Shown here: positions 1 through 64,000 of the stretch, in pieces | Layout of the letters: every line of letters begins with the position of its first letter | How positions within the stretch are numbered: position 1 is the stretch's first letter | DNA from: Bacteroidota bacterium | Lineage (GTDB): Bacteria; Bacteroidota; Bacteroidia; NS11-12g; UBA9320 | DNA: 64,000 nt | Reading direction: 5' to 3' | NCBI GenBank assembly: GCA_016124755.1 | Contig: WGNA01000018.1 | Coordinates: forward strand, 1-64,000 | Notes under the pieces: generated by a model | Told to the model about the DNA's origin: nothing | Seen by the model: the letters and a program-made list of their open reading frames with translations, nothing else | Databases searched by the model: none | Position numbers and translations under genes: made by a program

Positions 1-97
1 AAGATTGTAAATTGGTTTGGGGATCGATATACGATCTCTTTTCTTCTCACTTTTTTCTTGATAAAAAAGTAAGCAAAAAATCAAGTCGGAAAGAAAG
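1..97. repeat. Dispersed repeat, copy 1 (inverted relative to 42254..42348)
   Basis: The first 97 bases are nearly the reverse complement of 42254..42348. Both contain AAGATTGTAAATT, a run reading TCTCACTTTTTTC and a block ending TCAAGTCGGAAAGAAAG. The copy may continue left of the window. Sequences of this kind, which translate to FFL-KKV-like peptides, are a common intergenic repeat in Bacteroidota; I do not regard it as coding. Confidence 0.8.
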
Positions 98-805
98 CTG
101 CCCAAGCGCCCTTTATCATTTGTTGAAAATCTGGGGAAAGAAGTGTCAAGCACTTTCCCAATTTTCTACCAAATGACAAATTCCCGCCGGGTCTATCCCG
201 CCTTTCCGACGGCCCACCCACGCGATCCTATTCTTGTTTTAGGATCCGCTTCGCACAATTCATTTTGTTCTTTTAATACGAACCATAAGTTGGTGTAAAT
301 ATGCGGAGAAACATTTAACAATAAATCATCGTCTCTGTATGGCATTTGGGAATCCGATGAAAACAGAATCCATAGCACATAATGTGAGGTGATTCTGTTT
401 GCACAGGAACACAGTATACCTTTTCAGATATCTTTGATTTCGGGTTAAAAATAATGCACAAATACTTCACTTGTTTTGGTCTTGAAAAATAAAATTTTGG
501 ATGTTGAAGCATGCTGTGATACGACAAGATTCTATGGAAACGGATCGGCTTAGGGACAGCAGCGGTAGCTTTGATAACCGGCATGCGTTTGCAGCTGCGG
601 AGGATTGCAGGCGATTGGCAATGAGCCGGCAAACGACTGCAGATGCCGCAGGGTGGTGGAAAACTATTAGCGAATGGCCCGTAAAAAGCCCATTTAAAAC
701 AAAGAAAAAATTCAGATTGTTCCGGCTTCTGATTCTACATTCTCAGATGAATTTGGATATTAAAATTATCGGAAAGTGCTAATATGAAATTCGTAGGTTT
801 GAAAG
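98..805. other. Gene-free leader region before xseA
   Basis: No convincing gene is present. Short open frames on both strands (193..378 and 315..632 minus, 501..782 plus) lack family resemblance and ribosome-binding sites. Around 540-625 one plus frame encodes a hydrophobic peptide (GLGTAAVALITGMRLQL) that looks like the tail of a membrane protein, but it has no start codon and ends quickly, so it may be a gene remnant. Confidence 0.5.
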
Positions 806-2209
806 ATGCCGGAGTTGGTGGAAGAAAAGACGGTTTTTACGCTGAGTGAAGTTTCGAACAGCATTGAGAAAACATTGAAGGCGCGATATGCTTCGGCCTA
901 TTGGATAAAGGCGGAAATGAACAAGTTGAATCATTATTCGCATTCGGGACATTGTTTTCCGGAGTTGGTGGAAAAGGAGGGTGATAAGGTGGTTGCGCAG
1001 ATGCGGTCACACATGTGGCGGAATGAATTTCTGGCGATTAATCATCAGTTTTTAAAGGTGCTTCGTGAGCCGTTGAAAGACGGAATTAAGATTTTGTTTT
1101 TAGCGAAAATTACGTACACGGCAATGTATGGTTTATCGCTGCATATTCTGGATATTGATCCGTCGTACACGCTGGGAGATCTGGAAAGGGAAAAGCAGGA
1201 TTCGATAAGGCGATTGCGGGAAGAGGGAATTTATAATGCGAATAAACAAATTCCGATTCCGCTTTTGCCGCAGCGCATTGCGATAATTTCGGTGGAGACG
1301 AGTAAAGGCTATGCGGATTTTCTACAGGTGATTGATAATAACGACTGGGGTTATTCATTTTTTCACATGTTGTTTCCGTCGCTATTGCAGGGTGATGCGG
1401 CGGTTACTTCGATTGTGAAACAGCTTAACCGGATCCGAAAGGTTTTGCATCATTTTGATGTGGTTGCGATCATTCGCGGCGGCGGCGGAGACATAGGGTT
1501 GTCTTGTTACAATCATTACGATCTGGCAAGGGCGATTGCGACTTTTCCGCTTCCGGTAATAACGGGAATTGGTCATGCCACAAACGAAACGGTGGCGGAA
1601 ATGATTTCCCATACCAATGCGATTACTCCGACGAAAATTGGTCAGGAGTTGTTGCAGAAATTTCATGATTTTTCGGTTCCGGTGAACGATGCGCGGGAGG
1701 AAATTTTGTATCAGGGGCGGCAGATAATTGAAGATGAAAAACTGGCATTCCGGCATTTGGCTGAGCGGTTCCGGACACAAAGCCGATGGAGTGTACAGCA
1801 GGCAGTTTCGGGGATCAGGGAATTGTCGGGAAAGTTATTGGTTCAGACCCGGCTTCATGTTCGGGAAGAACATTCGAAATTGGAATTAAAGAAACAAACG
1901 GTTCGACAGGGCGTGAAATATTTCATTCGATCGCAATTGGAAATTGTAGGTGGAACGAAAACGCATTTAAAAGAAATACTTCCGGGTTTGTTGAATTATG
2001 AAAATCAGGAAGTGGATAAACTCGAACATCATGTGAAACTGATGCATCCAGAAAATGTATTAAAACGCGGTTATAGCATAACCAGATTGCACGGCAAGTC
2101 GGTTCGTTCATCGGATGAGGTTAAGAAAGGGGATGAATTGGAGATTGAGGTTTACAGAGGAAAAATTTGGGCTAAAGCGGTGAAGAATGAAAAAAATGAA
2201 AAGAATTAA
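806..2209 (+). CDS. xseA: Exodeoxyribonuclease VII large subunit
   Basis: Large catalytic subunit of exonuclease VII, which degrades single-stranded DNA from both ends to short oligonucleotides and works with XseB in the cytoplasm. The 467-residue protein starts with the family's N-terminal OB-fold (VFTLSEVSNSIEKTL, then FPELVEKEGDKVVAQMR). The catalytic core contains PLLPQRIAIISVETSKGYADF, the Gly-rich IIRGGGGDIGL and PVITGIGHATNETVAEM. A helical region follows, and the C-terminal motif LKRGYSITR is typical. Length and domain order are normal. The xseB gene lies downstream but is separated by about 585 bp of repeats instead of abutting. A palindromic repeat begins two bases after the stop. 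Confidence 0.97.
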   Translation: MPELVEEKTVFTLSEVSNSIEKTLKARYASAYWIKAEMNKLNHYSHSGHCFPELVEKEGDKVVAQMRSHMWRNEFLAINHQFLKVLREPLKDGIKILFLAKITYTAMYGLSLHILDIDPSYTLGDLEREKQDSIRRLREEGIYNANKQIPIPLLPQRIAIISVETSKGYADFLQVIDNNDWGYSFFHMLFPSLLQGDAAVTSIVKQLNRIRKVLHHFDVVAIIRGGGGDIGLSCYNHYDLARAIATFPLPVITGIGHATNETVAEMISHTNAITPTKIGQELLQKFHDFSVPVNDAREEILYQGRQIIEDEKLAFRHLAERFRTQSRWSVQQAVSGIRELSGKLLVQTRLHVREEHSKLELKKQTVRQGVKYFIRSQLEIVGGTKTHLKEILPGLLNYENQEVDKLEHHVKLMHPENVLKRGYSITRLHGKSVRSSDEVKKGDELEIEVYRGKIWAKAVKNEKNEKN

Positions 2210-2210
2210 G

Positions 2211-2382
2211 AATTACTGACGAATGCCTTAATAAATGAAGTTTAACAACAGGTAATAAGGTTCGGCATTGTCAGCATGAATTGGTGAAATGGTGAATTTG
2301 TAAATTGGGGAATTACTGACGAATGCCTATTGGGAGATGGTGTTAGGTGAAGATGTGGGAAGGCATTGTCAGCATAAAGTGG
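2211..2382. repeat. Palindromic dispersed element, copies R1 (2211..2284) and R2 (2311..2382)
   Basis: Each copy is about 72 bp. The left arm is ACTGACGAATGCC(T), then about 35-45 bp of variable loop, then the right arm (A)GGCATTGTCAGCAT followed by AAATTGG or similar. The arms pair with a single bulged G. R1 starts directly behind the xseA stop codon. Copies in this locus: R1, R2, R3 (2661), R4 and R5 (3001), R6 (3151), R7 and R8 (5361). Confidence 0.85.
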
Positions 2383-2590
2383 AGGACGAAAGCTTTATGG
2401 TGGGAAAGGTGCTTCGCTGTGCTCAGCATGACGATGGTTTTTATGGTAAGATGGGATTCTTCGCGTTGCTCAGAATTGTTATACGGGAACGGGAATAAAT
2501 TCTGGGTGAAGCGAAGAATCCCTGTGAACAAAGAGGAAACGGTCATCCTGAACGAAGTGAAGGAACCCTTTTTTTAATGAAAGGGATTAC
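2345..2590. repeat. About 250-bp direct duplication, copy A
   Basis: This block is repeated at 3185..3432 with high identity. It begins inside R2 (GTGAAGATGTGGGAAGGCATT) and contains GGACGAAAGCTTTATGG, GGGATTCTTCGCG and ATCCTGAACGAAGTGAAG. Within it GGGATTCTTCGC...CAGAATT is inverted as AATTCTG...GCGAAGAATCCC, so the block can fold on itself. The motif resembles a repeat widespread in Bacteroidota intergenic DNA. Apparent open frames in it are not supported as genes. Confidence 0.8.
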
Positions 2591-2660
2591 TGGTGAAAGT
2601 TTTTTAATTAATTAAGGAAAGAAGAAATTGCGGTAAGATGCTGTGAGTATAAATTGGGGA

Positions 2661-2733
2661 AATACTGACGAATGCCCAAGTAGGGTTGGTTTCAAATGAA
2701 GATTCTTTAGGGCATTGTCAGCATAAATTGGGG
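2661..2733. repeat. Palindromic dispersed element, copy R3
   Basis: Left arm ACTGACGAATGCC and right arm GGCATTGTCAGCATAAATTGG. The loop (AGTAGGGTTGGTTTCAAATG) is almost the same as that of R4 downstream of xseB, so R3 and R4 are recent relatives. It ends about 60 bp before the xseB start. Confidence 0.85.
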
Positions 2734-2794
2734 AATGTTGGATTTAGAGGTGTGGTGTAACGCGCCCGAAAACCGAATAAATAATTGAATTGAT

Positions 2795-2998
2795 ATGAAT
2801 AAAAAGAAAGAAATAAATTACACGGAGGCATTTGATGAGCTTCAGCAAATTGTGGAAGAGATTGAGGAAGGAGAGATTTCGGTGGATGAATTGGCGGCAA
2901 AAGTGAAACGCGCTTCGGAGCTGATCAGGATTTGTCGTACGAAACTAACTACCACGGAGGAGGATGTGAATACGATTCTGAAGGAGTTGGAAGAATAG
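2795..2998 (+). CDS. xseB: Exodeoxyribonuclease VII small subunit
   Basis: Small non-catalytic subunit that wraps the C-terminal helices of XseA to form active exonuclease VII. The 67-residue protein has the full family pattern: YTEAFDELQQIVEEIEEGEISVDELAAKVKRASELI, then a second helix with CRTKLTTTEEDVNTILKELEE. It is acidic and helical throughout. It is the expected partner of xseA upstream on the same strand, but with about 585 bp of repeats between them, so co-transcription needs readthrough or a separate promoter. A palindromic repeat starts just after the stop codon. Confidence 0.95.
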   Translation: MNKKKEINYTEAFDELQQIVEEIEEGEISVDELAAKVKRASELIRICRTKLTTTEEDVNTILKELEE

Positions 2999-3000
2999 GG

Positions 3001-3134
3001 GATTACTGACGAATGCCTGAGGAGGGTTGGTTTCAAATGAAGATTTGTGAAGGCATTGTCGGCATACTGACGAAAGCCAAAAATGTAACTGGAATGAAAT
3101 AGAGTATGGACAGGCTTTGTCAGCATAAATGGGG
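3001..3134. repeat. Palindromic dispersed element, copies R4 (3001..3065) and R5 (3065..3134)
   Basis: Two copies back to back behind the xseB stop. R4 has arms ACTGACGAATGCC and GGCATTGTCGGCAT. R5 has ACTGACGAAAGCC and GGCTTTGTCAGCAT. The T-to-A change in the left arm of R5 is matched by A-to-T in its right arm, so base pairing is kept. Confidence 0.85.
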
Positions 3135-3150
3135 AATGCGTGAATATGTG

Positions 3151-3222
3151 AATTGGTGACTAATGCTGAGTAGATTTTGGATTTAGGTGAAGATGTGGGA
3201 AGGCATTGTCAGCATGAATTGG
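3151..3222. repeat. Palindromic dispersed element, degenerate copy R6
   Basis: The left arm has decayed to GGTGACTAATGCT but the right arm AGGCATTGTCAGCAT is intact. The loop resembles that of R2, because R6 and R2 form the left edges of the two 250-bp duplicated blocks. Confidence 0.75.
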
Positions 3223-3432
3223 AGGACGAAAGCTTTATGGTGGGAAAGGTGCTTCGCTGTGCTCAGCATGACGTTGGTTTTTATGGGTAAATTGGGATTC
3301 TTCGCGATGCTCAGAATTGTTAAACAGGATGGGGAATAAATTCTGAGTGAAGCGAAGAATCCCTGTGAAAAAAGGGGAAAGGTTATCCTGAACGAAGTGA
3401 AGTAACTCTTTTTTTTTTAATGAAAGAAATTG
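3185..3432. repeat. About 250-bp direct duplication, copy B
   Basis: Second copy of the block at 2345..2590, with scattered substitutions and small indels. It lies in the 500-bp gap between xseB and the next gene, which holds no other recognisable feature. Confidence 0.8.
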
Positions 3433-3502
3433 CTGAGGAAAATGTTTTGATTTAAAAATAGATGCAACGCCAGTGTTGTCATCGGATAAATTATATGTCT
3501 AT

Positions 3503-3871
3503 TTAGCCCGATTGTCCGCAATGGTTATAAAAGTCATTGCTTGCCAAAAAAGCAATTAATATCAATGTAATGAACTCAATGAAAAGGATAACAGTATATT
3601 CTCGAGATGTTTTTCTTTTTTCGAGTTTCCGTTCAATGAAGTAATTAATCCCAAAGGCTGAAAGTAGAAAAAGAGCGTATGCCGTAAGCAACTGTTTGAG
3701 TACGTTTTTAATAAGGTCCATTACATTATCACAGTCAGGAAAGCGAACGATTATAGCATAGGAGTAGTAAGTTACGGTGAGCATCCATACGAGTCCGATA
3801 AAGTTTATCAGATATTTGTTTATTCTTAGGATTAATTCCATTGTTGGTAGCCTATTCATTGATTGCAACAT
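3503..3871 (-). CDS. Small hypothetical membrane protein
   Basis: A 122-residue protein with three likely transmembrane helices: around residues 18-40 (INFIGLVWMLTVTYYSYAII), 62-82 (LLTAYALFLLSAFGINYFI) and 93-112 (YTVILFIEFITLILIAFLA). A basic loop (ERKLEKRKTSREY) between helices two and three suggests that loop is cytoplasmic. I do not recognise the family. The start could be the second or third methionine (residue 5 or 11). It is transcribed against xseB and the SPFH gene and stands alone. Confidence 0.6.
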   Translation of the reverse strand: MLQSMNRLPTMELILRINKYLINFIGLVWMLTVTYYSYAIIVRFPDCDNVMDLIKNVLKQLLTAYALFLLSAFGINYFIERKLEKRKTSREYTVILFIEFITLILIAFLASNDFYNHCGQSG

Positions 3872-4332
3872 AAGTTAACAGAATTTCTTTAAATATTTTC
3901 ATATGTTATCCAAAAATAACAGATTCATTTTAACCGAATATATAGGTTATGTCCCATAGTTAATGTCGAATTGTGGATTAATACTTTAGGCATAAAGCAA
4001 AAGCTCAACATTTGTATAGATACCCGGGTATTTGTTTTCATGATCGGGTTTTCGAGGTTCAACATTTTTATGGACTTGCGAAACTTTCTGCTTTTACCAC
4101 ACTGTTTTATTTGTTAACCATCCAATACAGAACCACCTACAAACGCTGGAGTGATAGATTCTCTTCCCATTCAAAAATGAATAAAGGCATCTATTACTGT
4201 TACTGTTACCGTTTCAGTTACCATTACCATTCCGTTCATCGACAATTTCCTTGCATCAATGCCAAACGTTTGTGGAGACAAATATTTCGTTTTACGTTTG
4301 ATATCAAAATAATATCAATATAATTGAATTCA
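3872..4332. other. Intergenic region with a short GTTACN hexamer array
   Basis: No gene is seen. At 4193..4231 there is a short run of six-base units (TTACTG, TTACCG, TTACCA), the same family as the longer arrays at 30193, 30738 and 49090. The open frame 4012..4323 has no family resemblance and I treat it as spurious. Confidence 0.6.
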
Positions 4333-5187
4333 ATGAATGCAGAAAAAAACGTATCAGCTATGAACGGGTATTTGTTCCTGCTGATTTTCCTGGGAATGAT
4401 CGGGGGTAGTGTTGCAGGAGTAGTGAGTCGTGAATTCGGCTGGACCATTGTGTGCACTATTCTCGGGATACTTATGTTGCCCGGATTTTTCGTTGTGAAT
4501 CCGAACAGCTCAAAGGTGATGTTGCTATTTGGTAAATACAAAGGCACCATAAAAACGAATGGCTTTTACTGGATTAATCCGTTTTACAGCAAGCAAAAGG
4601 TTTCGTTACGTGCCCGAAACTTTGAGAGTGAAAGACTTAAAGTGAATGACCATCTGGGAAATCCGATTATGATCAGCGCTATTCTGGTGTGGAAGGTTCA
4701 GGATACTTTTAAAGCCATGTTTGAAGTCGACAGCTATGAGAATTTCGTTAAGATTCAAACCGATTCAGCCGTTCGAAAACTTGCTGGTTTATATCCGTAT
4801 GATCAGTTTGAAGATGAGAACGCATCGATTACACTGAGTTCTAATTTTGAAGAAGTGAATAAAAGTCTGGAAGAAGAAATTTCAGAAAGATTGCAGCTTG
4901 CGGGAATTACCGTAATAGAGGCACGAATCGGGTATCTGGCGTATGCTCCGGAGATCGCTCAGGCGATGTTGAAGCGTCAGCAGGCAACTGCAATTGTGGC
5001 GGCCAGAACCAAAATTGTTGAGGGCGCGGTTGGAATGGTTGATAGTGCTTTACAATTGTTATCCGAGAAAAAAATTATCGAACTCGATGAAGAAAAGAAA
5101 GCGGCGATGGTGAGCAATCTGCTTGTAGTTCTTTGTGGCGACAGCGATGTGGATCCGGTGATTAATACCGGCACATTGAATCATTAA
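4333..5187 (+). CDS. SPFH/Band 7 domain membrane protein
   Basis: A member of the stomatin/prohibitin/flotillin superfamily, membrane-anchored scaffold proteins that oligomerise at specialised membrane patches. From the ATG at 4333 (a TTG at 4324 is also possible) it has two N-terminal hydrophobic segments (YLFLLIFLGMIGGSVAGVV and TIVCTILGILMLPGFFVV). The Band 7 domain follows: NSSKVMLLFGKYKGTIKTNG, PIMISAILVWKVQDTFKAMF, LEEEISERLQLAGITVIEARI. A helical tail (APEIAQAMLKRQQATAIVAAR) is typical. It is followed after 23 bp by a small Arc-like gene on the same strand, so the two are probably co-expressed. The membrane process it serves is not evident. Confidence 0.9.
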   Translation: MNAEKNVSAMNGYLFLLIFLGMIGGSVAGVVSREFGWTIVCTILGILMLPGFFVVNPNSSKVMLLFGKYKGTIKTNGFYWINPFYSKQKVSLRARNFESERLKVNDHLGNPIMISAILVWKVQDTFKAMFEVDSYENFVKIQTDSAVRKLAGLYPYDQFEDENASITLSSNFEEVNKSLEEEISERLQLAGITVIEARIGYLAYAPEIAQAMLKRQQATAIVAARTKIVEGAVGMVDSALQLLSEKKIIELDEEKKAAMVSNLLVVLCGDSDVDPVINTGTLNH

Positions 5188-5210
5188 AAATAAAAATGTA
5201 ATAATCTGGA

Positions 5211-5369
5211 ATGGCAGAAAAAAAATCATTCGTATTGCGAATTGATCCGGAGACGATGAAGGCTATTGAGAAGTGGGCTGCCGATGAATTCCGTAGTATC
5301 AACGGTCAGTTGGAATGGATTATTAATAAGAGTCTTAAGGAAGAGGGAAGGCTGAAGAAGAATTACTGA
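5211..5369 (+). CDS. Small Arc-like ribbon-helix-helix protein
   Basis: A 52-residue protein with the Arc/MetJ ribbon-helix-helix layout: beta strand KKSFVLRIDPE, helix A TMKAIEKWAADEF, turn RSIN, helix B GQLEWIINKSLKEEGR. The SINGQLEWII stretch matches the S-x-N motif that starts helix B in Arc relatives. It starts 23 bp after the SPFH gene. Its stop codon TGA lies within the left arm of repeat R7 (ATTACTGAC), so the repeat seems to have supplied or replaced the original 3' end. It is probably a DNA-binding regulator; the target is unknown. No toxin gene is adjacent. Confidence 0.8.
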   Translation: MAEKKSFVLRIDPETMKAIEKWAADEFRSINGQLEWIINKSLKEEGRLKKNY

Positions 5370-5508
5370 CGAAAGCCTTGTTTAATGCAGGGTATGAGAT
5401 TAATTGCGGTAAGGCTTTGTCAGCATAAATTGGGGAATTACTGACGGAAGCTTTTTTTATTCACGGAATTGGATAAAGTGGGGTAAGATATTGTCGTCAT
5501 AAATTGGT
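5361..5508. repeat. Palindromic dispersed element, copies R7 (5361..5435) and R8 (5437..5508)
   Basis: R7 has arms ACTGACGAAAGCC and GGCTTTGTCAGCAT, the compensated variant also seen in R5. R8 is decayed: ACTGACGGAAGCTT against ATATTGTCGTCAT. R7 overlaps the last codons and stop of the Arc-like gene. Confidence 0.85.
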
Positions 5509-5528
5509 GAATCTTTATGATTATACGG

Positions 5529-5553
5529 ACGTCATTATATAGATAAATGACGT
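5529..5553. promoter_or_regulatory. Perfect 8-bp inverted repeat, possible operator
   Basis: ACGTCATT and AATGACGT are separated by nine A/T-rich bases, about 85 bp upstream of the FGE-like lipoprotein start. The symmetry and position fit a dimeric repressor or activator site. No recognised regulator can be assigned to it. Confidence 0.4.
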
Positions 5554-5637
5554 GATGTAATTTTTGAAGCATGGTTAGACCCAAAGACTGAAATTTGCTA
5601 AGCAGAACACCAACGGGTCTTTCAATAATTTCGTTAG

Positions 5638-6555
5638 ATGAGTATGAAGCTGAAAAGTAAAACCAGAGGATTTTTGATCTTCTTGATTCTGTCGTCCTTA
5701 ATTACGTCGTGTCGTGAATACATTATCAACACCTATCAGGTATTTAGTAATTCGGCGATGAAAACACCTCAGGGCTATGTTTCACAAACAGAAGTGTCTG
5801 TACACGAATGGCTGACGTATATGGTGGCAACAACAGTAGAGATGAATGGGCAGAGGACTTCTTTAAAACAGCAGGTGGAGATTATGAAGTCGAAAATGCC
5901 GGATCTTTCTCAAAATAATTATTGTTCCTATGTGTTCTCGTCTTTTTTCAGAACCAGTGATAAAATGTCTGAAATTGTTTGTTATGATGACTGTCTCGAT
6001 TCGTATTGTAAAATTGAAATAGCCAAATCAGCACTGGATTCAATCAACAAAAACAGACTGTTGGATTTGCCGGTAACCGGAGTATCGTGGGAGCAGGTTC
6101 AGCAATTTTTGAAATACAAACAAAAGCTCACGAATGAATGTGATCATAAACGGTTGAAAAGGCAACCAAGTCAATTATATGAATGTTACCTTCCGACTCC
6201 GGCGCAGTTCGATTCTGTTTTAACTGCATTAGACAGTATTAATTCTTTCGGTTGTGAGTTGTTTAATTATAAAAATGCCTTGTGTCCGGATTGTCCCGGA
6301 AGCAAAAAGAAATTAAAATCTATCATGGGTCACAACATTGGAAATGCTGCCGTTTGGGCAGATTCTTATTTTCCGAATGATTTTGGTTTGTATAATTTAA
6401 AAGGAAATGTAGCGGAAATGACTTCTGAAAAAGGCATTGCAAAAGGAGGAAGTTTTATGCATTACGCAACCGAAGCGGATTCCGGCAAGGTACAGACTTA
6501 TTCCACTTCGGAAGTCTGGTTGGGATTTCGGGTTTGGTACCGTTTGAAAAAATAA
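5638..6555 (+). CDS. Lipoprotein with formylglycine-generating-enzyme-like (SUMF1/GldK-type) domain
   Basis: A 305-residue exported lipoprotein. The signal peptide ends in a lipobox (SSLITSC, Cys about residue 25). The rest follows the FGE-sulfatase fold also found in gliding/T9SS lipoproteins GldK and GldJ: QTEVSVHEWLTYM, LPVTGVSWEQVQQFL, PTPAQFDSVL, then the C-terminal core GLYNLKGNVAEMT...KGGSF and WLGFRVWY. The two active-site cysteines of true FGE are not obvious, so a structural or binding role is more likely than sulfatase activation. It is a single gene. Several extra cysteines (CYDDCLDSYC, CPDCPG) suggest disulfides in the cell envelope. Confidence 0.8.
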   Translation: MSMKLKSKTRGFLIFLILSSLITSCREYIINTYQVFSNSAMKTPQGYVSQTEVSVHEWLTYMVATTVEMNGQRTSLKQQVEIMKSKMPDLSQNNYCSYVFSSFFRTSDKMSEIVCYDDCLDSYCKIEIAKSALDSINKNRLLDLPVTGVSWEQVQQFLKYKQKLTNECDHKRLKRQPSQLYECYLPTPAQFDSVLTALDSINSFGCELFNYKNALCPDCPGSKKKLKSIMGHNIGNAAVWADSYFPNDFGLYNLKGNVAEMTSEKGIAKGGSFMHYATEADSGKVQTYSTSEVWLGFRVWYRLKK

Positions 6556-6582
6556 AAATTTCCGAATTATCTTCGACCCGCT

Positions 6583-6951
6583 ATGACAGAAAAAGCCGCC
6601 AAAGTTCAAACAGTTGATGAATACGTCGCCGGATTGCCGGAAGAGGTAAGACCGGTTGTTCAGGAAATCCGGAAGACCATTTTAGCGGCGGCTCCCGGTG
6701 CAAAGGAGGTAATCAGTTACGGAATGCCTGCTTACAAATTGAAGCGTGTGTTGGTATATTTTGCCGCGTGGAAAAATCATATTGGCTTTTATGCATTGCC
6801 ATCCGGAGTAGAAGCTTTTAAATCGAGAGTCGAAAAATACGCAACGTCAAAAGGGACTATTCAATTTCCATTGGAGGAAGAGATGCCACTTGCACTGATT
6901 GCCGAAATGGTTGCTTTTCGGGTGCAGGAAGAACTACAGAGAGGGAAATAA
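6583..6951 (+). CDS. DUF1801 family protein (YdhG-like)
   Basis: A 122-residue cytoplasmic protein of the DUF1801 family, a small alpha/beta fold with relatives sometimes called iron-chaperone-like. Diagnostic stretches are TVDEYVAGLPEEVRPVVQEIRKTI, VISYGMPAYKL, FAAWKNHIGFYALP and a C-terminal helix IAEMVAFRVQEEL. It has no signal peptide. It starts 28 bp after the preceding lipoprotein gene, but the functions look unrelated. The biochemical role of the family is not established. Confidence 0.85.
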   Translation: MTEKAAKVQTVDEYVAGLPEEVRPVVQEIRKTILAAAPGAKEVISYGMPAYKLKRVLVYFAAWKNHIGFYALPSGVEAFKSRVEKYATSKGTIQFPLEEEMPLALIAEMVAFRVQEELQRGK

Positions 6952-6955
6952 AACG

Positions 6956-7318
6956 TTATTTTTCATATCCAATTGATCGAAGAAAATTCTCCATAGTAAC
7001 ACCCTGGCAAGGATTTCCAATGTAGATTTTGTCATCGTAATGAGCGGCAACGGTTGCAACAGTTAATACTAATATTCCGACAAATAGTACGGAGCCGAGT
7101 ATGGGTTTAATGTGCGAAGGTTTTGCAAGAGAACCGAATGTCCATTTGAACAAGCCCGGATGAAATAGTATTAATCCAATAATAAAAGTGGTGATATAAA
7201 ATGGAAAAGCAAATTTATAAACGCAAGCGGAAAATGTTTGGTTAGAAATCAGAAATGAAATTACCCAGATTACGAATGTAATAAGACTTATTTCCAAAAT
7301 GTGTTCTTTGGATTTCAT
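6956..7318 (-). CDS. Hypothetical three-helix membrane protein
   Basis: A 120-residue protein with three predicted membrane segments: LITFVIWVISFLISNQTF, FPFYITTFIIGLILF and ILGSVLFVGILVLTVATVAAH. A short C-terminal tail follows (YIGNPCQGVTMENFLRSIGYEK). I do not recognise the family. It converges on the DUF1801 gene with four bases between the ends. Confidence 0.6.
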   Translation of the reverse strand: MKSKEHILEISLITFVIWVISFLISNQTFSACVYKFAFPFYITTFIIGLILFHPGLFKWTFGSLAKPSHIKPILGSVLFVGILVLTVATVAAHYDDKIYIGNPCQGVTMENFLRSIGYEK

Positions 7319-7420
7319 TCTTCTGCGAAGCTGATTTTTTGTATGCTTAAAGTAGTATAAGGGACATTTTTTTATGGGAGCTGGCAGAAATATTATTCAT
7401 AATCATTTTCTGTCATACGA

Positions 7421-8050
7421 TTAAAGCGGATGATATACTAATCCGAAAATAAAGGAAGCATTTACATTTTGAGCATCGGCAAAATAGGAAGTGGCTCTTT
7501 CAGTAGTTTGGAGCGAAAGGTTACTTGTTATTTTATATTCTTGTCTAAGACCAAATGATGTACAAAGAGCAACAGTAGCATACTGGTTTTTGCCGGATGT
7601 TCCATCCCAATAAGTACCATTTGTCTTTTGGGTATATAATGTAATTCCCGGGCCACCTTCAACCAAAAAATTAAACCATTGCCCTTTTCGCAATTTATAT
7701 TGGGGTAGAATCAATAAATCCTTGTATTTCTCAATGGTTGTGTATTCAAACGGACCCGAATATCCCGGACCAAAACAGCAAATTACATAGCCACTATTCG
7801 TTTTAACTCCTGAATTCCTTGAGTTGATGGCAGTTCGTACTGATATTCGATTATTGAATTGATAGGAAAAACCGATTTCAGGACCGGGTTTGAAACCATT
7901 AAAACCGTACATGTCAAATCCGGAAAGAGTCTGGCCAATGTTCACAGAAAGGTCGTATGTGAACCGTGATTGGGCTTTTGCTTTAAATGGAATTCCGGAA
8001 GTCAAAATCAGACCGGTGGCAATTGCCATATATTTATACAAGGTGTTCAT
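7421..8050 (-). CDS. Outer-membrane beta-barrel protein, array member 4
   Basis: A 209-residue protein with a signal peptide (GLILTSGIPFKAKAQ) followed by alternating amphipathic strands typical of an 8-10-strand outer-membrane barrel. It shares with its neighbours the motifs FLVEGGPGITLY, FGLRQEYKITSNLSLQTTER and a closing strand FIFGLVYHPL. It is the last of four tandem paralogous genes transcribed leftwards (7421..9923). No function is assigned; such small barrels are annotated as porin-family or hypothetical proteins. Confidence 0.7.
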   Translation of the reverse strand: MNTLYKYMAIATGLILTSGIPFKAKAQSRFTYDLSVNIGQTLSGFDMYGFNGFKPGPEIGFSYQFNNRISVRTAINSRNSGVKTNSGYVICCFGPGYSGPFEYTTIEKYKDLLILPQYKLRKGQWFNFLVEGGPGITLYTQKTNGTYWDGTSGKNQYATVALCTSFGLRQEYKITSNLSLQTTERATSYFADAQNVNASFIFGLVYHPL

Positions 8051-8060
8051 ATCTCAGTTA

Positions 8061-8681
8061 TTATTTTTTTGACTTCACAAACGGCTTGTAATTTACGCCA
8101 ATTCCTCCGTAAACAAAGAAGGATTGATAGTTATAAATCTCGAAGGGAAATTGTTTTGAACAAGAATATCGTTCTGAGATTAAGATTGACAACTTTGTAG
8201 TGAGAGGAATCTCCTGACGAAATCCGGCGAAGATCATGGCCTCTAATCGTTTCGTTTTTGGCTGTAAATGTTCTTCCTCCACCCAATAACCACTTACCTT
8301 CAACCGATTCGGATAGATTCCTGCTCCCGCTTCAACAAAAACATTTATAGAATTGGAGTGAATGAATCTTCTTTGAACCGAAAGATTTAATCCGTATGAA
8401 ACATTCCGATAAACGGATTCTGAATTTTGGTAATTGAATTTGTGGTATAGATAGTAAGAGCTTAAGCCCAGTCTAAAATTGAGTTTATCGTTTTTGCTAA
8501 CAGAAATTCCGGCTTCGACTCCTTTTAATGCGTTCTTCATTTGGTTTGTTGTGATCTGATAATCACGGAATTTTCCCATGTACTGCAGATCATAATTTAA
8601 TTTAAATTGAGCAAAGGTGAAGGAAGATGTGTTGCAAAGTAGTGTTGCAATACAAGTAGATTTTAATAAGAACATTTTCAT
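8061..8681 (-). CDS. Outer-membrane beta-barrel protein, array member 3
   Basis: A 206-residue protein with a signal peptide (CIATLLCNTSSFTFA) and a small barrel domain. It is clearly related to both neighbours: VEAGAGIYPNRL matches VEGGPGITLY, and AGFRQEIPLTTKLSILISERYS matches the GFRQE...TER segment of the others. It ends GGIGVNYKPFVKSKK, a barrel-closing strand with a short basic tail. Ten bases separate it from the next gene and one base from the previous one, so the four genes form one operon. Confidence 0.7.
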   Translation of the reverse strand: MKMFLLKSTCIATLLCNTSSFTFAQFKLNYDLQYMGKFRDYQITTNQMKNALKGVEAGISVSKNDKLNFRLGLSSYYLYHKFNYQNSESVYRNVSYGLNLSVQRRFIHSNSINVFVEAGAGIYPNRLKVSGYWVEEEHLQPKTKRLEAMIFAGFRQEIPLTTKLSILISERYSCSKQFPFEIYNYQSFFVYGGIGVNYKPFVKSKK

Positions 8682-8682
8682 A

Positions 8683-9357
8683 TTAATTCAATTTATTATT
8701 TCTGAATTTATAGTTAATGCCGGCTAAAGCACATAACTGTAAATCACCAATGGGTTCAGAATACCAGGTGCCTCTTTCGGTAACAAAAAATGAAATTCCA
8801 TGGGTGATATTAATTTCCTGCCTAAATCCTATTGATAAAGCCAACGCGACGGATTTGTATCGAAAATCTTTTTCTGAATTATCTCCGTATGTCTTGGTTC
8901 CGCTTCCCCAGTTACCGCAGAGTCCCATGCCCGCTTCACCATATAAACGGAACGCGGAACTTTTATTAAACCGATGGAGGTAGAAACCAATAAGGTCGGA
9001 ATAGTTTTCAGAATAGTCTGTACGAACATGTTGTGTACTCGGATTTGGCCAAAAGATATAGGCAATTTCGGGCGACTGTTTCCATGTTCTTGGTCCGGAG
9101 TTCCGGTATCCCATCGCAAGTTTGAAAGAGTTATTTTCGGAAATACTATACAGCAGTCCGAGTTCACACCCTGGTAGAGTCATTTGGTGTTTTAAGTCGT
9201 ACCATATTGAGTGACTGCTAATTGTCGAGAAGTCGATGGATCGCAAGGTCTGAGCATTGATTTGGCAGCTGAATACAAGCAATGTTGCAAGGGGTAAGCA
9301 CTTGAGTTTCAAAAAAGTAAACTTTGATGTATGGTTTAGCCTTTTAATTCTTTTCAT
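8683..9357 (-). CDS. Outer-membrane beta-barrel protein, array member 2
   Basis: A 224-residue protein. The N-terminus is rather long and basic (MKRIKRLNHTSKF) before the hydrophobic signal segment LATLLVFSCQINAQ. Shared barrel motifs are GEAGMGLCGN, IGFRQEINITHGISFFVTERG and LCALAGINYKF. Its start codon overlaps the stop of array member 1 by four bases (ATGA), a sign of translational coupling. Confidence 0.7.
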   Translation of the reverse strand: MKRIKRLNHTSKFTFLKLKCLPLATLLVFSCQINAQTLRSIDFSTISSHSIWYDLKHQMTLPGCELGLLYSISENNSFKLAMGYRNSGPRTWKQSPEIAYIFWPNPSTQHVRTDYSENYSDLIGFYLHRFNKSSAFRLYGEAGMGLCGNWGSGTKTYGDNSEKDFRYKSVALALSIGFRQEINITHGISFFVTERGTWYSEPIGDLQLCALAGINYKFRNNKLN

Positions 9358-9923
9358 TTTTTTACTTTCTTGACTTTTTGCATTCGGTAAGCAATGGTTG
9401 CATGGATTGGCAAATAGTTAAGGTTGGTACTCAGATAAATCGCGGTTCCATTGACATTCTCATAATACTGATAACTCAAATACGGCGTAATATTCAGGTT
9501 TACATAGAATTTATCGGAAACATTATATTGCAAACCAACCAAATAACCTATACTGACATCGGTTCTATACAGGGTATTGTGCGAGAGTGAAATCCCGGAG
9601 TGAAAATCCCAGCCGTGCACAAACATAAAGTTGTGTTGCACATCTACCCGTTTTTCTAACCCGATTGCAGCGCCTATTGCGGAGTACAAATTGTTTGGAG
9701 CACCACCGGAAATGAAGAGTGTATTGGTGAAATTGGTGAGACGGAAACGCAGATATTTATTGGTTTTATACTCGTCTTTATAGGTAAAATCGAAGTATTG
9801 GTTTTTGCCTATGCCTACACCGAATTCCCGGTGAAACTGGGCATAGGATTGCGATGAAAACAGGCCAAAGAGTGAAGCAAAGACGACCACATTAAATAGA
9901 GGTGTTTGATATGCTTTGTTCAT
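9354..9923 (-). CDS. Outer-membrane beta-barrel protein, array member 1
   Basis: First gene of the four-barrel operon; 189 residues. Signal peptide VVFASLFGLFSSQSYAQ, then a more divergent barrel: FMFVHGWDFHSGISLSHN, VGLQYNVSDKFYVNLNITPYLSYQ, LPIHATIAYRM, with a Lys-rich end. It lacks the GFRQE...TER motif of the other three, so it is either the oldest member or a different barrel that happens to lead the operon. Confidence 0.65.
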   Translation of the reverse strand: MNKAYQTPLFNVVVFASLFGLFSSQSYAQFHREFGVGIGKNQYFDFTYKDEYKTNKYLRFRLTNFTNTLFISGGAPNNLYSAIGAAIGLEKRVDVQHNFMFVHGWDFHSGISLSHNTLYRTDVSIGYLVGLQYNVSDKFYVNLNITPYLSYQYYENVNGTAIYLSTNLNYLPIHATIAYRMQKVKKVKK

Positions 9924-9998
9924 AATGACGTATTGAAAAATTAATAAAATGGCAATTGCAGTTTGACTTCCTTATTCGAAGGATAAAATTAAACCAAA

Positions 9999-10646
9999 TT
10001 ATGGAAACTGCAAGCGAGGAATCTGAAAGTTTCCGGGGAGATTGGTGAAGTGGTTGCGCATTGGAAGAAACGGGCTGTTTTGCCGGGAAACGGAAACTTC
10101 GTAAGCGACCGAATGGTAATTTAATCCGGAACTATTTCGTCCGGAATAATTAGAGGAAACATTTTTCAGATAAACACCTGGTGCCGGATATTCTTTTGCT
10201 TCAACAACGGGTGAGTTATTTTCATCATAAAGCTGTTCGATTATTAGATAATTCTTGCCATTAAATGTGACTGTTCTCATCCATAAACCTGCGGTATCTG
10301 GAAGTTTTTTTTGAACATATAAAACAACGGAATCTGTGATATAAGCTTTGCCATTCACTGTAAAATGAAATGGGCCTATTACATGTTTTCCGGTATCGGA
10401 AAATGTAAGTCTGAAGGTGTAGAAATGTGCAGGAAGGATAATTTTATCAGTGGTAAAGGTTGATGATGCCGGAAGTGAATTGGTAATTTCATCTTTAATC
10501 ATGGTGTCGAGGAAGGCAGTGGACAAATGGAATTGTACGTCATCACCCACTCGCGGATAAAACTTCGTGGTACTTAATTTCAACGTATCAGCCGCAAATG
10601 ATAAGAGGTGAAAGCACAGCAAAACGGAAATGGTAAAAGTTTTCAT
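9999..10646 (-). CDS. Secreted hypothetical protein with BatD-like beta-sandwich resemblance
   Basis: A 215-residue exported protein with signal peptide ISVLLCFHLLSFAAD. The body has beta-sandwich character: STTKFYPRVGDDVQFHL, FRLTFSDTGKHVIGPFHFTVNGKAYITDSVVLYV. The stretch IGPFHFTVNGKAY resembles strands of BatD/oxygen-tolerance domains, but this is only a resemblance. It lies 75 bp upstream of the four-barrel operon on the same strand and may belong to it. It has no T9SS sorting domain. Confidence 0.55.
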   Translation of the reverse strand: MKTFTISVLLCFHLLSFAADTLKLSTTKFYPRVGDDVQFHLSTAFLDTMIKDEITNSLPASSTFTTDKIILPAHFYTFRLTFSDTGKHVIGPFHFTVNGKAYITDSVVLYVQKKLPDTAGLWMRTVTFNGKNYLIIEQLYDENNSPVVEAKEYPAPGVYLKNVSSNYSGRNSSGLNYHSVAYEVSVSRQNSPFLPMRNHFTNLPGNFQIPRLQFP

Positions 10647-10946
10647 GTGAGTGGTGTTATGTTGGTTATACGGAGTAATGGCTGTCGTATTGTTTTATGA
10701 AGACAAGGTTTTTTTATTGAGCGTAATTTTAGTATGTCAAAAAAAACGGAATTAGATGTTCTGGTGAAGGGGGAAAATGGTGGAAGCGAATTAATCTAAA
10801 ACTTGAAGGCATAAAAGGGCTTAAGCCCTTATTCCCGCGCATGATAACGACTTTTCAATAAACACGCTAATCCAATTGATCACCTGAATATCATAAGAAA
10901 CTGAACGCATTATAAAGTATCCGAAGTGAATTTTAAATCATAGTTC
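10647..10946. other. Intergenic region with a 16-bp perfect palindrome
   Basis: No gene is seen. At 10815..10830 there is the perfect palindrome AAGGGCTTAAGCCCTT in the context GAAGGCATAA...ATTCCCGCG, a small dispersed-repeat type found in related genomes. Confidence 0.5.
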
Positions 10947-11219
10947 TTACCCACGATTTTTTTGAAAAATCTCCCATATCCGTATTAAACCAAACGAAGC
11001 AGCAAGACAAAACAGAATGTCCAGAATTAGCTTCCCGTAAAAGGTTTCCGACATTTCATCCGGGCACGGACTACACATCGGAGAATGATTTACATGAAAA
11101 ATAAAGGGAAATCCAAATGTGTCTTCTCCATCAACCGGAGTTTCTATTTTCATAGTGAACCAGGTGATGAGTGCGAATAAAATAATGGATACTAAAAATG
11201 TGGTAAGAACTTTTTTCAT
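10947..11219 (-). CDS. Small hypothetical membrane protein
   Basis: A 90-residue protein with two membrane segments (VLTTFLVSIILFALITWFTM and YGKLILDILFCLAASFGLI) and an extracytoplasmic loop containing SPMCSPCPDEM, a CxxC-type pair. Its start overlaps the stop of the glycosyltransferase upstream by four bases (ATGA), so the two are translated together. It may be an accessory subunit of that enzyme; I do not recognise the family. Confidence 0.6.
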   Translation of the reverse strand: MKKVLTTFLVSIILFALITWFTMKIETPVDGEDTFGFPFIFHVNHSPMCSPCPDEMSETFYGKLILDILFCLAASFGLIRIWEIFQKNRG

Positions 11220-12625
11220 TTTGTCAACTGTAGAATACTGTAATCTTGGTTTTGAAATAATGTATTGTGGTTTGAAACGTATTCCGGCAATTTGTGACGA
11301 TCAATAATTAAGTATCGGGCGCCAAGTTGTACAAGTGAATCTATGTAATTAGAATCAAACAGAAAATCATTTTCTAAGGTCCATCCCTTTTGGTTTGAGA
11401 AGTAAATGTTTTGGGGAGTTTCGCCACCGTTAATAATAATCTTCTCGTTTTTGGGAATGTACTTTTCGGTTAATTGTTCTAAACTTAATTTGTAAAGCTG
11501 ACTCTCGTTTTGCCGTAAATCGTAAAATTGATTTCCAATTCCTTCGGCGGCAATAACCAACAAAATCCAGATGCGATATTTAGCTGGAATAATATTTAAT
11601 CCGTACCCGGCGAGCAATGCCATTACCGGTACAAAAGGCACAATGTAATAACTGTGGGTCGGGAAAACGGATCCCGATTTTATGATGAATATGCAGAATA
11701 CGATTGTTATTAATGCTAAAGAAAAGACGTACAGACGATTTTCATTTTTAACAAATGCATAAACGCCAATCACACAAAAACCGAATGCCACAAAGGATTC
11801 CAATGCGATAAAATAGAATTTCTCAAAAAGATTAGGAAGCAGGGGAAGTATTTCCTGAACTCCTTCCCGCATGGATTTGGGGAAGTATAACTCAAAAAGG
11901 TAGGTTTGAACGAGGTGCGGAACCCAATAGAAATACCATAGGGACGTAATTAAAATAATTAAGAATGAAGTAATTAAAAATGATATTTTTCGGTTGTTTG
12001 GAATGGATTTGAGGAATGGGACAACAGCGGTTCCTGCCAACAAGGTTAAAGCCGGAATTTTACATAATACACCCAATCCGCTAAACGAAAGATATAATAT
12101 CAGAGAAGTTGATTTGTTGCTTTTGAGATAGTCGTAGGCATGGTATAATCCGATTATAACTAATGAAACACTAAATACATCGGGCATGATCTTCCGGCCA
12201 TGTTCGAACCAAAGCGATGTGTGCAAAATGATGGTTGCATTAAATGCGACTTTAGAATTAAACAATTCCCGGGTTAACCGAAAGAAGTACCAGGATCCGA
12301 AACTGCACGCAATTAAATTAATTAGCCTACCGTACCAATGAGTGTATCCGAAGATTTTGGCCAACAGGTAAATCAGAAAATTAAAGAACGGAAATTCTGA
12401 GCCAATTATCCCGGACTTTTCACCGGCCATATCAATTTTGGGGTGAAAAACATCCGGACCGGTTTCGTAAAAATTTCGGGCAATCATATTAGTGAGTGCC
12501 TGACGCCAACTGTGCCCGTGTTCTAAAGGTGCGTTGGTTATGCCGATCATTCGGATCAGGAAAAAGACAATGATCCAGAATCGGATGTCTGAAAACAATT
12601 TTTGTAAACGAGGTGAGATTGTCAC
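11216..12625 (-). CDS. GT39-like (PMT/ArnT-type) polytopic glycosyltransferase
   Basis: A 469-residue integral membrane protein of the GT-C fold, which transfers sugar from a lipid-linked donor on the outer face of the cytoplasmic membrane. It begins with the signature loop after helix one (NAPLEHGHSWRQALTNMIARNF), where conserved acidic and aromatic residues sit. About ten more hydrophobic helices follow, then a soluble C-terminal domain (KNEKIIINGGETPQNIYFSNQKGW). The start codon is GTG. It is co-translated with the small membrane protein downstream. The acceptor is unknown (protein or envelope glycolipid). Confidence 0.75.
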   Translation of the reverse strand: MTISPRLQKLFSDIRFWIIVFFLIRMIGITNAPLEHGHSWRQALTNMIARNFYETGPDVFHPKIDMAGEKSGIIGSEFPFFNFLIYLLAKIFGYTHWYGRLINLIACSFGSWYFFRLTRELFNSKVAFNATIILHTSLWFEHGRKIMPDVFSVSLVIIGLYHAYDYLKSNKSTSLILYLSFSGLGVLCKIPALTLLAGTAVVPFLKSIPNNRKISFLITSFLIILITSLWYFYWVPHLVQTYLFELYFPKSMREGVQEILPLLPNLFEKFYFIALESFVAFGFCVIGVYAFVKNENRLYVFSLALITIVFCIFIIKSGSVFPTHSYYIVPFVPVMALLAGYGLNIIPAKYRIWILLVIAAEGIGNQFYDLRQNESQLYKLSLEQLTEKYIPKNEKIIINGGETPQNIYFSNQKGWTLENDFLFDSNYIDSLVQLGARYLIIDRHKLPEYVSNHNTLFQNQDYSILQLTK

Positions 12626-12730
12626 GGCTCGAAATTACAAAGGGATTGTATTAAGTCCGAGATTTTTGCTCTTGACTAATTGAACGAAATGTTTAGCTTT
12701 GAATGTGAATAAATCAAAGCATCTCGATAA

Positions 12731-14590
12731 GTGAAAAAATGGTACTTTTTACTTTTGATTGGTTGTTCTTTACCGGGAAGGGGACAAAACCTTCAATTTG
12801 CGCCATTGTACTCTGCAAGTGATCCCATACAATTGTGTGCTGAACATCCTAAGTTCAACTTTTTATATACATCAGGTGGCAGCAATCAGGTCTTTCTACC
12901 GGATGCCAATAATCCCAATTTCAGGATAGAACAGGACAGAGATGCTTTTGTGATGTGTTACGATAAAAAGGGTAAATATTTGTGGCATGTAGGTTTCTTC
13001 GGGACTGGAGAGCAAAAGATTATTGGAGGAACATTGAACAAATTCAATAGTTTTTTTGTGTTGATTAAATTTGGTTCGGATACAGCTATTATTCAGACTG
13101 CCAATCAAAAATATACGTTCACGGATCCGTTTGATGGAAGTTTAAAGGATAAATTGGTTTTACTTAAGTTTGGGGATGACGGGGAATTAAAATTTCAAAA
13201 AATCCTTGGCGTTTGGTCGCAGGACTGCCAGATGATCATTTTTAATTCATACAGATCAGAAGACATATTATTTGGAGTTTCTTTGCGTAAAGGACAGAAA
13301 ATACCGGGATCAACAACCTTCGTTTCTACACCTCCATTTGCTTTTTCTCATTTTTTAATAACCCTTGGGAATAATGATCTTGAGTTAAAAGCTTTAAAGG
13401 CGCTGTCAAGCTTCTCATCTCAGGCAATGCAGGTTTATAATAACGTGGTACTTTTGGAACAAGCAATTTTGGTTTCCGATGGAAGTGAGCGAGTTGATTC
13501 TGCCAATTATCATAAGATTTATTATCTCACAAATTCATCCCTGACTCCTGAAGATTCTTTAACGTTAAATTTTGGAGTAACGGTTAACGCGGTCTGTCAT
13601 AGCGACAGTTCTTTTTATATCTGTTTTCGTACAAAAAATAAGAGACAACCTGTTGGTGGTAATGTCTTTAATGATGATGCGAATTATCTTACGAAATGGA
13701 AAAAGAATGAGTTAACGGATTCCTTAAAATTAAACTATTCGGCCGACGATGCCTGCTTTCCCTCATTCTTTTTAGATAATAAAGATCAGATGTATTTTAG
13801 TGTCGGTCACGCGTGGCAAAATAATCTCGGGCTACAGAGCGTAAATTTTTTTAAGGGCGAAAAGCATTTTTTTAATAAATCTTACTGTCATTTCTGGGGT
13901 CCGATTGTCAGCGATAGTTTTTTATGGACTTCCAGACTGGAGGGACAGACGGGTGCTGGTAGTTATGTGGTGCATTGTTATGCGGATGAAAATAACCAAT
14001 ATATGAGTGCGAACGTATCACATTGGATTGATTTTGATCCCGGGCTTTACGCGTTTCAGTATAGTCCTTCTACCTACGGAGGAAGAAATGTTGTGGCCGG
14101 TTACAACTGCTACCCAACGGCTATTTTTACATTAGATCAAAATGCTCAACGGGTTGATTTTTACAATTTCTCAGCGGGTTCTGATTCGTTTCTATGGGAT
14201 TTTGGATTTGCAACTCCCAAAACACACGAACGAAATCCGGTTGCTCATTATCCGGCGGTTGGCGATTACACGGTTACATTAATAGCGTATAATGAGTGTG
14301 GAGCAGATACTTTTTCATTTCCGGTTTATATCGACAACGTGGTTTCAGTTCCGGAAATAAATGAAGCGGATGTTAAGATCTATCCTAACCCATTCAACAA
14401 TAAAATTCAGATTGAAAGTAATCTGAATTTTAAAACGTATGAATTGTATTCGTCAACAGGAAAGTTGTTGTTATCGGGAAAAATGGAAGAATCGAAATTT
14501 ATTGATACCGAATTCTTGGCAGTTGGTACATATATATTGCGATTGAGTTGGGATGAATCTTCCATTACACGGATGGTGGTGAAAGAATGA
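12731..14590 (+). CDS. Secreted PKD-domain protein with T9SS type A sorting domain
   Basis: A 619-residue exported protein, start codon GTG. The signal peptide (WYFLLLIGCSLPGRGQ) leads to a long region that looks like a beta-propeller with repeated strands (for example VMCYDKKGKYLWHVGFFG). A PKD-like domain follows (GSDSFLWDFGFATPKTHERN, VGDYTVTLIAYNECGADTF). The last 75 residues are a T9SS C-terminal sorting domain (VKIYPNPFNNKIQIES, YELYSSTGKLLLSGKM, LAVGTYILRL, TRMVVKE), directing passage across the outer membrane and probable surface attachment. It is a single gene, divergent from the glycosyltransferase. Confidence 0.85.
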   Translation: MKKWYFLLLIGCSLPGRGQNLQFAPLYSASDPIQLCAEHPKFNFLYTSGGSNQVFLPDANNPNFRIEQDRDAFVMCYDKKGKYLWHVGFFGTGEQKIIGGTLNKFNSFFVLIKFGSDTAIIQTANQKYTFTDPFDGSLKDKLVLLKFGDDGELKFQKILGVWSQDCQMIIFNSYRSEDILFGVSLRKGQKIPGSTTFVSTPPFAFSHFLITLGNNDLELKALKALSSFSSQAMQVYNNVVLLEQAILVSDGSERVDSANYHKIYYLTNSSLTPEDSLTLNFGVTVNAVCHSDSSFYICFRTKNKRQPVGGNVFNDDANYLTKWKKNELTDSLKLNYSADDACFPSFFLDNKDQMYFSVGHAWQNNLGLQSVNFFKGEKHFFNKSYCHFWGPIVSDSFLWTSRLEGQTGAGSYVVHCYADENNQYMSANVSHWIDFDPGLYAFQYSPSTYGGRNVVAGYNCYPTAIFTLDQNAQRVDFYNFSAGSDSFLWDFGFATPKTHERNPVAHYPAVGDYTVTLIAYNECGADTFSFPVYIDNVVSVPEINEADVKIYPNPFNNKIQIESNLNFKTYELYSSTGKLLLSGKMEESKFIDTEFLAVGTYILRLSWDESSITRMVVKE

Positions 14591-14777
14591 GGTCACACCC
14601 CTCAATTAATTGTTGATTCATTTAATTTAAAGGTGAAGGATTACGGAAGACTATCAGGTTTTGGAAATTAATAATTTAGAAACTGCCGGTTAGTGGGCAG
14701 ACCCTGTAACCGGGGTGCAGCCTTTAGACTAGAGATGTTATTTCCTCATAACCAATTGGTGGTGGGGAACTAATATC

Positions 14778-15475
14778 TTATTCCGTTTGTTTTAGCATTT
14801 GGCCCAAGCTTTCAAAAGGTTTTGAAATATTAAAATACAACGCCTTCACCTTTTTTTGACCTTTAATTTTTTTCTGTCCTTTGGTTATGATTGCCAGTAA
14901 ATCAAATGTGCCAATTTCATTGATAACAATAGATTGCGAGCTCATTTGGAGCTGACGATTTGAAAAATCATATATTCATCATCGACTTTAATGACAACAT
15001 AGGATGATATGCTTTGTAAACCATCCCCGCTGGAATAAATCGTTTTCATGTAGCCTGTGTATAAATTATAATAAAAACGGGCTGTGTCAATCATGTCTAT
15101 GCTTCTGTAGCATACTGCCATTTTATGGGCTAATCGGATATTAACAGGATTGTCTGCCATTATTTGTCTGCCATGTTCAATGGCTTTACTAAACTTCCTT
15201 TGGTTGTAAAACTGCTGAAACAAATCGTCATGCGGGTTCTTACCATAAGGTTTATACATGTCTTGAAAAACATTTCCATAGTACAGATATTTAAAATGTA
15301 AATCGTTTTGAGTTGTGTCAAATTTGGCAATTCTGTTCAGCAAGTCGGGATAATAAAACGATGAATTGGAATCGGAGACCTGAGAATGGATTTCATCAAA
15401 ATCTACATTTGAAATTGACTGTGCATGAACAACAGCGATTAACATCATGAAAAGGATGAACATCGAAATTTTCAT
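14778..15475 (-). pseudogene. DUF4919 family secreted protein, frameshifted
   Basis: The main frame (14942..15475, 177 residues) has signal peptide ILFMMLIAVVHAQ and the DUF4919 pattern: YYPDLLNRIAKFDTTQNDLHF, KYLYYGNVFQDMYKPYG, then TPR-like helices. It stops at TGA 14942..14944. A second frame opens at an ATG overlapping that stop (ATGA), starting at 14945 and running 55 codons to TAA 14778..14780. It encodes what I recognise as the missing family C-terminus: GTFDLLAIITKG, KKVKALYFNISKPFESLGQM. Either a single -1 shift or sequencing error split one gene, or the two parts are made by stop-restart coupling. The function of DUF4919 is unknown. Confidence 0.75.
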
Positions 15476-15516
15476 AGAATAAGGTTGATGGGGTGGAAGT
15501 ATAGAAAAATTTCAAA

Positions 15517-15567
15517 TTTGTTGCGCAAGTAAAAGCTTGCACATATATTTGCAAGCGATTACTTGCG
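15517..15567 (+). promoter_or_regulatory. ArsR-type operator overlapping a Bacteroidota promoter
   Basis: An 18-bp inverted repeat with two mismatches, CGCAAGTAAAAGCTTGCA and TGCAAGCGATTACTTGCG, is separated by 8 bp and spans 15524..15567. The -7 element TATATTTG (15544..15551) lies in its centre, and a TTTG at 15517..15520 fits the -33 element. The ArsR gene starts 7 bp downstream, so a bound dimer would block its own promoter. Confidence 0.8.
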
Positions 15568-15573
15568 TAATGT

Positions 15574-15906
15574 ATGGCAGAAATACGAAGAGATGTTTTT
15601 CAGGCGATTGCTGATCCGACGCGTCGCGGCATTTTGGCCACCTTGCTGAATGAGTCCCAGAATCTGAATTCTTTGTCTGAACAATTTGATATGAGTCGGC
15701 AGGCGGTTTCACTGCATGTGAAAATCCTTCAGGAGTGCGGTGTGATTAGCATTAAACAGAATGGGAGGGAACGTTACTGTGAGCTGCAGGTTAGCAAACT
15801 CGAAGAAGTTGCCGATTGGCTGGAACCGTTCCGCAAGGCATGGGATGATCGATTTGATCAATTAGACAATTTATTAATCAACATAAAAAACAAAAAGAAA
15901 CAATGA
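15574..15906 (+). CDS. ArsR-family winged-helix repressor
   Basis: A 110-residue transcriptional regulator of the SdpR-like ArsR subgroup without metal-binding cysteine motifs. It begins RRDVFQAIADPTRRGILATLL, the usual first helix. The DNA-reading helix is SEQFDMSRQAVSLHVKILQECG and the wing ISIKQNGRERYCEL, followed by WLEPFRKAWDDRFDQLDNLL. Its stop overlaps the SRPBCC gene start by four bases. This pairing is common: the SRPBCC partner probably binds a small hydrophobic ligand. It is very likely autoregulated through the palindrome directly upstream. Confidence 0.93.
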   Translation: MAEIRRDVFQAIADPTRRGILATLLNESQNLNSLSEQFDMSRQAVSLHVKILQECGVISIKQNGRERYCELQVSKLEEVADWLEPFRKAWDDRFDQLDNLLINIKNKKKQ

Positions 15907-16397
15907 CAACAAGTATGATGACTGATTTTACCATAGATCGGGAAAACAGTTCGGTTAAAGTGGTACGATCGTTTGCCGCGTCACAAGACGATGTTTGGGC
16001 AGCGTGGACAGAGCAGGAATTATTGGATCAGTGGTGGGCACCTCGTCCGTTTAAATCGGTAACCAAGAAAATGGAGTTCCGGGAAGGAGGAAGGAGACTT
16101 TATGCGATGAAGGGTCCGAATGGAGAAGAACACTGGGCTTTGGCAGATTATACATCCATTACGCCGAAATCGAATTTTCAATATCAGGATGCATTTTGTG
16201 ATGAGGAGGAAAATATTAATCCGGATTTCTCGAGCTCAAAATGGAATGTTGATTTTTCGGAGTCGAATGGCATAACAACCGTGTTTGTTACAATCAAACA
16301 TGAAAACATGGAGGATCTTGAAAAAATAATATCATTAGGATTTAAAGAAGGATTTACGGCAACACTTGAGTATTTGTCGGAAATGCTTGAGAAATAA
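15903..16397 (+). CDS. SRPBCC/AHSA1-like ligand-binding protein
   Basis: A 164-residue START/SRPBCC-fold protein of the Aha1 C-terminal-like (AHSA1) group. It shows the standard opening VVRSFAASQDDVWAAWTEQELLDQWWAPRPF and the central FREGGRRLYAMKGPNGEEHW. The strand WNVDFSESNGITTVFVTIKHE follows, and the closing helix is FKEGFTATLEYLSEML. It is co-translated with the ArsR regulator (ATGA overlap). The cavity should hold a small hydrophobic molecule; none can be named. It has no signal peptide. Confidence 0.9.
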   Translation: MTTSMMTDFTIDRENSSVKVVRSFAASQDDVWAAWTEQELLDQWWAPRPFKSVTKKMEFREGGRRLYAMKGPNGEEHWALADYTSITPKSNFQYQDAFCDEEENINPDFSSSKWNVDFSESNGITTVFVTIKHENMEDLEKIISLGFKEGFTATLEYLSEMLEK

Positions 16398-16424
16398 AGA
16401 AAATATAAAGCGGAAAAGGGGGAG

Positions 16425-17400
16425 GGCTACGGCCACCCCTCCCCAGATGAAAGATCGTTAATTCTGGACTAATTCGCGAATAAGGGTAGGATCTTAAACA
16501 CTTATTTTCGATCCGGATTCTGTTGAGAGGAGGTTTACATTTTTCACGCAGAGGCGCAGTATATTTACTGAATTCAGAATTAGTTATTCCGGGCTGAATT
16601 ATAGGTTTTAAAGAAAAGGTGAAAAGAGATTGCAGAGATTTCGCACGAATGTTCGTAGGTTTCGAATATGTGATTTCAGAAATCTTGAAACAACACAATT
16701 GCATTTCTAAACAGAAATAATGGATTGAGAATTTACTCCGGGCTAAGGCCGCCCCTCCCCATTCGAAAGATCGTCAATTTTGAAATATGTCGCAAAGAAA
16801 GGCGCGATTTTAAGTACTTATTTTCGATCCGGATTCGGTTGGGGCAAGGTTTACATTTTTCACTCAGAGGCGCAGTATATTTGCTGAATTCAGAGCAAAT
16901 TATTCCGGACTGAATGAGTCGGTTTTAAAGAAAAGGTAAAAAGAGATCGCAGAGATTTCCTTTAAATGTTCGTAGGTCTCGAATATGTGATTTCAGAAAT
17001 CTTGAAACAGCACAATTGCATTTCTAAACGGAAATAATGGATTGAAAATTTACTCCGGGCTACGGCCACCCCTCCCCAGATGAAAGATCGTTAATTTTGA
17101 AATATGTCGCAAAGAAAGGCGCGATTTTAAGTACTTATTTTTCTGTCCGGATTTGGGTGAAGTGATATTTTCATTTTTCACGCAGAGGCGCAGAAAATTT
17201 GCTGAATTCAGAATTAATTATTCCGGGCTGAATGAGTCGGTTTTAAAGAAAAGGTAAAAAGAGATAGCAGAGATTTCCCTTAAATGTTCGTAGGTCTCGA
17301 ATATGTGATTTCAGAAATCTTGAAACAACACAATTGCATCTCTAAACAGAAATAATTGATTGCGAATGTACTCCGGGGCTACGGCCGCCCCTCCCAAGTT
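16425..17400. repeat. 317-bp tandem repeat, three full units and a partial fourth
   Basis: Units begin at GGCTA(C/A)GGCC(A/G)CCCCTCCC at 16425, 16741, 17058 and 17377, giving periods of 316, 317 and 319 bp. Each unit carries, in order, GATGAAAGATCGT, AAACACTTATTTTC, TTTTCACGCAGAGGCGCAG, TTTTAAAGAAAAGGT, ATGTTCGTAGGT, GAATATGTGATTTCAG and TTGAAACA-CACAATTGCAT. No unit encodes a conserved protein. The same motif blocks recur at 60475..61180. This fills the whole gap between the SRPBCC gene and the methyltransferase. Confidence 0.9.
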
Positions 17401-17492
17401 GAAAGTTACTGCTTCTAACCCAGCGAACCATCATCATTTAGTGCATTAAACACTTACTTCATGCACGAATTGGAAAATCAAAAATTCGAACC

Positions 17493-18278
17493 TTAAAATT
17501 TCTCCGCAACCACAAACAGATAATCTCCCGAATCATTGTCGAAGCCGTTGATGATATTGCGGATGCTATCGTTTTCAATATCTTCTTTGAGTTGCGATAA
17601 CCCGGATTGTATTTCGTTAAAATTGGCGAGGTCGGCGAACGAAGAAATACCGTTTCGGATTTCCGGATTTAGGTAGAGTTCAGGTTGCTCTTTTCCGCAG
17701 TACAGAAAATGATCCTGGAGATCAGGCTGAACAAAATATTTTTCGGTTTGGGTGATTTCAAAACCATTTCGCTCGAGTGCGTCGCTTACCCGAACTAGCG
17801 AGGGCATTTGTTGAATTGAAGCATCCAACATTTTCGGAAAGAAATGTTTGAGCCAGTATCCTTCCATTTGTTCGGGCGTGGAAGTGAAGATCACAATTCT
17901 GCCGCCCGCACACAACACCCGGTTGAGTTCCTGAAAACCGGAATCGAGATCGGGCCAGTGATGAAGGGTTAATGTGCAGATGATTCCATCGATACTTTCA
18001 TCGGTTAGGCCGGTGTGTTCAGAGGTTCCGCTGATCCATTGAATATCCGGATTTCGTTGTCGGGCGATATTCAGCATTTTTTCGGAGGGATCAATTCCGA
18101 CGATATTTATCCCGGAATTTTTAATGGCAATGGTATAATTCCCGGTTCCGCAACCAATGTCGGCATATTTCATTTCCGAATCGGGATCAAGCATTTCGAG
18201 CAATCGGGATGTGAGGTACGGATCTGCTTTTCGTGTGTTATTATAATCGTCTCCGATTCGATCGTATTTAATATCCAT
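17493..18278 (-). CDS. Class I SAM-dependent methyltransferase
   Basis: A 261-residue cytoplasmic methyltransferase with a Rossmann fold. Motif I is YADIGCGTGNYTIAI, the acidic end of strand beta2 is IVGIDPSEKML, and motif IV is DGIICTLTLHHWPDLDSGFQELNRVL. The post-core GGRIVIFTSTPEQMEGYWLKHFFP is typical of the UbiE/COQ5-like Methyltransf_11 group. The substrate cannot be told from sequence; small-molecule methylation is likely. It is a single gene. The start is the ATG giving MDIKYDRIGDDYNNTRKADPY, the usual N-terminus of this group. Confidence 0.88.
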   Translation of the reverse strand: MDIKYDRIGDDYNNTRKADPYLTSRLLEMLDPDSEMKYADIGCGTGNYTIAIKNSGINIVGIDPSEKMLNIARQRNPDIQWISGTSEHTGLTDESIDGIICTLTLHHWPDLDSGFQELNRVLCAGGRIVIFTSTPEQMEGYWLKHFFPKMLDASIQQMPSLVRVSDALERNGFEITQTEKYFVQPDLQDHFLYCGKEQPELYLNPEIRNGISSFADLANFNEIQSGLSQLKEDIENDSIRNIINGFDNDSGDYLFVVAEKF

Positions 18279-18572
18279 GATATTTAAGTTGAGCCTGCAA
18301 GTTAAGAACTTGATTTTCCAATTAAATAAGTTGTGAAATGTTTGATCGGGGAATTATGATTTCAGATCGAAGATTGAATAAGGTTTTGATTGAAGCAAAT
18401 TTAGTGGTAAGGCCGTTGTAGGCATCAGACACATGTAGGGGTAAGGCATGCCTTACCCCTACATATATCGCATGCCGTACCCTACAAATACCGAATGCTA
18501 TTCCCCTTCATCGCGAAACCCAATTTAGTGATGATCTTTCACGAATAATCAGTGTATAAACCTGTCACCCGG
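18279..18572. other. Intergenic region with a 32-bp perfect palindrome
   Basis: At 18433..18464 there is a perfect 32-bp palindrome without a spacer, reading ATGTAGGGGTAAGGCA and its exact reverse complement. A degenerate half copy (GCATGCCGTACCCTACA) follows at once. It lies between the start of the methyltransferase gene and the stop of msrA, both transcribed leftwards. It may be a REP-type element or a terminator hairpin for the minus strand, but there is no T-run. Confidence 0.7.
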
Positions 18573-19235
18573 TCACTCCGCATGTTCCTTCAGCAAATCC
18601 TTAAACTCTTTACGGATTTTCTGAACCTTTGGCGCAATCACATACGAGCAATATCCCTGATTCGGGTTATTGCTGAAATAATTCTGGTGATAATCTTCTG
18701 CCGGATAATAATTGTTTACCGGTTCGATAGCTGTAACAATCGGGTTCTCCCAAAGTCCACTGCTGTCGGTTTCGGCTTTACTCTTTTCGGCCTGCTCTTT
18801 TTGCTTTTCGTTGTGATAATAAATCACGGAACGATACTGATAACCTACGTCATTTCCCTGACGGTTCATCGTTGTGGGATCGTGAGCATGCCAGAAAATC
18901 GTGAGCAGCGTATCGTATGAAATAATTTTCGGATCGAAATAAATCTGCGCCACTTCTGTATGTCCGGTGGTACCGGCACAAACTTCCTTATACGACGGGT
19001 TTTTCACGTGGCCGCCGGCATATCCGGATTCCACTTTTACCACGCCTTTCATATCCTGAAAAATGGCTTCCACGCACCAGAAACATCCGGCACCGAAGGT
19101 GGCCGTATCGAGATTTAAGCTGTCGGTATTCTGATCCATACTAATGATTTTCGATTGGGTTTTTTGTCCTTTGACGCACGACAAAAATAGGCTAAAGGTT
19201 AATGTGAGAATGGTGGTTGTGAGGAGCTTATTCAT
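18573..19235 (-). CDS. msrA: Peptide-methionine (S)-S-oxide reductase, exported lipoprotein
   Basis: It reduces the S epimer of methionine sulfoxide in proteins. The 220-residue precursor has a signal peptide with a lipobox (LTFSLFLSC), then the MsrA core: [18 protein letters not shown] with the catalytic Cys in [66 protein letters not shown]. It should act outside the cytoplasmic membrane. It overlaps the end of the upstream msrB-domain gene by 8 bp, so S and R epimers are repaired by co-expressed exported enzymes. Confidence 0.96.
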
Positions 19236-20268
19236 GGGTGTTTTCGGGTTTAAAAGATTTGAATTTTATGGAAACCGAATTCACACAATGACGGGTGTTT
19301 TTGTTGGTAAATCCTTCTCCGAGAAAAACATGTCCGAGATGGGCATCGCAATTTTCGCAGGTGATTTCGGTTCGGTATCCGTCGGAATCGGTGGTTCGGC
19401 GAACCATACCGGGAATTTCATCATCGAAACTCGGCCATCCACAATGCGAATCGAATTTGTCGGAACTCCAGTAGAGCGGCGCATTGCAGCGGCGGCAGAG
19501 ATAAATTCCGTCTGCTTTAAAATCGTAGTATTCACCGGTAAAAGCGCGTTCGGTTCCTTTGTTTTGAATTACAGAATATTCAAAACTGTTGAGCGAGTTA
19601 TACGGATGCAAAGCCGATCCGTCGCGCATGTCGAAAAGGTATTCGAACACAGCCTTTTTTATGGCGGAAGGTTCGGCCATTTGCAACATGTTGTGTGATG
19701 GGAGGGAGAATAAGGTGTTGCCATTCTTATCGGCAATAACCGTGAGCGCATTAATTCCGGTCGGTTTTTTCATGAAAGCTGAAAAATTCTCCGGAATATT
19801 AATTTCAGTTGTATTTGCAAAGCGGATTGTGTCGGGGGAAATCCGATTCAGGTTTTTGAAATCTTCCGGCACATTAAAGTTGGAGACAACCCGGATTTGA
19901 ACATTAAAATCCTTGAGTTCGGCAGCTAGTTCATCGAGGTAAATGAGTTGGCGCGTATAAAAGGAATCGGTTGGATTTCCGGAAAAACAATAAATCGTAA
20001 TCGCGTCAACCGGATTCAGAATGGAGATATTGTTTTGTACGGTTTCGAAGGCTTGCGAATCGTACCAGGTTTTCCAATCGGGATGATCGGCAAGTGTTTT
20101 TTGCAAAGCTTCGGATAATGGCTTTCCGGAACGGTACAAATGGGAAGTTGCATTGGGTGTTTGCATATTTTGTTCACTAACTTTTTCGTTGAGGTCGGCG
20201 CTGCATCCAAGGGCATAAACCGCAATTAGTGCCGGCAGGAGGAAGCTCCGTGAAATTAATGGTTTCAT
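19228..20268 (-). CDS. msrB: Lipoprotein with thioredoxin-like N-terminal region and MsrB domain
   Basis: Peptide-methionine (R)-S-oxide reductase. From the ATG at 20268 (an upstream ATG at 20292 is less likely) the signal peptide ends in a lipobox (AVYALGC). Residues about 60-200 look thioredoxin-like ([46 protein letters not shown]), but no CxxC motif is present. The C-terminal 120 residues are a complete MsrB: zinc pairs CRRC and [23 protein letters not shown] and the catalytic Cys in TRHCVNS. The protein is far longer than stand-alone MsrB (about 140 residues). It is translated together with msrA. Confidence 0.92.
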
Positions 20269-20439
20269 ATAATTAACTACGTTTAAAGGCATTGTTCGGT
20301 TTTAGTGTCGTTCTCATTTTAAAAGCCTGACCTGAAAATCGGGATTCATGACGAACGTATGGTATCGGTCGATGAAGTTAGAAAGGTGCGCTGTGCTATG
20401 CGTAAGTACTAAAGAAGTTGAATAAGGGTTAAACGTCTG

Positions 20440-21660
20440 ATGACCCGTAGAATGAATCGTATTATTTGTATTTTGATTTTGTTGCCATTGGGGGCAACTG
20501 GTCAGAACATAGTCGACAGCCTGAGAAGTCGACTGATTGGCAGATGGATTTTAACAGATGTGTTAACCAGTCTCCCTTTTGATTCGGAAGCAAATGTTGT
20601 TTCGTATCCGGTTGATTGCCATAATACGCTGGATGTTGAGTTTACAATTGATTCAATTTTAATAACGCGTTTTGAACCCTACCGGGTCTATAAACAAAAG
20701 TTGAAATATTCCATTATTCCTTCTGCTGATCGAAGAAACGGATTTCGCATTAATATCTATCAAGAAAGCATTAAAAAGAAACTTCACCGTCGAACCTTTA
20801 AAGATTTTAAGGCGTTCTGGGATTGTGCTCAATTAACCGATTCTTCAATAACATTAATTGTTAATCCCGATCTTTTACATGCAAGCCTGGTAGACAATTC
20901 GGTAAGCACTTTGAAATTTGTCCGAAAAGCGCAAACAGAGAATAAGGCTGCTCTGGAAGGAAGTTGGTTTTATACATCAAACCGGCCATTACGGATGGAT
21001 GAGCGTGAATTAGTTTTTAGCAGAGATAGCATTTGGTTTAATTCATCGAAATACAAAACCTGTCGATATTTGGCATTTCATAAAAAAGATAATAGTGAAA
21101 CCTATTCTATAAATGAAGAGGAAGCACCTCTTACTCCTTATTTTACAATAAGAGATTGGAATATTCCTTATACATCCCGATATGAAATATGTGAGGTTCT
21201 ACATGTCATTGGCTTTTGGTATCATGGGAGGAAGCATCGATTCAAATATGATATCACAGATGAGAAGTTAATACTGACACGAATGGAAGATGTTAAAATA
21301 AGCCAACCTCATAATGTTGGATTTGTCAGTTTTACGCATCAGAAATGGTGGGCACGCTATCCTTCGGGAGATTTTGATCCGGTAAAAAATTCCATCATGG
21401 TTTTCCATCGCGATTCGTGTTATACCTGTTCAGATGATTCGGATACCTACACGTATTCAAAATTATTTTTTTGGAATGATACCCTCACGGTTGCAATTAA
21501 TTACGTAAATGGCGGGATGCGAAGTACGACTGCATATATCCTGAAATATTCGTACATGCCGCAGGAACATATTCTGATTTTATATTTTACGACTCATGAT
21601 CCGATCCGGTTTCATGTAATTTATGAAAACCAAAAATTAACGATGATTAAAGTTCCATGA
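20440..21660 (+). CDS. Secreted hypothetical protein with three lipocalin-like GxW modules
   Basis: A 406-residue exported protein; the signal peptide is IICILILLPLGATGQ (ATG at 20440 or 20452). It appears to hold three similar beta-rich modules, each beginning near a G/A-x-W motif: LIGRWILTD, LEGSWFYTS and HQKWWARYPSGDFDP. The third continues NSIMVFHRDSCYTCSDDSDTYTYSKLFFWND, which parallels the last module of the broken gene at 22751..24130. Function is unknown. It overlaps the next gene by ATGA, so 20440..24130 is one operon. Confidence 0.65.
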   Translation: MTRRMNRIICILILLPLGATGQNIVDSLRSRLIGRWILTDVLTSLPFDSEANVVSYPVDCHNTLDVEFTIDSILITRFEPYRVYKQKLKYSIIPSADRRNGFRINIYQESIKKKLHRRTFKDFKAFWDCAQLTDSSITLIVNPDLLHASLVDNSVSTLKFVRKAQTENKAALEGSWFYTSNRPLRMDERELVFSRDSIWFNSSKYKTCRYLAFHKKDNSETYSINEEEAPLTPYFTIRDWNIPYTSRYEICEVLHVIGFWYHGRKHRFKYDITDEKLILTRMEDVKISQPHNVGFVSFTHQKWWARYPSGDFDPVKNSIMVFHRDSCYTCSDDSDTYTYSKLFFWNDTLTVAINYVNGGMRSTTAYILKYSYMPQEHILILYFTTHDPIRFHVIYENQKLTMIKVP

Positions 21661-22754
21661 AATTGAGATTATTGTTTATCCTTATTTTTAGTGTAAAGAG
21701 TGTCTTGAGTGGTTTTGCCCAAACGATTGAAATCACTCCGGAGTTAGGTCGTGCGTATATACATTACCTTGAACGACAGGTGATCAAAACCGCGTGGGAT
21801 GCTGTGATGGATGGAAAATTAACGGCGTATGATGTTGATTCTCCTAATGTGAAATTAACACCAGAGATGGTGTTGGGTAAATTTTATTTTGAAGTAGATA
21901 TAGAGTATGATACTCTGGATTCTTACAATATTGCTCATATTTCAACCGGTATTGGATGTGAGTCAGACTCATGTATAACTTCCATATTTGTGTTGAGTAA
22001 TAAGACTGCGGATTTTATTAATCTGAAATATCAACAAGAAGTATTGGCAATTGCTTTTGGAAACCAACCCGTTATTTCCGGAATTATTCTGGGCAATATG
22101 CCAAAATTCAAAGTTCAGGCAGATGAGTTGTTGGAATTATTACCGGTTGCCATTCGAGCTCCATTTTGTGCAATACTTTCTTTACGACATAGTATTGGCA
22201 ATTTGAGATATGCAAGAAGTGAAATGTACCCTGAAAACTTTGAAGAATATCTGCTTGAAAAAGAAACGAAAACCGGCAAAGACAATACACATTCAGATTT
22301 GTTGGAACTTTCGGATTCCTTTACAACCGGATTGGGAAATTTTATTTCTGTTCTTCCGGCTGCAGTTCTGGATGTTAGAATGCAGGCAGGAAATTGGGAA
22401 TTCTTAAAACCAAATATTTACAGAGATCCGGATCTCAAAAGCAATTTTAAAAACATTGAAAGTGAATATGCAATGGAATATGTTGTTGTTTCTCAAGCGC
22501 CGGGATATGATGATTTTCAGGAACATTATATATCATCATTCAGCTTCAATATTCTCGACAGTCTTGAAACATTCACGAACGGTATTGGTGTAAGATTGTT
22601 GAAATTAATTCAAACCGATGCGAGACAAAAATTAGTTGGAGACGAAATACACAGATCGGTATTTATGAAGCTCGATTGGTTTGTTTCTTCATTATCCGAA
22701 GAAGATAAAATATTGTTTTTAGGATTAATAGAATACAGTAAAAACACGAAGTGA
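21657..22754 (+). CDS. Secreted hypothetical protein
   Basis: A 365-residue protein with signal peptide LLFILIFSVKSVLSGFAQ. The early stretch KTAWDAVMDGKLTAYDVDSPNVKLTPEMV recalls a motif in GldN-type gliding/T9SS proteins, but the rest (alpha-rich, for example SDLLELSDSFTTGLGNFIS and VFMKLDWFVSSLSEEDKILFLGLI) does not support that assignment. It overlaps both neighbours by ATGA. No domain is recognised. Confidence 0.6.
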   Translation: MKLRLLFILIFSVKSVLSGFAQTIEITPELGRAYIHYLERQVIKTAWDAVMDGKLTAYDVDSPNVKLTPEMVLGKFYFEVDIEYDTLDSYNIAHISTGIGCESDSCITSIFVLSNKTADFINLKYQQEVLAIAFGNQPVISGIILGNMPKFKVQADELLELLPVAIRAPFCAILSLRHSIGNLRYARSEMYPENFEEYLLEKETKTGKDNTHSDLLELSDSFTTGLGNFISVLPAAVLDVRMQAGNWEFLKPNIYRDPDLKSNFKNIESEYAMEYVVVSQAPGYDDFQEHYISSFSFNILDSLETFTNGIGVRLLKLIQTDARQKLVGDEIHRSVFMKLDWFVSSLSEEDKILFLGLIEYSKNTK

Positions 22755-24130
22755 ATTATTTATACCTGAAACAGATACTTATTTATCATCTGCGGTTTGA
22801 TTTGGTTATTGACTCTGGGCTGTTCCGCAATGTACAAATCAAAAAACGGTTGTGCATTGCTATCATTTCTTCCCTTTTGATGCTTAACTCATGGGTGACT
22901 GCACAATCACTCGAAGAAGTTAAACACAAAACCTTCATTGGGCATTGGAAGCCTGATTCGGGTTCTTTTGTTTTGAATCGATTACTCCTAACACCTCCAT
23001 ATCTAAAGGTGCCTAAAGAATATGCAAACAGACTTCAGGATTCGGTTGTAGAATTGATTGTGGACTCATCAATAATCGGTTTTGTATGTGTTCATAATTT
23101 AAAAAGAGATACCATTGAGATACCATACAATTTTGAAAAAGGCTATTCTGATTATTATAGAATTATGCCCAGATATATAAAGAAACCCTGATATAAACCA
23201 AAGAACAATAGTTGGTATTTCCGATTGTTTTGGACAATTGAATGTAATAATACGGACTTGTTCGTCACGAGCTATCTGTTATACGACACAGGTCATCGTC
23301 ATCACTACGACACTCTGCTTTTTAGCAGAAACCCTGAACCTGAAATAGCTGAAAATGATTTTTTAGGTAAATGGTATTACAGTCGGCAAGAAAATCAAAC
23401 TCCCGATTTGGATTCGATTGTTCTCACAAAAACTCCGGATGATCATTTTGACAACGGGATTAAATGTTACGCCACTATGGAATTTGGTTGTGACTTGCAC
23501 TCTTTTAATTGTTTGAAGAATTATTTTATTGAATCATCGTATGAACCTCAGGAAGGAGATAACTCAAATTATTACAAATGGGTAATCCAAAACGGGTATC
23601 CCTGCTATTGGGAAATTGACGTTACAACCCGAAGATTGTATTTAATAAACAAAAAAGATCATGAGATTAAACGAGTATTTCATTACCGGTTTACAGAAAA
23701 TAATTTGATTTTAACATTTCTGAAAAGCGTGGAATATGATTCGGTGATAACCTATCGAAACCGCACTGAAATATCGAAAAGTTATCCTTTTGGAAAATGG
23801 TATCACTGTACAGATGCGAATCAATTAAGCACCGGAGATTCGATGCTGTTCGTACGTGATTCGTGCTGCTTTGATTATAAGAAAACCACAAGTTTCCATT
23901 GGAGTGAGAGCAGTTGTGAGACATTGTTTTTTTCGGGTATAGTAGATATAGAATACTGCACCGAAAAACACATCGAAGTCAGCAAGTTTGAATCGAGTTG
24001 GCCAAATTCATGGAATTTAGAAATAGATACAAATGAACAGAGAGTATATAGTAAGTATAAAAGGGAGATTAATTTTAAATATCAAATTATCGATGACCAA
24101 TTACTGTTAATAAAGGTCAAAGATGATTAA
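22751..24130 (+). pseudogene. Secreted GxW-module protein interrupted by an in-frame TGA
   Basis: Two open stretches, 22751..23191 and 23225..24130, are in the same frame and separated only by TGA at 23189..23191. The codons between encode YKPKNNSWYFRLFWTIECN with no other stop. Together they read as a signal peptide (CIAIISSLLMLNSWVTAQ), then modules starting FIGHWKPDSG, FLGKWYYSRQENQTP and PFGKWYHCTDANQLSTGDSML. This is the same three-module plan as the intact protein at 20440, so the gene is a paralogue with a nonsense mutation or a base error. The N-terminus before the signal peptide is unusually long, so the true start is uncertain. Confidence 0.7.
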
Positions 24131-24283
24131 TTATCGGTTCCGGTAATTGGCGAACAACAATGTTTTGGCATAAGGGGTTATTCACTATCAAACCGCAATC
24201 ACAAATCTGATCGACCCTCATAAATCAACCTTCGTACATCTTAAAACGGACTTCCCTAAATTCGCCATTCATTTTTAGGAATT

Positions 24284-25900
24284 TTGAAATCTCGAATTAC
24301 CCCTGCAGAGCTGCAACAACATTTCGATTCGCTCATTGAAAGTGCGATCGATGGAATTCTGATCATCGACGAAAAAGGCATCATGATCGAAGCGAACTCT
24401 TCGGTTCTCAAATTGTTCGGCTACCCAAAAGACGAAATTCTCGGCAGGAATGTGAATATGCTCATGCCTCATCCACACAGTCATTTGCACGATGGGTACA
24501 TGAGAAATTACATCGAAACCGGAATTGCCAAAATCATCGGAATCGGTCGGGAAGTCGAAGGTTTAAGAAAAGACGGAACCACCTTTCCTTTCCGGTTGGC
24601 AGTAGGCGAACTCAAAATTAAAAACGGCAGACTCTTTACCGGGTTTGTTCACGATCTCACCAAAGAAAAAGAGACCAGCGCTCAGTTAAAAGAATACGCC
24701 GAGCGACTCGAATCGAAGGTGAAAGACCGCACTGCTCAGCTCGAACAGGAAATCGAAATCAAGAAAAGAACAGAAACCGCACTTCTCGAGAGTCAGAAGT
24801 TATACGAAGCTATCGCGATAAACTTTCCCAACGGAACCATCAACGTGCTAGACCGCAATCTCAATTTCCTTTTCGTGGAAGGAAGTGGATTGAAACAACT
24901 CGGAATGGGAACCAAAGACCTCATTGGCAAATCGTATCTCGACCTGATTGATCCAGCCATAACAGAAATGGTATCCGAAAAACTCAACCGGGTTTTTGAA
25001 GGCGAAAGCGAAGATTTTGAAATTGAACTAAAGCACCTTGTTTTTAAAGTTCGCTCCGTTCCGTTGCCAAACGAAAACAACGAAATCGACCGCATTCTTC
25101 TCGTGGAAACCAACATTACCCAACAAAAAAAGGCAGAAGAAGAAATCTTTAATTCACTTAGAAAAGAAAAGGAACTGAACGACCTCAAATCGAGGTTTGT
25201 CTCCATGGCTTCGCACGAATTCAGAACTCCGCTGAGCACCATTCTTAGTTCTGCATCGCTCATTGAAAAATATCCGCAAACAGAAGATCAGCCCAAACGT
25301 GTAAAACACACCGAACGAATCCGGGGAAATGTTCGCAACCTTACATTAATATTAAATGATTTTCTCTCTCTCGAAAAACTCGATGCCGACAGCATTAGAA
25401 CCAACAAATCGCATTTTAATCTGTATCCGTTGGTTCAGGAAATAGCGGATGAATTTTTAGTACTGAAGAAGCCCGGTCAGAGCATCAAAATTAAATGTGC
25501 AAAGGAAGATTGTACGGTGTATTCTGATCCGTTTATCATTCAGAATGTACTAAACAATCTTATCTCAAACGCCATTAAATATTCCGGGCCAGAAAGCACC
25601 ATCACTATCGGAATGGAGTGCGACAACAAAAAATTGAAATTGTCGGTGTCTGACAATGGAAACGGTATTAGCACAGAAGATCAGAAATTTCTGTTTAACC
25701 GCTTTTACAGAGCCTCGAATGCAGGCAATGAACAAGGCACCGGACTCGGACTTCACATCGTAAGCCGGTACATCGATTTACTCGACGGTTCAATTTCTTT
25801 TGAATCAGAATTAGGCACGGGAACAACTTTTACGATAATATTGACGAACGCAATCATAGACTACGATACGAATGGACAAGAAGCGAATTCTGGTAATTGA
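24284..25900 (+). CDS. PAS sensor histidine kinase with FixL-like heme-PAS signature
   Basis: A 538-residue kinase with TTG start and no membrane segments, so a soluble sensor. PAS-1 (residues 15-125) closely follows the FixL heme-PAS: NVNMLMPHPHSHLHDGYM, IIGIGREVEGLRKDGTTFP, FTGFVHDLT. His69 aligns with the proximal heme ligand (His200 of B. japonicum FixL) and Arg89 with the oxygen-contacting Arg220; the Arg206 and His214 positions are Asn and Lys. A coiled coil (AERLESKVKDRTAQLEQEIE) leads to PAS-2. HisKA has SMASHEFRTPLS (His311), and the ATPase has NVLNNLISNAIKYS, SDNGNGIS and GTGLGLHIV. It overlaps the next gene by 29 bp, and cbb3 oxidase genes lie downstream. A heme oxygen sensor is inferred. 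Confidence 0.9.
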   Translation: MKSRITPAELQQHFDSLIESAIDGILIIDEKGIMIEANSSVLKLFGYPKDEILGRNVNMLMPHPHSHLHDGYMRNYIETGIAKIIGIGREVEGLRKDGTTFPFRLAVGELKIKNGRLFTGFVHDLTKEKETSAQLKEYAERLESKVKDRTAQLEQEIEIKKRTETALLESQKLYEAIAINFPNGTINVLDRNLNFLFVEGSGLKQLGMGTKDLIGKSYLDLIDPAITEMVSEKLNRVFEGESEDFEIELKHLVFKVRSVPLPNENNEIDRILLVETNITQQKKAEEEIFNSLRKEKELNDLKSRFVSMASHEFRTPLSTILSSASLIEKYPQTEDQPKRVKHTERIRGNVRNLTLILNDFLSLEKLDADSIRTNKSHFNLYPLVQEIADEFLVLKKPGQSIKIKCAKEDCTVYSDPFIIQNVLNNLISNAIKYSGPESTITIGMECDNKKLKLSVSDNGNGISTEDQKFLFNRFYRASNAGNEQGTGLGLHIVSRYIDLLDGSISFESELGTGTTFTIILTNAIIDYDTNGQEANSGN

Positions 25901-26903
25901 AGACAATAACGAGATCCGTGAAAACCTGGCGGAAATTCTGGAACTCGATGGTTATGAAGTGCTAACGGCAATTGATGGAAAAGCCGGAGCACAAAAGGCA
26001 CAGGAAGAACTTCCCGACCTTATTCTCTGCGACATCATGATGCCGAATCTCGACGGTTATGGTGTGCTCCATATTCTCAGTCGCAACGAAGCTACCCTGC
26101 GAATTCCGTTTATCTTTCTCACCGCAAAAGCAGAAAAAGGCGACATCCGCAAAGGCATGAGTCTCGGCGCTGATGATTACATCGTAAAACCTTTCGACGA
26201 AACCGACTTGCTCACAACCGTTGAAAACAAATTGCGAAAATTTCAGTCCATCGGAACAGCAACCCCGCAACGCGAGAGCAAAGGCGACATCGAAAACGCA
26301 TTCTCAAACAAACTGGTTAAATCCTTTGCAAAAAAAGAATCTGTTTACCGGGAAGGCGACACAGCAAACTATGTTTATAAATTAGTAAGCGGTAAGATCA
26401 AACTCATCCGGTATAGCGACGATGGAAAAGAGATGGTTATCGACCTTTTAAAACCTGGAGAATTTTTCGGCTATTGGTCGGTGTTGCAAAACGAACCCTC
26501 CGGGGAAGGTGCCGAAACACTTGAAGCGGCAACCATCGAATACATTCCCCGCGAAGAATTTTTGCGTGCTATTGAAGAAGATGTTACGGTTGCCGGCAAA
26601 TTCATCAAGCTGCTCAGCAACAATCTGCTCGCGAAAGAATACAAGATCGTAGAACTGGCGTACAATTCGGTTCGCAAAAGAGTTGCAAATGCGCTGGTTT
26701 CACTGGCCGATAAATACACAACCGACAAATCTAAACCGTTCAGCATGGCGGTTTCCCGCGAAACACTCGCGGGCATCGCCGGCACATCCATCGAGTCTTC
26801 GATCAGAATGCTGTCCGAGTTCAAACAAGACGGACTCGTTGATGTGGACAAAGCGAACATCACCATTATTAATTACGAAAAACTCAAAAAAGCACCCTAT
26901 TAA
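25872..26903 (+). CDS. Response regulator fused to a Crp/Fnr-type regulator
   Basis: A 343-residue fusion. Residues 1-125 are a receiver: ILVIEDNNEIRE, phospho-acceptor Asp54 in ILCDIMMPN, Thr84, Lys106 in IVKPFD. Residues about 145-260 are a cyclic-nucleotide-type beta-roll (VYREGDTANYVYKLVSGKIKLI, LLKPGEFFGYWSVL) without the four FNR cysteines. Residues about 265-335 are a Crp-type HTH. In the recognition helix GTSIESSIRML, Glu308 and Arg312 align with FNR Glu209 and Arg213, and Ile occupies the FNR Val208 place, suggesting TGA(T/C)-type half sites rather than CRP sites. The partner kinase is directly upstream. It probably combines the FixJ and FixK roles. Confidence 0.93.
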   Translation: MDKKRILVIEDNNEIRENLAEILELDGYEVLTAIDGKAGAQKAQEELPDLILCDIMMPNLDGYGVLHILSRNEATLRIPFIFLTAKAEKGDIRKGMSLGADDYIVKPFDETDLLTTVENKLRKFQSIGTATPQRESKGDIENAFSNKLVKSFAKKESVYREGDTANYVYKLVSGKIKLIRYSDDGKEMVIDLLKPGEFFGYWSVLQNEPSGEGAETLEAATIEYIPREEFLRAIEEDVTVAGKFIKLLSNNLLAKEYKIVELAYNSVRKRVANALVSLADKYTTDKSKPFSMAVSRETLAGIAGTSIESSIRMLSEFKQDGLVDVDKANITIINYEKLKKAPY

Positions 26904-27165
26904 GGGGAAGTACGAGGTAAGATCGACGATTTTCGATTTTGGATTTTCGTTCATAAATCGTCGATCGTACTTCGTCAATTCTCCTTCGTCTGCATTTCGA
27001 TCTTCACTTCTTCGTTTTTTCGATTTTCGATTTTCGTCCATCGTCGATCTGTCAAAGCAAATTCTTCTTCCTCCGTTTTTCGATCATCGTTTTTTCGTTT
27101 TTTCGATTTTCGTTTTTGGATTTTCATTCATAAATCGTCGAACTTGCCCCTGCACCAGCACTTAA
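26904..27165. repeat. Low-complexity TTTTCG/TCGATTTTCG region with a direct repeat
   Basis: About 260 bp rich in TTTTTCGATTTTCG and TCGTC. The block TTTTGGATTTTCGTTCATAA near 26938 recurs with minor changes near 27115, both followed by ATCGTCGA. Open frames here (26683..27165 plus, 26700..27041 minus) are compositional artefacts. Related Bacteroidota carry similar intergenic DNA. The following 27166..27304 holds the rhodanese promoter. Confidence 0.6.
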
Positions 27166-27253
27166 CAACCATCACAAATTCGGGATTCAAATCATATAAT
27201 CTGATTGCCCGATAAATAAGAACAGCTATTTAAATCTATATCATTCTGCAAAC

Positions 27254-27296
27254 TGACATTCATCATACAGCTCCGGTTCAGCCACATATTTTTTTG
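27254..27296 (+). promoter_or_regulatory. FNR-like box and promoter of the rhodanese gene
   Basis: TGAC-ATTC-ATCA at 27254..27265 (centre 27259.5), with TTTG ending at 27296, 36.5 bp from the centre. The same distance occurs at two promoters downstream (27728 and 30885). The second half-site differs from GTCA by one base, and the bases before TTTG are only T, so the -7 element is weaker than in the other two. Confidence 0.6.
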
Positions 27297-27304
27297 CGGT
27301 TGCA

Positions 27305-27652
27305 ATGGCGGACTACATACATATCGATGGCAAAACCGTGAGTCGACTTTTATCGGAACATCACGATATGCGCATTATCGATGTACGGTCGCGTCGCGAA
27401 TTCAGCGAGTCTCGTATTCCGGGTGCGCAAAACATCGACATTATGGCATCCAACGCCATCGAAGTTTTGACAAAACTCCGGAAAGATCTTCCGTATTTAA
27501 TTTATTGCAGTATAGGCGTGCGGTCCATCTCTACCGTAAAAATGATGGCTGATTTGGGTTTTACCGATTTGTATCATCTCGACAACGGACTTAACGGTTA
27601 CAACGGTCCGATCGACGAAACCTCCGGCAGTCGCATTCTGGACAAAGCCTGA
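27305..27652 (+). CDS. Single-domain rhodanese-like sulfurtransferase
   Basis: A 115-residue cytoplasmic rhodanese. The fold motifs are RIIDVRSRREFSESRIPGAQNID and the active-site loop YCSIGVRSISTVKMMADLGF, with the catalytic Cys in YCSIGVRS. The closing HLDNGLNGYNGPI is usual. Such enzymes carry persulfide sulfur. The gene stands alone between the two-component genes and the first universal stress gene, and its upstream box suggests it belongs to the same regulon. The physiological sulfur donor or acceptor is unknown. Confidence 0.9.
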   Translation: MADYIHIDGKTVSRLLSEHHDMRIIDVRSRREFSESRIPGAQNIDIMASNAIEVLTKLRKDLPYLIYCSIGVRSISTVKMMADLGFTDLYHLDNGLNGYNGPIDETSGSRILDKA

Positions 27653-27684
27653 TTACAGTTTTTTTGACTTAATCAATCGGATTC

Positions 27685-27728
27685 TTGACTTTAGTCATAC
27701 TCCTCTGTAATTTAACCCCGAATATTTG
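27685..27728 (+). promoter_or_regulatory. FNR-like box and promoter of the first universal stress gene
   Basis: TTGAC-TTTA-GTCAT at 27685..27698 (core TGAC-N4-GTCA, centre 27691.5). AATATTTG, a one-mismatch -7 element, ends at 27728, 36.5 bp from the centre. That puts the box about 41-44 bp upstream of the likely transcription start, where class II Crp/Fnr activators bind. A second imperfect site, TTGACTTAATCAA, lies just upstream at 27664. Confidence 0.7.
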
Positions 27729-27747
27729 TACCCGTTAACCTACCCGA

Positions 27748-28548
27748 ATGAAAACAATTCTTTGCCCTACAGACTTTTCGGATCAATCCCGCAAAGCAAT
27801 GACCTACGCAGCCAGAATGGCTCAGGTAATGGACGCCTCTGTTCATCTTATGCACGCCATGCATGTTCCCGTTGTGGATGCTTATGCGCCTGCACCAACT
27901 CTCGAAAACATGATGGTTGATGAACAGCTCCTTTGCGAAAAGAGAATTACCAACCTTGCCGAAGAGTTGTCAAGAGATTTTAAAATCAGAGTTACAACTA
28001 CTACGGAATTCGGACTTGCTACCGATGTAGTAACCAGTACCGAGAAAAAGCACTCAATCGATTTGGTGGTTATTTCCACACACGGAGCAACCAATGCCAT
28101 TGATCAGTGGCTCGGAACAACGGCTTCTCAAATCGTTGCCAAATCACTGGCGCCGACCATCGTTATTCCCAGAGACGCCGAATTCGAAGGTTTTAGCCGG
28201 GTTGGGTATGCAACCGATTTTACGCACGATTCAGACAGCACTGTTCATGCTTTTGCCGAAATCATGAAGCCGTTCAAATCCCAGATTTTTGTAGTTCATG
28301 TTTCTTCGGAATACGCATCAGACGATGAAATCGAGTCTATTATGAAACATTTCGAAGATGCTTCCGACCCGATTACCATTAAAGGTGAAGATGTGGCCAA
28401 CGAACTCAACGCATTTATTTGGGACAACGGAATCAACCTTCTTGCGATGAAACGACACAAACGCAGTTGGTTCGATAACCTCTTTCATAAATCCATTACC
28501 AAACAAATGATTTATCACAGTACAGTACCGTTGCTTATTTTTAATTAA
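27748..28548 (+). CDS. Universal stress protein, tandem UspA domains
   Basis: A 266-residue cytoplasmic protein with two UspA-like domains. The first opens MKTILCPTDFSDQSRKAMTYA and contains DLVVISTHGATNAIDQWLGTTASQIVAKS, a complete ATP-binding loop pattern G-2x-G-9x-G(S/T) variant. The second, weaker domain begins VGYATDFTHDSDSTVHAF and ends KSITKQMIYHSTVPLLIF. Two-domain Usp proteins commonly accompany oxygen-limitation regulons. Codon use is more C-rich than in the flanking accessory genes, which suggests strong expression. Its promoter carries an FNR-like box. Confidence 0.93.
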   Translation: MKTILCPTDFSDQSRKAMTYAARMAQVMDASVHLMHAMHVPVVDAYAPAPTLENMMVDEQLLCEKRITNLAEELSRDFKIRVTTTTEFGLATDVVTSTEKKHSIDLVVISTHGATNAIDQWLGTTASQIVAKSLAPTIVIPRDAEFEGFSRVGYATDFTHDSDSTVHAFAEIMKPFKSQIFVVHVSSEYASDDEIESIMKHFEDASDPITIKGEDVANELNAFIWDNGINLLAMKRHKRSWFDNLFHKSITKQMIYHSTVPLLIFN

Positions 28549-28629
28549 GAACAAAAAATTAAAAATTAGGGAATAGCAACAGACTAATTTGAATTAATCT
28601 TTTAACAAAAAATATAAAAAATAATCAAA

Positions 28630-29010
28630 ATGAAAACAGAATACATTTCAGAACTACACAGCCGCTACACGCAATGGAAAAAGGATCTTGAATTTTACAG
28701 AGATGAAATCAGAACCTTTAACACCCGTCTTGAAGAGCTGGTTTCTCAAAATACAAAAACAGAAGTTACAGCTCAGATCGAACACTTTCAGAATCAGTTT
28801 ATCCGGCAAAATGAAGTGATCGATACACTCGAACACGACATTCATGCAGAAGAACACAAACTGGCTGAGAATGCTCAGGCAAATACGGTTGCCGTAGAAC
28901 ATCGCAAAGTTGAAGAAAATACCGACCTCGGCGATCAGTTCGAAACCTTTGTGAAAATCTACAATGAACTCAAAAATGAGTTCACAGAGTTTATGGCTAA
29001 AACCTATTAA
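28630..29010 (+). CDS. Hypothetical coiled-coil protein in the stress operon
   Basis: A 126-residue, highly charged, almost entirely helical protein with heptad character (LHSRYTQWKKDLEFYRDEIRTFNTRLEELV, AQIEHFQNQFIRQNEVIDTLEHDI). It has no signal peptide or membrane segment. I do not recognise a named domain. It is 81 bp after the first universal stress gene and 10 bp before the next small gene, all on the same strand and with similar codon use, so a common role in the stress or microaerobic response is likely. Confidence 0.75.
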   Translation: MKTEYISELHSRYTQWKKDLEFYRDEIRTFNTRLEELVSQNTKTEVTAQIEHFQNQFIRQNEVIDTLEHDIHAEEHKLAENAQANTVAVEHRKVEENTDLGDQFETFVKIYNELKNEFTEFMAKTY

Positions 29011-29020
29011 TTGAGGTATT

Positions 29021-29383
29021 ATGCTTTTTACCGTTCACGCTAACGACACCATTCTGGATTTAAAAACGCGCTTCGCAGATTTATTTCCGGGTTTGAAACT
29101 GGAATTTTTTTCAGGTCATCACGAAAGCGGTGAAGGTTCGCCCCAAAAAGAAAAATTGGTTGGGACGATTGTGATAAAAGACATTCGTCCCGACTTAGGG
29201 GAAGTGCGTTTTATTATCGATTCGCACCTCACGGTTTCAGAACTGGAAAAAAAGTTTTTCGATGAAGCGGGTTTAAATATTCAGGTTTTTCGTAAAATGG
29301 GCGCTATTTGGCTCGAGACCGTTCAAACCGATAGCTACACTCTGCAGCAACAAATGGAAATGAGCGCCGAAAGCCGCACCTGA
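29021..29383 (+). CDS. Hypothetical protein in the stress operon
   Basis: A 120-residue protein with alternating strands and helices (MLFTVHANDTILDLKTRFADLFPGLKLEFF, GEVRFIIDSHLTVSELEKKFFDEAGLNIQVFRKMGAIWLETV). The pattern of two strand-strand-helix units hints at a ubiquitin-like or ferredoxin-like fold, but this is only inference. No catalytic motif is evident. It sits between the coiled-coil gene (10 bp upstream) and the second universal stress gene (11 bp downstream). Confidence 0.75.
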   Translation: MLFTVHANDTILDLKTRFADLFPGLKLEFFSGHHESGEGSPQKEKLVGTIVIKDIRPDLGEVRFIIDSHLTVSELEKKFFDEAGLNIQVFRKMGAIWLETVQTDSYTLQQQMEMSAESRT

Positions 29384-29394
29384 AACACTCTGGT

Positions 29395-30186
29395 ATGATC
29401 AACATTCTCCTCCCGACGGACTTCTCCGAAAACGCGAAGGCCGCCACCGACCTGGCCATTAGTCAGTTCAACCATTCGCAGGTTGAATTCCTTATCTACC
29501 ATGCCGTGATCCAACCGCGATCTTCCTCCGGCATGCTCGTGAACATCACCGACATTATGCTCGATGATGCGCGCAAACTACTCATTGAAGAAGAAAACAG
29601 AATCCGGGAAAAGTTTGGTGAGAGCGTTAAAATGCGCACCACAACCCATGTCGGATATATTGAAGATGTACTTCCGGTTTTAGCCCGAAAGGAAATGATT
29701 GATCTCGTGGTAATGGGAACCAAAGGCGAAAACGACGTCGCCTCCAAAGTACTCGGTTCCAATGCCGAACACGTGATCCGCAAAAGCCCGATTCCGGTAA
29801 TGACCATTCCGATGCCGGTTGGTATCGACCATATTAAAGAAGTAATTATTGCCACGGAAAAAGAAGAGCTTCCCCACGCGGCACAAATTGCGGAGATCTT
29901 TTCATCACTTGCACACAAACCGAATATATCCGTGCTCACCGTAATTACCGGCGATAAAGACAAAGCACCCAAGAGCGTTGAATTTCACGGTCACCAACTG
30001 CCCGTTCGAATTGTTAATGCCTCCAAAGCATCCGAAGGTATAGACGAATTTCTACACGAAAACGAAGTTGATCTGCTCGTGATGTACCATGTTCACAGCT
30101 CCCGCCTCGACTACCTCTTCAGCCGCAGCATCACCAAAAAGATGGCCGGCCATGTGGGAGTGCCGATGTTGGTGGTGAAGGAGTGA
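29395..30186 (+). CDS. Universal stress protein, tandem UspA domains
   Basis: A 263-residue second two-domain Usp. The first domain reads MINILLPTDFSENAKAATDLA and DLVVMGTKGENDVASKVLGSNAEHVIRKSPIPVMTIP, with the full Usp ATP loop G-x2-G-x9-G-(S/N). The second begins VIIATEKEELPHAAQIAEIF and ends KMAGHVGVPMLVV. It is last in the run 27748..30186. A hexamer array forming a large inverted repeat starts seven bases after its stop and could act as terminator. Confidence 0.93.
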   Translation: MINILLPTDFSENAKAATDLAISQFNHSQVEFLIYHAVIQPRSSSGMLVNITDIMLDDARKLLIEEENRIREKFGESVKMRTTTHVGYIEDVLPVLARKEMIDLVVMGTKGENDVASKVLGSNAEHVIRKSPIPVMTIPMPVGIDHIKEVIIATEKEELPHAAQIAEIFSSLAHKPNISVLTVITGDKDKAPKSVEFHGHQLPVRIVNASKASEGIDEFLHENEVDLLVMYHVHSSRLDYLFSRSITKKMAGHVGVPMLVVKE

Positions 30187-30192
30187 AGGGGG

Positions 30193-30291
30193 GCAGTAAC
30201 AGTAACAGTAACAGTAACAGTAGCTGTAACTGTAACAAAATCTGTTGCGGTTACAGTTACTGTTACAGTTCCTGCTACCGTTACCGATACC
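30193..30291. repeat. GTTACN hexamer array, self-complementary
   Basis: The left half (30194..30236) is repeated CAGTAA/CTGTAA units. The right half (30249..30287) is the complementary TTACTG/TTACAG/TTACCG units. A 12-base loop lies between, so the transcript can form a long hairpin. It fills the gap between the stop of the universal stress gene and the stop of the minus-strand gene at 30294. Confidence 0.85.
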
Positions 30292-30293
30292 CC

Positions 30294-30613
30294 TTATCCA
30301 TTCTTAGTCATTGAATATAATTGTTTGGAAATAACCTCCATTTGAATGAGTAAGTTATTGTGAATTTTATTTTCCAATAGCTTAATATCCAAAAGAAAAT
30401 CGAGAATCGCAATTGTTTCAAACAGCGATGCTCTCGACATTGTGAAAAAATGTCTTCTATCTCTAACCCCGCTTCGGCCTGCTCCTTCAGCAAGATTTAA
30501 AGATACACTCAACGCAGCTCTTGACAGTTGGTCTTTTAAATAAACATCCAATTTATTATTTCGACTAATCTTAAATATTTCAATATTTAGCTTTCAAATT
30601 TTTTGATAAACAT
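30294..30613 (-). pseudogene. Four-helix-bundle (23S rRNA intervening-sequence type) protein, probably decayed
   Basis: The open frame 30294..30551 (85 residues, TTG start) carries the family core: LKDQLSRAALSVSLNLAEGAGR, HFFTMSRASLFETIAILDFLLD. Homology continues upstream of that start in the same frame (IEIFKISRNNK) without an ATG. An ATG at 30613 in another frame encodes MFIKKFES, which looks like the normal beginning. A frameshift plus a small deletion near 30590 therefore seems to have damaged helix one. The family's role is unclear. The remnant lies between two hexamer arrays. Confidence 0.65.
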
Positions 30614-30737
30614 CTAAGTCGTGGAAAATAATCATGTGGAAATTTCAATCATTTAGATTGTGCTAAAAAATGTTGAATTAAAAATAAGTACTTATTTTTC
30701 GCAGGAAGCTTAAATTCCACTCTACCCATTCTAATCC

Positions 30738-30817
30738 CAGTTATTGTTACCGCAACCGCAACCGCTACAGTTACCGTTACCGCTACCGCTACCGTTACTG
30801 TTACAGTTACTGTTACC
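30738..30817. repeat. GTTACN hexamer array
   Basis: About 80 bp of TTACCG, CTACCG, TTACTG, TTACAG and related six-base units, in one orientation only. An open frame across it on the minus strand gives a VTVTVAVAV peptide, which is a repeat artefact. It lies upstream of the ccoI promoter. Confidence 0.85.
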
Positions 30818-30842
30818 CACTCCTTCAAATCAGTCACCTCCC

Positions 30843-30885
30843 TGACATCCGTCACAATTCAGACATAGCGTTCTGCGAACCTTTG
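30843..30885 (+). promoter_or_regulatory. FNR-like box and promoter of the cbb3 oxidase locus
   Basis: TGAC-ATCC-GTCA at 30843..30854 (centre 30848.5), and AACCTTTG ending at 30885, again 36.5 bp from the centre. A start of transcription about 5-8 bp further would leave almost no leader before the ATG at 30894. The GTG at 30885 falls inside the -7 element and is therefore unlikely to be the start. Confidence 0.7.
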
Positions 30886-30893
30886 TGCCAGTA

Positions 30894-33254
30894 ATGAAAC
30901 CTGCCACACGACACATTACGGCAAAATCTTCTGATGTCTGCGAGTACTGCGGCCAGACCTGCGGGGACGATACAGTTCTGCGCGACGGCCATAAATATTG
31001 CTGCTTCGGATGCGCGACCCTCGATCAGATTATGGTCGACGGGAAACTTCGGCTCAATGAAGTTCCGGTTGCTTTTCGCCAATATGATCTTCCCGAAATA
31101 TTTGATAAGGCGGTTGAAATGCAAACCGCAACTATTTATAAAATTCGCGTACATGCTCCGGCTATTCACTGTTCATCGTGCATCGAATTATTAGAAGACC
31201 TCCCGGAGATCGATAATCGGGTTCGACTCTGCCGGGTAAATTTTGAAGATCGTTCTGTTGAGGTAATTGCCTCCAAAGAAATTCTGCTCTCCGAATTGGT
31301 ATACCTGATGGATCAATTGGGATATCCTCCGCATTTTGATTTAAAAGGAAATCAGCGATCCGGTGAAATAAAAGAACAACGGGCACTCATTAAACGATTG
31401 GCAGTTACCGGATTTTGTTTCGGTAATTCAATGCTTTTCAGCTTGCCGCATTATATGGGCTTGCAATTGGCGAACGATCTTTTTTTTGCGAATCTCTTCA
31501 AAGTATTAAATCTGGCGTTATCGCTTATCGTACTTATTTACGGTGCACAACCGTATTTTTCATCCGCTTTTAAGGCAATTTCAGTTCGCAAATCACACAT
31601 TAATATTCCCATTGCAATTGGTGCAATTGCCATTTGGGTTTGGAGTGTTTACGAAATTATCAGCGGTACGGGGTTCGGATATTTTGATTCATTAGCCGGA
31701 CTCATTTTCTTCCTTCTGGCAGGCAAATGGTTTCAGTCGAGAGTATATCGAAAAGTAAGTTTCGACCGGTCACTTCACGACTTGTTGCCGATGACCGTGA
31801 GAATCCGGAAAAACAACGGATTGGAAAACGAATGGAAATCCATCCGGGATTTGGAAGTGGGCGATATTATTTCAGTTAAACACGGTGAGGTAATTCCGGT
31901 TACCGGTGAATTGGTCGGCGGTCATGCGCGGATCGATTACAGTTTCGTAACCGGAGAAAGTATTCCGCAACGCGTAAACGAAGGTGAAAAAATATACATC
32001 GGCGGAAAACAAACCGGTGGAGACATAACCTTAAAAATAACGGTTAAGCCGGATCCGGATTCGGTGTGGTCGGCCTGGAAAACACCGAAAAACGAAGAAG
32101 AAAATATTCACTGGACACATATCGTTAGCCGATATTTTACGCCTGCTATTTTACTAATTGCGGTGGTTGCTGCTGCAATTTGGTTGTGGATTGATGCGGG
32201 TAAAGCACTCTTTGTTTTTAGTTCAGTTTTAATAGTTGCCTGTCCGTGTGCTTTGGCGTTATCCGCGCCATTCACCTACGGAAGTATTCAGCGCTATTTC
32301 AGTAAAAACGGATTGTATTTAAAAGCTTCCGAATTAATTGGAAAAATACCTCGAATTAATCATTTGGTTTTTGATAAAACAGGAACTCTTACCGAAAACG
32401 GTTCTGCCGAAGTAACCGAGTTGTGGAATCATCTCGACGACGAGGAAACACGGGTTCTGAAATCCCTCTCAGTTGCCGGAAACCATATTGTCGGTAACTG
32501 GATGAATGATTATTTACAAAACACCACACTCACCAATTTGGATAAAGTTGAAATACATCCGGGTTTAGGGGTGGAAGCGTCGGTAAATGGCGAATCTTTT
32601 AGAATAGGTTCTGCCAATTATTTAAAAATACCAAAGCCGGTTAACGGAACTCATCTTTTGGTGGAGGTGAATGGCGGAGTTAAAGCCGCTTTCAGTTTTG
32701 CGAATAAATACCGGAAAGGATTAACTACTCTTCTCAACTCACTCGGCCGGCACTATAAAATTTCGGTATTGTCGGGAGATAATGATGGTGAGAGATCTGC
32801 ATTAATGGATCAGTTTGGCGGGTTTGCGCATTTGAGTTTTAACAATAAACCCGAAGACAAAAAGAATTTTATGAATCAATTGCACGATGCAGGCGATTCT
32901 GTTTTGATGATTGGAGACGGCCTCAACGATCAGGTGGCGTTGGCTACCAGTGATCTGGGTTTTGTGGTAACCGATAATATGAGTGGATTTTATCCGAATG
33001 CCGATGGCGTGCTCATGTCGGATCAGTTTGAGAAACTCCCCCTTCTTATGGAACTGGCGGCTTACTCTCAAAAGGTGCTGAGAACCAGTCTCATTTTTTC
33101 TGTGATGTACAACCTTCTTGGGATCTCCTTTGCGGTCACAGGGCACTTGAATCCTTTGATTGCAGCGGTGCTGATGCCGCTGAGCTCTATAACTGTGGTA
33201 GGTTTAGTGACCGCACTGGTATCCCGTAAAGCAAAGCAACTTCAATTGAAATGA
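30894..33254 (+). CDS. ccoI: Copper-translocating P-type ATPase for cbb3 oxidase assembly
   Basis: It exports copper needed for the CuB centre of cbb3 oxidase. From the ATG at 30894 the protein is about 786 residues. The N-terminal cysteine-rich domain is CEYCGQTCGDD...CCFGCATL. A heavy-metal domain with IHCSSC follows, then membrane helices, phosphatase loop TGESIP, the ion site CPCALALS, the phosphorylation site DKTGTLTENG and the hinge GDGLNDQVALATSD. The CPC motif and cysteine-rich N-terminus mark the CcoI/FixI type. It overlaps ccoS by four bases and opens the oxidase operon. Confidence 0.95.
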   Translation: MKPATRHITAKSSDVCEYCGQTCGDDTVLRDGHKYCCFGCATLDQIMVDGKLRLNEVPVAFRQYDLPEIFDKAVEMQTATIYKIRVHAPAIHCSSCIELLEDLPEIDNRVRLCRVNFEDRSVEVIASKEILLSELVYLMDQLGYPPHFDLKGNQRSGEIKEQRALIKRLAVTGFCFGNSMLFSLPHYMGLQLANDLFFANLFKVLNLALSLIVLIYGAQPYFSSAFKAISVRKSHINIPIAIGAIAIWVWSVYEIISGTGFGYFDSLAGLIFFLLAGKWFQSRVYRKVSFDRSLHDLLPMTVRIRKNNGLENEWKSIRDLEVGDIISVKHGEVIPVTGELVGGHARIDYSFVTGESIPQRVNEGEKIYIGGKQTGGDITLKITVKPDPDSVWSAWKTPKNEEENIHWTHIVSRYFTPAILLIAVVAAAIWLWIDAGKALFVFSSVLIVACPCALALSAPFTYGSIQRYFSKNGLYLKASELIGKIPRINHLVFDKTGTLTENGSAEVTELWNHLDDEETRVLKSLSVAGNHIVGNWMNDYLQNTTLTNLDKVEIHPGLGVEASVNGESFRIGSANYLKIPKPVNGTHLLVEVNGGVKAAFSFANKYRKGLTTLLNSLGRHYKISVLSGDNDGERSALMDQFGGFAHLSFNNKPEDKKNFMNQLHDAGDSVLMIGDGLNDQVALATSDLGFVVTDNMSGFYPNADGVLMSDQFEKLPLLMELAAYSQKVLRTSLIFSVMYNLLGISFAVTGHLNPLIAAVLMPLSSITVVGLVTALVSRKAKQLQLK

Positions 33255-33421
33255 AAGTAATAGTGATCTTAATATCTGCGAGTTTGCTGCTGGCTCTGAT
33301 TTTTCTCGGCCTCTTCTTTACCGCAGTGCGCAAAGGGCAGTTCGATGATCTCGAATCTCCTGCCATGCGAATGCTTAACGACAAACCCGGATTAACCTCC
33401 AAGAGAAAACTGAATAATTAA
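33251..33421 (+). CDS. ccoS: cbb3 oxidase assembly protein CcoS
   Basis: A 56-residue single-helix membrane protein required for cofactor insertion into cbb3 oxidase. It has an N-terminal transmembrane helix (VILISASLLLALIFLGLFFTA) followed by the family signature GQFDDLESPAMRML. It overlaps the end of ccoI (ATGA) and is followed after five bases by ccoNO. Confidence 0.95.
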   Translation: MKVIVILISASLLLALIFLGLFFTAVRKGQFDDLESPAMRMLNDKPGLTSKRKLNN

Positions 33422-33426
33422 CTACG

Positions 33427-35625
33427 ATGCAAAAAGAACAATTTAGTTACGACAACACCATCGTCCGGAACTTCGCCATTGCCACCATGGTTTGGGGAAT
33501 AGTCGGGATGTTGGTTGGGGTAATCATTGCAACCCAGCTGTTTGAGCCCGCAATGAACCTGAATCTCAGGTATGTCACCTTTGGGCGAATCAGACCTCTT
33601 CACACGAACGCGGTAATCTTCGCATTCGTTGGCAACGCGATCTTTACGGGTGTTTACTACTCGCTTCAACGTCTGCTTAAAGCACGGATGTTCAGCGATG
33701 TTTTGAGTAAAATCCACTTCTGGGGATGGCAGCTTATTATCGTTTCCGCTGCACTCACACTGCCCATGGGATTCACTTCCTCAAAAGAGTATGCTGAGCT
33801 CGAATGGCCTATCGACATTGCCATCACCATCATCTGGGTGGTGTTCGGTTGGAACATGATCGGAACCATAGTGAAACGCCGCGAACGTCACATGTACGTT
33901 GCCATTTGGTTCTATCTTGCAACCTTTCTTACGGTTGCTCTTCTTCACGTCGTAAACTCTTTTGAATTACCGGTTACTTTCATGAAAAGTTATAGCTGGT
34001 ATGCGGGTGTTCAGGATGCTTTGGTGCAATGGTGGTATGGCCACAATGCGGTTGCATTCTTCCTCACCACGCCGTACCTCGGACTGATGTATTACTTTAT
34101 GCCAAAGCTGGCTGAAAGACCGATCTACTCATACAAACTTTCCATTCTCCACTTCTGGTCACTGATTTTCATTTATATATGGGCAGGTCCGCACCACTTG
34201 TTGTATTCTTCTCTTCCCGACTGGGCGCAGACGCTCGGGGTTGCCTTCTCGGTGATGCTTATCGCTCCGAGTTGGGGAGGTATGCTTAACGGACTTCTCA
34301 CACTCCGCGGAGCCTGGGATAAAGTTCGGGACGATGCGAGATTAAAATTCATGGTTGTGGGTATTACCGCTTATGGTATGGCCACTTTCGAAGGTCCGAT
34401 GTTGTCGCTGAAAAACGTGAACGCCATCGCACACTTCACAGATTGGATCGTTAGCCACGTTCACGTTGGTGCTTTGGGTTGGAACGGCTTCCTCACATTC
34501 GGAATGCTCTACTACATTATTCCTAAAATCTACAACACAAAACTGTTCTCAACCAAACTCGTTTCAACCCACTTCTGGATTGGTACAATGGGAATAATTT
34601 TCTATGCGGTTCCGATGTATATCTCCGGATTTACTCAGGGTGTGATGTGGAAGCAATTCACCGCCGATGGAATGCTAAAATATCCCAACTTCCTCGAAAC
34701 CACCCTTCAGATTTTACCGATGCACATGCTCCGGGCTTTCGGAGGATTACTCTATTTAACCGGTGTAATCATCATGGTGGTGAATCTGGCTAAAACCATG
34801 AGACAGGGAAGTTTAGTGAGAAATGAAGAAGCCGAAGCTTACGCATTAACCAAAGAAGAAAATGCGCCGGGTGCAACTTACTGGCACCGCTGGATTGAAA
34901 GACGTCCAACTCAGTTTATCATCATGGCGTTTATTATGGTTGCAATCGGAGGAGCGGTAGAATTTCTGCCAACCTTCCTGATAAAATCCAACATTAAAAC
35001 CATTGAGAGCGTAACACCTTATACGCCGCTCGAACTGGCCGGTCGTGATATTTATATCCGGGAAGGTTGTAATAACTGTCACAGCCAGTTGGTGCGTCCG
35101 TTTCGTTCCGAAACGGTTCGATACGGCGACTATGCAAAGGCCGGCGAAAACGTTTACGATCACCCGTTTTTGTGGGGTTCAAAACGAACCGGTCCGGATT
35201 TATCGAGATCTGGTGACGAAACCGGTGTGTTCCGAAAAGGGGCTGAGTGGCACTTCAAACACATGTGGGATCCGCGTTCCACTTCTCCGGGTTCCATTAT
35301 GCCACGCTATATGTGGTTATACGAAGACAACATCGACGTGGCTGCACTTCCGGCTAAAATTTCGGCCATGAGAACTTTAAATGTTCCCTATGAAGAAGGC
35401 AAGGAAGACAAGGTTGAAGCGGAAGTTAGTGAACAGGCGGAGGCAATCTGGAAACAACTTCAGACTTCCGAAAAAGGCATCGAACAACAGATGCTGGCTG
35501 AAAAAGGAATCGCGGTTGATCAGAATAAAGAGATCATCGCACTAATTGCCTATCTGCACAAACTGGGTCGAGATATACATCCGAAGGAAAATTCAGACAA
35601 TCAAACCGCACTCAATAATAAATAG
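33427..35625 (+). CDS. ccoNO: Fused cbb3-type cytochrome c oxidase subunits I and II
   Basis: Catalytic subunit of the high-affinity terminal oxidase, reducing oxygen to water and pumping protons. The 732-residue protein joins CcoN and CcoO, as is usual in Bacteroidota. The CcoN part has about 12 helices with heme and CuB ligands in RPLHTNAVIFAFVGNA, WWYGHNAVAFFL, GPHHLLYSSLPDW and SHVHVGALGWNGF. The CcoO part begins near residue 510 with a membrane anchor, then the c-type heme site CNNCH (548-552) and SQLVRPFRSETVRYGDY. Met in PGSIMPRYMWL is the likely axial ligand. It is in operon with ccoS and ccoQ. Confidence 0.97.
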   Translation: MQKEQFSYDNTIVRNFAIATMVWGIVGMLVGVIIATQLFEPAMNLNLRYVTFGRIRPLHTNAVIFAFVGNAIFTGVYYSLQRLLKARMFSDVLSKIHFWGWQLIIVSAALTLPMGFTSSKEYAELEWPIDIAITIIWVVFGWNMIGTIVKRRERHMYVAIWFYLATFLTVALLHVVNSFELPVTFMKSYSWYAGVQDALVQWWYGHNAVAFFLTTPYLGLMYYFMPKLAERPIYSYKLSILHFWSLIFIYIWAGPHHLLYSSLPDWAQTLGVAFSVMLIAPSWGGMLNGLLTLRGAWDKVRDDARLKFMVVGITAYGMATFEGPMLSLKNVNAIAHFTDWIVSHVHVGALGWNGFLTFGMLYYIIPKIYNTKLFSTKLVSTHFWIGTMGIIFYAVPMYISGFTQGVMWKQFTADGMLKYPNFLETTLQILPMHMLRAFGGLLYLTGVIIMVVNLAKTMRQGSLVRNEEAEAYALTKEENAPGATYWHRWIERRPTQFIIMAFIMVAIGGAVEFLPTFLIKSNIKTIESVTPYTPLELAGRDIYIREGCNNCHSQLVRPFRSETVRYGDYAKAGENVYDHPFLWGSKRTGPDLSRSGDETGVFRKGAEWHFKHMWDPRSTSPGSIMPRYMWLYEDNIDVAALPAKISAMRTLNVPYEEGKEDKVEAEVSEQAEAIWKQLQTSEKGIEQQMLAEKGIAVDQNKEIIALIAYLHKLGRDIHPKENSDNQTALNNK

Positions 35626-35627
35626 TC

Positions 35628-35804
35628 ATGTCAGAATTAATTGGATATGTAAACGGTGCTGATGTATTGCTGATCATCTCTCTGGTGATTTTCATGATCG
35701 TCTTTGTAGTGGCTGCTATTTATATGATAACCATTAGCAAAGACACCTGCGACCGATTGTCACATTTACCACTTACCGAAAATGAAAACAATGGAAAAGA
35801 ATAA
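35628..35804 (+). CDS. ccoQ: cbb3 oxidase subunit CcoQ
   Basis: A 58-residue protein with one membrane helix (ADVLLIISLVIFMIVFVVAAIYMITI) and a charged tail (CDRLSHLPLTENENNGKE). Size, topology and position between ccoNO and ccoP identify it as the CcoQ-type stabilising subunit. It starts two bases after the ccoNO stop. Its last 23 bp overlap the start of ccoP if the first ATG of ccoP is used. Confidence 0.85.
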   Translation: MSELIGYVNGADVLLIISLVIFMIVFVVAAIYMITISKDTCDRLSHLPLTENENNGKE

Positions 35805-36708
35805 GAATCTGAAAATATGGGGGACGCTGTTTTTATTACTGGCGACTCCTCTGGTGTTTGGGCAGGACGCACCTGCTGCAGCCGAATCATCATCCTTCCA
35901 GATTACATTGGCAACGCTGCTTTATGTTTTTGGAAGCATTCTTTTAGTAATTGCAATCGCCATCTGGAGAATTGCTGTTCACCTCAAGAAATACATTCGT
36001 CAGGAATTTAAAACGGAAGAGGAAGAAGACCGTACATTCTGGGAAAAGATATTCCAGCTTAAATCCACTTCAACCGACCGTGATACCATTATTGACCATC
36101 CACACGATGGAATTTATGAATTAGATAATCCTGCTCCTCCATGGTTTATGTGGATGTTTTACCTCACGATCATTTTTGCAGTTGTTTATTTCATACGGTT
36201 TAATTTTACGGATTGGGGTTATACGCAAGCCGAAGAATATATCGAAGAAGTTAAACTCGCAGAAACCGAACAGGCCGCAAATCTGGAAAAAGCCGGAAAT
36301 GCCATTGATGAAAATTCTGTTGAGTTTTTAACCGACGAAGCAACCATTGCAAAAGGTAAAGCCATTTTCGACGGAAATTGCCAGGTGTGCCACGGACAAT
36401 ACGGACAGGGTGCGGTTGGGCCGAACTTTACCGATGCATATTATCTTCATGGTGGTAGCATAAAAGATATTTTCAAAACCATTAAATACGGTGTGGTTGA
36501 AAAAGGTATGCAGGCCTGGGCTCAGCAATTAAGTCCGGTTGCCATGCAACAGGTTGCCAGCTATGTTAAAAGTCTGAAAGGCACAAAACCTCCGGTTGAA
36601 GGGAAAGAACCACAGGGAACACTTTACGATGAAAGTGCAGAAGGTGCCGCAGCAGAAGTTACAAACGACAGCAACATTGTAGCAACCGATACCACAGAGG
36701 TTAAATAA
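35782..36708 (+). CDS. ccoP: cbb3 oxidase subunit III, mono-heme c-type
   Basis: A membrane-anchored cytochrome c that passes electrons to CcoO. The 308-residue protein starts at ATG 35782 or 35791. The N-terminal hydrophobic region (LFLLLATPLVFGQ, then TLLYVFGSILLVIAIAIW) is followed by a second anchor (PPWFMWMFYLTIIFAVVYFI) and the conserved DGIYELDNPAPPWF. One heme c site, CQVCH (200-204), is present. Proteobacterial CcoP carries two, so this is the short mono-heme form seen in Bacteroidota. The C-terminal tail is acidic and low-complexity. Confidence 0.93.
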   Translation: MKTMEKNKNLKIWGTLFLLLATPLVFGQDAPAAAESSSFQITLATLLYVFGSILLVIAIAIWRIAVHLKKYIRQEFKTEEEEDRTFWEKIFQLKSTSTDRDTIIDHPHDGIYELDNPAPPWFMWMFYLTIIFAVVYFIRFNFTDWGYTQAEEYIEEVKLAETEQAANLEKAGNAIDENSVEFLTDEATIAKGKAIFDGNCQVCHGQYGQGAVGPNFTDAYYLHGGSIKDIFKTIKYGVVEKGMQAWAQQLSPVAMQQVASYVKSLKGTKPPVEGKEPQGTLYDESAEGAAAEVTNDSNIVATDTTEVK

Positions 36709-36722
36709 TTCAAAAACAAAGA

Positions 36723-38126
36723 ATGAGTCAGGCGAAGAATACGGAAAACTATCGGGAACACCTTGGAAATGTGAATGAACAAGGTGGAAGGATCTGGTTG
36801 TTTCCGAAAATTATTAAAGGGCGACTTTATAAAATAAGAACCTATATAAGCTGGTTCTATCTGGCATTCTTTTTTGCCGGTCCTTTTATTAAAATAAAGG
36901 GAAATCCGTTTCTCCTGCTCAATGTTTTTGAACGACAATTTATAATTTTTGGACAGCCATTCTGGCCGCAGGATTTTCATTTTCTTGTTTTACTGCTCAT
37001 TACTTCGATCGTATTTATTGTATTATTTACAGTGATTTACGGCCGGGTGTTCTGCGGCTGGGTATGTCCGCAAACGATCTTTTTGGAAATGGTTTTCCGA
37101 AAGATCGAAAACTGGATTGAAGGAAATTCGAATCAGCAGCGCAAACTGAAGGAGATGCCGTGGAATCGTGAAAAGATTATTAAAAGAGGTTTAAAGTTTA
37201 TAGCCTTCTACGGTATTTCCTTCCTTATTGCGAATACGTTTCTCGCCTATATGATCGGGTGGGAAAATCTTTGGGCAAAAATTACAGGACCTATTGCGGA
37301 AAATTATCCGACCCTCATCGGACTGATCATTTTCTCAACTGTATTTTACATCGTATTTGCTAAAGTACGGGAACTGGTTTGCATCATGATTTGTCCCTAC
37401 GGACGATTGCAGGGTGTAATGCTCGATCCCAATTCAATGGTTGTGGCGTATGATGAAGTTCGCGGCGAACCCAGAGGAAAAATCCGCAAAAATGAAGCTC
37501 AGGATCACAAAGGCGATTGTGTTGATTGCGGCTTGTGTGTGGATGTTTGCCCGACCGGAATCGACATCCGGAACGGTACTCAATTGGAATGTGTAAACTG
37601 CACTGCCTGTATCGATGCCTGCGATTCTGTAATGGATAAAATTAACAAACCACGTGGTCTTGTTCGAATTGATTCCATTAATAATATTAAAAATAAAACC
37701 GGATTCCGATTTACTCCGAGAATTATTGCGTATTCGGTTTTTATGGTTTTACTTTTAGGTTTATTCACCACATTATTGGTAACCAGAACCGATATTGAAG
37801 CCCATGTTTTGCGCGCTCCCGGTAAAGTGTATTTCGAAGAATCACCAACCCTCATTAGTAATATTTACAACATTGAAATGGTGAATAAAACTTTTGATGA
37901 TAAAAAGTTTCGAATGGTAGTGAATTACCCGAATGCACAAATGGTAATGGTGGATACAACCGGAGTTTTGCCTGCGAATCAGGAACAGAAAAGGGTCTTC
38001 CTGATTAAAATGGAAAGAAAATTTATTACCTCCAATAAGACGATTATTCCAATTGATTTCTATATTGGTGATGAAAAAATAAAATCAATGGAAACCACCT
38101 TTCTCGCACCGGTTGCAACCAATTAA
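36723..38126 (+). CDS. ccoG: cbb3 oxidase accessory ferredoxin-like protein CcoG
   Basis: A polytopic 4Fe-4S membrane protein (FixG/RdxA type) that reduces copper during cbb3 assembly. The 467-residue protein has GRVFCGWVCPQTIFLEMVFRKIE in the membrane region. Two ferredoxin clusters follow: CVDCGLCVDVCPTGIDIRNG and CVNCTACIDACDSVMDKI. A C-terminal IgG-like periplasmic domain comes after the last helix (MVLLLGLFTTLLV). It starts 14 bp after ccoP and ends two bases before ccoH. Confidence 0.95.
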   Translation: MSQAKNTENYREHLGNVNEQGGRIWLFPKIIKGRLYKIRTYISWFYLAFFFAGPFIKIKGNPFLLLNVFERQFIIFGQPFWPQDFHFLVLLLITSIVFIVLFTVIYGRVFCGWVCPQTIFLEMVFRKIENWIEGNSNQQRKLKEMPWNREKIIKRGLKFIAFYGISFLIANTFLAYMIGWENLWAKITGPIAENYPTLIGLIIFSTVFYIVFAKVRELVCIMICPYGRLQGVMLDPNSMVVAYDEVRGEPRGKIRKNEAQDHKGDCVDCGLCVDVCPTGIDIRNGTQLECVNCTACIDACDSVMDKINKPRGLVRIDSINNIKNKTGFRFTPRIIAYSVFMVLLLGLFTTLLVTRTDIEAHVLRAPGKVYFEESPTLISNIYNIEMVNKTFDDKKFRMVVNYPNAQMVMVDTTGVLPANQEQKRVFLIKMERKFITSNKTIIPIDFYIGDEKIKSMETTFLAPVATN

Positions 38127-38128
38127 TT

Positions 38129-38542
38129 ATGAACTGGGGTAAAGGCATATTTATCGCGATGTCGGTTTTTATCGTCTTTATTGTTACCCTCGGGGTAATG
38201 ATGATGCGAACCAACGACAGCTTGTACGAAACCAATTATTACGAAAAAGGGGAACATTATACTTCTACGATGAATGCCACTGCAGCGGGGCACGATGTTG
38301 AAATCCGCCAGGACGGACATCAGATGGATATCGTTTTACCGAGAACCGGAAAAATCGAAAAAGTTGTCTTCAGGAATATGTCGGATAACCAGCTCGACAG
38401 AATTCTGCGAGGCGGAGATTCAACGTCGGAACACTTTCATTACGATTACGAAAAACTACCTGCCGGACAATGGTATGTTGATGTTTCCGGCACCATGGAT
38501 AAAGATACTTTTTTAAAACAAAACCGGTTTTTCGTGCAATGA
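38129..38542 (+). CDS. ccoH: cbb3 oxidase accessory protein CcoH (FixH family)
   Basis: A 137-residue single-pass membrane protein of the FixH family. The N-terminal helix is IFIAMSVFIVFIVTLGVMMM. The periplasmic beta domain contains the family stretch NYYEKGEHYTSTMNAT and the closing LPAGQWYVDVSGTMD. It takes part in cbb3 maturation together with CcoG and CcoI. Its stop overlaps the next gene by four bases. Confidence 0.9.
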   Translation: MNWGKGIFIAMSVFIVFIVTLGVMMMRTNDSLYETNYYEKGEHYTSTMNATAAGHDVEIRQDGHQMDIVLPRTGKIEKVVFRNMSDNQLDRILRGGDSTSEHFHYDYEKLPAGQWYVDVSGTMDKDTFLKQNRFFVQ

Positions 38543-39246
38543 TCTGGGCTGCGTTATTATTGGGTTTGGGCGGATCGCTTCACTGTGCATCGATGTGCGG
38601 ACCATTGGTTTTTTCCATACAGGGTGTTTACGGAAAAAAATCGGCCGGCTGGGGTTTTATTATGTATCATGGCGGACGAATAATCGCCTATTTATTGCTC
38701 GCTGTTCTTTTTGGTTTTATTGGTTTGCCCGCCCGTTTATTCGGATTTCAACAATACATTTCCATTATTTCGGGATTGCTTTTATTAATTCTGGTTTTTA
38801 AAGATAAAATTTCCATTACCCGAAAATTCTTTGATAAAATATCCGCAGTGCTTTCTAAAAATATGCAGGGGGCCATTCGTTTTAAAGCATCCATGCCGGT
38901 TTTGGGATTTTTAAACGGATTGCTGCCATGCGGTTTGAGTTATGCTGCGGCAGCGATGAGCATCAGTCAGGGAAGTACTACGGATGCAATTATTTTCATG
39001 TCGTTTTTCGGATTGGGAACATTGCCCATGTTTCTGATTGCCAATATCGCAGGAAGCCGTATGAACGGGAGATGGCGTTGGTCGGTAAATCGTTATATGA
39101 AATACGCTTTAACACTCACCGCATTGTTGTTGGTGGTGCGCGGCGCAGGATTGGGCATTCCGTATTTAAGCCCGAAAATGAAAGTGCAGGACAACAAATG
39201 TGAAATGCATTGTTGTCATGATGCTGCGCCCGGTAAAAGGCCGTAA
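38539..39246 (+). CDS. SafE/UreH-type membrane transporter of the cbb3 locus
   Basis: A 235-residue membrane protein of the sulfite exporter TauE/SafE (UreH-like) family. The opening ALLLGLGGSLHCASMCGPLVFSI is diagnostic, with His and two Cys in the first helix that may bind metal. A second conserved motif, LNGLLPCGLSYAAAAMSISQG, lies midway. The tail is Cys/His-rich (CEMHCCHD), consistent with copper binding. Its position as last gene of the cbb3 operon, co-translated with ccoH, suggests copper delivery for the oxidase, as proposed for CcoA-like or related transporters; the metal is inferred. Confidence 0.85.
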   Translation: MIWAALLLGLGGSLHCASMCGPLVFSIQGVYGKKSAGWGFIMYHGGRIIAYLLLAVLFGFIGLPARLFGFQQYISIISGLLLLILVFKDKISITRKFFDKISAVLSKNMQGAIRFKASMPVLGFLNGLLPCGLSYAAAAMSISQGSTTDAIIFMSFFGLGTLPMFLIANIAGSRMNGRWRWSVNRYMKYALTLTALLLVVRGAGLGIPYLSPKMKVQDNKCEMHCCHDAAPGKRP

Positions 39247-39749
39247 TCTCCGGCATAATCGAGATCGACTCCCGATTTTTCTTTCAGATATTGATAGCGC
39301 AACCGGTTGATTTGCCGGATGTGAAGATAGTCGTGAGCGAGCCAGTTCGCCAACATGCGGAAGGCTGTTATTTCTCCGAAGTCGGCATGGTGATATACTT
39401 TTTCCCAGTGCGCATTTTCCAATTCTCTCAGCCAGATTACCGAGTGTCTTCTTTCTTTAATGAAATCCTGGAGAACATGAAGAAAATCCTGTTGCAAATA
39501 ACTGTGTCTTTCAACCCAGGCAGGCGGATCAATTTCGGGCATGGGCAATTCGGGGTATTCGAGAATGTGTTCGGTTCTTGATCGGAAATCCAGCACTTCT
39601 TCATCTTTTAGGTGACAAACAATTTCGAGGAGGCACCATTTTTTTTCCTCCGGTTTCCAGAACACATCCATCGGAGAATCGGGAGCCAATAGGTGTCGGA
39701 AAACACCTTCGTTTAATTCGAGTGCATCAATTATCTGCTCAGCATCCAT
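39216..39749 (-). CDS. DinB-family (YfiT-like) protein
   Basis: A four-helix DinB/YfiT-fold protein, typically a metal-dependent enzyme or thiol transferase of unknown substrate. I choose the ATG at 39749 (MDAEQIIDALELNEGVF, 177 residues); the frame is open for 42 codons more, but that part is not family-like. The three metal-binding His positions fit WCLLEIVCHLKDEE, KERRHSVIWL and LANWLAHDYLHIRQINRLRYQYL. It is convergent with the SafE-like gene, and the two coding regions overlap by 31 bp at their 3' ends. Confidence 0.85.
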   Translation of the reverse strand: MDAEQIIDALELNEGVFRHLLAPDSPMDVFWKPEEKKWCLLEIVCHLKDEEVLDFRSRTEHILEYPELPMPEIDPPAWVERHSYLQQDFLHVLQDFIKERRHSVIWLRELENAHWEKVYHHADFGEITAFRMLANWLAHDYLHIRQINRLRYQYLKEKSGVDLDYAGDYGLLPGAAS

Positions 39750-40110
39750 TGAGTAAAAATACAAAAAGTTGGATAAGTGTGGCCTTCTGATTAGCAGTTT
39801 TGAGGCGTTGGGAGAAAAATATATGGCGTTCGATGGGAATTGTTTCATGATAATTTCTAGAATAGGAGTCTTCATGTTAATTGCATCAGATATTAATTCA
39901 GATTATTCATGTGCGACAGATTGAATCCGTTTTAATAAGGACTGAAAGTAACACGAGGCTCCAATGAGAGGGGTATTAATTGATGAGTTATTCTAATCAG
40001 TCAACGGCACGTGAATATTAAAACGAACTAGGCCACTGAGCGTTAATCTGTAAAAGTAGTAGCCCAGATTAAACCAACTGTATTGGTTAACCATTAAATT
40101 TTTTACTATC
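39750..40110. other. Intergenic region, nothing recognised
   Basis: The first 126 bp are the open upstream extension of the DinB frame. The rest contains only a short palindrome, TGGTTAACCA, near 40085, before the lipoprotein gene at 40111. I see no other feature. Confidence 0.4.
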
Positions 40111-40575
40111 ATGAAAAAGAATGTATTATTTGTATTTGGACTTGTATCCCTTATTGTATTTATCTCCAGTTGTTCAGGGAAGGATGAAATTGGGATAAAA
40201 GATGAGATGAAAGATCCACAAACTCATCTAACACCGACAGTAAATGGTTCCAGTTATTCGCTGGCTTCCGTTACCTGTTATGGAGAGGGATCAGGATGTT
40301 ATGTATTTGATACGATTGTAATTAATCCGGGAAAGATGATAGCAATTGACGATGCGATTTCGGAAGGAAGATCCGCAATTGGAACACTATTTAGTTTGCC
40401 GGAATACGGTTCAATGATAGCGGATATCGATCCAGAAGATGCAGAGCATTTGCAAAGTGGATTGTACAACATGAAAAAATTCTTTGAGGATAATGTACGT
40501 GTTTGTTACTACGTGGGATCAAATGAAAATCTGAATGAATTGAACGCAGAATTTTCGCTTAGTTATTTAAAGTGA
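40111..40575 (+). CDS. Hypothetical lipoprotein
   Basis: A 154-residue exported lipoprotein with signal peptide LFVFGLVSLIVFISSC (lipobox ISSC). The mature part has a few strands and three cysteines (VTCYGEGSGCYVF, VCYYVG) that may form a disulfide. No domain is recognised. A good intrinsic terminator follows the stop codon, so it is a single-gene unit. Confidence 0.7.
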   Translation: MKKNVLFVFGLVSLIVFISSCSGKDEIGIKDEMKDPQTHLTPTVNGSSYSLASVTCYGEGSGCYVFDTIVINPGKMIAIDDAISEGRSAIGTLFSLPEYGSMIADIDPEDAEHLQSGLYNMKKFFEDNVRVCYYVGSNENLNELNAEFSLSYLK

Positions 40576-40582
40576 TTAACCC

Positions 40583-40614
40583 AGTGGGTGAATTTTAATT
40601 CACCCACTTTTTTT
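40583..40614 (+). terminator. Intrinsic terminator
   Basis: A 10-bp stem AGTGGGTGAA / TTCACCCACT with a six-base loop TTTTAA, followed directly by a T-run. It lies seven bases after the stop of the lipoprotein gene at 40111..40575. Confidence 0.85.
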
Positions 40615-40622
40615 GACGGGAA

Positions 40623-41732
40623 ATGGGAAAGTACCTGATTTTAGTATTTGTTCTTTATGTCTCATGCCGGCATAATGCAGGTGTGCAAAAAATGTTGGAT
40701 GTCAAAGATGTTGTTTGCGATAGTTTCTATATAGATTTTAATTCGAAAAACGGATCGGTAATGCTATATTTTAGTAGTGATACTTTGGCTTACACCGTAG
40801 ATCAATTTACAAATGAAATTAATACTTTCAAAAGAAAAGGTAAGGTTTTCATAAGTGCTGGTAAGTTTAAAATACCGGATAATTACAAAATGTGGTTTCA
40901 TAATATATTGGAATTTAAGGAAGGTGTTTTGTCTTTTATTACCAATCGGGAACAATTGGTAGTTTTTGATTTTAATAAAATGAAAACAATGTCTATAGTT
41001 AATTTGAATGAGCAAGGAGACACATTTCGTTTTGTACAGGATTTTGCGGGTTCTCAACCTTTGATATACAGGGATGACAAACTTTGGATCCGAAGGAGTT
41101 ACCGTACTTATCCCCAAAATGTAAATGAATTTAAAATTTATGCGAATTCAAATATGTTCGTTAAATATACATTTGCTGATTCTGGATCAGATAGCGTTGT
41201 GGGGCAGGCGGAATTCGGAAAGTATCCTCCTGATCTGCTTAATTTTCAGGAACCATATCCTCGTTATACTTTTAATATTAAAGAAAAAATAATAGCAATA
41301 GTTTACGAACCAAGAGATTCTATTTACCTGTTAAACATGTTAACTGGGGAGCAAAGGGCGATGTACATACCAAACAATTATTACATACAACCGCGATCAT
41401 TATCTCCAGTTAATTTGGTGACCCCTCATTCGGCGGATGAAATAATTAACCATTATTCTCGAAATTTCCGATATACCGGAATACGATATAATACTGAACA
41501 GAATCATTATTTGCTTACGTTTATGATACCAAGACCAACTTTGCAGGAATGGATAAACAGTCCTATCTTGGGCTTGGTTTTGGATAAAGAATTTAAACCC
41601 ATTTACTATATAAGATTCGAACTAGACACTAAGCCCATGAAGCAAGGAGATTTTGTTAACTATTTGGATAAGGTTGCAATCAGAGCTAAGGAATCAGAAC
41701 ATTATGAAAAATATTACGTGTTGGATTTTTAG
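40623..41732 (+). CDS. Hypothetical lipoprotein, DUF4221/6-bladed-propeller-like
   Basis: A 369-residue exported protein with a short lipoprotein signal (LILVFVLYVSC). The body alternates strands in a propeller-like manner (LEFKEGVLSFITNREQLVVFDFNKMKTMSI, FNIKEKIIAIVYEPRDSIYLLNMLTGEQ, FKPIYYIRFELDTKPM). This recalls DUF4221 or six-bladed propeller lipoproteins of Bacteroidota, but I am not certain. Its 3' end overlaps the next lipoprotein gene by 29 bp, so they form a pair. Confidence 0.6.
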   Translation: MGKYLILVFVLYVSCRHNAGVQKMLDVKDVVCDSFYIDFNSKNGSVMLYFSSDTLAYTVDQFTNEINTFKRKGKVFISAGKFKIPDNYKMWFHNILEFKEGVLSFITNREQLVVFDFNKMKTMSIVNLNEQGDTFRFVQDFAGSQPLIYRDDKLWIRRSYRTYPQNVNEFKIYANSNMFVKYTFADSGSDSVVGQAEFGKYPPDLLNFQEPYPRYTFNIKEKIIAIVYEPRDSIYLLNMLTGEQRAMYIPNNYYIQPRSLSPVNLVTPHSADEIINHYSRNFRYTGIRYNTEQNHYLLTFMIPRPTLQEWINSPILGLVLDKEFKPIYYIRFELDTKPMKQGDFVNYLDKVAIRAKESEHYEKYYVLDF

Positions 41733-42147
41733 TATAATACTGTGGGGTTGTACAGGATTGGGTCAACAAGGTGCAGGCCAGAACCGAACTGAATTTGATG
41801 AGTTTGAGCAATATCTTACAGATCATGGAATTCGATCAGAAAGTGATTCTGTATTTTATGTAATGATTGTCCCTTCAACTTGTCTTAACTGTATTCATTG
41901 GATACACAATAAGTCGTTTAAATCTGTCAATAATTTGATTTTAATCACATCTAACCCATTAGAATATTTTGATAATTTTTCAAATGTATTTGAAGATGAA
42001 GAAAGTGATTTTATCAAGCTTTCATTTTTTCATTATAACCCTATGTTAATCACGGTCGAGGTGTCAAATCAGACGATTACGGCAGAACTAATAGATAGAA
42101 ATGTTTTTTTAAAACTTATGAAGCTTGCAGGGGAAAACGAATATTGA
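41704..42147 (+). CDS. Hypothetical lipoprotein
   Basis: I start at the ATG 41704, which gives signal peptide NITCWIFSIILWGC with a lipobox; the frame is open upstream but less sensible. The mature protein is about 130 residues, with a CxxC-like pair (PSTCLNCIHWIHNKSF) after a strand (DSVFYVMIVP). This placement recalls a thioredoxin-like fold: strand, then Cys-x2-Cys at the start of a helix. It is translationally linked to the propeller-like lipoprotein upstream. Confidence 0.6.
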   Translation: MKNITCWIFSIILWGCTGLGQQGAGQNRTEFDEFEQYLTDHGIRSESDSVFYVMIVPSTCLNCIHWIHNKSFKSVNNLILITSNPLEYFDNFSNVFEDEESDFIKLSFFHYNPMLITVEVSNQTITAELIDRNVFLKLMKLAGENEY

Positions 42148-42443
42148 TTGAAAAAAAGATGAAGCTTTTAAGTGGTTTAGTATATTAGTGCTACTTTATT
42201 TGACAGTATTTTTTCTTCCTGTAAAGTACAAAATGAATTGTGCGCTTAGGCCGCTTTCTTTCCGACTTGATTTTTGCTTACTTTTTTATCAGGAAAAAAG
42301 TGAGAAGAAATGAGATTGAACATCGATCCCCAACTAATTTACAATCTTGGTGTATCCAAACAGATAAGCAATTTAACTTAATGATCCAAATTAGTCTTTT
42401 GCCAAAAAATACTTTTCGTGATGGGTATAGTAGAGCATTAAAA
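42148..42443. other. Intergenic region with inverted copy 2 of the terminal repeat
   Basis: 42254..42348 is the inverted match of bases 1..97. Before it, a plus frame at 42163..42240 encodes a hydrophobic helix (WFSILVLLYLTVFFLPVKYK) but has no start codon after the preceding TGA. It looks like a fragment of a membrane protein truncated by the repeat. Confidence 0.7.
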
Positions 42444-43100
42444 TTAATGATTTATATTATATTCATTTAATTCCCAGATTTCATGATTTTTATTGGCAGA
42501 TGAGAAGATCTCAATTTTCACTATACCGACATGAGGCGCCATCCACATCTCACAAAGTTTTTCATGTTTTAGTTTTATGGTATATGGAAAATTTATACCA
42601 GTTGATAATTGAAGCGATTCAATTTCCTGAATATCGATTTGAAAAATAGGATTATTGCCAATATCGTATGGGTAGAAGAAATAATAATCATAGAAAAAAC
42701 TGGAGCGAACCAAGTTTCCAGGTCCAAATAACAAACTCTCCAAAGTTGTATCTCTATAACCGAAATTGGTAGTTGAGTGCTTCTTATCTTGTACAATAAA
42801 TTCTAACACGAGATCAAGCTGATTACTATAAACATCAGCTTCATAATACCTATATTCATCTACAATAATCACCGTATCAAATATATTTTCGGAACTATCT
42901 GTTCTCTGATATATCCACTTGCTTCCTACATCAAACAAAGTATACGACAAAAAATGAGCGTTATATTGGAATGTGTCTATTGATTTATTATAATCACAAC
43001 CTTTGCAGTTAACTCCGTCATCATTGTTACTACAACTGTGCAGAGCAATTATTGAAATCATTAGCACCAAAAACAAGAATACGGGAGAGTATTTTTTCAT
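42444..43100 (-). CDS. Hypothetical lipoprotein
   Basis: A 218-residue lipoprotein with signal peptide VFLFLVLMISIIALHSC, followed by a Cys-containing segment (NCKGCDYN) that may bind metal or form a disulfide. The rest is beta-rich (SYTLFDVGSKWIYQRTDSSENIFDTVIIVDEYRYYE, PHVGIVKIEIFSSANKNHEIWELNEY), similar in plan to small lipoproteins whose chain begins VGSKWIYQ. No named domain is assigned. Confidence 0.65.
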   Translation of the reverse strand: MKKYSPVFLFLVLMISIIALHSCSNNDDGVNCKGCDYNKSIDTFQYNAHFLSYTLFDVGSKWIYQRTDSSENIFDTVIIVDEYRYYEADVYSNQLDLVLEFIVQDKKHSTTNFGYRDTTLESLLFGPGNLVRSSFFYDYYFFYPYDIGNNPIFQIDIQEIESLQLSTGINFPYTIKLKHEKLCEMWMAPHVGIVKIEIFSSANKNHEIWELNEYNINH

Positions 43101-43501
43101 AGTTTAGATTCGAAGGTAGCAAACTGTTGTAAATCTTTGTGACGATATTAAAAGATCACATTAATAGAATCTCTCCCTAAAGGGAGAAAGTTATTACTCT
43201 AGTGTAATTGGTTTATTAATCGCTCAACCAATTTGAATGATTTTGCTGTTATTCCCAGCAGTGAATCATTCGAATTGTCCTTTCTAGGTTTCGGAGTTTG
43301 CCAATCTTTCTGTACTCTTCACAACTCCCATAACTTCTCATAAGGTGGCGTTCAGAACGATTTAATAAAGGTTGATGTAATAACTTATCGGTAAATCGAA
43401 GTAAGTTTTGCTGCTGGTTATTCAGCAAAAAAAGAAGATTTAACATTGTATATCACTTAGCCGAAGAGATAATTGAAAGTTAATAAACCAAAGATGATCA
43501 A
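43101..43501. other. Intergenic region, one doubtful small open frame
   Basis: A minus-strand frame at 43249..43446 (65 residues, HLMRSYGSCEEYRKIGKLRNLERTIRM) has an amphipathic basic character and might be a real small protein or a remnant. A hairpin TCTCCCTAAAGGGAGA lies at 43172..43187. Nothing else is recognised. Confidence 0.35.
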
Positions 43502-44338
43502 ATGAAAATATTCAAAATGCATCTCTCTTTTTTTGCATTGATTATTTAACTGATTGGCGGAAGCTGTAAAGACGACAAACCCGAAAAGCACAATCCCTGC
43601 GAAGGTAAAAAACCCGTAACGGCGGATTTTGAAATGAGTCAGACGTATCGGTTTGTGCCAAAGGACGGTGTGCCTGCTTTTAATCCGGACGATGCTTTTT
43701 TGCGGTATGATGTCGGTTTTCGACCGGTAGGTTACAAGAAAGGAGATACCAGTTTTCATTGTATCTGGCTTTTGGGTTCTGAGGTGATCACTGAACCGTA
43801 TTTCACACGTGACTTTAGTGACACCAAAGCGACGGGAGAAAACGATATACCCATTACCCTGATTTTACGACGGCAACCCGACAAATCCTGTTTCCCGGAT
43901 GACGATGGAATTGATACACTTACCCGATACATCCATTTTGTGGAAACGCCTTGTGAGTTTCTAACCCATGGTGATTTCAAAGTGCTGTTTGATGGAGAAA
44001 AAGACAGTGTAATAATCGGAGTGCGTAATTGGGATGTGGTTGGACCGCCAGATCAATATCCAATCGATTTTCGTTGTGAAAGTTGGCGTGGAGGTATTCA
44101 ATTCATCAATTTTAATCGAAATTCAACAGCACCACCCGATACATTTTTTTACGGCCATTCAGATGGTAATTATCAATTTAATTCAAAAATATATATTTTG
44201 GGGTCGGGATCGAACTCACCATGTGGGGGTGAACTAATCGTCAATTCTGAAACTTTAGAAGTATCCGGTAATTACTCGATTTTTGAAAGAATCGGCGAAA
44301 ATCCATTTTATCGATTCAAAGGAAGAAAAATCAAGTAA
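43502..44338 (+). pseudogene. Lipoprotein gene with a stop codon inside the signal peptide
   Basis: The ATG at 43502 opens a lipoprotein signal, MKIFKMHLSFFALII, then TAA (43547..43549), then LIGGSCKDDKPEKHN in the same frame. This leads without further stops into the 234-residue body beginning MSQTYRFVPKDGVPAF at 43634. The lipobox GGSC lies just behind the stop, so a single base change has split the gene. The body (DDAFLRYDVGFRPVGYKKGDT, ENPFYRFKGRKIK) is beta-rich and PKD-like in style but unrecognised. Restart at 43634 would give a protein without export signal. Confidence 0.75.
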
Positions 44339-44958
44339 AGAGTTTAATTATCGATTTTGGATCAGCACAAAAAGTTGATGAACCGGTATGAACGAAATTG
44401 GGTTCTGTGGATTTAGAACAAAGGACATTAAAATCTGGTATGATCAATTCTGTATTTCACAAACAATCCGTAGCCTACATGAATAATATCAACCTATAAT
44501 CTTATACCCCGTCAATCCTCAAAAGATGGCGTTCAGTCAGAAAAAAAGCGCGTTGGGAGAAATTGAACGCTACCAACTGGTTTGCTTCACTGAGATGCAA
44601 TAGATTGCAAATCCAGATTTAGTTTTAGTTATGAAGCGGATGCGCAGGGCACTATGGCGGTTCGTTTCCTTTTTTATGATCGGGAACTGTTTTGAATTAA
44701 TGAAAATTCAATCGTTCCTGTTGTTAATCCGGGTGCAACTTTAATTACTACAATTGTTGTGTCCGGAGCAAATCTCGATCTGTTTGGGAGCCGGGTGCTA
44801 AGCCAAACGAGCCAATGGGGAGGGAACTGCAAAGGCAGTTCTCATCCCGTATTGGTTGTTGAAGTCCCAATACTGTTAATAAAAATTCAACTCTTAAACC
44901 TAACTGAGAAAATCCGTTTGTTTGCCAGTTGCAGAAGTGGTATAAGATCCGTTCGAAA
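44339..44958. other. Degraded coding region, probable gene remnant
   Basis: Around 44600-44815 one plus frame encodes FSFSYEADAQGTMAVRFLFYDRELF, a TGA, then INENSIVPVVNPGATLITTIVVSGANLDLFG without further stops, as expected for a secreted beta-rich protein with nonsense mutations. It has no start, and the frame loses protein character afterwards. The rest of the 620 bp shows nothing recognisable. Confidence 0.4.
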
Positions 44959-46047
44959 TCAGGCTCTGCCGAGTTTCTTTAAAAACTTCATGTGTTGCGA
45001 CAAGGCAGCGAAGAAAGTAGGCTCAGAGTAATACGGGAGATTAAATTCTGTAGCCGTTTCACGAACGATTTTAGAAATTTTCTTATAGTGAACGTGGCAG
45101 ATATTCGGGAACAGGTGATGTTCGATCTGGAAATTTAATCCGCCGACATACCAGGAAAAAACCCGGCTTTTCGGAGCGAAATTAACGGTGGTGAGCAACT
45201 GGTGAATAGCCCATTTGTTTTCCATATTTCCCTGATCATCCGGTAATGGAAATTCGGTATACGGCATCACATGCGCAGGCTGGAAGATCATCGCCAGAAT
45301 AAGTCCGGCCACAAAATGCATGGCCAGAAAGAATACAATTACCCAATACCAGGCAACAGGCAAAGTGAGCATCGGAATGGCAATGATGAATGCATAATAT
45401 GCGATCTTAACAATAATCAGCTCAGTCATCAGCGACTTGTACGAGCGACTCTGAGTTTTAATCAAATCTTCTCTTTTATATCGGTTTAGTTGGTTGAAAT
45501 CTTTGAAAGTGGCCCAAAGAAGAGTCATTAAACCATAAAGGAACCAAGCATACCAATGCTGCATGCGGTGAATCTTTTTTAATTCTGCATGTGGGGAAAA
45601 TCGCAGAATAGAAACCGGATCAATATCTTCATCGAACTCGTCAACATTGGTGTAAGAATGATGGAGAACATTGTGCTGAATCTTCCAGTTAACTGCACTT
45701 CCGCCAATCAGCCAGATCACTTTGCCGATGTAGTCGTTCACTTTTTTCTTTCGGGAATAAGCTCCGTGATTTGCATCGTGCATAACGGAAAGTCCGATGC
45801 CGGCCATTCCAACTCCCATCAAAACCCACATTAGCAGGATAGCCCAAAAGTTGGTTACCACACCGGCAACCATCAACACGTAAGGAACAAAATACAAGCT
45901 GAGCATAAAGATGGTTTTCACCACCATTTGTGAATTCGCGTGAATTTTAATGTTGTTGGTCTTAAAGTATTCATGCACACGCTTTCGGGCGGTGTTGTAG
46001 AAGTCGGCGGCAGATGGTTTGGGGAATGTTATTCTCGGGTGAGCCAT
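44959..46047 (-). CDS. Membrane fatty-acid (acyl-CoA/lipid) desaturase
   Basis: Front-end or linoleoyl-type desaturase, introducing a double bond into membrane acyl chains at a di-iron site. I start at the ATG 46047 (MAHPRITFPKPSAADF, 362 residues), because the extra upstream codons lie in a non-conserved part. The three His boxes are HDANHG, HNVLHH and QIEHH (in GGLNFQIEHHLFPNICH), separated by paired helices (LYFVPYVLMVAGVV, PVAWYWVIVFFLAMHFVAGLIL). It is a single gene. Such enzymes adjust membrane fluidity in cold-adapted Bacteroidota. Confidence 0.93.
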   Translation of the reverse strand: MAHPRITFPKPSAADFYNTARKRVHEYFKTNNIKIHANSQMVVKTIFMLSLYFVPYVLMVAGVVTNFWAILLMWVLMGVGMAGIGLSVMHDANHGAYSRKKKVNDYIGKVIWLIGGSAVNWKIQHNVLHHSYTNVDEFDEDIDPVSILRFSPHAELKKIHRMQHWYAWFLYGLMTLLWATFKDFNQLNRYKREDLIKTQSRSYKSLMTELIIVKIAYYAFIIAIPMLTLPVAWYWVIVFFLAMHFVAGLILAMIFQPAHVMPYTEFPLPDDQGNMENKWAIHQLLTTVNFAPKSRVFSWYVGGLNFQIEHHLFPNICHVHYKKISKIVRETATEFNLPYYSEPTFFAALSQHMKFLKKLGRA

Positions 46048-46282
46048 GTAATTTTTTAGAGTTTCGGATGCTGAACCGTGGTGCGCAAAAGTAAGATAAA
46101 AAATAATGCAATTTCCGCCAAATGAATCACCTGCGGGAATGCCTCTTATCAGCCTGTAAATCAATTATTCTGTACGGAAATTGTGTTTCAATTCAAGTCG
46201 TTTGTCGAATAATTATCACACGTCGGGGAATCCATTTGAATCTTCTCCCGTTAAACGAAGGTCTGGATTAATTTCGCCACTT

Positions 46283-49078
46283 ATGTCAAAAACCGGCTAC
46301 CACAGTTTACGGGTTTTCGCTCTGCTAATTACGATCGCGGCATGCAGCATCGGAGTGTTTGCCCAAAACAACGCAACCATTAAAGGAACGATAACCGACG
46401 ATCAGAAAAAGCCTCTTCCCTATACGAGCATAGTTTTACTGCGAGCCTCCGACAGCACGGATATTCAATTCACCTTGAGCGAAAACGATGGTGGTTTTGT
46501 CTTTAAGAATGTACCTGCCGGTAACTACGTAATTCAGTCTCTTTACAGCGGATACCAGATTCAAAACACTGCGGTGAATGTGCGTTCGGGAGAGGAGAAA
46601 ACCCTTTTTCCCATTCAGCTTATTCCTTCAACAGAAACATTGAAAGAGGCACTCGTTGTTGCTAAAAAAATTCCGATGGTTTTTAAAGGTGATACCATCG
46701 TGTATAATCCGAATGCCTTTAAAACCAACACTTCTGCCACGGTGGAAGACCTTCTGAAGAAGCTACCCGGGGTGCAGGTTTCAAGCGACGGAACGGTTAC
46801 GGCACAGGGAGAACAGGTGGTGAAAGTGCTGGTAAACGGTAAAGAGTTTTTTGGTAATGATCCGACCAAAGCCACCAAGAATATTAATGCAGACGCGATT
46901 GAAAAAGTGGAGGTGTTGGATAAAAAAAGTGATGAATCTCAGTTCACCGGCTCAGACGACGGCACACGTGAAAAGGTAATTAATCTGGTTTTAAAGGAAG
47001 ATGCCAACAAAGGGTATTTCGGAAAAATAGAAGCGGGCGCCGGTACCGATGAAACGTATCGGGTGAAAGGATCGCTGAATCATTTTAAGGATGATAATCA
47101 GGTAACGGTTATCGCCAATACGAACAACCTCAACCAAAACGGATTCGACTGGCAGGAGTATTACAACATGCTCAACGGCAACGGAGGAGTAACATTTGGA
47201 AACAGCACTTACTGGACGAGCGAAAACGACTGGATGGGAAGAAGCCAGCAGGGACGCCAGCAGAATACAGTACTCGGAACAAATGCCAACCTCAAAATCG
47301 GAAAAAAAGGAAATCTCAATGCGAGTTATTTTTTGATGGATCGCGGGAGCAAATTGAATTCTTCCTCTTCATCCCAGAACTTTCTTCCGCAGCAAACCAT
47401 CCTCAGTCAGAATTTATTAAACAGCAATTCCGGAAATGGTCAGCATCGCGCCATCGGTTCTTACGTCTTTAAGCCCGACACCTTAAATTTTCTTACCTTA
47501 AGCGGGGAGGCAAATCTCACGTTCGGAGACGGTTCTTCCTATTCAACTCAAAAGAATGAAACCGATGCCGGTAGTTTATTGAACAATTCGTTATCGCAGA
47601 CTTTCGGCTACCAGCAAAACTTAAATGTAAAAAGCAGTCTGAGGTATTTCCGGAAATTTAAAAACTCGAAACATTACGTTTCTTTTCAGACAGGTTTTGA
47701 AAATAATAACGGACGTGATACCGCCAAGTGGGTTAATGATGTGGCGTATTCAGAGGTCAATTATACCGAAACACTTCCGTATGTGAATATGGATTATAAA
47801 AAAGGAAAAGGACAGGTGTATTTTAACTCGGCATCGGGAGCCTTAAATTTTAAAAAAGATTACTATCTGAGATTAACAATTGAGGATAAATACACGATCG
47901 ATAATTACACACAAGTTCGATCCTATCTGCAATCGGACTCGATTTACGGAAACCAGAGTCCCGACATAGAAATCCGCAACAATGCATCATCGGCAGAATT
48001 AAATCTTTCCAAGAATATGCAAAATCCGAAAGACGGCGGTTGGTTTGTGAGTGCGGGTTTGCAGGCAAAAAATGTTGCAATGGACAGAACGTTGAGTTTT
48101 CCCTATCTCGACAAGGCCGAACATTACAATCAGAATAAATTATTTGTATTGCCGAGGGGTTGGATATCGTACCGCAAACCCAAAGTGTGGCGTCTTGGGG
48201 TGTGGTTAAATTCGGATGTAAATCTTCCGACTTTGGGTCAGTTGAATTCGGTACAGGATGTTTCGAACCCGGTACGAATCAGTGGCGGAAATTTTCAATT
48301 GGATCCAACCGTAACGTATTCACTCGGGAGCCATTTTAATAAACGAAATAGTAAGAATAATACATTCTGGTATGGTTATGCATCCGTTGGAATGACCCCT
48401 AATTCCATTATTTCTTATGACACACGGGATTCGAATAATTTCTCGGTTTCAACGTACGGAAATCATGGAACCACCTCATACTCCAATGGAAATATTTATT
48501 ACCGTTTCCCGATTCCGAAACTCAAATTACAATTTGGTTTTGGCGCAGATTACAGTCTGTATAATTTCTATAATGTGTTAAATGAGGTTGAATACCTGAA
48601 TAACAGAAAGTCTTTCGGTGTAAGTACAAATCTCCAGTTTCAGGTACAAAATTTTGAAATTGAATTTAATTATAATCCGGATTACTCGTATCAGAATTCG
48701 GCTTTGCTCACCAACTCAGTCGCATACTGGAAACATAATTTTAACTCAGAAATGCATTGGAACATCACTAAAGCAGTAGCTCTTTCATGGGATTGTTCGA
48801 TGTTTTATTACAACAGTCAGCAGGTCGGACAAAAACAATTAGTGCCGATTTTAAACAGTACCATCGACTGGAAATTAGACAGCCTGAACAAATGGACGAT
48901 CTCCGTTAATGCGTATGATATGATGAATCGCGCGAAAAGTATTAATCGTAATTTCTTTGGAAATACGTACACCGAAACACGGCAGAACACACTCACGCGT
49001 TACCTGATGTTCAATGTGATTTACGCCATTAAAAAAGGCAAGAAGAAAGAGGAGGAGGGAAGGCATTGGATGGATTGA
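46283..49078 (+). CDS. Outer-membrane beta-barrel protein with CarboxypepD_reg-like and plug domains
   Basis: A TonB-receptor-like protein of about 931 residues from the ATG at 46283 (signal peptide VFALLITIAACSIGVFAQ). A carboxypeptidase-regulatory-like beta-sandwich comes first (NATIKGTITDDQKKPLPYTS, NVPAGNYVIQSLYSGYQ). Then a plug-like domain: SATVEDLLKKLPGVQVSSDG, VVKVLVNGKEFFGNDP, INADAIEKVEVLDKKSDES. The remaining 700 residues form a 22-strand-type barrel of the OMP_b-brl_3 family. No TonB box is evident, so active transport is uncertain. It is a single gene; a hexamer array follows 12 bases after its stop. Confidence 0.88.
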   Translation: MSKTGYHSLRVFALLITIAACSIGVFAQNNATIKGTITDDQKKPLPYTSIVLLRASDSTDIQFTLSENDGGFVFKNVPAGNYVIQSLYSGYQIQNTAVNVRSGEEKTLFPIQLIPSTETLKEALVVAKKIPMVFKGDTIVYNPNAFKTNTSATVEDLLKKLPGVQVSSDGTVTAQGEQVVKVLVNGKEFFGNDPTKATKNINADAIEKVEVLDKKSDESQFTGSDDGTREKVINLVLKEDANKGYFGKIEAGAGTDETYRVKGSLNHFKDDNQVTVIANTNNLNQNGFDWQEYYNMLNGNGGVTFGNSTYWTSENDWMGRSQQGRQQNTVLGTNANLKIGKKGNLNASYFLMDRGSKLNSSSSSQNFLPQQTILSQNLLNSNSGNGQHRAIGSYVFKPDTLNFLTLSGEANLTFGDGSSYSTQKNETDAGSLLNNSLSQTFGYQQNLNVKSSLRYFRKFKNSKHYVSFQTGFENNNGRDTAKWVNDVAYSEVNYTETLPYVNMDYKKGKGQVYFNSASGALNFKKDYYLRLTIEDKYTIDNYTQVRSYLQSDSIYGNQSPDIEIRNNASSAELNLSKNMQNPKDGGWFVSAGLQAKNVAMDRTLSFPYLDKAEHYNQNKLFVLPRGWISYRKPKVWRLGVWLNSDVNLPTLGQLNSVQDVSNPVRISGGNFQLDPTVTYSLGSHFNKRNSKNNTFWYGYASVGMTPNSIISYDTRDSNNFSVSTYGNHGTTSYSNGNIYYRFPIPKLKLQFGFGADYSLYNFYNVLNEVEYLNNRKSFGVSTNLQFQVQNFEIEFNYNPDYSYQNSALLTNSVAYWKHNFNSEMHWNITKAVALSWDCSMFYYNSQQVGQKQLVPILNSTIDWKLDSLNKWTISVNAYDMMNRAKSINRNFFGNTYTETRQNTLTRYLMFNVIYAIKKGKKKEEEGRHWMD

Positions 49079-49089
49079 GGTTGGGGGAG

Positions 49090-49157
49090 CAGTAACTGTA
49101 ACTGTAGCGGTAACCGTTACCGTTTCTGTTTCTGTTACTGTTACCGTTACCGTTTCC
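49090..49157. repeat. GTTACN hexamer array, self-complementary
   Basis: CAGTAACTGTAACTGTAGCGG units on the left face TTACCGTTTCTG...TTACTGTTACCG units on the right. The array fills the 81-bp gap between two convergent genes, as the array at 30193 does. Confidence 0.85.
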
Positions 49158-49159
49158 CT

Positions 49160-50302
49160 TTATTCCGTTAATTCCAATTCCGCATCAAACCTTTGTAACA
49201 GCCAATTATTCCCATTAATACCGGCATTTTCAACCGTTGCAACCGCCACGAATTCTCCATTGGTGAGTTGAACGAGAAAGCGTTGAAAATCGACAATGGT
49301 GTTGGTTCCCCGGTTTCCGTATTTTTTCGTTTTAAGAATATTAAATTCCGGATCCGATTTTATTGCCTGAAACCAGCTTCCGTCTGAATCAAAAAAAGTT
49401 CTAGTGTAGTAAAAATTATCTTTATAAGGAATAAAGACAGAATTAAAAGCAGTAGTTGTACCATCTGAATGATCCTTGTCTATAAGCGGACTTCCATCCT
49501 GATGAACACCATAAACATGCGTCCAGTTGGCGTAATAATAATTGTTGTTGTGTTCCCACATTTCGTATGACGACAGGGTGGAGGGGAATTGCACAGCCCA
49601 AATCCGGTTGCCATTTTCATCGTATTTATTCAAAAAATGATAATTGCCGTGCTCATGGTCGTGGCCGCAGATTAAATAACCTCCGTCGGTTGTCGCAATC
49701 ATATTCTCAGACCACTCACCGTCGTGATCAGCCGGATAGATTCTCCAAAGAAGTTTGCTGTCGGTAAACAGATCTTTACAAGCCATCATTACAATTTTAT
49801 CCTGAACCACATTATACGTTTCTTCTGTGTAAATCAAAACGTAATTGCCGTTTTTCAACCGTACCAGACGATAAAAATATAAATATGAATTAACGGGAGC
49901 CGGAATGAGTGCACTTATTTCTTTTCGTGTAATTAATTTAAGATCATAACTGATTTTATACGCAATGGCATAACCCAGCGGATCGTCCCAGTCTTCTCCC
50001 ATCATAATGAAACTTCCATCATCATCTAATGCGGGTTTGGAAAAATCCTGCCCCTTAACAACTAAACTGTCGATAAGCTTAAGGTCACGATTGAATTTGT
50101 AAAATTTGGTAGAATTGGTTTCACGGTGATTCGCAACAATTACAAATGAATTATCGGGTAAATCAAAAACATATTTAATTTGATTGTCGCCGTTAGGAAG
50201 AAAGGTCTGTATTGAAAAGGGTCGAACGGTTTCTTCTATTTCCGGTTTGCAACCCGCAAAACAAATGACCGATAACATGAAAATATATCTGAATTTCATC
50301 AT
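49160..50302 (-). CDS. Propeller-like lipoprotein, operon member 4
   Basis: A 380-residue lipoprotein with signal peptide YIFMLSVICFAGC (lipobox). The sequence repeats a propeller-like blade (IKYVFDLPDNSFVIVANHRETN, GSFIMMGEDWDDP, TTDGGYLICGHDHEHGNYHFLNKYDENGNRIWAVQF), similar to proteins that record transport-like or sensor repeats on the cell surface. It overlaps the upstream lipoprotein gene by four bases. Function is unknown. Confidence 0.65.
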   Translation of the reverse strand: MMKFRYIFMLSVICFAGCKPEIEETVRPFSIQTFLPNGDNQIKYVFDLPDNSFVIVANHRETNSTKFYKFNRDLKLIDSLVVKGQDFSKPALDDDGSFIMMGEDWDDPLGYAIAYKISYDLKLITRKEISALIPAPVNSYLYFYRLVRLKNGNYVLIYTEETYNVVQDKIVMMACKDLFTDSKLLWRIYPADHDGEWSENMIATTDGGYLICGHDHEHGNYHFLNKYDENGNRIWAVQFPSTLSSYEMWEHNNNYYYANWTHVYGVHQDGSPLIDKDHSDGTTTAFNSVFIPYKDNFYYTRTFFDSDGSWFQAIKSDPEFNILKTKKYGNRGTNTIVDFQRFLVQLTNGEFVAVATVENAGINGNNWLLQRFDAELELTE

Positions 50303-51477
50303 CTGTCTTTTAAATATACAAATGGGATAAAATTTACGCTATTCCCGAGTGTGGAAGCTCCCATCAAACAGATCCGGTTTTCGGAATATCCGAGAATATT
50401 AGTGGTTGTTTTACCGGAATTCGAGGAGAGATAAATTTCATCAACCACTTCTCCGGTGTGGGTAAAACGAATGAGTTTTGATTTCTGGCTGTAGTTCAAT
50501 GCAATGGTAATATTATCCGGTTCAAACAGCGAATGAAACTTGGCCTGATTGTATGAATTATTCACCGGAAAATCGAGATCAAAAGTGAACGAGTGTAATT
50601 CTGCACCGGTTGAAGCATTGAGTTCAAGTACATCAATCCCGGTACATTGATCATCTATGCCGGTGTTGTGTTGTTTAACGATATAAATTCCGTTGTGAGA
50701 ATATTTAATTTCAAACGGCTGATAGTAGAGAAATTTCCAGTCGGTTTCATTAGAAGTAAAAACATACGACCATTTCGGTATCAGTACTTTTTTGGCAAGT
50801 AGTTCGTCTTGTGTGGTGGCATTTACCTGGAGGCGCATCGGATATTCTCCGAGTGTGGAAATGAGTCTGGTGAGAAAAAGATTACCCTGCTGATCAGAAG
50901 TCATGTACATATAAAAACCGGAAATTAACATTTTGGCATCCTGAACGTCCGCTGAATTATAATGTAATAAATACCGGTAATCATTGCCCAAACTCTGTTC
51001 TTCCAGAGCCAGAATCCAATAGCCACCGGCACCATCCGGTTCAATTCCCAAAAGATGTTCGTTGTATCCATCGTACTCGGCAATTAATCGCCAATCGTTC
51101 GACTGATATGTTATGGAGCCTTTTGAATCGGTTCGAGTAATAAACAGTTCCGGAACTCCTCTTTGGTAATCCACACTTATCAAAACAAAATCACTCCCGG
51201 ATTTACAACCTCCGATTACACCGGTAATCTCATCCGAAACCCAGTCGGCTTCTGCGTGAATTCCGCCAATTTGCATAAACCGGTCACCATTAATAAAGGC
51301 AATAACATTTTCATTCCCGACATTAAATCCCCAGTTCATTGCGACACCTTCTCCGTAAGGTAAGTACCGCAGATCGTTCTCGGTATTCGCCGAAATTTGG
51401 CCGATTTCCTGTGTACAGGATGAATTAAATAGAATTAATCCTTCGCATATCAAGCTATAGAATAATGTTTTATTCAT
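50299..51477 (-). CDS. Propeller-like lipoprotein, operon member 3
   Basis: From the ATG at 51477 (392 residues) the signal peptide SLICEGLILFNSSC has a lipobox; the open frame upstream runs into the preceding gene. The mature protein shows propeller-style repeats (NVIAFINGDRFMQIGGI, GGCKSGSDFVLISVDYQRG, GAGGYWILALEEQS, LSSNSGKTTTNILGYSENRICLMG). It is a partner of the next lipoprotein. Its start overlaps the stop of member 2 by four bases. Confidence 0.65.
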   Translation of the reverse strand: MNKTLFYSLICEGLILFNSSCTQEIGQISANTENDLRYLPYGEGVAMNWGFNVGNENVIAFINGDRFMQIGGIHAEADWVSDEITGVIGGCKSGSDFVLISVDYQRGVPELFITRTDSKGSITYQSNDWRLIAEYDGYNEHLLGIEPDGAGGYWILALEEQSLGNDYRYLLHYNSADVQDAKMLISGFYMYMTSDQQGNLFLTRLISTLGEYPMRLQVNATTQDELLAKKVLIPKWSYVFTSNETDWKFLYYQPFEIKYSHNGIYIVKQHNTGIDDQCTGIDVLELNASTGAELHSFTFDLDFPVNNSYNQAKFHSLFEPDNITIALNYSQKSKLIRFTHTGEVVDEIYLSSNSGKTTTNILGYSENRICLMGASTLGNSVNFIPFVYLKDR

Positions 51478-52502
51478 TCCTGTTTTTTTACCTGCCACAT
51501 AATTGGCCATTTATATATTAAGGTTAAAGACCAGAAACGCATTTTTAAATCATCATTTACATATTGATTATTTAAATTGAAATTGAGATCTGCCAATCGG
51601 TCTTTTGATTCGAATGTGTTTTTGGAGGCTTGAGTAATTCCGCCGGATAATCCGAGTAAGTGCCCGTTTTTAAGTGTTTTTTCAACCTGAATAGAAATGG
51701 TTGCGGAAGGAATATTCCGGTTTCGAAAAGAAAGCACGTTGGATGTGTATTGCTGTTTAGATCCTGTTTCCAGATTAACAGCTTCAAAATAAACATCACT
51801 TGAAACCAGTCGCATAAATCCCAATCCAACCATGGGTTTTACTTCCCAGCTTCCGGCAAAACCAAACGATTTGGAAATGCCAAAATTGCCGGCAACATAT
51901 CGCATGTCTTCGTGGTAATTCTGGGTCCAACCGACTGCACTGTCAATAATGTGGTGAATACCTAATCCGAATGTTTTAACTCCGAAATGCAGGGCAATTT
52001 TATTTTTAGGGAATACATATTCTGCATTTAATCCTAAAGTATAACCCACTACAGGCTTGTATCGCTGAGTGGAAGAATATGCCGGAAAATTTTTAACCAC
52101 AACCGGCACACTAATGGTTGCGCCAATTTGAGAACTTAAATACAAGGGTGTTGTTACCACATATTTGTCTAAAAGTCGGGTAAAATTCATCGGATCTATA
52201 TTGGGAAACCGCTGATAATCATGTCGGGTTTTTAAAAGTTTTTCGGCGTATGTTTCTGCTTTTTCGGTTTCGTTAAGTTCGAGCCAGGCTTGTGCTAAAA
52301 GCCGATATGCCTGTACCCGGTCTGCTTTTGAATGCAGCGCGTCTGCACAGGATTCCAGCGTATCGATGGTGGATTTTATATCGCCCGATTCAAATAATCT
52401 ACGGGCTGAGTACAGTGCTTCTTCACATGAATTCTGAGCAAGACTAAAGTGACTGTGACCAATCAGCAGTAACCAAATGAATGTATAATAAATTCTGTTC
52501 AT
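51474..52502 (-). CDS. TPR plus outer-membrane barrel protein, operon member 2
   Basis: A 342-residue exported protein (signal peptide IWLLLIGHSHFSLAQ). Residues about 25-100 are TPR-like helices (CEEALYSARRLFESGDIKSTIDTLESC, YRLLAQAWLELNETEKAETYAEKLL) with the linker FPNIDPMNFTRLLDKY. The rest is a small outer-membrane barrel (ISVPVVVKN, GLGIHHIIDSAVG, MRFWSLTLIYKWPIMW). It is clearly paralogous to member 1. The TPR part probably faces the periplasm. Confidence 0.75.
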   Translation of the reverse strand: MNRIYYTFIWLLLIGHSHFSLAQNSCEEALYSARRLFESGDIKSTIDTLESCADALHSKADRVQAYRLLAQAWLELNETEKAETYAEKLLKTRHDYQRFPNIDPMNFTRLLDKYVVTTPLYLSSQIGATISVPVVVKNFPAYSSTQRYKPVVGYTLGLNAEYVFPKNKIALHFGVKTFGLGIHHIIDSAVGWTQNYHEDMRYVAGNFGISKSFGFAGSWEVKPMVGLGFMRLVSSDVYFEAVNLETGSKQQYTSNVLSFRNRNIPSATISIQVEKTLKNGHLLGLSGGITQASKNTFESKDRLADLNFNLNNQYVNDDLKMRFWSLTLIYKWPIMWQVKKQE

Positions 52503-53533
52503 TTTGATTTGCTGAAAACCCGGTAACTAGGAAAATAGGAATAGCCGATACTCACCACAGCATTGTGAACCGTAATGTCGTCGTCAACATAATAATAGAC
52601 GTACATCTGATCAATGTTGTCGTATCGGGTTTCCGGCTTATTGATTTGCCGGAACGAACGGTAATAATTGTATTGAAGATTAATTCTCGCGTTGCTGAAT
52701 ATTTTATAATCCAGTCCAATTCCAACCGTTGCTCCGTAATTAATTCGGTTGCGACGCTCCAGAATATTGAGTCTTGTTAATTCATATTTCTCACGTTTTT
52801 CACGGTTGTACGTGTCTTCTGCTTTGAAGGTATTTTTATCATATAAAAGATAACCGGCATAAGCCCCCGCTGATAAAAAATATCGCAGTCGACTGGTGGG
52901 TTTCAGAAAATAATGCAGTCTTAGCGGAAGATTTAAATACGTCATTTGTTCGGTAACCGAAACCTTCCAGTTGTCCGGGGTATAGTCGATACCGAAATTA
53001 TTAACACTTGCCAGAAGACTTGCATTAATGGCAATATTCGGATTTAGATAATAACTAAAGGGAAATCCGAATTGGAAGGCATTTTTTACAGAATAATTCT
53101 TTTCATAATTACCGAGAACATAACTTTTTGAGACTCTTGGAATCGCCGCTGAAAAAGGAGAGCCGGTTAAACCCAATCCAATGGAAAACTTTGGAATTAC
53201 GGTGATGGTTGAAAGTAGTTTGGTGAATTCGACCGGATCATTAAAGCTGTTCGATTTATAACCCGGGTAGATATTGAGCAGATTAATGGCTGACTCCCGG
53301 GCTTCCTGCATTTGATTGAGTGCGAGATAACTCAGGGAAAGTATGCGATATGCCTGCCATTGATCTGCGGGCTTATCCGAAGTAGTGCAGCCATTTGCCA
53401 GATTCATCGCTTCGGTAAATTGTCCCTGATCATACAAATCGTTTGCGTTTACCAATTTTTCGGTACACGTTTCCTGGGCGTATAACTGTGTTGCCAATGC
53501 AAAAAGTAAGAAAGCAGAATACCATTTTCTCAT
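52499..53533 (-). CDS. TPR plus outer-membrane barrel protein, operon member 1
   Basis: First gene of a four-gene, fully overlapping operon; 344 residues. Signal peptide WYSAFLLFALATQLYAQ, then the same plan as member 2: CTEKLVNANDLYDQGQFTEAMNLANGC, YRILSLSYLALNQMQEARESAINLL, linker SFNDPVEFTKLL, then a barrel (KFSIGLGLTGSPFSAAIP, LNLPLRLHYFL, VVSIGYSYFPSYRVFSK). Together with the two propeller lipoproteins it may form a surface-exposed outer-membrane complex, but no such complex is described to my knowledge. Confidence 0.75.
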   Translation of the reverse strand: MRKWYSAFLLFALATQLYAQETCTEKLVNANDLYDQGQFTEAMNLANGCTTSDKPADQWQAYRILSLSYLALNQMQEARESAINLLNIYPGYKSNSFNDPVEFTKLLSTITVIPKFSIGLGLTGSPFSAAIPRVSKSYVLGNYEKNYSVKNAFQFGFPFSYYLNPNIAINASLLASVNNFGIDYTPDNWKVSVTEQMTYLNLPLRLHYFLKPTSRLRYFLSAGAYAGYLLYDKNTFKAEDTYNREKREKYELTRLNILERRNRINYGATVGIGLDYKIFSNARINLQYNYYRSFRQINKPETRYDNIDQMYVYYYVDDDITVHNAVVSIGYSYFPSYRVFSKSK

Positions 53534-54011
53534 CAGTTCAATATTATGATAATTCTCGGGTTATACCGAATTCTGAGGTCGGCATTAAATTGGTTCTCCG
53601 CAACAGATTCAGTTTCAGGATTTATTTTGGTCTGGTCGCTCAATGTTGGCGATTTATTAATCCTGCGCTCAGGCTTCCCGAAAACAAAATTTAACAGGAG
53701 TACATTTTGCCCTCATTCGTAGAGCGAGGGCAAATAATTGCTTTTTTTACTCCTGAAGATAATTGGGATTAAAACCCGATTGCCAAAAATTATTCAAAAG
53801 ATCTGATTGAGGTTTTGTTTTGCTTGTATTAACCAACGACTGCTCAATATTTTGGAAGAAAAATAACAGCTACTGAAATTAGTATTTTTGAAAGGTGGGC
53901 TCAGAATCATAATCTAAACGACAGGAATTATTTTTAAAAATGGAGTAAAACTCAACTTTTCTGTTTCAATTTTACAGCACACAAACACCGGTATCTTAAT
54001 TCGTGATCAAT
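53534..54011. other. Divergent intergenic region with one hairpin
   Basis: It lies between the operon start at 53533 and the next gene on the plus strand. A hairpin TTTGCCCTC / GAGGGCAAA with an 11-base loop spans 53706..53734, and a run of seven T follows at 53742, resembling a terminator or REP element. No other feature is recognised. Confidence 0.45.
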
Positions 54012-55046
54012 ATGCGCCACAGTTTAAAAATCGTCTTTTCAGTTTGCCTGATTTCTCTGATCAGTAATTCGGTGTGTGCTAATTCTGCCCAACCGGGAAT
54101 CTGGAATGCAGGCGGAACCGGAACATTCTCCTTTCTCTACCCAAACGACAGCATGAATTTCCAAAAAGTTCAGATGGTAGATGAGAAAGTAAGTGTTCAG
54201 CTTTATTCGGGTTATGCCGTGGTAAAAGGCACTTATTTTCTCGTGAACCAATCACACGACACAGTTAAGATTCACGCGGGATATCCGGTAAATTCATTTC
54301 ACGATTTTGGGAAGTCGCATTACCTCACCGGAATTCATTTCGATTCGTTGTCGCAACTCCGGGTGAAGGTTAATCACCTTGAAGTGAAGGATATTTTAAA
54401 ACCGATCGACAATGAAAAATTAGAACAATTCGGGAAAAACTGGTACACATGGGTGACTACTTTTATTCCCGGAGACACCACTGTAGTTGAGGTTTATTTT
54501 CTGATGAATACCAATGATGCAGCCGTTTCTCAGGGATATAACCGGGATCACATCAACGCATTTTTATACATTCTCGAAACCGGTGCGAACTGGATGCAAC
54601 CGGTTAAAAGAGGAGAAGTCCGGATTCAGTTGATGGACGGGTTTACGCTAAAGAATGTGGTTGGCGGCTCGCCGGATTCGATTTTTCAATGGAACGAACA
54701 GCGTGGCATTTTGCTGTATCGATTTGAAAACCTGTTTCCAACTGAGGACAATAATATCGTTATCACATACGGACAAGATGACAAGACGTTTGATTTCAGT
54801 GCAGTTGTTACAGTTGCAGACAATCTTTTCCGGGAAATTGAAAATTTTTCCGGCACGGATCTCAGTCGTCTGGAGTTTAAATCCGTAACACTCGAAACTC
54901 CGTTTATTACCCGATCCACCAATGTTTTCATGATTGTCTTCTGGTCGGTGATCATTGGTTTACCATTGATTTTCTTTTTGATCATCTTTTTCGGCGTGCG
55001 GTATCTCGTTCGGCGGTCTCGACGGCAACGGGAAATGGAATCCTGA
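54012..55046 (+). CDS. Secreted, C-terminally anchored hypothetical protein (DUF4424-like)
   Basis: From the ATG at 54012 (GTG at 54003 possible) it is about 344 residues. Signal peptide IVFSVCLISLISNSVCAN, a beta-rich ectodomain (EKVSVQLYSGYAVVKGTYFLVNQ, HAGYPVNSFHD, TWVTTFIPGDTTVVEVYFLMNT), then a single C-terminal helix (VFMIVFWSVIIGLPLIFFLIIFF) with a basic tail (RYLVRRSRRQREMES). The resemblance to DUF4424-type ectodomains is loose. It is a single gene upstream of the TetR export operon. Confidence 0.6.
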   Translation: MRHSLKIVFSVCLISLISNSVCANSAQPGIWNAGGTGTFSFLYPNDSMNFQKVQMVDEKVSVQLYSGYAVVKGTYFLVNQSHDTVKIHAGYPVNSFHDFGKSHYLTGIHFDSLSQLRVKVNHLEVKDILKPIDNEKLEQFGKNWYTWVTTFIPGDTTVVEVYFLMNTNDAAVSQGYNRDHINAFLYILETGANWMQPVKRGEVRIQLMDGFTLKNVVGGSPDSIFQWNEQRGILLYRFENLFPTEDNNIVITYGQDDKTFDFSAVVTVADNLFREIENFSGTDLSRLEFKSVTLETPFITRSTNVFMIVFWSVIIGLPLIFFLIIFFGVRYLVRRSRRQREMES

Positions 55047-55129
55047 AAAAGACATCTTTCAAAAAACTTTTTTGCGACTTAATAGTTTTGTAATCTTAAA
55101 TGATAGCAATACTATTATTTTTGTAAGCA

Positions 55130-55807
55130 ATGCAAAAGGTTGTAGAACATGTAGGAGTTTATGTGAATCCGGGCATTTACATAAAGGATCCGGAGAGCAG
55201 TGAATTGGGCCGGAGAATTATTTCGGGCAGTATTGAACTCATGGAAGAGATCGGTTTTGATGCCTTCACTTTCCGTAAGCTCGCGGCATCTGCGGGTACC
55301 ACCGAAGCATCGGTTTACCGGTATTTCGAAAACAAACACAAACTGCTTTTATATCTGGTTGCCTGGTATTGGGCCTGGCTCGAATACCGGCTGGTTTTTG
55401 TTACGGCGAATGTGGAACCGGCGAAAGAAAGATTAAAGCGTTCGGTTGAACTTCTGGTTCAGGAAACAGAGCAGGATGGCCAGTTTGCGCATATCAATGA
55501 AATAAAGCTGCATCACATTGTGGTGGCAGAATCGGTTAAGGTGTATCTCACTCCCGATGTGGATCACGAAAACCGGATTGGGGCTTTTCAACGCTACAAA
55601 CGTCTGGTAGAACGCATTTCCGATATTGTTCGGGAGGTAAATCCCCGGTATAAATATCCGCACATGCTCATTTCCACGATAGTCGAAGGAAGCCACCATC
55701 AACGGTTTTTTGCCCGACATCTTCCCGGGCTTACCGATAAAATAAAAGGGGAAGATTCGGTTACGCTGTTCTCTGTTGAGTCGGTACTTAAATGTGTTTG
55801 CCAATGA
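55130..55807 (+). CDS. TetR-family regulator of the export operon
   Basis: A 225-residue repressor. The N-terminal HTH is ISGSIELMEEIGFDAFTFRKLAASAGTTEASVYRYFENKHKLLLYL, the standard TetR pattern, followed by a ligand domain beginning VAWYWAWLEYRLVF. Such divergent TetR C-terminal domains bind small hydrophobic ligands or stress signals. It is the first gene of the operon and overlaps the ABC gene by 16 bp, so it is expected to control its own export machinery. Confidence 0.92.
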   Translation: MQKVVEHVGVYVNPGIYIKDPESSELGRRIISGSIELMEEIGFDAFTFRKLAASAGTTEASVYRYFENKHKLLLYLVAWYWAWLEYRLVFVTANVEPAKERLKRSVELLVQETEQDGQFAHINEIKLHHIVVAESVKVYLTPDVDHENRIGAFQRYKRLVERISDIVREVNPRYKYPHMLISTIVEGSHHQRFFARHLPGLTDKIKGEDSVTLFSVESVLKCVCQ

Positions 55808-57507
55808 AAGGATTATCGCCACTAACTCGTTTCTGGCGGATGCTAAAACCCGACGCATCCGAAATACGGAATATTTATTTTTATGCAGCATTCAACGGAC
55901 TTGTCGGGTTGTCGTTGCCACTCGGAATTCAGGCGATCGTAAACCTGATTCAGGGTGGGAGGGTGAGTACATCATTTGTGGTTTTGGTAATAATTGTCGT
56001 TGGAGGAATCGCGCTCAGCGGCATGTTGCAGATTTATCAACTCCGTATTAGCGAAAACCTCCAGCAAAACATTTTTACCCGTGCAGCTTTCGAGTTTACG
56101 CACCGGCTTCCGCGCATCCGGATGGAACTTTTATACCGGCATTATGCACCGGAATTAATGAATCGATTTTTTGATGTATTAACGGTTCAAAAAAGCCTTT
56201 CCAAAATATTAATCAGTTTTACGGAAGCCGGGCTTCAGATTTTGTTCGGATTGATTTTGCTCTCGTTTTATCATCCGTTCTTTATTCTTTTTAGTGTCTT
56301 TTTAGTGCTGATGCTATACGTGATTTTCAGAATAACGGCAAAACGCGGATTGCAATCCAGTCTGGAAGAATCGAAATACAAATACCGTTTGGCACATTGG
56401 CTACAGGAAATGGCCAGATCGGCCGCAACCTTTAAACTGGCCGGACCAACCGATTTGCCGATGCAGAACACTGATAAATTAGTAACCGGATATTTAAAAA
56501 GCCGGGAAAAACATTTCGGTGTATTGGTAATTCAATATAGGCTGCTCATTTTATTTAAAGCGCTGGTTGCCACAGGACTTTTGGCGATGGGTGGAATTTT
56601 AGTTATGCGTCAGTTGATGAACATCGGTCAGTTTATCGCGGCGGAAATTATTATTCTGATGATCATGACAGCCGTAGAAAAACTGATTCTGAGTTTTGAA
56701 ACGATTTACGATGTTTTAACGGCATTAGAAAAAATAGGTACCGTAACCGATCTTGAACTTGATGGTAATATTGGTACGCGCATTTCTTCCCGACCTGATC
56801 AGGGATTGATGGTCGAATTGAAAGAGGTGAGTTTTCATTATCCCGATCAGGAGAGAAAGGTTTTGCAGGATATCAATTTGAAAATTGAACCCGGAGAGCG
56901 GATTGTTTTGTGGGGGCCGTCGGGTTCCGGTAAGTCCAGTTTGCTCGAAGTAATTTCGGGAGTTTACGATCTCAAGCACGGTTATCTGTGGTTCGATGAT
57001 ATGCCTTCACGCGAATGTGATAAAGGCGTTTTGCACGCGTGCATCGGAGGAGTGTGGAGTATGGAGCAGTTGTTTGAAGGCAGTGTTCGTGACAATATAA
57101 CCTTAGGTCGTCCGGGTATATCGGAAGAGGAACTTTTAGAAATTGTGCGATCCCTTCATTTAATGGATTTTATTAAATCGCTGCCATCCGGAATCGATAC
57201 TTTACTCGAACCTCAGGGGCGTAAAATTCCGAAACAGTTTATTCAGAAAATTCTATTGGCACGGGCAATTGCCGGTCACCCGCGACTTCTGTTGTTAGAA
57301 GAAATTCTCGATATGCTCAGTTCGCAGGAACGCCACGATCTTATTCGGGTTTTATTCGATCGCTCCAATTCATTCAGTCTGGTGATGGCGACTTCCGATC
57401 CGGAGATTGCCCGAAATGCAGATCGGGTAATATGCATGAGAAACGGTGAAATTCACTGGACCGGAAAATACGATCAGATACCAAATGAATTAAAAAGCCA
57501 TGCTTAA
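55792..57507 (+). CDS. ABC exporter subunit with degenerate ATPase motifs
   Basis: A 571-residue inner-membrane protein: type I exporter transmembrane domain (residues about 30-320, for example FVVLVIIVVGGIALSGML) plus a nucleotide-binding domain. Walker A is intact (GPSGSGKSS, 375-383). The signature LSGGQ is replaced by KIPKQ near 478-482. Walker B reads LLLLEE, with Glu for Asp. The Q-loop Gln is Ser in GGVWSMEQLF, and the H-loop His is absent in VMATSDPEIA. It has no peptidase domain. ATP may be bound but hydrolysed slowly; I believe this degeneracy is shared by related Bacteroidota operons. It is followed by HlyD and TolC partners. Confidence 0.85.
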   Translation: MCLPMKGLSPLTRFWRMLKPDASEIRNIYFYAAFNGLVGLSLPLGIQAIVNLIQGGRVSTSFVVLVIIVVGGIALSGMLQIYQLRISENLQQNIFTRAAFEFTHRLPRIRMELLYRHYAPELMNRFFDVLTVQKSLSKILISFTEAGLQILFGLILLSFYHPFFILFSVFLVLMLYVIFRITAKRGLQSSLEESKYKYRLAHWLQEMARSAATFKLAGPTDLPMQNTDKLVTGYLKSREKHFGVLVIQYRLLILFKALVATGLLAMGGILVMRQLMNIGQFIAAEIIILMIMTAVEKLILSFETIYDVLTALEKIGTVTDLELDGNIGTRISSRPDQGLMVELKEVSFHYPDQERKVLQDINLKIEPGERIVLWGPSGSGKSSLLEVISGVYDLKHGYLWFDDMPSRECDKGVLHACIGGVWSMEQLFEGSVRDNITLGRPGISEEELLEIVRSLHLMDFIKSLPSGIDTLLEPQGRKIPKQFIQKILLARAIAGHPRLLLLEEILDMLSSQERHDLIRVLFDRSNSFSLVMATSDPEIARNADRVICMRNGEIHWTGKYDQIPNELKSHA

Positions 57508-58852
57508 CATTACAGAAAACTCGGTTAGCAAAGACGTTAAAACCGAAAAATATAAATCATTCTCCTTTTTATCGGAACATCGCAAACACCGCGGAATGAT
57601 GCGCGTTCTCACGATTTTTCTGATTGCATTAATTATCGGTTTGTTGCTGCCCTGGACGCAAAACATACGGGCTAAAGGGAAGGTGACAACACTAAGGCCC
57701 GATCAGCGACCGCAAACGATTCATTCCATTATTGCCGGAAGAATTGAAAAATGGTTTGTACGCGAAGGTGATTTTGTAAATAAAGGCGATACCATACTTT
57801 TTATTTCAGAAATTAAAGATGAGTATTTCGATCCGCAATTGCTCGACAGAACCGGTGATCAGCTAAAATCGAAAGAGATGTCGGTTGATGCGTACATGGA
57901 AAAAGTAAAAGCGATTGATGTTCGCATTGATGCATTAGTTCGAACCAGTGAATTAAAAATTCAGCAGGCTAAAAATTATCTGAAACAGGCAAGATTAAAA
58001 GTTCAGAGTGATAGTGTAAAACTTGAAGCATCGGGAACCAATCTGGAAATAGCCCGAAAACAATTTGAACGAACGGAAGCGCTTTACAAAGACGGTTTAA
58101 AGTCTAAAACCGAATTAGAAAATAAAAGAATGTCTTTACAGAAAGCAGAAGCCGAGCGAATTGAAGCAGAGAATAATTTATTGTCGGGAAGAAATTCGGT
58201 TATTAATGCAGAAGTGGAACTCACATCTATTTCTGCCAAGTTTCAGGATGAAATTGCCAAAGCCGAATCCGAAAAATACTCGGCACTTTCAAGCATGTAC
58301 GATACCGAAATTGCAGTAACCAAACTACAGAATCAATACATGAATTATTCGGTGCGAAACGGTATGTATTATATCACCGCACCGCAAGACGGATATGTTA
58401 CGAAAGCTATGCAATCGGGAATTGGCGAAACCATAAAAGACGGAGATCCGATTGTGAGCATTATGCCGGCAGATTATCAGTTAGCGGTGGAATTGTACGT
58501 GCGTCCGATTGATTTGCCATTGGTTCAAAAAGGACAAAAAGTGCGGATTCAGTTCGATGGCTGGCCGGCAATTGTATTCTCCGGTTGGCCGAATACGAGT
58601 TACGGAACATACGGGGGAATCACCTTCGCAATCGACAATTTTATTAGTGACAACGGTATGTACCGAATTCTGGTAGCACCCGATCCCAACGATCATCCCT
58701 GGCCTTCCGCACTTCGGGTGGGCGCAGGAACCAACAACATGATGTTACTGAAAGATGTGCAGGTTTATTATGAATTGTGGCGGCAGATAAACGGCTTTCC
58801 ACCGGATTATTATGTGGCTGAAACTTCCGACAAAAAAGAAAAGAAACCATGA
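57500..58852 (+). CDS. HlyD-family membrane fusion protein
   Basis: A 450-residue periplasmic adaptor joining the ABC subunit to TolC. An N-terminal anchor (VLTIFLIALIIGLLLPW) precedes a biotinyl-lipoyl-like half (IHSIIAGRIEKWFVREGDFVNKGDTILFI). A long coiled-coil hairpin runs about residues 120-260, with KTELENKRMSLQKAEAERIEAENNL. The second half-lipoyl (YYITAPQDGYVTKAMQSGIGETIKDGDPIVSI) and the beta barrel follow. It overlaps the ABC gene by 8 bp and the TolC gene by four, so the three are translated together. Confidence 0.92.
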   Translation: MLNITENSVSKDVKTEKYKSFSFLSEHRKHRGMMRVLTIFLIALIIGLLLPWTQNIRAKGKVTTLRPDQRPQTIHSIIAGRIEKWFVREGDFVNKGDTILFISEIKDEYFDPQLLDRTGDQLKSKEMSVDAYMEKVKAIDVRIDALVRTSELKIQQAKNYLKQARLKVQSDSVKLEASGTNLEIARKQFERTEALYKDGLKSKTELENKRMSLQKAEAERIEAENNLLSGRNSVINAEVELTSISAKFQDEIAKAESEKYSALSSMYDTEIAVTKLQNQYMNYSVRNGMYYITAPQDGYVTKAMQSGIGETIKDGDPIVSIMPADYQLAVELYVRPIDLPLVQKGQKVRIQFDGWPAIVFSGWPNTSYGTYGGITFAIDNFISDNGMYRILVAPDPNDHPWPSALRVGAGTNNMMLLKDVQVYYELWRQINGFPPDYYVAETSDKKEKKP

Positions 58853-60255
58853 AATTTGGGATTAATAAACTTCTGTTATTGCCTGTATTCGTATTCATGT
58901 CGAATCTGGTTTTGGCTCAGTCACCATTGAGTTTCCGGACATTTATGAATCAGGTTAAAACCAACCATCCGATAGCATTTCAAGCGGCTTTGGTTCGCGA
59001 AAAAGGAGAGGCCTATGTGCTAAAATCACGCGGGGGATTTGATCCGAAACTCATTAGTGAATTATCGGATAAATATTATCAGGGAACCGAATATTATCAA
59101 ACTGCTGTTGCCGGTTTCAAGGTTCCGACCTGGTTTGGTGTCGAGCTTCAGACCATGGTTTCCCGAAATACCGGGTATTATCTCAACCCACAGAATAACA
59201 CACCTTCGGCTGGTTTATATCTCGCCGGAATTTCCGTTCCAATAGGTCAGGGACTCTGGATTGATGAACGAAGAACTGAACTCAAAAAAGCAAAAGTTTA
59301 TTCCGAATCCACTGCTGCGGAACAACAGATAATTATGAACGATCTGATGTTTTCTGCCGGAAAAGCCTATTGGGATTGGTACCGGGCTTATCGCATTTTA
59401 CGGGTTTACGAAGAGGCATTGGAATTAACCGAATCGAGATTTAGCGCAGTGCTCCAATCAGCACAAATCGGAGAACGACCTTTTGTCGATACGCTTGAGG
59501 CCGGCATTCAGGTGCAGAACCGGAAATTATCTGTTTCCAAGGCTCGACTGGATTTTAAAAATGAAACCTCAAGGTTGTCGGTTTACCTCTGGGATTCGGG
59601 CAGTATTCCGTTAGAGCCGGCCGATGACGTGATTCCGGACACGAATGATCTTCCGCTTTTAGAGGATAAATTACGCTTGTTGTTGGTGAGTTCAGATTCA
59701 TTGGTGACAGCGCATCCCGAATTATTAAAAAGCGATCTTGCCATCGACATAATGCAAATTGAAAGGCGGTGGAAAGCTGAGCAATTAAAACCGGATGTGC
59801 GTGTAAAATACAATGCACTTTCTCACCCGGTTGACGATGCTCCGGTATTTGATGCCAATGATTACAACTGGGGATTTAATGTGAGTTATCCGATTTTGCT
59901 GCGAAAGGAGAGGGGGGCGCTAAAAGTTGCCGATATTGAAATTGAAAGTTCAGCATTGCAACTGGATTATAAAAGACAATTTATCCGTCAGTATATGAAT
60001 CAATCGGTGAATACCCGAAACGGATTGGAAGAACAGCTCGCGATTTATTCACGAACTGCCACTGATTACGGTAAGTTGCTGGATGCAGAGCGTCAGATGT
60101 TTTTGATTGGAGAATCATCCTTGTTTTTAGTGAATATGCGGGAGCTCGGATTTATACAAACGCAATTATCGTGGTTTGAACTGGAAGCAAAATTTCATGC
60201 TTCGTCGTTACAGGTGATGCATGCGTTGGGGGTTTTGGGTGATTTTGAGTTTTGA
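58849..60255 (+). CDS. TolC-family outer-membrane channel
   Basis: A 468-residue outer-membrane efflux protein with signal peptide LLLPVFVFMSNLVLAQ. It has the two repeated helical halves of the family: NHPIAFQAALVREKGEAYVLKSRGGFDPKL...GKAYWDWYRAYRILRVYEEALELTESRF, then ERRWKAEQLKPDVRVKYNAL...VSYPILLRKERGALKVADIEIESSAL. It completes the tripartite exporter with the ABC and HlyD proteins. No RTX or bacteriocin substrate gene is adjacent, so the cargo is unknown. Confidence 0.92.
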   Translation: MKFGINKLLLLPVFVFMSNLVLAQSPLSFRTFMNQVKTNHPIAFQAALVREKGEAYVLKSRGGFDPKLISELSDKYYQGTEYYQTAVAGFKVPTWFGVELQTMVSRNTGYYLNPQNNTPSAGLYLAGISVPIGQGLWIDERRTELKKAKVYSESTAAEQQIIMNDLMFSAGKAYWDWYRAYRILRVYEEALELTESRFSAVLQSAQIGERPFVDTLEAGIQVQNRKLSVSKARLDFKNETSRLSVYLWDSGSIPLEPADDVIPDTNDLPLLEDKLRLLLVSSDSLVTAHPELLKSDLAIDIMQIERRWKAEQLKPDVRVKYNALSHPVDDAPVFDANDYNWGFNVSYPILLRKERGALKVADIEIESSALQLDYKRQFIRQYMNQSVNTRNGLEEQLAIYSRTATDYGKLLDAERQMFLIGESSLFLVNMRELGFIQTQLSWFELEAKFHASSLQVMHALGVLGDFEF

Positions 60256-61290
60256 TGATTTCAATCAATGCGATAATTACGAGATTAAATTTTGGAAATA
60301 TAATTTTTAAGAGTGAGAGAATTACTGCTAAAATATATTTTTAAAAGGCAATTTAACATGTTGTTTGACTCTGCTAAAAGTTAAAATCTATTTTTAAGGT
60401 GACTTCTATAGATATTTTTTTCAACACCGTTTTTTTAATCACAATTATGGGAATTAGAGGTGCAATTTTCTGTGGGATATAGCCACCCCTCCCCGGATGA
60501 AAGATACTCGATTCCTGTGATTGTTTACAATTGTAGCACTTAAATAAATACTTAATTTTCGATCGAAAAGGCTGGGGCAATAGCCACCCCTCCCCGGATG
60601 AAAGTTCGGTATTTTGAAATAACCAAACAAAAATCCAGACAATTTTAAACACTTACTTTTTTAAATGCGTTCCATTTTTCACGCAGAGTTCGCTGAGGAC
60701 AACAAAGAGCTTTAAGCAATACCGGATTATTAGATTTGAGAGGCGCAGATGTTTATGATGGAGCGGAAGTGGATGCCTTGTCTTAAAAAACATCTGATCA
60801 CAATACGGAACTCTTCATGGCCAAATCTGACATTTAGGGAGTAGAGAAAATTTTGTGGGCTATAGCCACCCCTCCCCATACGAAAGTTCGGCATGTTTGT
60901 TTACCCCGCAAAAAAATAGGTTGTGTTTAAGCACTTATTTTTTATTGAAATTATCGGGAATAAAATTAGTGGGTTGTTTCACGCAGAGGCGCTGGAGATT
61001 ATCGGTTATGTGAAATGGTATTCGAGTTCGCAGAGGTTATCAGAGAAAAAGTTCGTGTTGGGAGTGAGGAGGTTGTTAATTGTAAACACGAATTGTAGTC
61101 ATGATAATTCTAAAAATAATCGGATTAGATTTAGATCAGATTTTCTTCCGGGTTATAGCCACCCCTCCCCGGATGAAAGATAATCAAATTATCTAATTCA
61201 GGCAAAATTTGAAAACCTATTAAGTGTTTATTTCCTGCGCAAAAATCAAAACGCAGTATTTCTCAATCGAATAATGGATTCTGTTATAAT
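60256..61290. repeat. Intergenic cluster of the CCACCCCTCCCC repeat family
   Basis: Four copies of TAGCCACCCCTCCCC followed by (G/T)ATGAAAG or similar, at about 60479, 60591, 60863 and 61157. Several are followed by AAACACTTA or AAGCACTTA stretches and by TTTCACGCAGAG(G/T)CGC (60676, 60979). These are the same blocks, in the same order, as in the 317-bp tandem repeat at 16425, but here the spacing is irregular. No gene is seen; short minus-strand frames (60374..60652) are artefacts. Confidence 0.85.
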
Positions 61291-61749
61291 TTATACATCT
61301 TCTTTGTCATCTACTAACAAATGAATGGGGTCGTTCAGTTCTTCTTCTTCTGTTAGACTTTGTTTGGATTTCAGCACCACCGATCCGGCAACTATATCAT
61401 GGATCGCTGTTTTTCTTTTGGAGGACGAGATCGTTAAAAGGGATATCCATCCTAAACAAATTTTTAGCACATAGCGGAAAATAGCGGCCAGAATATTGAT
61501 TTTCCGGGTCTCATCACTTCGCCTTCTCACACGGATACGCATCAGATAATGGCCAAGTGTAAAACCCAGAACCGAAGTGCAAAACGGTTCGTATATAAAT
61601 ACAATTAAAATAAATGCGACAATCCGATAGCTGTCCGGAACATTTCCTTCCTCACCTAAAAATCGGGAAGCCAGAATTGCAAGGAAAATCATAAATAGCT
61701 GATCAAAAAAGAAGGCTTTTACCCGGTCAGACAAATTCGCGTATTTCAT
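61291..61749 (-). CDS. RDD-family membrane protein
   Basis: A 152-residue protein of the RDD family, membrane proteins of uncertain transport role. The pattern is LSDRVKAFFFDQLFMIF (Arg and Asp of the RDD motif in the first helix), VLGFTLGHYLMRIRVRR in the middle and AIHDIVAGSVVL at the end. The tail is acidic (EEEELNDPIHLLVDDKEDV). It lies 79 bp downstream of the FMN/4Fe-4S gene on the same strand and may be in its operon. Confidence 0.88.
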   Translation of the reverse strand: MKYANLSDRVKAFFFDQLFMIFLAILASRFLGEEGNVPDSYRIVAFILIVFIYEPFCTSVLGFTLGHYLMRIRVRRRSDETRKINILAAIFRYVLKICLGWISLLTISSSKRKTAIHDIVAGSVVLKSKQSLTEEEELNDPIHLLVDDKEDV

Positions 61750-61827
61750 ACTAATTATCGAAACTCCAAAACTACCGAATTAAATTCTGGTGGTAGAAAT
61801 TTAAGAAAACAACCAGCAACGGTTAAA

Positions 61828-63198
61828 TTACCGCTTGTTTTTTGATCGTTCCGTTAAATTGGATAGTCCGTCGAGCAATGCGCCTGTCGGACAAAGCAAC
61901 CGGCACCAGATCATGGGAAAGCGGATGGTTAATGCTACCGTTATTAGCGCCAAACCGGACCATAGTGATAAACTTTGCCAGCCAAAGAGATCCGGGAAAA
62001 GCTCGAAGTTACTCCAACTGCGCAGTCCGAGCAGAATTCCGGATATTAAAATAATTGCAATTGCTGCCCGAATGCGTACAATCCATTTATTGGGAATCGG
62101 GAATTTCGTATTTAATGTTTTCGGAGTGATTTTTAACATAAGTCGTTGGGCATTTCCGAACGGACAAACATATTTACAATACGTATTTTTCCCCCAGATA
62201 GATCCCAGCAAACACAGCAAAGCGTACAAGCCCAAAAGCGACGAAACGGAAGTCCCGAGAAACGGATGTAAAAATGTAATGTATGTAAATGACGAATTCA
62301 GGAAAAATCCGATGTACACAACGGAAGCTATGCTGAGAATCAGAATTCCTTTTTTTGATTTCCTCCATTTTTTTTGGAATCCATATAAAAACATCAATGC
62401 AATGATTGAAATATGTAGCACCCACCAAAGGCTGAGTCTGGCCTCAACATTAAACGGTTTTAATTCATCAATATCCGCAAAGGTTATTAAGGGTTCCGGT
62501 CGCGCTAGTTGAAGTAATCGGGTTGAAGTTTCCGCTAAAGCTTTGGAGGTAAGTGTAGCTCCGGAAACTGCATCGATCTTGTGTTCATCGGTTAATGGAA
62601 GAGCATTAAATTGATCGTAAAATCCGGAGGAAGCAATTTTTTTGAGATAGCTTTCTGTTTCGCGGGAAGACATCAGCGACACCTGTTCAATTTCTCCCTT
62701 TTCATTAATTAAAACTCCCGTATTTACCGGACCGGCATACCCTTTAACCTCATCGGTGTAACCCCGGCTTTCGAAATACAACAGTTTTTCGGGTGTGTGA
62801 ATTTCGGCAAAAACAATCGGGTCGGAGTGCAAGGTGAAATTACTACCGGGAATCAGCCTTTCAATATGTTCCGTAAATCTGTTTTTGGATTCATTAATCA
62901 GTTCTTCACCGGATTTAACCTGGGAAATAAAACCCGAAGTCTCATTTGAATCCTTTCGGTCGAGCAAAATTCCATGACCGTATCCATGCGTTTCTGCATC
63001 ACCGATTTCTTTAGAACCAACAATCTCTTCTTTCTTTTCTCGGATGAGTTTAGGCTTTGAGAAAATACTTGACTCTTCGTCTAATTGAATTACCGGATCA
63101 ATCGGATTAATCGGGCCGTTTAGCCAGAAGTAAAAAAAGAAAAGTGCCGTTATAAAAGTTGCGAGCACCTTGCGCCATTCCGATCGCAGAAAGTGCAT
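61828..63198 (-). CDS. NosR-like membrane protein with FMN-binding and 4Fe-4S domains
   Basis: A membrane electron-transfer protein of about 456 residues (ATG at 63198; a TTG at 63204 abuts the upstream stop). After a signal-like anchor (LATFITALFFFYFWLNG) comes a periplasmic FMN-binding domain, with the flavinylation-type motif DAVSGATLTSKAL, where Thr would carry covalent FMN, and GYAGPVNTGVLIN. Several helices follow. The cytoplasmic end has two NapH/NosR-type cysteine clusters: CKYVCPFGNAQR and CRLLCPTGALLDG. NosR itself supports nitrous oxide reductase, but no nos gene is present here, so the partner is unknown. The CbiX-like gene upstream is co-transcribed. Confidence 0.85.
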   Translation of the reverse strand: MHFLRSEWRKVLATFITALFFFYFWLNGPINPIDPVIQLDEESSIFSKPKLIREKKEEIVGSKEIGDAETHGYGHGILLDRKDSNETSGFISQVKSGEELINESKNRFTEHIERLIPGSNFTLHSDPIVFAEIHTPEKLLYFESRGYTDEVKGYAGPVNTGVLINEKGEIEQVSLMSSRETESYLKKIASSGFYDQFNALPLTDEHKIDAVSGATLTSKALAETSTRLLQLARPEPLITFADIDELKPFNVEARLSLWWVLHISIIALMFLYGFQKKWRKSKKGILILSIASVVYIGFFLNSSFTYITFLHPFLGTSVSSLLGLYALLCLLGSIWGKNTYCKYVCPFGNAQRLMLKITPKTLNTKFPIPNKWIVRIRAAIAIILISGILLGLRSWSNFELFPDLFGWQSLSLWSGLALITVALTIRFPMIWCRLLCPTGALLDGLSNLTERSKNKR

Positions 63199-63204
63199 CA
63201 GCAA

Positions 63205-64000
63205 TTACAGATTGGCAACTGTCTTCCGGGAGATATCAATCACCCATTGATTGATCTGATCATCCGGCAGAATAGCATCCTGAATGTATTTTACATTCGA
63301 AGAATTCTCAACTTCATCAACTGCTTTTTGAATGATATCTCGTTGGAAATACGGATCATTCGCAACCAGAACCGGTACAACCAGAACCTGATCTTCCAAT
63401 CCGAAAAGCTTTTTAATTCCGTCTTTGGTAGGCTGAGTTGAGTAATGAACCAAATGTCCGCACCAGGAATACGCAACGCTTTCATGACCGGTTTTTATCT
63501 TTAAATATTTGCCGATCTCGTCTACCATTTCTTCCCATTGCTGATTGTAATCCGCATCGCCGTAAGCAACAAGAAGAACTCCTTCCGACTCCGGATTTGA
63601 GCTCAGGGCCTTCACCCGTCGTTCAATATTTTTCTTGAGAACGGTTGTATAATCCAGCGGTGGAGTAATAGTAACTCTCGCCTTCGGACGGTACGTTTCG
63701 ATCTTTTCCGCTTTCAGATTTTCCTGAACTTTTGGATCAGTGCTCAATCCGCAGATTACCGGAATATCGTGTGAATAATGAGAGCTAACCGTTAAGAAAA
63801 TCGGCACAACAACAACCTGATCATAACCTTCTGCATCGTATTCTTTGAGCCGGGTTGCCAGCGACGGTTCGTTGTATTCCATAAAGGCAGTGCGAACATC
63901 CGAGATCTTGGCATCCTTTAGAATGGAATCTTTCACAGACTTCTCGATGTCGAGTAACATGTTTCTCCAGAGTTCAGAACTGGAACCGTGATTCACGAGA
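63205..64000 (-). CDS. CbiX/sirohydrochlorin-chelatase-like protein, 5' end outside the window
   Basis: A partial gene, truncated at the right edge; at least 263 residues. It contains two CbiX-type chelatase domains. The first begins LVNHGSSSELW, with the conserved His in NHGSS, and includes VVPIFLTVSSHYSHDIP with the second expected His. The second begins GVLLVAYGDADYNQQWEEMV but has lost both His (AYGDA, VANDPYFQRDI). Such proteins insert metals into tetrapyrroles (cobalt or iron into sirohydrochlorin). Here it is linked to a NosR-like protein rather than to siroheme genes. Confidence 0.75.
   Translation of the reverse strand, partial: LVNHGSSSELWRNMLLDIEKSVKDSILKDAKISDVRTAFMEYNEPSLATRLKEYDAEGYDQVVVVPIFLTVSSHYSHDIPVICGLSTDPKVQENLKAEKIETYRPKARVTITPPLDYTTVLKKNIERRVKALSSNPESEGVLLVAYGDADYNQQWEEMVDEIGKYLKIKTGHESVAYSWCGHLVHYSTQPTKDGIKKLFGLEDQVLVVPVLVANDPYFQRDIIQKAVDEVENSSNVKYIQDAILPDDQINQWVIDISRKTVANL

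Follow-up and report, generated by a model that had tools for sequence, protein, structure and literature searches.

Three FNR-like promoter boxes beside a receiver–FNR fusion gene in a Bacteroidota genome: one part of a conserved tandem site with a probable role in inducing genes for respiration at low oxygen

Activator sites and the control of genes by oxygen are poorly mapped in the Bacteroidota. The locus described here, which lies in a 64,000-nucleotide stretch of a Bacteroidota genome (the window; contig WGNA01000018.1), touches on both: close to a gene encoding a receiver domain fused to an FNR-like protein, three promoters carry an FNR-like box at the same distance from a TTTG element. 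Why should three boxes be placed in this way, and which protein do they serve? A preliminary description of this DNA had assigned the boxes to the class II activator position ahead of rhodanese, universal stress and ccoI genes, and had named the neighbouring fusion as the obvious candidate to bind them. In what follows, we examine the spacing of the boxes, their conservation in related genomes and the proteins that might recognise them.

Three promoters with a fixed spacing

At each of the three promoters a TGAC-N4-RTCA box is followed after exactly 27 bp by TTTG, the final G of which falls at 27296, 27728 and 30885, respectively. Rechecking the coordinates in the window showed that all three boxes, their centres and the TTTG positions had been reported correctly. 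The elements are listed below; the matrix referred to was trained on related genomes and is described later in this section.

27232..27243, + strand: promoter 1, distal slot AAATCTATATCA; ATCA half on the right intact, in exact tandem register with the proximal box 22 bp downstream
27254..27265, + strand: promoter 1, proximal box TGACATTCATCA, FNR-like; centre predicted at -41.5 (pattern and relatives' matrix)
27289..27296, + strand: promoter 1, -7 element TTTTTTTG; weak match to TAnnTTTG
27664..27675, + strand: promoter 2, distal slot TTGACTTAATCA; ATCA half on the right intact, TGAC displaced by 1 bp
27686..27697, + strand: promoter 2, proximal box TGACTTTAGTCA (pattern and relatives' matrix)
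27721..27728, + strand: promoter 2, -7 element AATATTTG (TTTG pattern)
30821..30832, + strand: promoter 3, distal slot TCCTTCAAATCA; ATCA half on the right intact
30843..30854, + strand: promoter 3, proximal box TGACATCCGTCA (pattern and relatives' matrix)
30878..30885, + strand: promoter 3, -7 element AACCTTTG (TTTG pattern)

In the start-site map of F. psychrophilum the TAnnTTTG box spans -12 to -5 (PMC9723704) and, since the centre of each box lies 36.5 bp above the final G, the boxes are predicted to be centred at -41.5, the position typical of class II activators. The assignment made previously is thus supported by this map, for predicted starts, and by conservation of the spacing across the Bacteroidota. 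All three -7 elements deviate from TAnnTTTG. Leaders of only 4 nt are predicted for two of the three promoters, which is plausible because Bacteroidota lack Shine–Dalgarno signals (PMC6847099).

The box by itself is not enriched in the window (five matches against 3.8 expected) and was rejected as a signal; it is therefore the fixed spacing that is unusual. TGACN4RTCA-N27-TTTG is matched three times in the 64-kb window against an expectation of 0.05, and none of 100 shuffles produced three matches. The genome-wide search suggested in the preliminary description bears this out: across the whole 4.05-Mb genome there are 31 cases of a box with TTTG at 12–42 bp, or about one per spacing, with the 27-bp spacing occurring five times, three of them at the window promoters. 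A matrix trained on relatives only, with no window sequence included, gave a similar picture when applied to the 64-kb window. The three promoters are the only sites there scoring at least 6 (25.4, 22.1 and 14.8), the null expectation being 0.1 sites per window at a score of at least 14.

A double box in related genomes

Comparison of 109 loci around relatives of the receiver–FNR fusion, in which distances from TGAN6TCA to TTTG were counted, revealed two sharp peaks: 129 boxes at 27 bp and 119 at 49 bp, with a background of around 13 elsewhere. The proximal box is also present in 105 of 117 gap-49 sites and the box at 49 bp in 88 of 124 gap-27 sites (background 4.6%), so the two peaks represent a single structure. 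The full unit reads TGAyN4rTCA-N10-TGAyN4rTCA-N27-TTTG, with an A at -11 (the A of TAnnTTTG), and it is rigid in both dimensions. Perfect (12/12) tandems number 56 at a gap of 27, nine at 26, two at 28 and 0–2 elsewhere, whilst by inter-box spacing there are 56 at N10, seven at N11, two at N9 and none elsewhere. The distal box is predicted to be centred at -63.5, two helical turns upstream. We found no support for better conservation of the inner half-sites as a general rule, all four halves being about equally intact.

Seen against this unit, the window promoters retain one box and a remnant of the other. At all three, the left half of the distal box has been lost but ATCA remains in exact register, 22 bp upstream of its proximal counterpart (27240–27243, 27672–27675 and 30829–30832). 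The fixed box–TTTG spacing noted in the earlier account therefore stands, whereas the two-box nature of the unit had been overlooked: what the window sites represent is one half of a conserved pair of boxes, the probable function of which is to switch on genes for low-oxygen respiration. A search of the whole genome for TCA-N10-TGAN6TCA-N26..28-TTTG found six sites, compared with none in a reversed control. Three are the window promoters, all no more than 5 kb from the fusion gene; of the others, one lies before an SQR-like FAD oxidoreductase gene, one before an NAD-binding epimerase-like gene and one inside a coding frame. The oxidoreductase gene (contig C29:38698-40247, L201) has a full tandem, TGATCATTCTCA-N10-TGACTGAGGTCA-N28-TTTG, in which TTTG lies one base further from the proximal box.

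The genes behind the window boxes are as follows.

27305..27652, + strand: rhodanese-domain gene (Pfam Rhodanese); predicted leader of ~4 nt
27748..28548, + strand: universal stress protein gene USP1 (Pfam Usp)
30894..33254, + strand: CcoI-type P-type ATPase gene (cbb3 assembly), first of ccoI-S-NO-P-G-H (Pfam E1-E2_ATPase; NCBIfam heavy-metal ATPase)
33427..35625, + strand: fused ccoN-ccoO gene, cbb3 oxidase (NCBIfam ccoN, ccoO)

Matches to NCBIfam models identify ccoN, ccoO and ccoG downstream of the CcoI gene. Several relatives keep the same order of genes (kinase, fusion, rhodanese, USP, two small proteins, USP, ccoI, ccoNO, ccoP, ccoG), and in these syntenic genomes tandem sites are found before the rhodanese, USP1 and ccoI genes (G025), the rhodanese and USP1 genes (G013), USP1 and ccoI (G028) or a rhodanese-like gene and ccoI (G005). 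That the same genes carry the site at the same distance supports the three target genes proposed previously. At the wider set of relatives' loci, the genes behind the sites encode USP, ccoNO, ccoI, HSP20, hemN, hemA, Ric, DoxX and kinases, a list that closely overlaps the core FNR/FixK regulon of the alpha-proteobacteria (PMC2908626). Members of an FNR/FixK-type regulon are accordingly present both in the relatives (cbb3, ccoI, USP, hemN and hemA) and in the window (ccoI and USP).

Some further features of the surrounding DNA may be recorded here. The two small conserved proteins (126 and 120 amino acids; window 28630–29383) that keep their place between the USP genes in relatives have no match in Pfam or NCBIfam. 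Between USP2 and ccoI lies a small minus-strand gene (30297–30581), judged from its sequence to encode a four-helix-bundle/S23-like protein and having no other copy in this genome. On either side of it are long inverted arms consisting of repeated GTAACA/GTTACC hexamers (104 nt, 72% complementary; window 30171–30841). The right arm stops close to the distal box of promoter 3, so the DNA upstream of ccoI may include sequence newly acquired by insertion. The region between the fusion gene and promoter 1 (window 26910–27150) contains low-complexity CGATTTTCG/TTTTTCG repeats and inverted AAATCGTCGA segments.

Candidate regulators

Two genes upstream of promoter 1 encode a putative sensor and regulator pair.

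24284..25900, + strand: sensor histidine kinase with a FixL-type haem PAS domain (PAS-PAS-HisKA-HATPase; Pfam PAS, HisKA, HATPase); start codon uncertain
25872..26903, + strand: receiver-CNMP-HTH_Crp fusion (P0001), the proposed activator (Pfam Response_reg, cNMP_binding, HTH_Crp_2)

The first PAS domain of the kinase matches FixL structures (E 7.6e-32), and the alignment pairs both the ligand-histidine and the IIGIGR motif. Both the proximal His and the distal Arg of a FixL-type PAS domain are present, and haem binding is predicted. In FixL these residues correspond to His200, the haem ligand, and to the distal Arg220. Among the 95 best-matching PAS segments from relatives the His is kept in 89, with the Arg position occupied by Arg in 49 and by Met in 25 (including L050–L056, L068 and L080), as in DosP-type haem PAS domains, which suggests that two sensor subtypes feed the same regulator family.

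The fusion belongs to the Crp/Fnr family (PF00027, E 5.8e-20; PF13545, E 3.3e-14) and its receiver is that of an intact two-component response regulator, with D11, D54, T84 and K106 in columns that are invariant or nearly so among 17 sequences. Its recognition helix is GTSIESSIRMLSEFK. By residue inspection the protein has no N-terminal 4Fe-4S cysteine cluster, its sole cysteine being C53 in the receiver, and it is thus not an FNR proper; nor, in Pfam searches, does it have a LuxR/GerE-type HTH, its output being CNMP-HTH_Crp, which sets it apart from FixJ. Only two other Crp-type proteins in the genome pass the family cut-off. One of these has a different recognition helix. The other is a stand-alone FNR-like paralogue (C1:356247-356960) with an E..IR recognition helix, GSTYESVIRMLNEL, similar to that of the fusion, and with clustered N-terminal cysteines (C-x4-C-x2-C). 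The paralogue gene is divergent from that for the Fe-S repair protein Ric (L200, C1:356247-357862), whose promoter has a single box, TGATGTTCGTCA-N27-TTTG.

When the tandem was counted in relatives' genomes at up to one mismatch, it was found in 39 of 43 with the fusion, in all 16 whose only homologue is a stand-alone one and in 10 of 32 with neither. The odds ratio for co-occurrence of fusion and tandem is 42 across 296 genomes of the phylum and 8.3 within the class, kinship making the p-values optimistic, and in 14 of the 43 fusion genomes of the phylum sample, many from one family, no tandem was detected. The tandem is therefore found chiefly where the genome encodes the fusion or a stand-alone relative of FNR. 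The idea that it is unique to fusion genomes had to be abandoned: the site cannot be assigned to the fusion alone, because genomes with only a stand-alone FNR share it and because a paralogue exists here. Judging from the likeness of the helices and the shared use of the tandem, the site is instead that of a clade of Bacteroidota FNR proteins with the fusion among its members. The proposal that the fusion is the obvious binder consequently needs qualifying. Conservation of the neighbourhood and co-occurrence favour it, and at its own locus no other protein is as likely to bind, but it is quite possible that the paralogue uses the sites too.

Could the paralogue be the main binder, with the fusion binding elsewhere or sharing the sites? 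Its helix and cysteines, the box at the adjoining Ric promoter and the tandem in fusion-less genomes that have stand-alone, Cys-bearing homologues are all consistent with this. Nevertheless, half of the genome-wide half-tandem sites cluster around the fusion gene, in relatives a site is often found at the gene immediately following that for the fusion, and nearly all of the related fusion genomes have tandems; we regard the paralogue as an unlikely principal binder, though as a serious rival or partner of the fusion. Far less probable is that the boxes are repressor sites or serve an unrelated regulator that shares the TGA-N6-TCA motif. Crp/Fnr boxes that overlap a promoter can indeed repress, but -41.5 is an activator position, the -7 elements are weak and the targets match the known FNR/FixK regulon, and just three Crp-type proteins pass the family cut-off in this genome, the third having a different helix. 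As for a chance coincidence of three boxes with three TTTG tetramers, the lack of enrichment of the box alone might be cited in its favour, but the shuffles, the independent matrix, the perfect-tandem spacing counts and conservation at the same genes in relatives refute it, and we reject it.

A putative oxygen-responsive circuit and its known counterparts

Our preferred reading, to which we assign a probability of a little under three in four, is that the boxes are operators of class II promoters induced at low oxygen and bound by the kinase-phosphorylated fusion. As oxygen falls, the FixL-like haem kinase would become active and phosphorylate the adjacent fusion, two dimers of which would then bind side by side, centred at -63.5 and -41.5, with the proximal dimer touching RNA polymerase and recruiting it to the weak -7 element. 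The rhodanese, universal stress and cbb3-oxidase genes would be switched on as a result, the distal site at the three window promoters having presumably decayed to one half-site. The fusion would thus combine in one protein the roles of FixJ (receiver) and FixK (Crp/Fnr activator). Of this reading, the geometry of the boxes and its conservation, the identity of the target genes, the co-occurrence of site and regulator and the domain composition are observed; that the fusion binds, that it is phosphorylated, that oxygen is the signal and that the effect is activation and not repression are inferred. A bolder proposal, which we consider doubtful, is that a FixJ–FixK-like fusion fed by a haem kinase acts on the rigid 22-bp double operator (proximal centre -41.5) throughout the Bacteroidota, that the oxygen threshold is fixed by phosphorylation-dependent contacts of the receivers in adjacent dimers and that the decayed distal boxes seen here tune it.

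In F. psychrophilum, the cbb3 oxidase and haem synthesis are induced at low oxygen in a study whose main text mentions neither Fnr nor Crp (PMC9723704). A literature search, with most subscription journals outside its scope, found no paper on a Bacteroidota receiver–FNR fusion or FNR operator. What the present analysis offers is a precise operator (two boxes, 22 bp apart, the proximal one at a predicted -41.5), a conserved list of targets and a candidate circuit that unites two steps of the rhizobial cascade in one protein; the tandem pattern could also guide the prediction of low-oxygen regulons throughout the phylum.

One close counterpart is the FixL–FixJ–FixK system of rhizobia and Caulobacter, which likewise has a FixL-type haem PAS kinase, a receiver step, a Crp/Fnr-type activator and cbb3 and CcoI targets. 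Here, however, receiver and activator form one polypeptide, there is no FixJ-type LuxR output and no separate fixK in the locus, and the promoter is of the Bacteroidota TAnnTTTG type with a tandem operator. The FNR/FnrL regulon of the alpha-proteobacteria has the same type of box (for example, the FnrL site TTGACttcaGTCAA) and the same targets, namely cbb3, a P-type ATPase, USP, hemN and hemA (PMC2908626), but FNR senses oxygen through a 4Fe-4S cluster whereas the fusion has a single cysteine, in its receiver. Stand-alone, Cys-bearing FNR homologues of the Bacteroidota have a very similar helix (GTATETxIRLLSxFK) and the same tandem in their genomes but lack the receiver domain, their N-terminal cysteines suggesting direct Fe-S sensing. 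Class II and tandem CRP/FNR promoters of E. coli have a proximal site at -41.5 and a second, upstream site on the same face of the helix; in the Bacteroidota the tandem is fixed at 22 bp from centre to centre, a -7 TAnnTTTG element replaces the -10 and -35 elements and the primary sigma factor is that of the Bacteroidota. FixL, receiver, Crp/Fnr protein and class II promoter are thus all of known kinds, and what appears new, as judged from a limited literature search, is the fusion of the FixJ and FixK roles together with a rigid tandem operator in the Bacteroidota.
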